A stretch of 32,262 nt of DNA from Planctomycetaceae bacterium (lineage in GTDB: Bacteria; Planctomycetota; Planctomycetia; Pirellulales; Pirellulaceae). The stretch spans positions 1-32,262 of the forward strand of contig SKZY01000273.1 in the NCBI GenBank assembly GCA_007127095.1. Reading direction: 5' to 3'. Under the pieces are notes generated by a model. That model had not been told where the DNA came from and made no database searches. It worked only from the letters and a program-made list of their open reading frames with translations. Positions 1 through 32,262 of the stretch are shown here, piece by piece; the first letter of the stretch is position 1; every line of letters starts with the position of its first letter. A program made the translations under genes and the position numbers.

Positions 1-55
1 CACAGGCCGCCAAAGAAGCTTCGCCGAAATTCCGTCGTGTTAACTGTTTCATCAT
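1..55 (-). CDS. 5' end of a Tat-exported protein (partial, runs off left edge)
   Basis: Reading the minus strand from two consecutive ATG codons at 55 and 52 gives MMKQLTRRNFGEASLAAC, still open at the window edge. Thr-Arg-Arg-Asn-Phe-Gly-Glu followed by a small-residue run is a twin-arginine (Tat) signal sequence, so the protein is probably exported folded. A GAGG box lies 5-8 bases upstream of the first ATG. Only 18 codons are visible, so the mature function cannot be told. In planctomycetes such leaders often precede Gfo/Idh-type oxidoreductases or TIM-barrel proteins, but that is only an expectation. Confidence 0.7.
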   Translation of the reverse strand, partial: MMKQLTRRNFGEASLAAC

Positions 56-364
56 GAATCCTCGCGATCGATCGCCGAACCGGATCACGTCCGTCCCGCT
101 GCGGACCGCGACGTGACGTGAAGATTGTGTGAGTGGACGCCCGCCGGCCAAGGCCGCCTCCGCCGTACCGGCCAAGGCCGCCGCGGAGCCGAAATCATAG
201 CATGCCGCCGCGACTCTCCGCTGGCGATGGCGAATCCCGCCAGGAACCGTTAGACTGAAAGGGCTTCGTGAGCGTCCATCGAACGCGAAGCGTTGACCCA
301 CCGGGCCAGGAAACATTTGTTTCGAGCCCGAATCACACTTCAGTTTTTGGAGCCCACCGTCGTG
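56..364. other. Intergenic region between divergent genes
   Basis: No convincing gene is seen. The stretch separates the minus-strand Tat gene from the plus-strand lipoprotein gene and should hold both promoters, though no clear -35/-10 pair was found. It contains a 15-base direct repeat described separately. A short open frame at 129-200 with Ala/Lys-rich codons is judged not to be a gene. Confidence 0.5.
144..182. repeat. 15-bp direct repeat, two copies 24 bp apart
   Basis: The 15-mer CCGGCCAAGGCCGCC occurs at 144-158 and again at 168-182, separated by nine bases. Each copy holds the palindrome GGCC-AA-GGCC, so it could be an operator-like or structured element upstream of either divergent gene. 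No function is known. Confidence 0.6.
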
Positions 365-553
365 ATGATCACTCTACCCCGCGCACTTGCCCACCTCTCG
401 CTGGTCGCCGTTTTGTTTGCCGTGCCTTGCAGCATCGGCTGCGGTGACAGTGCCGAAGCCCCTCCAGCCGCCCCGCCGGCGATGGATGAGCCGATGATGG
501 AAACCCCTGATGAGTCGGCATCAGCCCCGGCTGATTTCTCGGTCGAAGAGTAA
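365..553 (+). CDS. Small predicted lipoprotein
   Basis: A 62-residue protein starting MITLPRALAHLSLVAVLF, a typical signal peptide: basic N-region, then a hydrophobic core. It ends in a lipobox-like SIGC, so Cys21 would be lipidated and the rest anchored in a membrane. The Ser at -3 is less common than Leu but is tolerated. The mature part is short, acidic and rich in Pro, Ala, Met and Glu, with no recognisable domain. An upstream in-frame start at 293 would put about 24 odd residues before the signal peptide, so the ATG at 365 is preferred. A strong terminator follows, so the gene is probably monocistronic. Small lipoproteins of this kind are frequent in planctomycetes and mostly uncharacterised. 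Confidence 0.6.
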   Translation: MITLPRALAHLSLVAVLFAVPCSIGCGDSAEAPPAAPPAMDEPMMETPDESASAPADFSVEE

Positions 554-631
554 GTCGGTAGCCGAAGCGGTTCTCGACCTGACAGGTCGCCGATCGCCGC
601 TTCGCTCTAGGATCACTCGGTCACATCACGA

Positions 632-670
632 CATCGCCCGACGCGAAACCGTCGGGCGATGTTCGTTTTC
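632..670 (+). terminator. Intrinsic terminator after the lipoprotein gene
   Basis: A perfect 11-bp stem (CATCGCCCGAC at 632-642 pairing with GTCGGGCGATG at 651-661) with the 8-base loop GCGAAACC is followed by the T-rich TTCGTTTT. It lies about 80 bases after the lipoprotein stop and 44 bases past the convergent speA stop. It fits rho-independent termination of the plus strand. The stem could also serve speA, although the minus-strand side has no T tract. Confidence 0.8.
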
Positions 671-713
671 CGATCATCCGCACGCGGGGCGGCGCCGATC
701 GGGGCGGGGCGGG

Positions 714-2615
714 TCAGCGAGACAGGTAGGTGTATCCGCCGAGGGCTCGTTCGTAATAACGGATCACGGTGCCGGCCTGTTCGTTGTCGATGCGGCCGTT
801 CTGGACCGCCTGCTCGACCGCTTCCTGCAAGCGTTCGATCAATTCGCGGTCGTCGAACTGGACGTAGCCGAGTACTTCGCTGACCGTGTCACCTTTGACG
901 ATGCTGGCGATCGTCGTCGAACCGCCATTCAGGTCGACATGGACGGCGTGGGTGTCGCCGAACAGGTTGTGCAGGTCGCCCAGGATCTCTTGGTAGGCAC
1001 CGACCAGGAAAGCTCCGAGGTAATAGGGCTGGTCACCGATCGGGTGCAGTCGCAGCGTTTCCATCTGTTTGCGGTTGCCGATGAAGCAGTCGATTTTACC
1101 GTCGCTGTCGCAGGTAATGTCGCCGAGTACAGCATGGCGGGTCGGTTCCTGATCGAGACGGTGGATCGGCATGATCGGGAAGAGTTGACCGATCGCCCAA
1201 CTGTCGGGCATCGATTGGAAGATCGAAAAATTCCCGAAATAGATATCTGAGAGCATGCGATCGAGACTCGACAATTCCTCGGGGACGTATTCCATCTTCG
1301 AGGCGATATCGCGGACTTTTTGCGAAATGGCGAAAAAGAGGTTTTCGGCCAGCGCCCGTTGATCGAGCGGCAGATAGCCGCCACTGAACAGGTTCATCGC
1401 CAATTCGAGAGACGCTTGGGCATCATGAAACGATTCGATCGCGTTCTGCTCATCGAGGTCGTTGTAGGTATTGAACAGGTCCCAGACCGGTTGTTCGTAT
1501 TCTTCGGGGACGCTCGTGGGCAGCTCATCGACCACCTGCCGGGCTGCGCCGAGGGCATTGAAAACGAGCACGCTGTGGTGGGCCGAGATCGCCCGGCCGC
1601 TTTCGGTGATCAGGCTCGGGTGGGGCACATCCGCTTCGTCACAGACCGTTTGGACCTGGTAGACGACGTCGTTGGCGTACTCCTGCATCGTGTAATTCAT
1701 GCTGCTCTCGGAGTTCGATTGTGAGCCGTCATAATCGACGCCCAAGCCGCCACCGATGTCTAAAAACTTCAACCCGGCGCCACGTTTGTGCAGGTCGACG
1801 TAGATCCGTACGGCCTCGTTGATCGCCGATTTGAGTCGCCCGATGTTGGTGATCTGGCTGCCGGGGTGGAAATGCAGCAGGCGAAAACAGTCGGCCATGT
1901 CGCGTTCTTCGAGGTACCGCAGTGCCCGCAGCACCTCGGTCACGGTCAACCCGAACTTCGACCGGTAGCCGCCGGAGGACTTCCACCGTCCTGCGCCACG
2001 GGCGGCGAGTTTGACGCGGAACCCGATCTCCGGTCGGACGCCGATCTCGGCTGCCAAGCGGACCACCTTTTCGAGTTCGGTGTACTTTTCGACGACCGGG
2101 ATCACCGTCCGGCCGATCTGCTGAGCGAACATCGCCATCTGGATGAACTCGTCGTCTTTGAACCCATTGCAGATGATCGGCATCTGCGGATCGGTCATCG
2201 CGACGACCGCGAGCAGTTCGGGTTTGCTGCCGGCTTCGAGTCCAAAACCGAACTCGCGTCCGTATTGGATGATTTTCTGGACGACATCGCGTTGCTGATT
2301 GACTTTGATCGGGAAGACGCAGCGGTACCGCCCCTGGTACTGATGATCGTCGATCGCCCGTTGGAAACAGTCCCGCAATTGCTGCAATCGGTCGCGTAAG
2401 ATCCCGTTGAAGCGGATCAGGATCGGCAGATCCAAACCGCGTTGGCGAAGCCGTTCGACCAGCTGTTTCAAGTCGATCGACTGATCGGGGCCGGTCCCGG
2501 GATGGACCAACAGATTTCCGTTGTCGGCGACGGAGAAATAGCCACATCCCCAGCGATCGAGCCGGTAGACTTCGGTCGAATCTTCGGCCGTCCAGGCCGC
2601 GTTTGCATCGGTCAA
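714..2615 (-). CDS. speA: Biosynthetic arginine decarboxylase (PLP, fold III)
   Basis: Decarboxylates arginine to agmatine, the first step of one polyamine route; cytoplasmic. The PLP-binding lysine is in FPIKVNQQ (Lys104). HFHPGSQITN (about 248-257) and the phosphate-binding LDIGGGLGVDYDGS (about 285-298) are typical of the alanine-racemase-like barrel. The second half matches the SpeA C-terminal beta region (SWAIGQLFPIMPIHRLDQ, LGAFLVGAYQEILGDLHN). The frame stays open to an ATG at 2744, but that would overlap dapB by 100 bases and add an Arg-rich, non-homologous leader. A TTG at 2615, 29 bases after the dapB stop and with GAGG about ten bases upstream, gives 633 residues, close to the roughly 650 usual for SpeA. 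It is likely cotranscribed with dapB. Confidence 0.93.
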   Translation of the reverse strand: MTDANAAWTAEDSTEVYRLDRWGCGYFSVADNGNLLVHPGTGPDQSIDLKQLVERLRQRGLDLPILIRFNGILRDRLQQLRDCFQRAIDDHQYQGRYRCVFPIKVNQQRDVVQKIIQYGREFGFGLEAGSKPELLAVVAMTDPQMPIICNGFKDDEFIQMAMFAQQIGRTVIPVVEKYTELEKVVRLAAEIGVRPEIGFRVKLAARGAGRWKSSGGYRSKFGLTVTEVLRALRYLEERDMADCFRLLHFHPGSQITNIGRLKSAINEAVRIYVDLHKRGAGLKFLDIGGGLGVDYDGSQSNSESSMNYTMQEYANDVVYQVQTVCDEADVPHPSLITESGRAISAHHSVLVFNALGAARQVVDELPTSVPEEYEQPVWDLFNTYNDLDEQNAIESFHDAQASLELAMNLFSGGYLPLDQRALAENLFFAISQKVRDIASKMEYVPEELSSLDRMLSDIYFGNFSIFQSMPDSWAIGQLFPIMPIHRLDQEPTRHAVLGDITCDSDGKIDCFIGNRKQMETLRLHPIGDQPYYLGAFLVGAYQEILGDLHNLFGDTHAVHVDLNGGSTTIASIVKGDTVSEVLGYVQFDDRELIERLQEAVEQAVQNGRIDNEQAGTVIRYYERALGGYTYLSR

Positions 2616-2644
2616 AGTGTTTTCGTCCTCGTCCTCGTGGCGTC

Positions 2645-3484
2645 TCAGCGGTCGCTCATACCTAATACGTCGAACATGTCGTACAGTCCGGGCGGTTGCG
2701 ATTGCAACCACTTGGCCGCGGCGATCGCGCCGCTGGCGTAGCAATCGCGATTACTCGCCGCGACATTCAGTTCGATCTTTTCGCCCAGCATCCCGAAGAT
2801 AATCGTGTGTTCGCCCGGGTTGTCGCCGACGCGGACGGCGTGATAACCGATCTCGCCAGCGGATCGTCGGCCGACTTTGCCTTGGCGGCCATGGATGTGC
2901 CGGACCTCGCCGCCGTCTCGTTGCAATTCGTCGGCGATCATTTCACCGAACTTCAACGCCGTGCCGCTCGGCGCGTCTTCCTTGAACCGGTGATGACGTT
3001 CGACAATCTCGACATCGATCCCGCCAGGAATGTCTTTCAGCGCCGCCGTCACTTGCTTGACCAACCGCATCGTCAAGTTCACCGCCAACGACATGCTCGG
3101 CGCCCAGCAGACCGGGATCGTTTCGCTCGCTTGCCGCAACGCGACGTGCTGAGTCGGGTCGAGCCCGGTGGTCGCCACGACCAACGGCAACGATTCGGTG
3201 ACGCACCGCCGGACACAGGCATCGACGGCGTCGGGGAGCGAAAAATCGATCACCGCTCGCGCCGCCCCGTCGGCGACTTCGGAGATCGCCGTGTCCCAAT
3301 CGGCGGACAACGCCACACCGCAAGGAGCCAATCCGGCCAGTGCAGCGATGTCGCTACCGAGCAGCGGGCCATCGGCCCGGTCGATCCCGCCCACCAAGCG
3401 GATCGTCGGGTCTTCGTTTGCCAAGGCGACGACTCGTCGCCCCATGCGGCCTGCCGCGCCGTGTACGATCAACCGTAAACTCAT
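2645..3484 (-). CDS. dapB: 4-hydroxy-tetrahydrodipicolinate reductase
   Basis: NAD(P)H-dependent reductase of the diaminopimelate/lysine pathway, cytoplasmic. The nucleotide-binding glycine loop GAAGRMG is at residues 9-15. The family signature VERHHRFKEDAPSGTA (161-176) carries the catalytic His164 and Lys168 and the substrate loop. The length of 279 residues is slightly above the usual 240-275. It is the first gene of a probable dapB-speA operon and is divergent from tkt across about 350 bases. Confidence 0.96.
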   Translation of the reverse strand: MSLRLIVHGAAGRMGRRVVALANEDPTIRLVGGIDRADGPLLGSDIAALAGLAPCGVALSADWDTAISEVADGAARAVIDFSLPDAVDACVRRCVTESLPLVVATTGLDPTQHVALRQASETIPVCWAPSMSLAVNLTMRLVKQVTAALKDIPGGIDVEIVERHHRFKEDAPSGTALKFGEMIADELQRDGGEVRHIHGRQGKVGRRSAGEIGYHAVRVGDNPGEHTIIFGMLGEKIELNVAASNRDCYASGAIAAAKWLQSQPPGLYDMFDVLGMSDR

Positions 3485-3831
3485 GGTCCCCTGCTCAAAC
3501 CTGTTTTTCGAACCCGCTGCTCAGGTACGCTCGTCAACGACGATGCCTGTCCGCCGTTTAGTCAGCTGCGGATAAAATGCGTCAGACACTTACTTTTCCC
3601 GCTCGATCCTTACTTGTAATCCGCAGTTATCGCCCGCATCGCCGCGGCTCGCAATCCGTCCCGCTGATCGCCGAACCGTGCCGCCCCCGCGATCACGTTG
3701 AGCCCCTTTTCGCTGGCGTTCGCTATCATTACGCTTTCGTCCAATCGTACGGTCGGGGCCCAACCCGACGGCGGTACCGCATCGCCCCGCCCTCTCGGGT
3801 GGGGAAAGATTTCAACGAAGGTAAACAGAAG
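3485..3831. other. Intergenic region between divergent dapB and tkt
   Basis: No gene is seen. The frame of tkt stays open back to 3577, but the translation there (RSYRPHRRGSQ and so on) does not look like transketolase. The region holds one copy of a dispersed element (3583-3613). A TATCAT box at 3724-3729 could be a -10 site for tkt, but no well-spaced -35 was found. Confidence 0.5.
3583..3613. repeat. Dispersed GTCAGRCACTT element, copy A
   Basis: The stretch GACACTTACTTTTCCCGCT followed by CGATCCTTAC nearly repeats the one at 22270-22297 (GGCACTTATTTTCCCCCT followed by CGATCCTTAC), with only a few substitutions and one indel over about 30 bases. Both copies are in intergenic positions. 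This copy has lost the upstream GGGAAAA arm, so it is not a full palindrome. Confidence 0.6.
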
Positions 3832-5886
3832 ATGAGCGTCGCGACGAACCAAATGCAGACGACGGCGATCGACACGATCCGCAGCTTGAGCATGGACGCG
3901 GTCCAAACCGCCAACAGCGGTCACCCCGGTACGCCGATGGCATTGGCACCGATCGCATATCAGTTGTTCAACCACGCGATGAAGTATGACCCTGCGCATC
4001 CGCAGTGGCCCGGCCGAGATCGATTCGTGCTGTCCTGCGGCCATGCCTCGATGCTGCTCTACAGCACACTTCATCTCGCCGGGGTCAAGGCGGTCGACGA
4101 GTCGGGAGCACCGACCGATCGGTTGGCGATCACGCTGGACGACATCAAGAACTTTCGTCAGATCGGCAGTCCCTGCGCCGGGCACCCCGAGTTCGGCGAA
4201 GCGGCTGGGATCGAAACGACAACCGGACCGCTCGGCCAGGGGATCGCCAACTCGGTCGGCATGGCGATGGCCCAGCGGTGGTTGTCCGCCCGCTACGACA
4301 CGACCAAACACCAACTGTTCGACTACAACGTCTACGCCCTCTGCAGCGACGGCGACCTGATGGAAGGGATCGCGACCGAAGCGGCATCGATCGCCGGCCA
4401 CCTCGCTCTGGCGAACCTCTGCTGGATCTACGACGACAATCAGATCACGATCGAAGGCGGTACCGACCTCGCTTTCAGTGAAGACGTCGCCACCAAGTTC
4501 GCCGGGCTCGGATGGAATGTGCTGCAGGTCGACGACGCCAACGACACCGGTGCGTTGGCGGTCGCGATCGACGCCTTCAAGGCTTGCACCGACAAGCCGA
4601 CGATCATCATCGTCAAGAGCGTCATCGGTTATGGCGCACCCTCCAAGCAGGGGACCCACAACGCCCACGGCGCCCCGCTCGGCTGGGACGAAATCGCGTT
4701 GGCGAAGGAATACTACGGGCTGGACAAAGACAAAAAGTTTTCGATCCCCGAGGGCGTCAGCGAACATTTCGCCTCCCACCTCGGGGCTCGCGGTGCCGAG
4801 GCGTTCGCCCAGTGGCAACTCGTTTGGGATTCCTATCGCTCGGCCTACTCCGAGAAGGCGGCTGAACTCGAGCTGATCTTCGCCGGCAAATTGCCCGACG
4901 GCTGGGACCGCGATATCCCGGTCTTTCCGGCGAGCGAGAAGGGCGACGCGACGCGGAACAGCGGCGGCAAAGTGCTGAACGCGATCGCCAAGCAGATCCC
5001 GTTCCTGATCGGCGGTTCCGCCGACTTGGCGCCCAGCACCAAAACCAACCTCGACTTTGAGGGCGCCGGCGCCTTTCAGCGTGGCAACTTCGGTGGCCGC
5101 AACCTGCACTTCGGCATCCGCGAACACGCCATGGCTGCGATCTGTAACGGCCTGTCACTGTCAGGACTGCGGGCTTACGGCGCGACCTTTTTCGTCTTTA
5201 CCGATTACATGCGGGGCGCGATGCGGCTCAGCAGCATCATGCATCGCCCGGTGATCTACATCCTGACGCACGACAGCATCGGGGTCGGTGAAGACGGGCC
5301 GACCCACCAACCGATCGAGCATTTGAGTGCTTGCCGCGCGATTCCGGGACTTTATGTCTACCGGCCCGGCGACGCCAATGAAGTAGCCGAATGCTATCGG
5401 ACCGCGCTCGGAATCAATGATCATCCGGCCGCCTTCGTCCTGTCACGACAAAACATGCCGACGCTCTGCCGTGAGCAGTATGCCGCCGCGAACGGATGCG
5501 CTCGCGGTGGTTACGTCCTCGCCGGCGGGTCCGGCAAACCCGATGTGATCCTGATGGCCAGCGGTAGCGAGCTCGGGCTCTGCGTCGCCGCTTACGAAAA
5601 GCTGGTCGCGGACGGCGTCAAAGCGCGTGTCGTCAGCATGCCATGCATGGAACTGTTCAATGCCCAGCCGAAATCGTACCGCGACGAAGTCCTGCCGCCG
5701 ACGGTCACCGCTCGCGTCGCTTGCGAAGCCGGGTTGCGGATGAGCTGGGATCGCTACCTCGGTTTCGAGGGCCGATTCGTCGGGATGGAGGGCTTCGGTG
5801 CCAGCGGCCCTTACGACCAGGTTTATAACAAGTTCGGGATCACCGCTGAGGCGGTCGAGAAAGCGGCCCGGGCGTCGATCGCCTAG
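3832..5886 (+). CDS. tkt: Transketolase
   Basis: Thiamine-diphosphate enzyme moving two-carbon units in the pentose phosphate pathway, cytoplasmic. Visible features are [10 protein letters not shown] (His31 near the cofactor), [17 protein letters not shown], and the ThDP/Mg motif [18 protein letters not shown] ending with [10 protein letters not shown]. The pyrimidine domain carries [14 protein letters not shown] (catalytic Glu), and [13 protein letters not shown] and the C-terminal domain are complete. The length of 684 residues is normal (660-690). The start is the ATG at 3832, preceded by GAAGG at ten bases; the longer frame adds 85 residues unlike the family. No partner gene is adjacent on the same strand. 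Confidence 0.97.
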
Positions 5887-5909
5887 GCAAGCCGCGAAAA
5901 CCGCACCCC

Positions 5910-5937
5910 AACCGCCACCCACAGGACCCTGGCGGTT
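5910..5937 (+). terminator. Stem-loop downstream of tkt (possible terminator)
   Basis: AACCGCCA (5910-5917) pairs perfectly with TGGCGGTT (5930-5937) around a 12-base loop that itself has CCC on both sides. It begins 23 bases after the tkt stop. There is no following T tract, so it may be only a weak terminator or an mRNA 3'-end stabiliser. Confidence 0.4.
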
Positions 5938-5964
5938 CGATCAACGGTCGCGGGTGCTATCGAC

Positions 5965-5994
5965 TTGCTCGGATACGGCAACAAGAACTACAAT
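5965..5994 (+). promoter_or_regulatory. Sigma-70-like promoter for the Sua5-phosphatase/rpiB/holB operon
   Basis: TTGCTC (5965-5970), 18 bases, then TACAAT (5989-5994; five of six consensus bases). It lies about 90 bases before the ATG at 6086. The same 18-base spacing occurs at other operons in this window. Confidence 0.5.
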
Positions 5995-6085
5995 CAGGGC
6001 TGAGCGATGGCTCGGCCCGCGATCCGTTTTTTTGCGGAACTCCGAACGCCTTTCCCAAAATCTTTTCGCGCGAATCAACGTCCAC

Positions 6086-7261
6086 ATGGCCACGGTTCTC
6101 GACCTGCGACGGACCGATGACCCACGAGATATCGTTCACCGAACGGTCGAATCGCTGGCCCGTGGCCAGGTCGTCGCGATCCCGACCGAGACGGTTTACG
6201 GCTTGGCCGCCGACGCCCTCAACCCGGACGCCGTCCAGCGGTTGGCGGAACTTAAAAAGCGGTCGCCCGATTCACCACTGGTACTCGCCGTGCGGGGCCC
6301 CGATGAAATCCTCGACTATGTCGGTCAATTGTCGTCACTGGCCCGCCGTTTGTCGCGCCGCTGCATGCCGGGGCCGCTGACGCTCGCCGTCCCGCCGGTG
6401 GGCGACAATACGTTGGTCGACCGACTGCCGCCGCTGGTCCAGCAGTGGGTCGTCGGCGATCATCGGTGCGTCGGCTTTCGGGTCGTCGACCATCCCGTGA
6501 TCAGCCAATTGCAACAGTACCTACGCGGGCCATTGGTGTTGACCAGTGCGAACGAATCGGGAAAGAATCCACCGACGACAGGACAACAAGTGGTCGATTT
6601 GCTCGGCGACGCGATACCGCTGGTGCTCGATGACGGCCCGACCCGTTATGGTGGGGCATCCACGGTGGTGCGGGTGCTCGACCATCGCTACGAAATACTC
6701 AGACCCGGGGCAATCGAAGCCGCTGCGATGAATGATTTTGCCAAACCGCTGATCGTCTTGGTCTGCACAGGAAACACCTGTCGCAGCCCAATGGCCGAAG
6801 GCCTACTGAAAAAACGACTCGCCCAGCGCGGTGGCGTCTGGGCGGGCGTCAGCGTGATGTCTGCCGGCGTCGCAGCGCCCGATGGGGTCCTTGCCAGTCC
6901 GTTCGCTGTCGACGTGATGGAGGCCCAAGGGGTCGATCTCGACGACCACGTCAGTCGACCGTTGAGCGACGCTTTGATCCATCGCGCCGACCTGGTGTTG
7001 ACGATGACCCGCGGGCATCGTGCCGCGATCCTCGCCGCTTGGCCCGATATGGAAAGTCGTGTTCGCACGCTCCGCGGCGACGGCGGCGACATCGCAGACC
7101 CGGTCGGCGGGTCGATCGAAGTTTACGAACAATGTGCCGCTGAAATCGAAGCGGCGATCGACGAATGGTTGTCGCAACTCGGCGACGACTTCTTGCCTCA
7201 AGCCCAACCGTCCGGCAACGATCCCGATGCCCGCGCGACCGACTCTCAGGGGGATCATTGA
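6086..7261 (+). CDS. Threonylcarbamoyl-AMP synthase (Sua5/YrdC/TsaC) fused to LMW protein phosphatase
   Basis: A 391-residue two-domain protein. Residues about 10-210 are a Sua5/YciO/YrdC domain that makes threonylcarbamoyl-AMP from Thr, bicarbonate and ATP for tRNA t6A37. It shows PTETVYGLAADA (32-43), KKRSPDSPL (57-65), LTSANESG (152-159) and STVVRV (192-197). Residues about 220-365 are a low-molecular-weight phosphatase with the loop CTGNTCRS (Cys227, Arg233) and the general-acid DPVGGS (Asp338). Thr231 in the loop matches the Thr of Bacillus YwlE that selects phosphoarginine, rather than the Ile of tyrosine phosphatases. In Bacillus, ywlC (Sua5), ywlE and ywlF (rpiB) are separate neighbours; here the first two are fused and rpiB follows with a TGATG overlap. 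The ATG at 6086 was chosen because the frame upstream lies in tkt and spacer. Confidence 0.92.
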   Translation: MATVLDLRRTDDPRDIVHRTVESLARGQVVAIPTETVYGLAADALNPDAVQRLAELKKRSPDSPLVLAVRGPDEILDYVGQLSSLARRLSRRCMPGPLTLAVPPVGDNTLVDRLPPLVQQWVVGDHRCVGFRVVDHPVISQLQQYLRGPLVLTSANESGKNPPTTGQQVVDLLGDAIPLVLDDGPTRYGGASTVVRVLDHRYEILRPGAIEAAAMNDFAKPLIVLVCTGNTCRSPMAEGLLKKRLAQRGGVWAGVSVMSAGVAAPDGVLASPFAVDVMEAQGVDLDDHVSRPLSDALIHRADLVLTMTRGHRAAILAAWPDMESRVRTLRGDGGDIADPVGGSIEVYEQCAAEIEAAIDEWLSQLGDDFLPQAQPSGNDPDARATDSQGDH

Positions 7262-7713
7262 TGTTGCGGATCAGTTTTGCCAGTGACCATCGCGGCGTCG
7301 CCATCAAAGGGCGACTGGCCCAACGCCTGGTTGACGCCGGGTACGAAGTTATCGACGAAGGAACCGACAGTGATCATGCGGTCGACTACCCCGACTATGC
7401 CCAGATCGTCGCCCGTAAAGTCAGCAGCGGGGAAGTCGACCGTGGCATCCTGATCTGCGGCACCGGGATCGGCATGGCGATCGCCGCCAACAAGTTCCCC
7501 GGCGTCCGCGCCGCACCCTGTTACGACGAAATGATGGTCGAACTGAGCCGGCGACACAACGACGTCAACGTGCTCTGCTTGCCCGGCGACCTGATCGGCG
7601 AACGCTCCGTCGATGACCTGGTGCTGATGTGGCTACGGACCGAATTCGAGGGCGGCCGGCATTCGCGGCGGATCGATAAAATCGAGGGCATCGAGAAGAA
7701 TGGCCAGCCATGA
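7261..7713 (+). CDS. rpiB: Ribose-5-phosphate isomerase B / LacAB-type isomerase
   Basis: Interconverts ribose 5-phosphate and ribulose 5-phosphate (pentose phosphate pathway), cytoplasmic. The 150-residue protein shows ASDHRG (7-12), DYPDYA (42-47), the catalytic loop ICGTGIGMAIAANK with Cys66, and RRHNDVN with His99, all in the normal places for RpiB. The start ATG overlaps the previous stop (TGATG), and the stop overlaps holB (ATGA), so translation is coupled across all three genes. Its pathway partner tkt lies just upstream, which may be more than chance. Confidence 0.93.
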   Translation: MLRISFASDHRGVAIKGRLAQRLVDAGYEVIDEGTDSDHAVDYPDYAQIVARKVSSGEVDRGILICGTGIGMAIAANKFPGVRAAPCYDEMMVELSRRHNDVNVLCLPGDLIGERSVDDLVLMWLRTEFEGGRHSRRIDKIEGIEKNGQP

Positions 7714-8768
7714 ATGCCGCCGCGCCATCGCCCACCGCGGATCCCTCGCGGATCGAACCGATCGGTCATGCCGATGCCAAACGCGGCTTCGCCAACTCGC
7801 TCGCCCAAGGTCGACTCGGGGGCGCGTTCTTGATCGTCGGCCCGCCCGGCATCGGCAAAGCGGCACTGGTCAAATGGATCGCCCAGTGCCTGTTCTGTGA
7901 TCGGACCGCCGACGATTCCCTCTCCTGCTGTGGCCACTGTCCGGGCTGCAGTCAGGTTGCCGCCGAAACCCATCCCGACTTCGTCCAGGTCAGAAAACGC
8001 GACGATCGGGCGACGATCTTGCTCAGTCAACTGATCGGCGACGACAACAAACGAGGCCAGGAAGGCTTCTGCCGCGACATCCGACTCCGGCCGTTTCGCG
8101 GTACCCGTAAGGTCGCGATCCTGCATGATGCCGATTTCCTCGGCAAAGAAGGGACCAATTGCCTCCTCAAAACGCTGGAAGAACCGCCGCCCGATGCCGT
8201 GATTTTTCTCGTCGGTACCAGCGAACAAAAACAATTGCCGACGATTCGCTCACGCTGTCAGATCGTCCGCCTCGGACCTCCCCGCGGCGCCGATGCCGTC
8301 GAACTGTTGCGCCTCCGCGGAATCGAGTGCGACGCGGAGACGGCCGACCGCGCGATCGGTCTCTGCGGTGGTGACTGCCATGCCGCCGCGGCGTTGCTGA
8401 CCGAAAGCGGGCAGGGGATCCGCCGACGACTCACACAGCTGCTTGACCAGCCGTCGATCAGCGGGATGGCGTTGACCACCCTGGTCACCAAAGAGATCGA
8501 CTCGGTCGGCAAAGGTGAAAACGAAGAGATCGCCAAGGCCGCGGTACCGGCGGCGAAACGCGACCGGCTGCGTCATATCTTGACGATCGCGATTCACCGT
8601 TTTCGCGAACGGTTGATCGAATCCGCCGACGCGCCCGACCGCCTGCCGCCCATCATCTACCGACTCGATCGGTCGATCGTGGCGATGTCGCAGATCCAGC
8701 GAAACGCCAACCAAGCCGCATTGATCGAATGTTGGTCTACCGACATCGCCCGCGGTCATCCCGCTTGA
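7710..8768 (+). CDS. holB: DNA polymerase III delta' subunit (clamp loader)
   Basis: AAA+ clamp-loader subunit that helps load the sliding clamp at replication forks. The 352-residue protein has the P-loop GPPGIGKA (44-51). A zinc module has cysteines at 60, 63, 73, 74, 77 and 80 (CCGHCPGC). LKTLEEPP (153-160) and the sensor-1 SRC motif (181-183) are present. The Walker B region reads ILHDAD rather than DEAD, consistent with delta' not being an active ATPase. A close relative would be the DnaX tau/gamma subunit, but that is longer and has an intact DEAD box. The start overlaps the rpiB stop by four bases. It is the last gene of the operon. Confidence 0.88.
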   Translation: MNAAAPSPTADPSRIEPIGHADAKRGFANSLAQGRLGGAFLIVGPPGIGKAALVKWIAQCLFCDRTADDSLSCCGHCPGCSQVAAETHPDFVQVRKRDDRATILLSQLIGDDNKRGQEGFCRDIRLRPFRGTRKVAILHDADFLGKEGTNCLLKTLEEPPPDAVIFLVGTSEQKQLPTIRSRCQIVRLGPPRGADAVELLRLRGIECDAETADRAIGLCGGDCHAAAALLTESGQGIRRRLTQLLDQPSISGMALTTLVTKEIDSVGKGENEEIAKAAVPAAKRDRLRHILTIAIHRFRERLIESADAPDRLPPIIYRLDRSIVAMSQIQRNANQAALIECWSTDIARGHPA

Positions 8769-8808
8769 CCTCCCTGTCGAGGGTCGCCTCGGTAACCGGA
8801 TTACCTGG

Positions 8809-8838
8809 TTGGACGAAACTTCCCCGCCGACCTACATT
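8809..8838 (+). promoter_or_regulatory. Sigma-70-like promoter for the rhomboid gene
   Basis: TTGGAC (8809-8814), 18 bases, TACATT (8833-8838), 52 bases before the ATG at 8891. Its spacing and -10 box match the elements at 5965 and 25601. Confidence 0.45.
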
Positions 8839-8890
8839 TGAGCGGTCGTCAGGGCGGGTTTCGGTGCTTTAGAAAGACAGATCGGATTCA

Positions 8891-9829
8891 ATGGGATTGC
8901 AAGACCGCGATTACACACGCGAGAGTTGGCGGGGTGGCAGCCCGTTCGGTGGCGGTTCCTGGGGTGCCGGTTCGGCGTCGCCGCTGACCGGCGGTGGCCA
9001 AAGCATCACCGTGATGCTGATCATCATCAACGTCGCCGTCTTCCTGATCGACCTTACGCTCAGCGGCGGTGGCGGTAATCGCAGCGTGATGGCCGATTGG
9101 TGTGAGGTCCGTGCCGATACGCTGATCAAGCCGTGGGCCTGGTACCGCTGGTTGACCTACGGCTTCGTCCACTCGATCGATGACATCTGGCACCTGGCAT
9201 TTAACATGCTCGGGCTGTTCATCTTCGGTCGCTCGGTCGAAAGTCGGATCGGCCGTTCGGAGTATCTGCGGTTTTTCCTGATCGCGGTCGTACTCGGAGG
9301 CGTCGTCGCGTCACTCCGCTGGACCGCCGCCGCGATTGTCGCTGGCGAGGCGATTTCTGCGGTCAATGTCGGCACGATCGGCGCCTCGGGCGCCGTCATG
9401 GCAATCACGATCCTGTTCGCGTTCTACTTCCCCCACGCGACGATCCTGTTGATGTTGATCATCCCGGTGAAAGCTTGGCTGGTGGCGGTCCTCTTCGTGG
9501 CGATGAACGTGCTGGGAATGATCGGCGGCGGTGGCCACGTCGCTTACGAGGTACACCTCGCCGGGGCCGCTTGGGCTGCCCTCTATCACCTCCGTGGCTG
9601 GCAACTTCAATCCTTTCAGTTCGCCGGCTTAAGCGGATTGGCAGGCTCGCTGACCAAGTCCAAGCCGCGATTGAAGCTCCATGACCCTGAAAAAAAACTT
9701 GCCCAGCAAGAAGCCGAAGTCGACCGGATCCTCGATAAGATCCAGGCCTCCGGTATCGATAGCCTGACCTCGGCCGAACGGAAAACGCTCGAACGCCACA
9801 GCCGACTTAAACGCCAACAGCGGACCTAA
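8891..9829 (+). CDS. Rhomboid family intramembrane serine protease
   Basis: Polytopic inner-membrane protease that cleaves within or near transmembrane helices. The 312-residue protein starts with a Gly/Ser-rich cytoplasmic segment (1-38), then about six membrane segments from residue 39 to about 235. Family landmarks are HLAFNMLGLFIFG (101-113), the catalytic serine in GASGA (Ser166) and the catalytic histidine in AYEVHLAGA (His222). The C-terminal 70 residues are charged, with RILDKIQASGIDSLTSAE (279-296), a tail module often found on planctomycete rhomboids and probably cytoplasmic. The substrate is unknown. It is preceded by its own promoter-like element, so it is probably transcribed separately from holB. 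Confidence 0.93.
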   Translation: MGLQDRDYTRESWRGGSPFGGGSWGAGSASPLTGGGQSITVMLIIINVAVFLIDLTLSGGGGNRSVMADWCEVRADTLIKPWAWYRWLTYGFVHSIDDIWHLAFNMLGLFIFGRSVESRIGRSEYLRFFLIAVVLGGVVASLRWTAAAIVAGEAISAVNVGTIGASGAVMAITILFAFYFPHATILLMLIIPVKAWLVAVLFVAMNVLGMIGGGGHVAYEVHLAGAAWAALYHLRGWQLQSFQFAGLSGLAGSLTKSKPRLKLHDPEKKLAQQEAEVDRILDKIQASGIDSLTSAERKTLERHSRLKRQQRT

Positions 9830-9944
9830 TCACCATCGCCGAGTCGAAATCCGCCCCGCCAATTCCGCCCCGCCAAAATCGCTCTCACCGACCGCGAAAC
9901 AAGTGGTCAGCGGCTATGCTAGGGATCGCGCGGAAAATCAATGT

Positions 9945-9967
9945 TTGACACTTCTTTCCCGTACATT
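9945..9967 (+). promoter_or_regulatory. Possible promoter or third copy of the CACTT-TTTCCC element
   Basis: TTGACA at 9945-9950 is a perfect -35 box, but the nearest -10-like box (TACATT, 9962-9967) is only 11 bases away, which is too close. The same bases, GACACTTCTTTCCCG, resemble GACACTTACTTTTCCCG at 3585, so this may be a degenerate copy of the dispersed element instead. It lies about 50-70 bases before the next gene. Confidence 0.3.
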
Positions 9968-10016
9968 GCTAAACGACGTTCCGATATCCACGAGTACCGA
10001 AGCGGGGTGAGCGACG

Positions 10017-10925
10017 ATGAAGACGAATCGACGGACGATCTTGATGGGAGCCATGGCTGCCGGGATACACTCGCTGGCGAAGTCGTCTGCCATCACTGCC
10101 GCTGAACCATCGGCCACAATCCTCGGCCCGTTGTGCCTGTTCGCCAAACACCTGCAGTGGCTATCGCCCCAGGCACTCGCTGACCTGTTGGCCGAGTTGG
10201 ATGTCGCCGGGATCGAGGCGACGATCCGCGCTGGCGGCCAGGTCGAACCGGAGGACGCCGAACAGGGGCTGCCGCGGTTGACCGAAGCGCTCGCCCGCCG
10301 CGATCGACGGATCGTGATCATGACGACCGGGATCACCTCTCCCGATTCGCCCCACGCCACAAAGGTCCTCAAAACCGCTGCCGAACTCGACATCCGACAT
10401 TACCGCATGGGCTATTACCGGTACGATCTCGATCGGCCGATCCTACCGCAACTCGAAGCATTTACCCGCCAGGCCGAGCGATTGGCGGATATGAATCGCG
10501 AACTCGGAATCGTCGGTCTTTACCAAAATCATGCCGGCGACCGTTACGTCGGCGCCCCGCTGTGGGACCTGCGACAGATGCTCGAATCGATCTCCACCGA
10601 CGCGATCGCCGTGGCCTTCGACGTCCGCCACGCGACGGTCGAAGCAGGCACTTCCTGGCCACTCAACTGGGCGATGATCCGCCCACACGTCGGGGCGTTC
10701 TTTTTGAAGGATTTCGAATGGGTCGACCGCAAACCGACCAACGTGCCGCTCGGGACAGGCCAGGTCAGCCCCAGCATGTTCGCTACGGTACGTGAATCCG
10801 GCTTGGCTGTCCCGGTGTCGCTGCACATGGAGTACATCGACCACAACGATCCCGAGCTGATCAACGCCTGTGTCGCCGCTTATCGGGCCGATCGCCAAGC
10901 GGCCCGCGAACTAATCGGCATCTAA
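10017..10925 (+). CDS. Tat-exported sugar phosphate isomerase/epimerase-like TIM barrel
   Basis: A 302-residue protein with an N-terminal Tat leader (NRRTILMGAMAAG, Arg5-Arg6) followed by a xylose-isomerase-like (AP endonuclease family 2) barrel. Candidate metal or catalytic positions are in NHAGD (about 173-177), AFDVRHATVEAG (about 201-212), FLKDFEW (about 231-237) and SLHMEYID (about 262-269). Such proteins are expanded in planctomycetes and usually annotated as sugar phosphate isomerase/epimerase. They are presumed to act on carbohydrates outside the cytoplasm; the exact substrate is unknown. The start ATG at 10017 begins the Tat leader directly. No operon partner is seen. Confidence 0.85.
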   Translation: MKTNRRTILMGAMAAGIHSLAKSSAITAAEPSATILGPLCLFAKHLQWLSPQALADLLAELDVAGIEATIRAGGQVEPEDAEQGLPRLTEALARRDRRIVIMTTGITSPDSPHATKVLKTAAELDIRHYRMGYYRYDLDRPILPQLEAFTRQAERLADMNRELGIVGLYQNHAGDRYVGAPLWDLRQMLESISTDAIAVAFDVRHATVEAGTSWPLNWAMIRPHVGAFFLKDFEWVDRKPTNVPLGTGQVSPSMFATVRESGLAVPVSLHMEYIDHNDPELINACVAAYRADRQAARELIGI

Positions 10926-10950
10926 AACTTTCGCAATAGCGACGTGCCTT

Positions 10951-10967
10951 CCACCGTCAGGCGGTGG
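10951..10967. repeat. Small hairpin downstream of the TIM-barrel gene
   Basis: CCACCG (10951-10956) pairs with CGGTGG (10962-10967) around the loop TCAGG. It begins 25 bases after the gene stop with no T tract. The TCAGG loop is the same as in the palindrome at 22254-22285. It may be a weak terminator or a dispersed REP-like hairpin. Confidence 0.45.
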
Positions 10968-11049
10968 CTACCACTACGTGTGCCGGCAAGTGGGGCGGTT
11001 CAGCGTTGTGATCCGCGGCAGGACTTCTCAACGGACAAACATCCGCGGC

Positions 11050-11216
11050 TCATTCGTCGTCGTATCTCGGGTACTGCTCTGGCTTTTCCCCGATTCGCCC
11101 TCGATTCGTGGTTACTTCACGTCCTTCACCGGTTTATGCGGGCGTTTTCTGGATCGCGAGACCTTGAACACCCAATCGTCGCCCCAATCGAAGAGGTAGA
11201 ACAGACTTCGGCCGTG
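11050..11216 (-). pseudogene. Remnant of a pRiA4b ORF-3 / IS1096 TnpR-like gene
   Basis: Minus-strand translation from 11216 gives HGRSLFYLFDWGDDWVFKV and then SRSRKRPHKPVKDVK. F-Y-x-F-D-x-G-D-D-W is the hallmark of the pRiA4b ORF-3-like family (Pfam PF07929) carried by some plasmids and IS1096-type elements. A TAA at 11114-11112 stands where TAC (Tyr) would continue the family-like K-Y-P-R-I-E-G-E-S-G. After a further one-base deletion near the GGGGAAAA run, the next frame reads EKPEQYPRYDDE and stops at 11050. So at least one nonsense change and one frameshift are needed to restore it. The N-terminal half was not recovered. The family function is not established. Confidence 0.6.
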
Positions 11217-11275
11217 GGTTCGGTTGACACCATGACAGGGGCTGTGTCATCGTCGTCAATTATTGGCGAGTTGTC

Positions 11276-11641
11276 TTATTCCTGGCTTTCGATCCACACC
11301 AGTGCCTCGCCTTTTTGATCATGTTCGAAGAAGCGAATCTTCGCGGTTGTGAACGGTTTGCAGAACGTCGCCATGCCTTTCTCCCATTTCTTCTCGCCGA
11401 CCACGGCCAGTCGTTCAATGTTGTTAAAGTTTTTGACACTGAACTTGATATCCTCCCACAGCGCGCCCGCATCCCAGCCCTGAAAGTCGTTCGTTTCTAG
11501 CATTACGCGAACTTTGCCATGCTGCTCGACCAGTCTTTCGACTTCCGGCGCAAACCGCTCGTAATCCTGCTTGTCGAGCTGTCCTGTAACACGTACGAGT
11601 AGAATTTTCCCGTTACCAAACTGTTCAATTTCGACAGTCAT
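11276..11641 (-). CDS. SpoIIAA-like (STAS-type fold) protein
   Basis: A 121-residue protein beginning MTVEIEQFGNGKILLVRVTG. The pattern of VRVTGQLDKQDYERFAP, VRVMLETNDFQGWDAGALW and IERLAVVGEKKWEKG, followed by a C-terminal KIRFFEHDQKGEALVWI, fits the SpoIIAA-like family (PF11964), small STAS-fold proteins that may bind lipids or partner proteins. The start is the ATG at 11641, with AAGGAA six bases upstream, the best Shine-Dalgarno in the window. The alternative in-frame start at 11680 would add 13 unrelated residues. It stands alone. It is divergent from the large sensor hybrid about 570 bases away, so any regulatory link is speculative. Confidence 0.82.
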   Translation of the reverse strand: MTVEIEQFGNGKILLVRVTGQLDKQDYERFAPEVERLVEQHGKVRVMLETNDFQGWDAGALWEDIKFSVKNFNNIERLAVVGEKKWEKGMATFCKPFTTAKIRFFEHDQKGEALVWIESQE

Positions 11642-12207
11642 TGTAATTTCCTTGGTTAATCTCGTTGGATGTGGCCACAATCACCAGCCCTTCGTCGCCA
11701 GCGAATCCGGTCGAGTTGTCGCCGGGATCGACATTCTAACGATTTACATATTTTCTTCCACCAAAAAATGACTTTTTGCTATGGCGTGTCAATCGGCGAA
11801 CGTTTTTTTGCGTTTCCTGGAATGCCTGTTTCCTATTGTCTCAAATCCGATCGATGCCGGTCACAAAGGAGCTTGATTGACTGGCGGGCGATCCCGCTCG
11901 TGGCCGCACTCGACGATCCGGTACTGATCAAAAAAACCGAACCCGAGTCGCTGACCAAAGCCAATTTGGGAATTCAGTTCCGCTCGTCGGGTTGCCCCCC
12001 GGAGCGATCGATCGGCTAAACTGTGCCTGCTGCCACTGGGGACATGCCACTTGACGCGAAGTGAAGGCCGTATCCACGGCGACCCCAGTCCGTAGTTCCG
12101 TCGAGGGGCATTGATCACTGAGTGTTCGTTAAGCAGGGAGCCAGGTCATCAATACTGACGATCAACTGACGAGCGACGTGGATCGATTGGCAACTAGCGA
12201 GGCGGGA
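11642..12207. other. Gene-poor divergent region
   Basis: No gene or recognisable protein fragment was found on either strand. There is an AT-rich patch at about 11738-11785, unusual for the window, which is a likely promoter area for the minus-strand gene. A TTGACA reads on the minus strand at 11792-11787 but has no clear -10 partner at the right distance. The open frames at 11669-12019 and 11861-12118 have no family-like content. Confidence 0.45.
11648..11653 (-). promoter_or_regulatory. Ribosome binding site deciding the SpoIIAA-like start
   Basis: AAGGAA read on the minus strand, six bases before the ATG at 11641. Most other genes here lack such a clear site, so it decides between two candidate starts. 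Confidence 0.7.
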
Positions 12208-15200
12208 ATGCCGAGCGAAACCGTTGCCGCTGATGACGCGCGTTGCCGGCCGATGTACGTCGTGGGCATCGGAGCATCTGCCGGTGGGTTGGAGGCGTTG
12301 GAACGCCTCTTTCAGAGCATGCCCGACGACTCGGGGATGGCGTTCATCGTCGTCCAGCACCTCTCACCCGACTTTAAGAGTCTGATGAATGAGCTGTTGG
12401 CGAGATGGACCACGATGCCGATCTGCGCCGCCGAAAACGGCCAAATGGTCGTCGCCAACCATATCTATCTGATGCCGCCGAAGACGGAGATGATCATCTC
12501 CGATGGTCGGTTGCTGTTGTCGTCTGGCAAGCGGAAGGACGAATTGCGATTGCCGATCGACCAATTTTTTCGCTCGCTCGCCCGCGATCGCGGTCCCCAG
12601 GCGATCGCGATCGTACTGTCGGGCACCGGTAGCGATGGTTCGCGGGGCATTCGTGACGTCAACGAATGCGGAGGCCTCGTGATCGCCCAGTCGGAACGAA
12701 CGGCGAAGTTTGATGGAATGCCTAAAAGTGCGATCGAAACCGGCGTGGTCAGCTACATGCTGGCGCCGGAAGAGATGCCCGGTGTGCTGTTGCGACACGT
12801 CCAGAACTTGTCGATCGTGGCGGTTCCCGAGGATGCGGCCGACGGCATGTCACCAATCTTTCGGCTGTTGCGGGAAAACTACTCGATCGACTTTTCGCAC
12901 TACAAACCGACGACGGTACTGCGAAGAACCGAGCGGCGCCTGCAATTGCTGGGCATTCACAAACTGGATCGCTACGTCGAACGGCTCAAGGAAGATCGCG
13001 AAGAACTCGACGCGCTGTATCGTGATCTGTTGATCGGAGTGACCAGTTTCTTTCGCGATCCCGATGGTTTCGAGTCACTCGACAAAAACGCGCTGCCAGA
13101 AATCTTCGAGAAGCTTTCTCCTGGCGACGAGTTTCGCGCCTGGGTCGCCGGTTGTGCCACTGGCGAAGAGGCTTACTCAGTGGCCATTTTGGTTCATGAG
13201 CAAGCGTGTCGACTGGATCGTCAGATTCCGATAAAAATCTTCGCCACGGATGTTCATCAGAGGTCGCTGGAAACCGCCGCCGCGGGAGTCTACAGCGCTG
13301 GCGCCGTCGAAGCGGTATCCGATGACCGTTTGAAGAAGTATTTCGTCAAGACGGTTGACGGTTACCGTGTCACCGCCGAACTTCGCAACATGGTGGTTTT
13401 TGCCCAACACAACATCACCAAAGACGCGCCGTTCACTCGGCTCAATCTGATCACCTGTCGCAACCTACTGATCTACCTGCTGCCTGCACCCCAAAAGAAA
13501 GCGATCAGTCTATTCCACTTCGGGCTCAAGACCGGAGGGGTGTTGTGGCTGGGGCCCAGCGAAAGCACCGGTGACATCGCGAGCGAATTCGAAACCATCG
13601 ACAAGCATTGGAAGCTTTATCGCAAGCACCGCGATGTAAGATTAGCACCCGATTTTCGGCTGCCGATGTCGTCGGGGACCGGCGGCCATGGATTGGTAGA
13701 CCGCCGCTCGGCATCGCACGACAACCACTTGATCGAGTCGTTGGTCCAGGTCGTCGAGCAGACGCTCGGTGCCGCTGTGCTGGTGAATGACCAGTTGGAA
13801 ATCGAGCATACGTTTGGCGAAGCGAGTCGCTACATCTCGATCTATCGAGGTGCGCCGACCTTGAACCTGATCGAATTATTAACTCGTGAATTGAGGACTG
13901 CCGTTAGTGCGGCTGTTTATCGGGCGCGTCGTGAAAAGCGAACGATCGTCTTTTCGGGTATCCAGACCGGCGAGAAAGAAGACGCAACCCAGGTCGACGT
14001 GTGTGTGCAGCCTCTGCCATCAACGCGCAGGAGTGGCATGCACCTGTTCATCCGATTCGAGGATGCGACACGACCGCTGCCGGATCCTGATCGAATAGGG
14101 AATGCGGATTTCTCCGAAGCGAATCGCGAACATATGGATTCGATCGAGACCGAACTCCGCTTCACCAAGGAAAACCTACAAGCTACGATCGAAGAACTGG
14201 AAACCAGCAACGAGGAGCTACAAGCGACTAACGAGGAACTGCTGGCCTCGAATGAAGAACTGCAATCGACCAATGAAGAACTACATTCGGTAAATGAAGA
14301 GCTATATACGGTCAACGCTGAATACCAAAAGAAGATCGATGAATTGACCGAACTGACCCGTGACATGGACAACCTGCTACTCAGCACCGATGTCCACACG
14401 ATCTTCCTTGACGACCAGTTGCGAATTCGAAAGTTCACGCCGCGAATGGCGCAGGTGTTCAATCTTGTCGAAAGCGACGTTGGACGCAACATTCACGGAT
14501 TCTTTCATTCGATCCTCAGTAAAGACTTGCCCGAAAAGCTGCAGCAAGTTTTGACGACCGGTACGATCATCGAGGAAGAGGTCCGCACCGCCGCCGGCGG
14601 CTACTACTTGATGAGGATCCTGCCGTATGTCGGCGACGCTAAGTATGGCGGCGTCGTGCTGACGCTTATCGATGTCGCTATGGTCAAGGATGCTGAAGCT
14701 CGCTTCAGCAACGCTGTCAGTGTTTCACCCAATGGGATCCTGACCATCGATCAAGAAGGGCTGATCACGATGGTCAACGCCGAGGTCGAACGAATTTTCG
14801 GATATACTCAGTCCGAGTTGATCGGAAAGCCGGTTGAGGTTCTGGTGCCGGCATCGGAGGGGGCGAGGCACGAGAGGTTTCGCAACGAGTTTTTCCGCCA
14901 CCCGCGATTGATCTTGAGAATGGGCGAAACGTCTTATGTGTGGGGTGCCCACAAGAACGGAACCGAAATTCCGTTGGATGTACGTGTCAATCCGATCGAG
15001 ACGCCGTCGGGTATCCAGGCGATCGCATCGATCGTCGATTTTTCTGTGCATCAAGAACTCGAGGCGACACTCCGTGAACAGGTGATTCAGCGTGACCGGT
15101 TCCTGGCGACGCTCTCCCATGAATTGCGAAATCCGATCGCTGCGGTTTTGACATCAGCATCACTACTGCGTCGGATCGCAAAAAAGAATGCGGATGTGGA

Positions 15201-16203
15201 ACAATCGGCTACGGTAATTCATCGGCAAACGTCGCATATGGCAACCCTTTTGGATGACTTATTGGACGTTTCACGCGTTACCCAAGGGAAGATCGACCTG
15301 CGGCTCAAGCCGGTCGATCTGGTCGCGGCGTGTCGCGAAGCGATCGAGTCGGTCAGTGCGATCGCGACCCGACATCGACACACGATCGAGACCGAACTCC
15401 CCTCGCGTCCGCTCTACATTCATGCCGATCGCGTGCGGGTTTTACAGATTATCGAGAACCTGTTGACCAACGCCATTAAATACACCAAAGAATCGGGCAA
15501 CATCATGGTTTGCCTGGTTGCCGAAGCGGGATTCGCGGTTTTGCGGGTCCGCGACAACGGTTGCGGGATGAGCGCAGAATTGCTGGCAACGATCTTCGAT
15601 ATGTTCGTCCAATCCGATGACACACTCGATCGTAGCCAAGGTGGTATGGGTGTCGGTTTAACCTTAGTCAAATCGCTGGTGGAGCTTCACCAAGGGACGA
15701 TCACAGCGGTTAGTGATGGCAAGGGAAGTGGCAGTGAGTTCACCGTCCGTTTCCCACTCACCGAACTTCGGCCAACCGCCCCGATTCCACCGGCGAATGT
15801 TTTCGAAAAGAGTGCCGTCACGATGGTCTTGGTTGAAGACATCGAGGATTCTCGCACCATGTTCGCTCAACTCTTGCGTTTGGAAGGATACCAAGTCGTC
15901 GCGACGGCGGCCGACGGGTTAGAAGGGTTGGAGACGATTCAAAGGTTACGGCCCGATGTGGCATTGCTCGATATCGGTTTGCCGAAAATCGACGGTTACG
16001 AATTGGCTCGTCGGCTTCGACGCGAACTCGGCGATTCCATCTTTCTGGTCGCATTGACCGGCTATGGCAGAGGCGAAGATCAAGAGGCGGTACTCGAGGC
16101 GGGATTCAATGCGCATCTCGTAAAACCTGTCAATGTCGAAACGCTAAATGCAGCCCTCGAGAAATCGGCCCCGATCGGAACATCGCGACGAATCGAAAAG
16201 TAG
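12208..16203 (+). CDS. CheB-CheR-PAS-histidine kinase-receiver hybrid
   Basis: A 1331-residue signalling protein with no predicted membrane segment. Order from the ATG at 12208: CheB methylesterase (about 16-200; catalytic Ser24 in GASAGG, His51 in VVQHL, Asp143 in SGTGSDG); CheR methyltransferase (about 215-485; SAM motif VAGCATGEEAYS); heptad-rich coiled coil with repeated SNEELQATNEEL units (about 653-716); two PAS domains (about 720-835 and 835-950); HisKA with phospho-His971 in SHELRNP; HATPase with the N box around Asn1088 and DNGCGM; and a receiver with Asp1255 (LLDIGLP) and Lys1306. All key catalytic residues are present. No chemoreceptor or other che gene is nearby, so the methyl-transfer target is unknown. 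A GTG at 12178 is an alternative start; the ATG has GAGG five bases upstream. Confidence 0.95.
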   Translation: MPSETVAADDARCRPMYVVGIGASAGGLEALERLFQSMPDDSGMAFIVVQHLSPDFKSLMNELLARWTTMPICAAENGQMVVANHIYLMPPKTEMIISDGRLLLSSGKRKDELRLPIDQFFRSLARDRGPQAIAIVLSGTGSDGSRGIRDVNECGGLVIAQSERTAKFDGMPKSAIETGVVSYMLAPEEMPGVLLRHVQNLSIVAVPEDAADGMSPIFRLLRENYSIDFSHYKPTTVLRRTERRLQLLGIHKLDRYVERLKEDREELDALYRDLLIGVTSFFRDPDGFESLDKNALPEIFEKLSPGDEFRAWVAGCATGEEAYSVAILVHEQACRLDRQIPIKIFATDVHQRSLETAAAGVYSAGAVEAVSDDRLKKYFVKTVDGYRVTAELRNMVVFAQHNITKDAPFTRLNLITCRNLLIYLLPAPQKKAISLFHFGLKTGGVLWLGPSESTGDIASEFETIDKHWKLYRKHRDVRLAPDFRLPMSSGTGGHGLVDRRSASHDNHLIESLVQVVEQTLGAAVLVNDQLEIEHTFGEASRYISIYRGAPTLNLIELLTRELRTAVSAAVYRARREKRTIVFSGIQTGEKEDATQVDVCVQPLPSTRRSGMHLFIRFEDATRPLPDPDRIGNADFSEANREHMDSIETELRFTKENLQATIEELETSNEELQATNEELLASNEELQSTNEELHSVNEELYTVNAEYQKKIDELTELTRDMDNLLLSTDVHTIFLDDQLRIRKFTPRMAQVFNLVESDVGRNIHGFFHSILSKDLPEKLQQVLTTGTIIEEEVRTAAGGYYLMRILPYVGDAKYGGVVLTLIDVAMVKDAEARFSNAVSVSPNGILTIDQEGLITMVNAEVERIFGYTQSELIGKPVEVLVPASEGARHERFRNEFFRHPRLILRMGETSYVWGAHKNGTEIPLDVRVNPIETPSGIQAIASIVDFSVHQELEATLREQVIQRDRFLATLSHELRNPIAAVLTSASLLRRIAKKNADVEQSATVIHRQTSHMATLLDDLLDVSRVTQGKIDLRLKPVDLVAACREAIESVSAIATRHRHTIETELPSRPLYIHADRVRVLQIIENLLTNAIKYTKESGNIMVCLVAEAGFAVLRVRDNGCGMSAELLATIFDMFVQSDDTLDRSQGGMGVGLTLVKSLVELHQGTITAVSDGKGSGSEFTVRFPLTELRPTAPIPPANVFEKSAVTMVLVEDIEDSRTMFAQLLRLEGYQVVATAADGLEGLETIQRLRPDVALLDIGLPKIDGYELARRLRRELGDSIFLVALTGYGRGEDQEAVLEAGFNAHLVKPVNVETLNAALEKSAPIGTSRRIEK

Positions 16204-16229
16204 CTCCGTTCGGGTGAGCGCTGCTACTT
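16198..16229. terminator. Inverted repeat spanning the convergent stop codons
   Basis: AAGTAGC (16198-16204) pairs with GCTACTT (16223-16229). The TAG stop codons of the two convergent genes lie inside the two arms. The 18-base loop contains CGGGTGAGCG. A related sequence, AAGTAGCCCCGGGTGAGCG, ends the window at 32244-32262. There is no strong T tract, so termination is only possible. Confidence 0.45.
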
Positions 16230-17969
16230 GTGAAATTCGATCACTTGGACTCCGCCGAAGCGTTTGAGTGTGAAGGTTTGGCCGGCTTGAGGGGGCCCAT
16301 CGGCTAAGACAACTCGGGACCATCGCTCCGCCAGTCCGTGCGAAGCGCGAATGATGGCGAAAACCGGCTGAGCCGACGATAGCGAATCGACCACGCGGTC
16401 GCGGGGGCCACCGAGCGTGATCACCGATACCGGTGACAGTCGGTAGGGTCCAGCCAGCGGGTAGGCGAGGTATTCGATCGCAGCCGGATTTTCGCTGGCG
16501 AGCAGGCGTTCGGCTTCGATCAATCCGGGGGCGAGCCAGATCGTCGATCCGGGCTTCGATTCCGCTCGTACGTGGGCTACGGCGGCCCGCCAATCTTCGC
16601 CACGCAGACGTGCTGTCGGCGGCACCGCTCCGGTCAGCCAGCGGCTGCTGACCTGGCCGATTAAGAAGACCGCGATCAGCATCACCGGTGGATCGAGTAG
16701 TCCCCAGCGGCGGAGTTGACCGGTCAGCGAACGATCCGAGGCGGCAGTCGAATCATCCGGCGCGGACGTGTTTAACGTGGTCGCCCAAAGTTTGGTGATC
16801 TGGCGGGCGAATTGCCCGATCGCGGCGCCGCTTGTCCAGGCGAGTAGCGGCAGGGCGGCGATCAGATAGCGACGATGAAACAGCGTCACTATCCCGCTGG
16901 CCGAGAGCATCCAAAACAGCAGCGTTGTGGCGATCACCAAGAGAGCCGGTGGCAGCCAGGTCGGTTGGTCCCACCATCGATCGTCTGTGCATGAGCCGCG
17001 ATCGGCGAACCTCGCGCCCAAGGCCAGCGCCGCCGGGAAAATCAACATCAGATTCCAACGCCAGATCGTCCAAATCTGCCACGGTGAGTGGGCGGAACCG
17101 ACCGATTCCCATTGCTGACGGTGTCGCCAGGCGGTCAGCAGCACCTCGCCGGTGAGCCACCAGAACAGCCAACCGCCAAACAACGCCCCGGCGAGGCCGA
17201 CCCAAATGCGGAGCGAACCCAAGATCGGATATCGGGATACCAGGCTGCTCCAGCGGCCAAGAGCAAGATTTCGTGGCGGCATCGGTTTTCGCGAGCGGGT
17301 GGTGGCCATTTGAGGTGCCAATCTGCCAACGAGCTGCGGGGCGAAAATCAGCAGGGGCGGCCAGATCAGCACGCCCAGCGAGGTCGGCTGAAGCAACCCG
17401 GCGATGGCGACGGCGACCAGCGTCACCAGGGCGGCGCCGGGGTGGCCGGAGCGACGGTGGCTGATCCACCCCCAGCAAACGATCGCGGCGCAGAGCATGA
17501 CAGCGGCGAAAACTCTCAGTTCGGTGCCGAAAAAGATCGCGTTGGCTTCGACAGCCAGCATGACACCGCCCACGGCGCCGCCGAACAGGCTGCGGGAATG
17601 CCGCGCGACACCGGCAGCAACGACTCCGCAGGCGAGCGATGAGAGGGCGACACTGCTGAGCCGTAGCGCCACTTCGCTGTCACCGGCGAGTTGTCGCCAG
17701 CACCACAGCCCCCAGTAGTAGACCGGCGTCTGATTTCCCCAGGCGGCGCGGCCGGTGACAGCGGAGAACTCATCCCAGACGACCCATGCCGAATGGAGTT
17801 CGTCGAGCCAAAAGCTTTCTGAACAGAAGGGAAGTCGGAAGCTGACGGCCAGCGCCGTCACCATGATCGCCAGCCCGAGCACGCGGCCCCAGGCGATCGG
17901 CTCGGTCGCGTCCGGCGACGGTTGCGGGTGGCCGTTATCCGATTCGGCGAGGTTGGCGAGGCGGATCAA
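16224..17969 (-). CDS. GT-C fold membrane glycosyltransferase (family 39-like)
   Basis: A 581-residue polytopic membrane protein with about ten hydrophobic segments. The first is followed by an outer loop FWLDELHSAW with adjacent acidic residues Asp56-Glu57, the metal/lipid-sugar site expected in GT-C enzymes of the ArnT/PMT type. TPVYYWGLWCWRQLAG follows, then a soluble C-terminal part (about 470-581). These enzymes move a sugar from a polyprenyl-phosphate donor to an acceptor on the outer face of the membrane; donor and acceptor are unknown here. The frame is open far upstream inside the aldolase gene. A TTG at 17969 overlapping the aldolase TGA by four bases is chosen as a coupled start, and an ATG at 17864 is the alternative. 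Confidence 0.78.
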   Translation of the reverse strand: MIRLANLAESDNGHPQPSPDATEPIAWGRVLGLAIMVTALAVSFRLPFCSESFWLDELHSAWVVWDEFSAVTGRAAWGNQTPVYYWGLWCWRQLAGDSEVALRLSSVALSSLACGVVAAGVARHSRSLFGGAVGGVMLAVEANAIFFGTELRVFAAVMLCAAIVCWGWISHRRSGHPGAALVTLVAVAIAGLLQPTSLGVLIWPPLLIFAPQLVGRLAPQMATTRSRKPMPPRNLALGRWSSLVSRYPILGSLRIWVGLAGALFGGWLFWWLTGEVLLTAWRHRQQWESVGSAHSPWQIWTIWRWNLMLIFPAALALGARFADRGSCTDDRWWDQPTWLPPALLVIATTLLFWMLSASGIVTLFHRRYLIAALPLLAWTSGAAIGQFARQITKLWATTLNTSAPDDSTAASDRSLTGQLRRWGLLDPPVMLIAVFLIGQVSSRWLTGAVPPTARLRGEDWRAAVAHVRAESKPGSTIWLAPGLIEAERLLASENPAAIEYLAYPLAGPYRLSPVSVITLGGPRDRVVDSLSSAQPVFAIIRASHGLAERWSRVVLADGPPQAGQTFTLKRFGGVQVIEFHK

Positions 17970-19027
17970 GGCGATACAGCCGTCGGAGTTGGCAAGGCCG
18001 TCGACTCGGCGACATCGCGGAGGATTTCTCCGGCTCGCTCGATCTGCGCGGCCGAGATATCGAAGTGGGTGACGAGTCGGATCGCCTGCGGTCCGATCGC
18101 GAAACAGTCCAATCCGGCTGACTTCAGAGCGGTCACGAACGCGGCGGCGGTCCCCCAGTCCGGATCGATCGCCACGGCGACGATATTCGTTTCGATCGGG
18201 CCACCGATCACCGACAACGGCGCGCATTGGCAGATCAGCTCGCCGAGCCGCTGAGCATGTTCGTGATCGGTGGCGAGCCGATCGCGGTGAAATTGCAGTG
18301 CATGAATCGCTCCGGCGGCGAGGATTCCGGCTTGGCGCATCGCCCCGCCGAACAGTTTTCGGGTCCGATGGGCCTCGGCGATGAAGTCGCGGGGGCCAGC
18401 GAGAATCGAACCGACCGGCGCCCCGAGCCCTTTGCTGAAACAGACGCTGACCGAGTCGAAGGGGCGAGCCAGTTCTGCTTCGGAAAGTCCGCTGGCCACC
18501 GCGGCGTTCCACAATCGGGCGCCGTCAACGTGGGTTACCAGCCCGTTCTGGTGGGCCCAATCGCAGATTTCCACCACCTTGTTCTGCGGGAATACACGGC
18601 CTCCGGCGCGGTTGTGGGTGTTTTCCAAGCAGACCAGTCGAGTGCGGACGAAATGTAAGTTTTGCGGTCGGATCAGCGGCCTGAACTGCTCCGGTTCGAT
18701 CACACCGTGACGGCTCGCAACGGTCCGGGCGACGACGCCGGAAAGTTGAGCGAACGCCGCTTGTTCGTAATTGTAGACGTGAGAATTATCGTCGCAGAGG
18801 AACTCGGTTCCTCGGTCGCAATGCAGCCGGATCGCGATCTGGTTGGTCATCGACCCGCTCGGCATGAAGATCGCGGCCTCTTTGTCGAGGATTTCGGCCG
18901 TCATTTTCTCCAGTCGGTCGACGGTCGGATCGATATCGATCAACGCGTCGTGAACCTCGGCGGTAGCGATCGCTCGTCGCATCGCGTCGGTCGGTCGAGT
19001 GACTGTGTCGCTCCGCAAATCGATCAT
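17966..19027 (-). CDS. ltaE: Low-specificity L-threonine aldolase (GntG family, PLP)
   Basis: Cleaves L-threonine/allo-threonine to glycine and acetaldehyde; cytoplasmic PLP enzyme of fold I. The 353-residue protein starts MIDLRSDTVTRPT, the family's usual N-terminus. IFMPSGSMTNQIAI (53-66), LENTHNRAGG (134-143), HVDGARLWNA (166-175) and the PLP lysine in FSKGLGAPVGS (Lys199) are intact. The segment that usually reads AEVGDDVYGEDPT is AEVHDALIDIDPT here, a divergence near the active site that may alter substrate range. A related role as a beta-eliminating lyase is possible. It is divergent from hisD and probably cotranscribed with the overlapping glycosyltransferase gene. Confidence 0.9.
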   Translation of the reverse strand: MIDLRSDTVTRPTDAMRRAIATAEVHDALIDIDPTVDRLEKMTAEILDKEAAIFMPSGSMTNQIAIRLHCDRGTEFLCDDNSHVYNYEQAAFAQLSGVVARTVASRHGVIEPEQFRPLIRPQNLHFVRTRLVCLENTHNRAGGRVFPQNKVVEICDWAHQNGLVTHVDGARLWNAAVASGLSEAELARPFDSVSVCFSKGLGAPVGSILAGPRDFIAEAHRTRKLFGGAMRQAGILAAGAIHALQFHRDRLATDHEHAQRLGELICQCAPLSVIGGPIETNIVAVAIDPDWGTAAAFVTALKSAGLDCFAIGPQAIRLVTHFDISAAQIERAGEILRDVAESTALPTPTAVSP

Positions 19028-19043
19028 GGTGTCAGTCGTTGGG

Positions 19044-19071
19044 TTGGCGGGTGCTCGGATCGACGGATAAT
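19044..19071 (+). promoter_or_regulatory. Candidate promoter for hisDCB
   Basis: TTGGCG (19044-19049), 16 bases, GATAAT (19066-19071; five of six -10 bases), 38 bases before the hisD ATG, within the 82-base gap to the divergent ltaE. Confidence 0.4.
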
Positions 19072-19109
19072 GTAGCGAACCTCAGCTAAGACTTCGCCTC
19101 GGATCCGCC

Positions 19110-20480
19110 ATGATTTCTCCGCCAAAAGCCTCTGAATTGATCGCTCGAGTCGACGCTCGTGACGGAGCGACGGAATTGTTGTCCGAGTTGCGTGAGAAGC
19201 TGAGTCCTCGGGGCGATGTCGTCTCGCCGCGTGGCCGTGAGTTGACGGTCGAGGTATTCGGTGAAGCGTTACCACCGACTGCGGTGGTCGAGCGAATTTG
19301 TGCGGACGTCCGTGCCGAAGGGACGGCGGCAGTCCTCCGCTATACGGCGGCGCTCGATCGCGCGGCGCTCGCGCCGGAGGACCTCCGAGTCCCGGAAGCG
19401 GAACTCGAGACCGCTCACCGCGAAGTCGCTCCGGAATTGCTCGCTTCGATTCGTCGCGTGCGCGACCAGATCACTCAATTTCAAGAAGCGATTCGGCACC
19501 GAGACGTCAGCATCACGCCACGACCGGGGGTCTCGTTGGCTCAGCGATATGTGCCGTTGCGGCGGGTCGGTGTGTGTGTCCCCGGTGGCGCGGCGGCTTA
19601 CCCGTCGACTGTGCTGATGACGGTCGTCCCGGCGTTGGTCGCGGGCGTGGACGAGATCGCGGTCGTCGCCCCACCGACCCGGTTTGGGGCCTACAACCAG
19701 GTGATGTTGGCGACGTGTCACGAGTTGGGGGTCCGCGAGGTTTATCGGGTCGGCGGCGCGCAAGCGGTAGCGGCGCTTGCCTTCGGGTGCGACCGATTAC
19801 CCGCGGTCGACAAGATCGTCGGACCGGGAAACCTGTTCGTGGCGTTGGCCAAGAAACATGTCTATGGCATTGTCGACATCGATTCGTTCGCCGGACCGAG
19901 CGAGGTGATCGTGATCGCCGATCAGACGGCGCGGCCCGACTTCATCGCCGCCGACCTGCTCGCTCAAGCCGAACATTCGCCGGGATCGGCGATCTTGATC
20001 AGTTGGTCGAACGACTTGATCGAAGCGGTCGAGGGCGAGTTGGCACGGCAGGTCGGCGAGCTCGAGCGGGGCGAGTTGACCACCGACAGTCTCAGGGCGT
20101 TCGGGGCTTTGATCTTGGTCCGCGACGAGGATCAGGCCTGTCGATTGACCGATCAATTTGCCCCCGAACACTTGCATATCCAGACGGCCCGGCCGCGTGA
20201 CCTGATCGCCAAGATCCGCAACAGCGGGGCGGCGTTTTTGGGACATTACACACCGGTGGCGTTGGGCGATTACGCCGCCGGCCCGAGTCACGTCCTGCCG
20301 ACCGGCGGCACCTGCACCTGGGCAGCGGGGCTATCGTGCAACAGCTTTTTGCGGTCGGGAAGCGTCACCGAGTTCGATGCCGACGCGTTGGCGGTGATCG
20401 CCGATGACGTCCAGCGGTTAGCGACGGAGGAGGGGCTGACCGCGCATGCCCGCAGCGTCTCGATCCGTCGCGGTGTTTGA
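19110..20480 (+). CDS. hisD: Histidinol dehydrogenase
   Basis: Zinc/NAD enzyme catalysing the last two steps of histidine synthesis. The 456-residue protein shows the NAD-region signature VGVCVPGGAAAYPSTVLM (153-170), VGGAQAVAALAFG (214-226) and IVGPGNLFV. Zinc ligands are Gln286 and His289 (AQAEHSPGS), Asp387 (GDYAAGPSHVLPT) and His446 (EGLTAHARSV). The catalytic Glu353-His354 lies in APEHLHI. The length is slightly above the usual 430-440. It is the first gene of hisD-hisC-hisB, with 52 bases to hisC. No other his genes are seen, so the pathway is split across the genome. Confidence 0.96.
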   Translation: MISPPKASELIARVDARDGATELLSELREKLSPRGDVVSPRGRELTVEVFGEALPPTAVVERICADVRAEGTAAVLRYTAALDRAALAPEDLRVPEAELETAHREVAPELLASIRRVRDQITQFQEAIRHRDVSITPRPGVSLAQRYVPLRRVGVCVPGGAAAYPSTVLMTVVPALVAGVDEIAVVAPPTRFGAYNQVMLATCHELGVREVYRVGGAQAVAALAFGCDRLPAVDKIVGPGNLFVALAKKHVYGIVDIDSFAGPSEVIVIADQTARPDFIAADLLAQAEHSPGSAILISWSNDLIEAVEGELARQVGELERGELTTDSLRAFGALILVRDEDQACRLTDQFAPEHLHIQTARPRDLIAKIRNSGAAFLGHYTPVALGDYAAGPSHVLPTGGTCTWAAGLSCNSFLRSGSVTEFDADALAVIADDVQRLATEEGLTAHARSVSIRRGV

Positions 20481-20532
20481 CCCGACACCGTCGTCGGCCT
20501 TTGTCCCGCTTTCCTCCTCTCGGCCCCTGCTC

Positions 20533-21615
20533 ATGGTTCAATCCTCAGTCGTCACCCGGTCGCTGTTCCGTCCCGCTTTGGCGAAGATGAATGCCTACAC
20601 GCCGGGAGAGCAGCCACGGGACGGCGAATTGGTCAAGCTGAATACCAACGAAAACCCGTTCTCGCCACCGCCCGCGGTCGTCGAAGCGATCTGTGCAGCA
20701 GCATCGGGGCCGCTTAACCGCTACCCCAGCCCGACGGCGGAACCGTTTCGAGTCGCCGCCGCGGAGGTTTTGGGATTACCGGGGCCTGAATGGATCTTGG
20801 CCGGCAACGGCAGCGACGAGATCTTGACGATGCTGGTGCGGGGGTTCGTCGGAGAGGGGCAGAGCCTTCGGTTACCCGATCCGAGCTACATTTTGTATCG
20901 AACCTTGGCTGACATTCAGGGTGCGGTTTGGGAGCAGGTCGCTTTCAATGCCGACTGGAGTCTGCCGCCAGCATTTTCGAGTCCCGCGGAGTCGCTGCGG
21001 CTGGCGTTGTTGCCCAACCCGAACAGCCCCAGTGGGACGGTGATCGCCGCCGACGAGGTCGCCAAGATGGCCGAATCGTTGACCTGTCCGTTGGTCGTCG
21101 ACGAAGCCTATGTCGACTTCGCCGAACAGCATTGTCTCGATTTAGTTCGGCAAAACGAGCGGGTTTTGGTCACGCGAACGCTGAGCAAGTCGTACGCTTT
21201 GGCGGGGCTCCGGTTCGGCTATCTCGTCGCCCAGCCGCAGGTGATCGCCGAGTTGGCCAAGATCAAAGACAGTTACAATTGTGACGCGATCGCGACCGCT
21301 GCGGCCACCGCCGCGATTCGGTCGGGCGAGTGGCTGGCCGAGACCCGCGAGACGCTGCTGGCGACGCGGCAGCGGATGTTCGACCGGTTGGTCGGATTGG
21401 GATTCGACGTCACGCCGTCGCAGGCGAATTTTCTCTGGTGTCGTCATCCCGACGGGTCGCACCAGTCGATGTACGAGTACTGTAAGGCCAACGGCTACTT
21501 GATCCGCTACATGAACTATCCCGGCCACGGCGACGGATTAAGGATTTCGGTCGGAACCGACCGCGAAGTCGATGGCTGTCTCGATTTACTGGAATATTGG
21601 TTGACATCGCGATGA
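20533..21615 (+). CDS. hisC: Histidinol-phosphate aminotransferase
   Basis: PLP aminotransferase converting imidazole-acetol phosphate to histidinol phosphate with glutamate. The 360-residue protein shows KLNTNENPFSPPP (35-47), AGNGSDEIL (90-98), PDPSYILY (115-122), LLPNPNSPSG (159-168), VVDEAYVDF (188-196) and the PLP lysine in TLSKSYALAGLRFGY (Lys219). The ATG at 20533 is used; the frame is open back to 20446 inside hisD but the extra residues are not family-like. Its stop overlaps the hisB start (ATGA), so the two are translationally coupled. Confidence 0.95.
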   Translation: MVQSSVVTRSLFRPALAKMNAYTPGEQPRDGELVKLNTNENPFSPPPAVVEAICAAASGPLNRYPSPTAEPFRVAAAEVLGLPGPEWILAGNGSDEILTMLVRGFVGEGQSLRLPDPSYILYRTLADIQGAVWEQVAFNADWSLPPAFSSPAESLRLALLPNPNSPSGTVIAADEVAKMAESLTCPLVVDEAYVDFAEQHCLDLVRQNERVLVTRTLSKSYALAGLRFGYLVAQPQVIAELAKIKDSYNCDAIATAAATAAIRSGEWLAETRETLLATRQRMFDRLVGLGFDVTPSQANFLWCRHPDGSHQSMYEYCKANGYLIRYMNYPGHGDGLRISVGTDREVDGCLDLLEYWLTSR

Positions 21616-22199
21616 CGAGAACCGCGCAGATCGATCGCAAAACCAACGAAACGCATATCCGTCTGACGTTGTCGATCGACGGCAGCGGCGGTGGAAAACG
21701 TCGCAGCGGCATCGGCTTTCTCGATCACATGCTGGACCTGTTCGCCAAACACGCCGCGGTCGACTTGGATCTTGAAGCGGACGGCGACCTGCAGGTCGAT
21801 GATCACCACACCGTCGAGGACATCGGGATCGCGATCGGCCAGGCGTTGCACGAGGCGCTAGGTGACCGGGCGGGAATCCGTCGCTATGGTCATTTCACGC
21901 TGCCGATGGACGAATGTCTGGTGACCAGCGCCGTCGATCTCGGCGGGCGTTACGCCTTCGAATACCAGGCGCCGATCGCAGCGGCGAAGATCGGCACGTT
22001 TGACAGCGAGCTGATCGAACACTTTTGGCAATCGTTGGCCGTCAATGCCCACTGCAATTTGCACGTTTTGTTGCACCACGGCAAAAACTCGCACCACATC
22101 GCTGAAGCGGTATTCAAAGCGACGGCCCGGGCGATCCGGATGGCGGCAGAGTCGGATGCCCGGATGACCGGCATCCCGAGCACCAAAGGCGTGCTCTGA
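21612..22199 (+). CDS. hisB: Imidazoleglycerol-phosphate dehydratase
   Basis: Manganese enzyme dehydrating imidazoleglycerol phosphate to imidazole-acetol phosphate, the substrate for the neighbouring HisC. The 195-residue length is typical of the monofunctional enzyme; there is no fused phosphatase as in E. coli. Metal-binding signatures GFLDHMLDLFAKH and DDHHTVEDIGIAIGQAL, and the second half-repeat NLHVLLHHGKNSHHIAEAVFKA, are intact. The start ATG overlaps the hisC stop by four bases; a TTG at 21597 is an unlikely alternative. It is the last gene of the operon. Confidence 0.96.
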   Translation: MTRTAQIDRKTNETHIRLTLSIDGSGGGKRRSGIGFLDHMLDLFAKHAAVDLDLEADGDLQVDDHHTVEDIGIAIGQALHEALGDRAGIRRYGHFTLPMDECLVTSAVDLGGRYAFEYQAPIAAAKIGTFDSELIEHFWQSLAVNAHCNLHVLLHHGKNSHHIAEAVFKATARAIRMAAESDARMTGIPSTKGVL

Positions 22200-22253
22200 C
22201 GCCTCGTGCGGTTGGGAGTTCACGCACGATCCGAAGCTCGCTTGGCAATCTGC

Positions 22254-22285
22254 GGGAAAAGAAAGTGTCAGGCACTTATTTTCCC
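22254..22285. terminator. Imperfect palindrome between convergent hisB and sufS; dispersed element copy B
   Basis: GGGAAAA (22254-22260) pairs with TTTTCCC (22279-22285), and AAGTG (22263-22267) with CACTT (22273-22277), around the loop TCAGG. Only a small internal bulge interrupts the stem. T-rich tracts are available on both strands, so it can act as a bidirectional terminator. Its right half and the bases after it (to 22297, including the sufS stop) are repeated at 3583-3613, so it is also a dispersed element. Confidence 0.6.
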
Positions 22286-22294
22286 CCTCGATCC

Positions 22295-23581
22295 TTACGA
22301 ACCTTGACGAGCAGACGCGCGTCGCGACGGTCGGTCTGCCCGGCGTCGAACTTCGCCAACCGCGTTGACGAACGCATCGACTTCGGCTTCGGTGTTGTAG
22401 AGATAGAAGCTGGCCCGACAGGTCGCCGGAACGCCGAGTCGTTCGTGCAGCGGCATCGCACAATGGTGCCCGGCGCGGACCGCGATCCCACGGATGTCGA
22501 GCCACTGAGAAACGTCGTGGGGGTGCATCGCGTCGACGACGAAACTGACAATCCCGCCGCGGCGGTCGGCTGGCGGTCCGAAGACGCGGACGCCGTCGAT
22601 CGTGGCGAGCCCGTCGAGGGCTCGGCGGACGAGCCGTTTTTCGTGACGGTCGATCCGCGCCAAACCGATCTCACCGACGTAGCGAGCCGCTGCGGCCAAC
22701 CCGATCGCCTCGACGATCGGTGGCGTACCGGCCTCGAACTTTTGTGGCACTTCTCCGGCGACATAACCGGACGTGGAGACGGTTCGGATCATCGCCCCGC
22801 CACCGAGAAACGGCGGCATCGCCTCGAGCACCGCCGATTTACCATACAGGATACCGATCCCGGTCGGACCGCAGACCTTATGGCCACTGAAGACGACGAA
22901 ATCGGCATCCCAATCGCCGACGTCGACCACTTGATGCGGCACCGCCTGGGCGGCGTCGACCAGCACCGTGGCGCCCGCTTGACGGGCCAGCCGTACCCAT
23001 CGGGCGACCGGAAATTCGGTCCCCAGAACATTACTGACCGCGGTGAAGGCGAACAGCTTCGGCGACCACTGCTGGAGATACTGCTGGACGATTTCGTCGT
23101 CGATCTGGCCGGTCTCATCGACCGGCAGAAACACGATTCGGCAGCCGGTTCGTTCGGCCAACTGTTGCCAAGGGACGATGTTCGCGTGGTGCTCGGCGAT
23201 CGTTAGCAGGATCGTGTCGCCGGCGGCTAAGTGGCTGTCGCCCCAAGACCTGGCGACGGTATTGATCGCCGCCGTCGTCCCAGCGGCAAACACGATTTCC
23301 GAGGTGTTCGCACCGATCAATCGGGCGATCGATTCGCGAGCGTTTTCAAAGGCGCTGGTCGATTCCTCGCTGAGCGTGTGGATCCCGCGGTGAACGTTGG
23401 CGTAGTACTGACGATAACAGGCCGACATCGCTTCAATCACCGTCTCGGGCCGCTGGGTGGTGGCACCGTTGTCGAGATAGATCAGCGGGGCGCCGCTGGA
23501 GGCTTGTCGGCTGAGGATCGGGAAATCTCGCCGGATCAACTCGGTATCCAGGTCGATCGTCGTGTCGGTCAGTGAGTTCAT
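22295..23581 (-). CDS. sufS: Cysteine desulfurase, SufS type
   Basis: PLP enzyme that takes sulfur from cysteine for Fe-S cluster assembly. The 428-residue protein shows IYLDNGATTQRP (34-45), HRGIHTLSEEST (64-75), AEHHANIVPW (129-138), VDAAQAVPH (208-216), the PLP lysine in FSGHKVCGPTG (Lys235) and the persulfide cysteine in RAGHHCAMPLHERLG (Cys374). The short loop around that cysteine and the class II layout mark SufS rather than IscS. The C-terminal tail is Arg-rich. The start codon overlaps the sufU stop (TGATG), so donor and acceptor are made together. Confidence 0.95.
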   Translation of the reverse strand: MNSLTDTTIDLDTELIRRDFPILSRQASSGAPLIYLDNGATTQRPETVIEAMSACYRQYYANVHRGIHTLSEESTSAFENARESIARLIGANTSEIVFAAGTTAAINTVARSWGDSHLAAGDTILLTIAEHHANIVPWQQLAERTGCRIVFLPVDETGQIDDEIVQQYLQQWSPKLFAFTAVSNVLGTEFPVARWVRLARQAGATVLVDAAQAVPHQVVDVGDWDADFVVFSGHKVCGPTGIGILYGKSAVLEAMPPFLGGGAMIRTVSTSGYVAGEVPQKFEAGTPPIVEAIGLAAAARYVGEIGLARIDRHEKRLVRRALDGLATIDGVRVFGPPADRRGGIVSFVVDAMHPHDVSQWLDIRGIAVRAGHHCAMPLHERLGVPATCRASFYLYNTEAEVDAFVNAVGEVRRRADRPSRRASARQGS

Positions 23582-24063
23582 CAGGTTTCTTCATCGAGGC
23601 TGGGGCCGCCGAACCGTGGCGGTCCCTCGCCGTCGTCGGTCTCCGTTTCATCATAGGCGACCGGCGAGGCGATCGCTGATTGCAACGCCCGCCAAGCGAG
23701 CAGGGCACATTTTTGTCGAGCGATCGAAACCGAACCGTCGAACCAGCCGAGCACGTCGCTGGCCGAGAGATCTCGCACACGGTCGAACGTCAAGCCTTCG
23801 ACGTGTTCGACCAGCATCGATGCGGCGGCTTGGCTGAGCGGACAACCGGCAGCCGTGAACCACGCCTCATCGACCTCGCCCGATCGGCCGACGGACAAGT
23901 CGATCCGGACCCAATCGGAGCACATCGGGTTTTCGCGGACGGCTCGGTGCGTAGCGGTCGCGCAGTCGCCTTGGTGATACGGGTCTTCGAAGTGGTCCCA
24001 AACATGCTCGGCCAACGATTCGTTGTCGTCGCCAGGCGTCGGCTCGGATTCTCCGCTGGTCAT
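23581..24063 (-). CDS. sufU: SufU-type sulfur acceptor / Fe-S assembly protein
   Basis: An IscU/SufU-fold protein that accepts sulfur from SufS as a zinc-bound partner. The 160-residue protein has the ligand set Cys48 and Asp50 (ENPMCSD), Cys74 (AAGCPLSQAAASM) and Cys119 (RQKCALLAWRAL). The insert between the second and third cysteines is typical of SufU rather than IscU. The N-terminal DHFEDPYHQGD corresponds to the family's DHYxNPxNxG. The C-terminus has an acidic, disordered-looking extension. It lies directly upstream of sufS and 50 bases downstream of parA. No sufBCD genes are visible. Confidence 0.92.
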   Translation of the reverse strand: MTSGESEPTPGDDNESLAEHVWDHFEDPYHQGDCATATHRAVRENPMCSDWVRIDLSVGRSGEVDEAWFTAAGCPLSQAAASMLVEHVEGLTFDRVRDLSASDVLGWFDGSVSIARQKCALLAWRALQSAIASPVAYDETETDDGEGPPRFGGPSLDEET

Positions 24064-24113
24064 CGTCTGCCCGATTGATCGAGTGGGGGCGTATTTGAGA
24101 ACGCCGTTCGATC

Positions 24114-24932
24114 CTAAGCGGCCCGTACGGCAAGCGGAAGGTCAGCCGATTGAGCCAGCACTTCTTCGGCCAGCGAGCGGTAGTCGGCCGCGCCGTTGCT
24201 GTCCGGCGCATACTCGAAAATCGATTGGCCAAAGCTGGGGGCTTCGGCCAGGCGGATGTTACGACGAATCCGTGACTCGAAATATTTGGCCCCGCTGTGG
24301 ATCGCGCCCGGAACCGCCTGGCCGGTGAAGAAGGCTTCGACATCGCTGCTGACTTCGGCCGCCAGTCGGGTCGTCGAATCGTACATGCAGAGCACCACAC
24401 CGGAGAGCCGCAAACGGTTATTGAGTCGCTTGGAGACGACTTCGACCGTCCGCAACAGCTTGCTGAGCCCGTGCAGAGCGAGGAAATGGGGTTGCAGCGG
24501 CAGGAAAACTTCTTCGACGGCGACCAGCGCATTGATCGTCAGCACGCCGAGACTCGGGGGACAGTCGAGGACGAGGAAGTCGAACGGCGTTTCGTCAGCC
24601 GCCAGGGCGTCGCGCAGGATCAACTCGCGTCCGACTTCGCCGGCCAGTTCCATTTCGGCGGCCGCGAGGTCGATATTCGACGGCACGACCGCAAGTCGGT
24701 CGGAGACATCGATCCGGGCATCGATGATCCCGGCGTTGCCACAAAGGACGTCGTAGATGGTCGGTACGGCCCCGGTTGCGGTCACGCCGAGATGCAGCGA
24801 AGCGTGAGCCTGGGGATCGAGGTCGAGTACGCACACCCGTTTACCGCTCGCGGCGAGTGCGGCGGAGAGATTTACGGCAGTGGTCGTTTTTCCGACGCCG
24901 CCCTTTTGGTTGATCACCGCGATGGAACGCAT
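24114..24932 (-). CDS. parA: ParA/Soj-type ATPase (orphan)
   Basis: Deviant Walker-A ATPase of the ParA/MinD superfamily, which positions DNA or large cargo by nucleoid binding. The 272-residue protein has KGGVGKTTT (10-18, signature Lys10), VCVLDLDPQAHAS (Walker A' region), FLVLDCPPSLG and the Soj-like C-terminal RRNIRLAEAPSFGQSIFEY. No ParB gene or parS-like palindrome is seen, so it is probably not the chromosomal ParA; its cargo is unknown. The ATG at 24932 starts exactly at the conserved N-terminus; the frame is open a further 100 codons without homologous content. It sits between a hypothetical gene and sufUS on the same strand. Confidence 0.9.
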   Translation of the reverse strand: MRSIAVINQKGGVGKTTTAVNLSAALAASGKRVCVLDLDPQAHASLHLGVTATGAVPTIYDVLCGNAGIIDARIDVSDRLAVVPSNIDLAAAEMELAGEVGRELILRDALAADETPFDFLVLDCPPSLGVLTINALVAVEEVFLPLQPHFLALHGLSKLLRTVEVVSKRLNNRLRLSGVVLCMYDSTTRLAAEVSSDVEAFFTGQAVPGAIHSGAKYFESRIRRNIRLAEAPSFGQSIFEYAPDSNGAADYRSLAEEVLAQSADLPLAVRAA

Positions 24933-25050
24933 GATAAAAGCTCGCTGTACCGTTGAAGGGAGGGATTTTGTGCATCGGCATCCGAATCCGAAGCTGATTC
25001 CGGCTCGGCTTCGGCTTGCCGCGACCCCCCCACCTTTTGGTGACGGCGAT

Positions 25051-25401
25051 CTAGGCAGCGTTCTGCCGGCGCATCTGTTGATACGCCAATAAGACTTCGT
25101 AGAGGTCGGCGTCAATGGAGACCGTGTCGCTGCTGAAATCGTGCAACCAACCGAGCTGCCGTTCGATCGCGTCGGCCAGCAGCGGCGCGATTTCGCCAAG
25201 TGCCACCTCGACCCGCTTCGCTGGCGTCTCATCGGCCACCGGTGCTACCGCAGCGATCGACGGCGACCGATCGGCCAGCGGGTCGCCGCCGTCCGGGCAA
25301 CCGGCGGCGACCGTCGGTTGAGAGGCGGCTACGTCGATGTCGCTATCGGACGGTGTTGAAAACAGACGCAGGTGCGATTCTGAGGCTGGTTGCGGGCTCA
25401 A
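25051..25401 (-). CDS. Hypothetical protein, possible ParA partner
   Basis: A 116-residue protein not recognised from any family. Residues 1-60 are low-complexity (Ala, Pro, Asp) and look disordered. Residues 62-112 (RVEVALGEIAPLLADAIERQ and following) form a helical, probably conserved segment with hydrophobic heptads. No ATG is in frame near the N-terminus; the TTG at 25401, with GAGAG nine bases upstream, is the likely start. A promoter-like element at 25574-25545 points into it, and parA follows after 118 bases, so it is the first gene of the operon read hypothetical-parA-sufU-sufS. A small partner with disordered N-terminus and helical C-terminus would suit a ParA regulator or cargo adaptor, but this is inference only. 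Confidence 0.6.
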   Translation of the reverse strand: MSPQPASESHLRLFSTPSDSDIDVAASQPTVAAGCPDGGDPLADRSPSIAAVAPVADETPAKRVEVALGEIAPLLADAIERQLGWLHDFSSDTVSIDADLYEVLLAYQQMRRQNAA

Positions 25402-25429
25402 TTTAATCGACTCTCTAGCGGAAAAATCA

Positions 25430-25446
25430 GGGACCAGACCCGTCCC
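25430..25446. repeat. Short palindrome GGGAC-N7-GTCCC
   Basis: GGGAC (25430-25434) and GTCCC (25442-25446) flank CAGACCC, preceded by AAAAATCA. It resembles the other TCAGG-containing hairpins in style and may be another dispersed REP-like element. It lies in the 5' leader of the minus-strand operon. Confidence 0.4.
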
Positions 25447-25544
25447 CGCGGTAACCGACAGGCGATATTGCCACCGCCGCGGGGCACCACGGTTCGGAAG
25501 AGAGATCGGCTAGGGCGACCTTGCCGGTTGAGTCGATTATGACG

Positions 25545-25574
25545 ATTTTATTAATTTATCAGCCGACTGCTCAA
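25545..25574 (-). promoter_or_regulatory. Promoter for the hypothetical-parA-sufU-sufS operon
   Basis: On the minus strand TTGAGC (25574-25569), 18 bases, TAAAAT (25550-25545; five of six -10 bases). It lies in the most AT-rich part of the divergent region and about 145 bases before the TTG start at 25401. Confidence 0.5.
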
Positions 25575-25600
25575 CGGCGGCGTCAAATCGGGACGGTCGG

Positions 25601-25630
25601 TTGACAACTCGCCAGAGAAAACCCTACATT
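25601..25630 (+). promoter_or_regulatory. Promoter for the Tex-like gene pair
   Basis: A perfect TTGACA (25601-25606), 18 bases, TACATT (25625-25630). The spacing matches the elements upstream of the Sua5 fusion and rhomboid genes. It predicts a leader of about 215 bases before the ATG at 25853. Confidence 0.5.
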
Positions 25631-25852
25631 TTCAACCTCTATGGAGTCGGTGGGGGCCAATCCGCCTCACCTCGGAGCGGTGGCGGCCGTTGTTGTCCGA
25701 TTCATAAGTATCTTTCCCTCAGTCCTCTATCCCCTGCGAACGCCCACCGGTTGAACGCTCGCTGTGCTTCCGCCATCGGTCTTCGAGCCGTCTGGCCAAG
25801 GTTTCTGGGCTGAATTCCGGGTTGTTCGTCTCAACCTTTCTCGCGTGTCTTC

Positions 25853-28800
25853 ATGACCGTCGACCTCGATGCGATCGCTCGCCGATCCGGCAGTGACCTT
25901 TCATCACTCAAGCTCGCCTTACCGCTCATCGAGCAGGGATTCGAGCCACCGTTTCTGGCTCGTTACCGACGTGACGAACTGGGAGGGGTCAGCGAAGCAG
26001 CGTTGTGGATGCTGCAACGACAATTGCGAGCCGAGCGAGCCTTGGAGTCGCGTCGCGAAGAGCTGACCAAACAGTGGCAACGGACCCGTTTGGCCGACGC
26101 GTCGCTCGCCAAAGCGATCGTCGATGCGAAGACGAAAACGGCGATCAATCGAGTCGCTCGTCGGCTGAAGTCCGAACCGATCGATCCCGCCGTCGCGATC
26201 GCGCCAGAAACCTTGGTCGCCACTCGATTGCTCAACCCCCAATCGGGTGATTCGGCCGATATCGCCTCGATCGCCGACGCCGTCGGGCAAACCGATCAGC
26301 TGGCACGGATCAACGAGTCGCTCGATCAGGCACTCGCCAAACGGGTCGCCGAAAGCCCGCAGGTGCTCGGGGCGGCGATCCGCTGGTTGACCGCCAACGC
26401 GTCGATCCGATTCATTGAGGTCGGAGACCCGAATCTCGAATCGAAACGTGACGACGAATCGTCAGCCGCGGCGTCTCACGTCGATCCCAACCTCTCCGAC
26501 CGACCGCAGACCGAACCGGGGGCGAATTGGCCAAGTCCCGATCAGTTGACCTCTGCGGGCGATGCAGCCGAATCGGTCGCTGATGCCGCAGCGACTGAAA
26601 CGCAGCCGCCAACCGCAGCGGCAGCCGGTGGCGAGTCAGCGGCATCCGCCGAAGCCGCGGCAGCTGAAACCCCGGTGTCCGAAGCCCCAGCGGCCGAAGC
26701 AACGGCAGCCGAAACACCAGCGGCTACTGGCGACGAAGCACCAGCGGCCGAAGCACCAGCGGCGACTGGCGATGAAGCACCGGGCCCCGAGGCCGCAGCG
26801 GTGATCGAAACAGCCGACACGGACACACCAGCTACCACGGACACACCAGCAGCGGCGGAAACGCCAGCTGACACGGACACACCAGCAGCGGCGGAAGCGC
26901 CAGCAGCCACGGACCATCCGGCTGAGAAACGGCCGGCCGAAAAGAACCTGGCTGGCTCACGCGGCGGCAAGGGTGGCAAGCAGAAGGGCAAGGGCGGCGA
27001 TGGGGCTAAACCGATCGTCAAGAAGACGAAGGTCTTGAAAAAATTGTCGCCACGGCAGCGTCGGCGACGCTGGTTGATCGGTATTCTCGAGCCTTTGGTC
27101 GGCAAGCAGATCCCGATTCGTAATCTATCCGCCTTCCAGACGATCGTGCTCAGCCGTGCCCTCCGGGGCAACTTGGTCCGCTGCCAGTTCGTCTACGACG
27201 CCAACCAATTGATCGCTCAATTGCAGAAGACGGCGAGCCATTTCAACCCGGCGGTGGCCGAGCGTTTGGCAGCGATCATCAGTACTCACGAGGCGGCGAT
27301 CCGCGAGGCGACCGAATCGCAGTGGTGGGCCGAGTTGCAGGAGATCGCGACGGCGGAATTGGTCGATCTGTCGGCCCGTCACCTCGATGCCCAACTGCAC
27401 CGCGGCGGGCTGGAGGCCAAGACCGTGATGGCGATCGATGCCGTCGGGCCCCGGACGTCGCCGATCGCTATCGTCGCCGCCGACGGTCGACTGCTGCACA
27501 CCGAGGACATCGCCAGCCAGTTGGATAACCAATTGCGGACCGCTTCGGTGACCCGATTGGGTGAATTGATCCATCGGTTCGGCGTCGACCTGATCGTGAT
27601 CAGTAACGGTCCGGTGCGACGCGCCACGATGATCATTCTAGGCGAATTGATCTCGCAATCGCCGGCGGATTCCGTGCGTTGGACGATCGCCGAGCGGAGT
27701 GGTGCGGACGCTTATTCGGGTAGCGATCTGGCCGACCGTGAGATGCGGAGCACGCCGCGGCGATTCCGGGCCGCCACCTGGTTGGCGTTCTCCGTCCTCA
27801 AGCCGGCCTGGTCGTTGTCCAAAGTCAACCCGCTGAGACTGCGTCTGTCGTCGGCCCAGCGAGAATTGCCCGATGACTTGCTCGCCCCAGCGCTTCGTGA
27901 TGTCATGACCAGCGCGATCAGCCGTGGCGGCTTGGATGTCAACTCCGCGGCGGTCGATTCGCTGGTACAGTTGCCCGGCATGACTCGAGCGGTGGCCCAA
28001 GCGATCGATCGTCAACGGCGGCAATCGCTGTTCACATCTCGCGATCAATTGCTGACACTCTCCGAATGGCCCGACGAGATGAGCAGTCGCCAAGCGATCG
28101 GGTTTCTCCGCGTCTTCGGCGGCGAAGAATCGCTCGATGCGACCGTCATTCATCCTGAGGATTATTCGTTAGCCCGCAAATTGGCGACGGCACTCAACAT
28201 CCCCCTGCCACCCGCTGCCCCCTCGGGATACCAACCGCCCAGCTTCGATGACCAGTCGGATAAATCGACCGGCCCCGGCTCGGATACCGTGATCGAGGTG
28301 CCAGCGACCGGTGATGCCGCCAAGGCTGCCGATCAAGCGGAGCCGGGCGAGTCGGCTTTCGCCGTCGAATTGCAAGCGGCTGGCGATGCGTCGGCCCCGG
28401 CCGAGGCCGCCGAGGCGAAGCGTGATGGCGCGGAAGGCGAGATCACTGAGGCCGAAGCGAACGGGGATGCTAGCCAAGAAAAAGATGAGCCGGCCGAAGC
28501 GACCGGGGAGGCTAACGAGGAAAAAAGCGAACCGGTCGAAGCGAACGGGGATGCTGGCGAAGAAAAAAGTGAACCGGCAGAAGCGAAAACCGAAGCGGCC
28601 GAGCCGGAAGTTGCCGAAGCCGCAGCACGCCACCCGTTGCCCGACCCCGCGTTGATCAACAAGTGCATCCGCGAGTGGCAGGTCGGCTCGAGCCGGACCC
28701 ACCGCTTGGTGCATGCGTTGTGCGATCCGTTCGGTGAAGAGTCGGTCCTCAACGCGTCGGATCCGCCGAGCTTGATGAACCGCTTGCCCAAAACGAATGA

Positions 28801-29782
28801 ATTACGACCGGGCGACGAGGTGGTCGGAGTCGTCGCCAGCGTCGCGCCGTTCGGCGCGTTCGTCGAGATCACTCCGGAAGCGACCGGGCTGATCCGCGTC
28901 AGCCGGCTGGCGGAGGAGTTTGTCGAGGAGATCCACGATTACATCCAGGTCGGCGATGTCGTTTCCGCTTGGGTGACCGACGTCGATTCGCGTCGTAAGT
29001 TACAGCTCTCGGCAATCTCGCCGCAGCGGGAAGAGGAACTCCGTCGACAGCGCCAGGAACAACGCGAACAGCGTGGCGGACGGGGCGGTTTCGGCCGGGA
29101 CCGGCAAGGAAAACGCGGGCAGACGGGCCGTGGTGGAGCCGCCGGTGGGGCGAACGAGGCCAACCGTGGAGCCGCGCCAGCAGGCCAAGCGGGTGGCGAT
29201 CAGCGAGGTGGCGGTTCCCGCGGTAACTCACGGGGCAACGCAGCAGGCGGCGGCCGGGGCGGCCAGCCCGCTGGACGGGGCGATTCCCGCCGCGGTGGGC
29301 GTGGTGACCAATCACGTCGGCCCGGCGACGGTCGCGGTCGTGACTCTCGTGGCCGCCGTGACGAACCGATCTCCTACAGCACTCGGGTACCGAAAAACGA
29401 ACCGGCGGCTCCGATCACCGAAGCGATGGCGGAAGGGAAAGAGCCGTTGCGATCGTTCGGTGACCTGATGCAATTCTTCAAAAAGGATCAGCCCGAACCG
29501 CCGGCCAAGAAACCGCCAGCCAAGAAGCCTTCGGGCGAAAAACATCCGGGCGGCAAGGGTAAGCAGGGCGTCGAGCCGACGCCTCCTGCGGGCGACGTTC
29601 AGTCTGAGACGAAGCCGACCCGTGATGCGGAGATTAGCGAAAAACAGGCCTCTCCAGAACGGTCGACGGCTACCAAGCCGGCACCGGTCACCGATGCGAA
29701 TACCGAATCGGAACGACCGACCACCTCCCCAAGCGGTCAGGCGGATTCGGCAGCGGCAGGAGATTCGGGGTCAGAGTCCTGA
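25853..29782 (+). CDS. Divergent Tex-like protein with S1 domain and RGG-rich tail
   Basis: A 1309-residue protein, against about 780 for Tex. Order: Tex-like helical N-domain (1-190; IEQGFEPPFLARYRRDELGG); Ala/Glu/Thr/Pro-rich insert (about 193-383); second helical part plus a YqgF/RNase-H-like domain (about 386-690; VMAIDAVGPRTSPIAIV, VDLIVISNGPV, ERSGADAYSGSDLADRE); helix-hairpin-helix part (about 693-785; GGLDVNSAAVDSLVQLPGM); acidic insert with a 14-residue repeat (788-925); S1 RNA-binding domain (985-1058); RGG/RG-rich tail (1074-1171); and a Lys/Pro-rich end (PPAKKPPAKKP). Tex proteins bind nucleic acids and affect transcription. The added tail suggests RNA binding or condensate formation, which is inference. 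The Tex sequence is strongly diverged, so it may be a paralogue. It overlaps the next gene (TGATG). Confidence 0.82.
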   Translation: MTVDLDAIARRSGSDLSSLKLALPLIEQGFEPPFLARYRRDELGGVSEAALWMLQRQLRAERALESRREELTKQWQRTRLADASLAKAIVDAKTKTAINRVARRLKSEPIDPAVAIAPETLVATRLLNPQSGDSADIASIADAVGQTDQLARINESLDQALAKRVAESPQVLGAAIRWLTANASIRFIEVGDPNLESKRDDESSAAASHVDPNLSDRPQTEPGANWPSPDQLTSAGDAAESVADAAATETQPPTAAAAGGESAASAEAAAAETPVSEAPAAEATAAETPAATGDEAPAAEAPAATGDEAPGPEAAAVIETADTDTPATTDTPAAAETPADTDTPAAAEAPAATDHPAEKRPAEKNLAGSRGGKGGKQKGKGGDGAKPIVKKTKVLKKLSPRQRRRRWLIGILEPLVGKQIPIRNLSAFQTIVLSRALRGNLVRCQFVYDANQLIAQLQKTASHFNPAVAERLAAIISTHEAAIREATESQWWAELQEIATAELVDLSARHLDAQLHRGGLEAKTVMAIDAVGPRTSPIAIVAADGRLLHTEDIASQLDNQLRTASVTRLGELIHRFGVDLIVISNGPVRRATMIILGELISQSPADSVRWTIAERSGADAYSGSDLADREMRSTPRRFRAATWLAFSVLKPAWSLSKVNPLRLRLSSAQRELPDDLLAPALRDVMTSAISRGGLDVNSAAVDSLVQLPGMTRAVAQAIDRQRRQSLFTSRDQLLTLSEWPDEMSSRQAIGFLRVFGGEESLDATVIHPEDYSLARKLATALNIPLPPAAPSGYQPPSFDDQSDKSTGPGSDTVIEVPATGDAAKAADQAEPGESAFAVELQAAGDASAPAEAAEAKRDGAEGEITEAEANGDASQEKDEPAEATGEANEEKSEPVEANGDAGEEKSEPAEAKTEAAEPEVAEAAARHPLPDPALINKCIREWQVGSSRTHRLVHALCDPFGEESVLNASDPPSLMNRLPKTNELRPGDEVVGVVASVAPFGAFVEITPEATGLIRVSRLAEEFVEEIHDYIQVGDVVSAWVTDVDSRRKLQLSAISPQREEELRRQRQEQREQRGGRGGFGRDRQGKRGQTGRGGAAGGANEANRGAAPAGQAGGDQRGGGSRGNSRGNAAGGGRGGQPAGRGDSRRGGRGDQSRRPGDGRGRDSRGRRDEPISYSTRVPKNEPAAPITEAMAEGKEPLRSFGDLMQFFKKDQPEPPAKKPPAKKPSGEKHPGGKGKQGVEPTPPAGDVQSETKPTRDAEISEKQASPERSTATKPAPVTDANTESERPTTSPSGQADSAAAGDSGSES
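26837..26908 (+). repeat. 36-bp tandem repeat, two units, in the Ala/Thr-rich insert
   Basis: Units 26837-26872 and 26873-26908 differ at only a few bases and encode Thr-Asp-Thr-Pro-Ala-Ala-Ala-Glu-type segments. Similar 39-base-spaced repeats (around CCAGCGGCNACTGGCGA) occur just upstream at 26716-26780. The whole insert seems to have grown by slippage and may vary in length between strains. Confidence 0.75.
28454..28579 (+). repeat. 42-bp tandem repeat, three units, in the acidic insert
   Basis: Units 28454-28495, 28496-28537 and 28538-28579 each encode a 14-residue acidic segment: EANGDASQEKDEPA, EATGEANEEKSEPV and EANGDAGEEKSEPA. The repeat keeps the frame, so copy number could change without breaking the gene. 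Confidence 0.85.
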
Positions 29783-30270
29783 TGAGTGACGACTTTGAGG
29801 ATCGGCTGCAGTCGGCGATCCGGCGGGGACAACGCCGTGGCGAGCGACACCAGCAGGCCGCCAGGGCAGCCGAGCTGACTGAGGAGGAGTTCAAGCGGCT
29901 GCATACCTCTCATCGATTGGTACTGTCGGACCGGATCGAAAAGGCGATCGACGGCGTGGCCCATTACTTCCCCGGCTTTCGCACCGAGATGATTTATGGT
30001 GAAGCCGGTTGGGGGGCGGCCTGTTATCGCGATGACCTGCAGATCAGCAGCGGCCGCCGTAGTAGCCTCTACAGCCGGCTCGAAATGACGATCCGGCCAT
30101 TGACCGCCTCCCACGTTTTGGAACTGCGGGGGAAGGCGACGGTCGCTAATAAAGAGCACTTCAACCGCGTCTATTTCGTGCCGCTGTTGGAAGTCGATGT
30201 CGACGACTTCGCCCGCCTGATCGACGCCTGGGTGATCGACTACGCCGAGTTCTACGCTTCGCGAAATTGA
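29782..30270 (+). CDS. Conserved-looking hypothetical protein coupled to the Tex-like gene
   Basis: A 162-residue protein not assigned to a family. Residues 1-60 are charged and helical (EDRLQSAIRRGQRRGERHQQ, EEEFKRLHTSHRLVLSDRIE). Residues 60-162 look like an alpha/beta domain with FRTEMIYGEAGWGAACYRDD, RSSLYSRLEMTIRPL, VLELRGKATVANKEHFNR and a closing helix DVDDFARLIDAWVIDYAEFY. There is no signal peptide or membrane segment, so it is cytoplasmic. The ATG overlaps the preceding TGA (TGATG), which strongly suggests co-translation with, and possibly binding to, the Tex-like protein. Its 3' end overlaps the convergent methyltransferase gene by 19 bases. Function unknown. Confidence 0.75.
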   Translation: MSDDFEDRLQSAIRRGQRRGERHQQAARAAELTEEEFKRLHTSHRLVLSDRIEKAIDGVAHYFPGFRTEMIYGEAGWGAACYRDDLQISSGRRSSLYSRLEMTIRPLTASHVLELRGKATVANKEHFNRVYFVPLLEVDVDDFARLIDAWVIDYAEFYASRN

Positions 30271-30938
30271 GCCGGTCCGACCGGCGGTTTTCGTAGCAGG
30301 ACGACGTCGGCGCCGATCGCTTGCCACTCTGCCCCCCACCGCGATGCTAGCCATGCGAATGTCTCGCTGGCGAAGAAGCAGACATGGGTCGGGTCGGCCT
30401 TGTAGTGCCAACGGGCGAACGCGGCTTCGTCGAGCACCCGTTTCGTCATGATGCCCAGCCATCCAGCGGGTCGCAGTACGTCCCAGAGACGTTGCAACTC
30501 GGTCAGGGGACGGTGCAGGTGTTCGACCACTTCACTGGCAACCACGAAGTCGTAACGCCGGTCCCAGACCGATCGATCGGCGGCGTAGAACGAGTCGTAG
30601 ACCGCGGTCGGGAATCCCGCTTCGGCGAACATCACCGACAGCGTCGGCCCGGGGCCGCTGCCGAAATCGAGGCCCCTTGAGCGGGGTTCCAGTTTCTCGA
30701 CCATCGGCACAAACAGCCGTCCCAGGAATTGTCGGTATCGCGGGTCGTCGGGACTGTTTTGGTGCAGGTCGTAGCAAGCTTTCTCCGCTGCCGCATCGAG
30801 CCAAAACTGGGGAGGCACAAAGACGAGACGACACTGGCGACAGCGAGCGTATTCGCGGCGAGCGTCGCGGTGAAACGGGGTCACATCGGACGAGCCACAG
30901 AGCGAACAGGTCGGCGGTGAGGGGGCGGGCGGTGACAT
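30252..30938 (-). CDS. SAM-dependent methyltransferase with N-terminal zinc ribbon
   Basis: A 228-residue class I methyltransferase. An N-terminal zinc-ribbon-like module has Cys11/Cys14 and Cys33/Cys36 (CSLCGSS, CRQCRL). The SAM-binding motif is GLDFGSGPGPTLSVMF. VVASEVVEHLHRP matches the methyltransferase type 11/23 pattern, and LRPAGWLGIMTKRV and ADPTHVCFFA resemble the later strands. Such proteins often act on sugars or small molecules, or stay unassigned; the substrate is unknown. The ATG at 30938 starts at the zinc ribbon; a TTG at 30947 adds three residues. It is divergent from the spermidine-synthase-like gene, with a tandem repeat between them. Confidence 0.85.
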   Translation of the reverse strand: MSPPAPSPPTCSLCGSSDVTPFHRDARREYARCRQCRLVFVPPQFWLDAAAEKACYDLHQNSPDDPRYRQFLGRLFVPMVEKLEPRSRGLDFGSGPGPTLSVMFAEAGFPTAVYDSFYAADRSVWDRRYDFVVASEVVEHLHRPLTELQRLWDVLRPAGWLGIMTKRVLDEAAFARWHYKADPTHVCFFASETFAWLASRWGAEWQAIGADVVLLRKPPVGPAQFREA

Positions 30939-31026
30939 GGCCGACAAGTTACAGTGACGAGATCGTTTAGGGAAATCGGGGCCGACGATCGATCGTGGCG
31001 ATGTTTCTCATCGGTCCAACTCCCCC

Positions 31027-31068
31027 ACGCCTTGCCCCCCATGCGTTGCACCCCATGCCTTGCCCCCC
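31027..31068. repeat. 14-bp tandem repeat, three units, in a divergent intergenic region
   Basis: Units ACGCCTTGCCCCCC (31027-31040), ATGCGTTGCACCCC (31041-31054) and ATGCCTTGCCCCCC (31055-31068). On the minus strand this gives G runs of 6, 4, 6 and 5 about 8-10 bases apart, which could form a G-quadruplex-like structure. It ends 21 bases before the next ATG, so it lies in the leader or promoter of that gene. Confidence 0.75.
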
Positions 31069-31089
31069 ACCGACGGTCGAACCCGCCAC

Positions 31090-31800
31090 ATGACCTCACC
31101 ACGACTCGAAATCTTGGCCTACGAGCAAACATCGTTGGGGCCACTCTGCCTCCGTCGTCGCTCGACTCCATCAGACCCGTCGCAGCGGGTGACCGAGATC
31201 ACGCTCAATCACGAGTTCCTGATGAGTAGTCTGCACACCGACTCGGAACGCGAACTGGCAAAGATTGCCATCGCTGGCGTGGCCTCAGCTCGGCTCACGG
31301 TGTTGGTCGGTGGGCTGGGACTCGGATTTACGGCCCGCGCTGCGCTCGCCGAGCCAAGGGTAGTGGAAGTCGAGGTCGTCGAATTTTTGCCGCAGGTGAT
31401 CGACTGGTTGCAGGCGGGATTGTTGCCACATTCCGACGAACTGTCCGCCGATCTCAGACTGTCGGTCACCGCCGGTGACATCTACCAACGGTTGTTGGCT
31501 TCACCGGCCGGAAAGACTTTTGACGCGATCCTGATCGACGTCGACCATTCTCCAGACGACCCCTTATCCGAAACCTCGGCGCGGTTTTACACCGCGGACG
31601 GGATCGCGGCCGCCACCGCACATCTCAACGTCGGCGGCACGTTGGCTCTTTGGTCATACGCCGAACACACGCCGCTGTTGGCAACGATGCAGCAGGCGAA
31701 CGAGTTGGAAGAAGTTCAGGCACACGCGGTCAGCTACTTCAATCGACACGTCCACGAAGAGTTCACGGACTGGCTGTACGTCGCCCGCCGGAGTCATTAA
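31090..31800 (+). CDS. Spermidine-synthase-like (polyamine aminopropyltransferase-fold) protein
   Basis: A 236-residue Rossmann-fold protein. ITLNHEFLMSSLHTDSERELAKIAI corresponds to the substrate-lid region of spermidine synthases. VLVGGLGLGFTARAAL is the nucleotide-binding glycine loop, VEVVEFLPQVIDW carries the acidic residue that holds the cofactor ribose, and DAILIDVDHSPDD is at the position of the catalytic D-S-T-D-P loop. That loop lacks the usual Asp-(Ser/Ala)-Thr-Asp-Pro form, so true aminopropyl transfer is doubtful; it may be a methyltransferase or a diverged paralogue. The ATG at 31090 is preferred over an upstream TTG at 31060, which lies inside the tandem repeat. Confidence 0.8.
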   Translation: MTSPRLEILAYEQTSLGPLCLRRRSTPSDPSQRVTEITLNHEFLMSSLHTDSERELAKIAIAGVASARLTVLVGGLGLGFTARAALAEPRVVEVEVVEFLPQVIDWLQAGLLPHSDELSADLRLSVTAGDIYQRLLASPAGKTFDAILIDVDHSPDDPLSETSARFYTADGIAAATAHLNVGGTLALWSYAEHTPLLATMQQANELEEVQAHAVSYFNRHVHEEFTDWLYVARRSH

Positions 31801-31828
31801 GCACGGCGATTCGCCTCAAGAACGACCG

Positions 31829-32125
31829 TCAAAACGACAACATCGCTCCGATGGTCGGCGAGTAGTAAGCGACCCGTGAACGGTGGTTGACCCGATGATC
31901 GTTTGAACCAATTGACTCGATGTCGGTGCGGAAGTTGTCGGGTGCCAAGGCAACATCACCGATCGCCAGCACGTCGAATCCGAAGCGGATCGCCAGGCAA
32001 CGTGACATTGCAGTTGATCCCATCGAAACATTGAGCACAGGTGGATTTTTCGCCATAACCGCTTCATCGGGCACGACGATTCCACAGCGCCAAGGATCTC
32101 GGACCAACACACACAACCGAGACAA
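31829..32125 (-). pseudogene. Possible C-terminal remnant of an outer-membrane beta-barrel protein
   Basis: A minus-strand frame ends CLAIRFGFDVLAIGDVALAP and so on to VAYYSPTIGAMLSF. Alternating hydrophobic residues and a terminal Phe are typical of the last strand of an outer-membrane barrel, and the G-x-D-V-L-x-I-x-D-V-A-L-A-P stretch recalls planctomycete barrel proteins (BBP7-like). The upstream part of the frame (to a TTG at 32125) does not look like the rest of a barrel, and no signal peptide is seen. It is therefore more likely a decayed fragment than a gene. Confidence is low. Confidence 0.35.
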
Positions 32126-32243
32126 CCCGCAAACCTTACCAGCCCATCTGCTGTCAGTCGTTACGGAATAGAGACCGTCTCAAGGCGTCGTCCAAAAACG
32201 ACTTCGTCTCTTCATTTCTGCAAGCGGCGAAGCTGGCGACAGG
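32126..32243. other. Nothing recognised
   Basis: Short stretch with no gene or clear signal. GTCG-N8-CGAC near 32188-32203 is a minor hairpin. Confidence 0.3.
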
Positions 32244-32262
32244 AAGTAGCCCCGGGTGAGCG
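32244..32262. repeat. Truncated second copy of the AAGTAGC...CGGGTGAGCG element
   Basis: AAGTAGCCCCGGGTGAGCG at the window edge matches 16198-16220 (AAGTAGCTCCG, then TTCGGGTGAGCG) apart from one substitution and a four-base gap. The rest of the element lies outside the window. Confidence 0.5.

Follow-up and report, generated by a model that had tools for sequence, protein, structure and literature searches.

Why should a domain of the kind that makes threonylcarbamoyl-AMP (TC-AMP), the first step of t6A tRNA modification, share one polypeptide with an arginine-phosphatase-like domain? The question is raised by a gene in a 32,262-nucleotide stretch of DNA from a Planctomycetaceae bacterium, referred to here as the window. 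A preliminary description read this gene as a natural fusion of a t6A synthase (Sua5/TsaC) and a YwlE-like phosphatase, and took it to suggest a direct link between tRNA modification and the dephosphorylation of protein arginine residues.

The fused gene and its two domains

Pfam identified both domains within a single frame of 391 amino acids that contains no internal stops, which bears out the fusion itself (Table 1). The N-terminal half belongs to the TsaC/Sua5 family (Sua5_yciO_yrdC, 157.4 bits against a cut-off of 25.1; NCBIfam TIGR00057, L-threonylcarbamoyladenylate synthase, 143.6 bits against 123.2). It carries all four residues (K57, R59, S154, and N156) of the KxR/SxN tetrad, which serves as a filter for TsaC/Sua5 sequences in the available part of PMC10321239. 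The C-terminal half matches LMWPc (PF01451) with 100 bits, far above the cut-off, and has the features of YwlE: the LMW-PTP fold, a C(X)5R(S/T) P-loop, a DP general acid, and Thr at position PX5. The P-loop thus reads CTGNTCRS with Thr at the specificity position, as first described. The N-terminal half had been equated with Bacillus YwlC. This holds for a TsaC-like domain and not for a whole YwlC/Sua5, because the SUA5 domain (PF03481) that marks Sua5 (TsaC2)-type proteins was not found by Pfam in the window's fusion.

The description also placed rpiB after the fusion, and the two genes indeed abut in the junction TGATG (7259–7263), where the stop codon of one and the start codon of the other have one base in common. 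The holB-like gene that follows matches TIGR00678 with 148 bits, under the cut-off of 180.6. Among named loci, the closest to the window's fusion lies in a Rubripirellula MAG (L186), with 56% identity in its best segment, and the N-termini of the two proteins align. Elsewhere in the window, the forward strand encodes a 1341-amino acid hybrid of CheB, CheR, PAS domains, a histidine kinase, and a receiver domain (12178–16203). It also encodes a protein of 1309 amino acids (25853–29782) that combines Tex_N, Tex YqgF-like, helix-hairpin-helix, and S1 domains and is longer than usual for Tex proteins.

Table 1 Features of the fused gene and its downstream neighbours in the window.
Feature	Position	Strand	Basis or remark
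Fused TsaC-YwlE gene, 391 aa	6086..7261	+	ATG 6086, stop TGA 7259-7261
TsaC/YrdC domain, residues 23-208	6152..6709	+	PF01300 E 3.4e-46; model match 6f89_B
KxR of TsaC tetrad (K57-K58-R59)	6254..6262	+	Criterion from the available part of PMC10321239
SxN of TsaC tetrad (S154-A155-N156)	6545..6553	+	Sequence reading
Linker, residues 209-222; helix 212-219 in model	6710..6751	+	Pfam borders, model
YwlE-type low-molecular-weight phosphatase domain, residues 223-362	6752..7171	+	PF01451 E 1.7e-28; model match 4kk4
P-loop CTGNTCRS, residues 227-234, Thr at PX5	6764..6787	+	Meaning of PX5 from the available part of PMC8001253
General-acid DP motif, D338-P339	7097..7102	+	DP kept in 121/121 fusions
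rpiB	7261..7713	+	PF02502 E 1e-52; one-base overlap with fusion stop
holB-like gene (DNA polymerase III delta-prime)	7710..8768	+	PF13177 E 5.2e-37; 4-base overlap with rpiB end

An AlphaFold2 model of the fusion built with 20 sequences (mean pLDDT 91.1, pTM 0.85) was read, like the other model discussed below, for the folds of individual domains without use of their relative placing. For the first domain VIA-align gave a match to Pyrococcus abyssi Sua5 (6f89_B; 208 residues at rmsd 2.3, Z 27.2), and for the second a match to YwlE (4kk4; 147 residues at rmsd 1.2, Z 25.2). The fold of YciO fits the first domain equally well (1k7j; Z 26.2). In sequence, the closest solved relatives of this half are Sua5/TsaC proteins (1e-24 to 1e-17), and YciO is far weaker (5e-7). 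Because YciO, according to the available part of PMC12506659, has most of the TsaC active-site residues yet does not do TsaC's job, a complete tetrad is no proof that a protein would synthesize TC-AMP in the cell.

Distribution of the fusion and of arginine phosphorylation

The preliminary description left the spread of the fusion to be established, and it proves to be wide. In an even sample of 246 Planctomycetota genomes, at least 164 carry it; at least 148 of these were recognized by a spanning match among the matches listed, and further sequence reading added 16. We read 121 fusions. The other 43 are known solely from the match listing, and in five of those (G010, G027, G030, G075, and G080) a stop codon is reported inside the match. 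The 121 were kept from 130 regions read as possible fusions, comprising 30 loci and 100 regions chosen in part for the presence of Sua5_C in their genomes. Two were dropped because their genomes were already represented (L168 and L169), and seven are not TsaC fusions (L111, L112, L119, L123, L162, L163, and L164; YwlE alone, with DUF4202, or, by our reading of the sequence, ArsC-like).

This recurrence settles whether an assembly or frameshift error joined two genes, which the preliminary description had considered unlikely. The window's genome is a fragmented draft (5.16 Mb, 475 contigs, 95.6% complete) and so invites the suspicion, but the fusion is in frame in all 121 sequences read, the window's copy among them, including those of two single-contig genomes (G127 and G095). 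Since the fusion also occurs in other contigs and, overall, in no fewer than 164 of the 246 genomes, an artefact has a negligible probability.

In Omnitrophota, sampled as the 117 genomes of the phylum to which one Omnitrophota MAG belongs, a spanning match was found in 82, of which one (L303 in G308) is split by a stop, leaving about 81. In 16 more of the 117 genomes, tsaC and ywlE are adjacent as separate genes (10 of the 16 were read). A Candidatus Aerophobetes contig (L200) holds a fusion that is cut by the contig end. Two Bacillota encode, judged by similarity, full-length Sua5 and YwlE in one frame (L212 and L258; 595 and 536 amino acids), and this fusion is apparently independent; L258 is from Fermentithermobacillus carboniphilus. 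Separate sua5 and ywlE genes are near neighbours at seven Bacillota loci (L205, L206, L208, L229, L244, L257, and L259), with rpiB in reach at four of them. To this extent the neighbourhood attributed to Bacillus was recovered; in B. subtilis itself, ywlC, ywlE, and ywlF are neighbours. In Planctomycetota, 82 of the 121 fusions are followed by rpiB in the same orientation, as judged from 0.3 to 1.6 kb of sequence downstream of each. The separate neighbours and the fusions outside the phylum indicate that the fusion arose by the joining of adjacent genes in an old tsaC/sua5-ywlE-rpiB neighbourhood, probably more than once.

A different partner was seen in four loci of one family (f12; L111, L112, L162, and L163), in which a YwlE-type phosphatase with the P-loop CTGNTCRS precedes a DUF4202-like domain and TsaC is absent. 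L111 was assigned by Pfam (PF13875, 9.7e-58; PF01451, 4e-20) and the other three were judged by eye. This arrangement suggests that DUF4202 may be connected with arginine phosphorylation.

Work on protein-arginine phosphorylation has centred on Gram-positive bacteria. The preliminary description proposed a search of the genome for a McsB-type arginine kinase, and held that the lack of such a kinase from every genome with the fusion would speak against its reading. The window's genome contains one PF00217 gene (L001), which passes the cut-off of the protein arginine kinase model NF002194 (462.9 bits against 385); its 394.1 bits against NF053707 do not reach that model's cut-off of 500. Its best solved relatives are protein-arginine kinase chains (7.8e-85). 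Directly before it lies a McsA-like gene (NF053706, 105 bits, under the cut-off of 210), so that a McsA-McsB pair is present. Across the phylum, a McsB match was found in 233 of 246 genomes, in 159 of the 164 with the fusion, and in 118 of the 121 whose fusion was read, and the objection therefore falls away. A McsA relative adjoins McsB in 35 of the 40 McsB loci examined. All 11 genomes searched behind loci related to the fusion contain McsB. They comprise two titled Omnitrophota, a Candidatus Aceula (a member of Omnitrophota), an Aerophobetes, a pair of Bacillota, and five Planctomycetota, of which two have a lone YwlE. As a control, PF00217 matched none of 14 well-known genomes. B. subtilis is among these and carries mcsB according to the strain table of PMC7546277, a source available in part; absences may therefore be false negatives, whereas presences are strong. 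An arginine kinase and a probable eraser fused to TsaC, the latter in no fewer than 164 of the 246 genomes, thus extend across a deep, little-studied phylum and into neighbouring phyla. One family of ten near-complete genomes (f44) has McsB in all ten; seven have no LMWPc match, and three have only matches that are ArsC-like by their P-loop. This is an arginine kinase without a recognized eraser, and it counts against the explanation favoured below.

According to the available part of PMC8001253, position PX5 of the P-loop steers selectivity, with Thr directing it to phosphoarginine and Ile to phosphotyrosine. Among the 121 fusions PX5 is Thr in 96, Leu in 9, Ser in 7, Ile in 5, Arg in 2, Met in 1, and Val in 1; in the 38 Omnitrophota rows it is Ser in 27, Thr in 9, and Ile in 2. 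None of the 121 has lost the Cys, the Arg, or the DP of the phosphatase. A further 20 LMWPc genes from the phylum, for the most part best-scoring short frames with some weak ones added, comprise 15 with Ile in C(L/M)GNICRS, four that look ArsC-like, and one stand-alone YwlE with CTGNTCRS. The window's genome has a separate ordinary LMW-PTP of its own with the P-loop CLGNICRS.

The prevalence of Thr, together with YwlE entries as the closest solved relatives, is consistent with the reading of PX5 in the window's fusion as the specificity position of an arginine phosphatase, and the substrate is probably phosphoarginine. That the domain acts instead on phosphotyrosine or on another phosphorylated target is improbable. 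Some fusions do have Ile or Leu at PX5 (for example in families f57 and f16), and the near relative 4egs was deposited as a tyrosine phosphatase. However, PX5 is Thr or Ser in 103 of 121 fusions, and the closest solved structure is YwlE (1.1e-27); beyond 4egs (1.4e-26), the remaining LMW-PTPs appear at 1.5e-16 or weaker. Moreover, McsB accompanies nearly all of the fusions read, and the window's genome already has its separate Ile-type enzyme. A strict link between PX5 and McsB was considered and rejected, since 18 of the 121 fusions have neither Thr nor Ser, some of them from genomes with a strong McsB match.

Several families depart from the usual P-loop. In f60 (L093, L095, L096, and L176), the loop is CTGNTDRS or CAGNTDRS in four of four, and this change of the second Cys to Asp would do away with a possible redox switch. 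Three members of f57 (L113, L114, and L115) all have Ile at PX5, and the McsB matches of their genomes (7.7e-40, 7.6e-46, and 5.1e-45) are weaker than most; eraser and writer have possibly drifted together. Members of f25 (L106–L110 and L124) and of f80 (L165) have the P-loops CLGNLNRS, CVGNLNRS, or CIGNVNRS, weak phosphatase scores, and long branches; McsB is present in their genomes.

Loss of catalytic residues in the TsaC domain

The fate of the TsaC half differs sharply with the presence of a separate Sua5, for which we used the Sua5_C domain (PF03481; 57 of 246 genomes of the phylum) as a proxy. Fusions from genomes without Sua5_C retain the tetrad's K, S, and N in 83 of 86 cases, those from genomes with it in 4 of 35 (Fisher p 4e-21, kinship ignored). 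When R is also required, the counts are 60 of 86 versus 3 of 35 (p 3e-10, kinship ignored); the stricter counts are lower because in several sole-copy fusions the motif reads KxS and an Arg follows later. The idea of decay was formed on the first 70 sequences, and the 51 read afterwards are a fresh sample. In these, K, S, and N are kept in 29 of 31 without Sua5_C and in 2 of 20 with it (p 1e-9, kinship ignored; 17 of 31 versus 1 of 20 with R required, p 2e-4). The three exceptions without Sua5_C are G192, which has four PF01300 matches, G029, in which Lys is replaced by Arg, and G188, whose two family mates have Sua5; those with Sua5_C are G000 (the window's genome), G031, G209 (Arg lost), and G219.

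Loss of the TsaC catalytic residues beside Sua5 arose repeatedly. Eight families are mixed for Sua5_C, and in five of them (f21, f29, f32, f46, and f65) members with it are broken and members without it are intact. K, S, and N are never lost in f1, the window's family, or in f76, and f78 is broken in three of three. In a quick tree built from the phosphatase domain only, with 35 of 118 inner branches well supported, the broken state requires at least 14 changes. Eight independent pairs that differ in Sua5_C could be drawn on supported branches; over 200 pairings a mean of 6.6 agreed with decay and 0.0 opposed it, with a median sign-test p of 0.016 (range 0.016–0.125) and a few pairings containing one pair against. 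Ten decayed members, chosen as such, score 18.7 to 78.7 bits against PF01300, two of them under the cut-off, and 81 to 107 bits against LMWPc.

Omnitrophota agree, so far as they allow the comparison: Sua5_C occurs in 7 of the 117 genomes, five of which have a YwlE that is unfused to TsaC, and the other two carry a fusion, broken in one and intact in the other. All 34 fusions read from Omnitrophota genomes without Sua5_C are intact. The counts of intact and broken fusions derive from the 38 rows after L303 was dropped as split by its stop, with L201 (G248), whose genome lay outside the PF03481 search, left out of the Sua5 count.

The fusion is the sole PF01300 match in 60 genomes for which no Sua5_C was found either, and 58 of them keep K, S, and N. 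The fusion must be the t6A enzyme in these genomes, provided that t6A is made there and the drafts missed nothing. The window's genome is different in having a separate full-length Sua5 (L064, the only PF03481 match) on contig C263, so that t6A synthesis there need not depend on the fusion, whose full tetrad is nonetheless intact. The two other sampled members of its family are intact fusions without a Sua5_C match. A contaminant source of this Sua5 was rejected on composition, with G+C of 61.2% in C263 and 61.1% in the window and tetranucleotide correlations of 0.966–0.979 to the window's thirds, which is weak evidence in that a close relative would look alike. We would guess that the window's copy may represent an early stage before decay.

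The decayed domain is still constrained, as its dN/dS lies well under 1: 0.05–0.35 in the 16 of 23 close pairs in which it could be estimated, compared with 0.12–0.34 in nine of nine intact pairs, all of these values being rough, with several dS near saturation. Such purifying selection may stem from folding alone. Some decayed pairs show a TsaC domain that has diverged much faster than its partner (41% versus 71% identity of the phosphatase between L101 and L122), a sign of relaxation. The fold is nevertheless predicted to be kept in L190, classed as decayed by the loss of its tetrad: its AlphaFold model (pLDDT 94.3, pTM 0.87) aligns 206 residues with Sua5 6f89_B at rmsd 2.8 (Z 23.2). The TsaC domain can be dispensed with in certain Sua5-bearing lineages that have YwlE without it, namely G231 (YwlE alone), f12 (with DUF4202), and five of the seven Sua5_C-positive Omnitrophota.

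Possible function of the retained TsaC domain

These observations oppose the simple view that one enzyme links two activities, since at least one of K, S, and N has been lost in 31 of the 35 fusions that coexist with Sua5. We favour, with moderate confidence in the whole, a model in which the protein is an arginine phosphatase fused to TsaC out of an old gene neighbourhood. Its C-terminal YwlE-type domain would counteract the McsA/McsB kinase encoded elsewhere in the genome, and its N-terminal TsaC-type domain would also serve as the t6A enzyme wherever it is the only TsaC/Sua5. Where a separate Sua5 is present, the TsaC domain usually sheds its catalytic residues while staying attached and constrained. 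This points to the phosphatase as what gives the fusion its lasting value, with the TsaC fold probably kept as its tether or guide. Taken by itself, the case for a lasting non-catalytic role of the TsaC domain is evenly balanced.

The main alternative is a fusion born of an operon without functional coupling, in which the two domains work independently and the TsaC domain decays once redundant, being tolerated or aiding folding. We consider this alternative a serious one, if less probable than our own reading. It draws on the separate sua5 and ywlE genes at seven Bacillota loci, the side-by-side tsaC and ywlE of 16 of 117 Omnitrophota, the rpiB that follows 82 of 121 fusions on the same strand, the joining of YwlE to DUF4202 and to full Sua5 as well (L212 and L258), and the Sua5-bearing lineages that have YwlE but no TsaC. 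It is less at ease with the retention of the fusion across deep divergence, with the 31 fusions in which TsaC remains attached beside Sua5 after losing catalytic residues, and with dN/dS well under 1 in the decayed domains.

If the TsaC domain does aim the phosphatase, the most attractive target would be TsaD or the t6A machinery, because McsB/YwlE set the stability of TsaD in B. subtilis. According to the available part of PMC7546277, TsaD of B. subtilis is phosphorylated on Arg282, its stability is set by McsB/YwlE together with ClpCP, and the R282K mutation stabilizes it. An arginine phosphatase brought to the t6A machinery would thus have a ready reason for being there. By analogy, TsaD is a tentative candidate for the target in Planctomycetota. 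It is tempting to speculate that the TsaC-derived domain has repeatedly been turned into a non-catalytic targeting subunit, docking on the translation apparatus or on the machinery for t6A and so keeping proteins such as TsaD unmarked. If this proposal, which is likewise doubtful at present, were true, docking would guard TsaD and the like from the McsB degradation mark and couple protein quality control to the fidelity of translation, and the docking role alone would remain once Sua5 takes over the chemistry. The fusion alone is modestly interesting; the repeated decay of one half with the other half kept adds weight. This decay is a natural experiment in which the chemistry of the TsaC domain is set apart from the cause of its retention, and it makes directly testable the question of whether t6A synthesis talks to the arginine-phosphate degradation mark.

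A literature search found no publication combining YwlE, Sua5, and fusion, and at the level of titles and the starts of abstracts none about a TsaC-YwlE fusion. The architecture is presumably already recorded in databases such as InterPro. New here is the pattern of decay in the TsaC half beside phosphatase residues that are intact throughout (121/121). Neither Planctomycetes nor a phosphatase was found in the available parts of two papers that treat YrdC-domain proteins, PMC10321239 and PMC9654439.

Among known systems, the YwlE/PtpB arginine phosphatases (4kk3, 4kk4, 4etn, and 4pic) are alike in fold, in the P-loop CTGNTCRS with Thr at PX5, and in the DP motif, and McsA/McsB are present in the window's genome as well. 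The fusion differs from them in that its phosphatase stands behind a TsaC domain and that Val follows its DP motif (DPVGG), where YwlE has Phe (DPFGG). With the TC-AMP synthases TsaC and Sua5 (TsaC2) (6f87, 9dsv, and 1hru) it has the YrdC fold and the complete KxR/SxN tetrad in common, but a phosphatase takes the place of the SUA5 domain of Sua5, and the tetrad residues are gone from most of its relatives that coexist with Sua5. The LMW-PTP 4egs from T. tengcongensis, whose entry is titled tyrosine phosphatase, has a YwlE-like domain with 36–38% identity. Its molecule was deposited as 'Ribose 5-phosphate isomerase RpiB', a name that links the domain to the same gene neighbourhood and from which 4egs seems to derive from a YwlE-RpiB fusion, whereas the window's is TsaC-YwlE. 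HypF and TobZ, the YrdC-Kae1 fusions treated in the available parts of PMC9654439 and PMC10321239, likewise join a YrdC domain to another enzyme domain. In those proteins the partner consumes the product of the YrdC domain; in the window's fusion the partner is a protein phosphatase.
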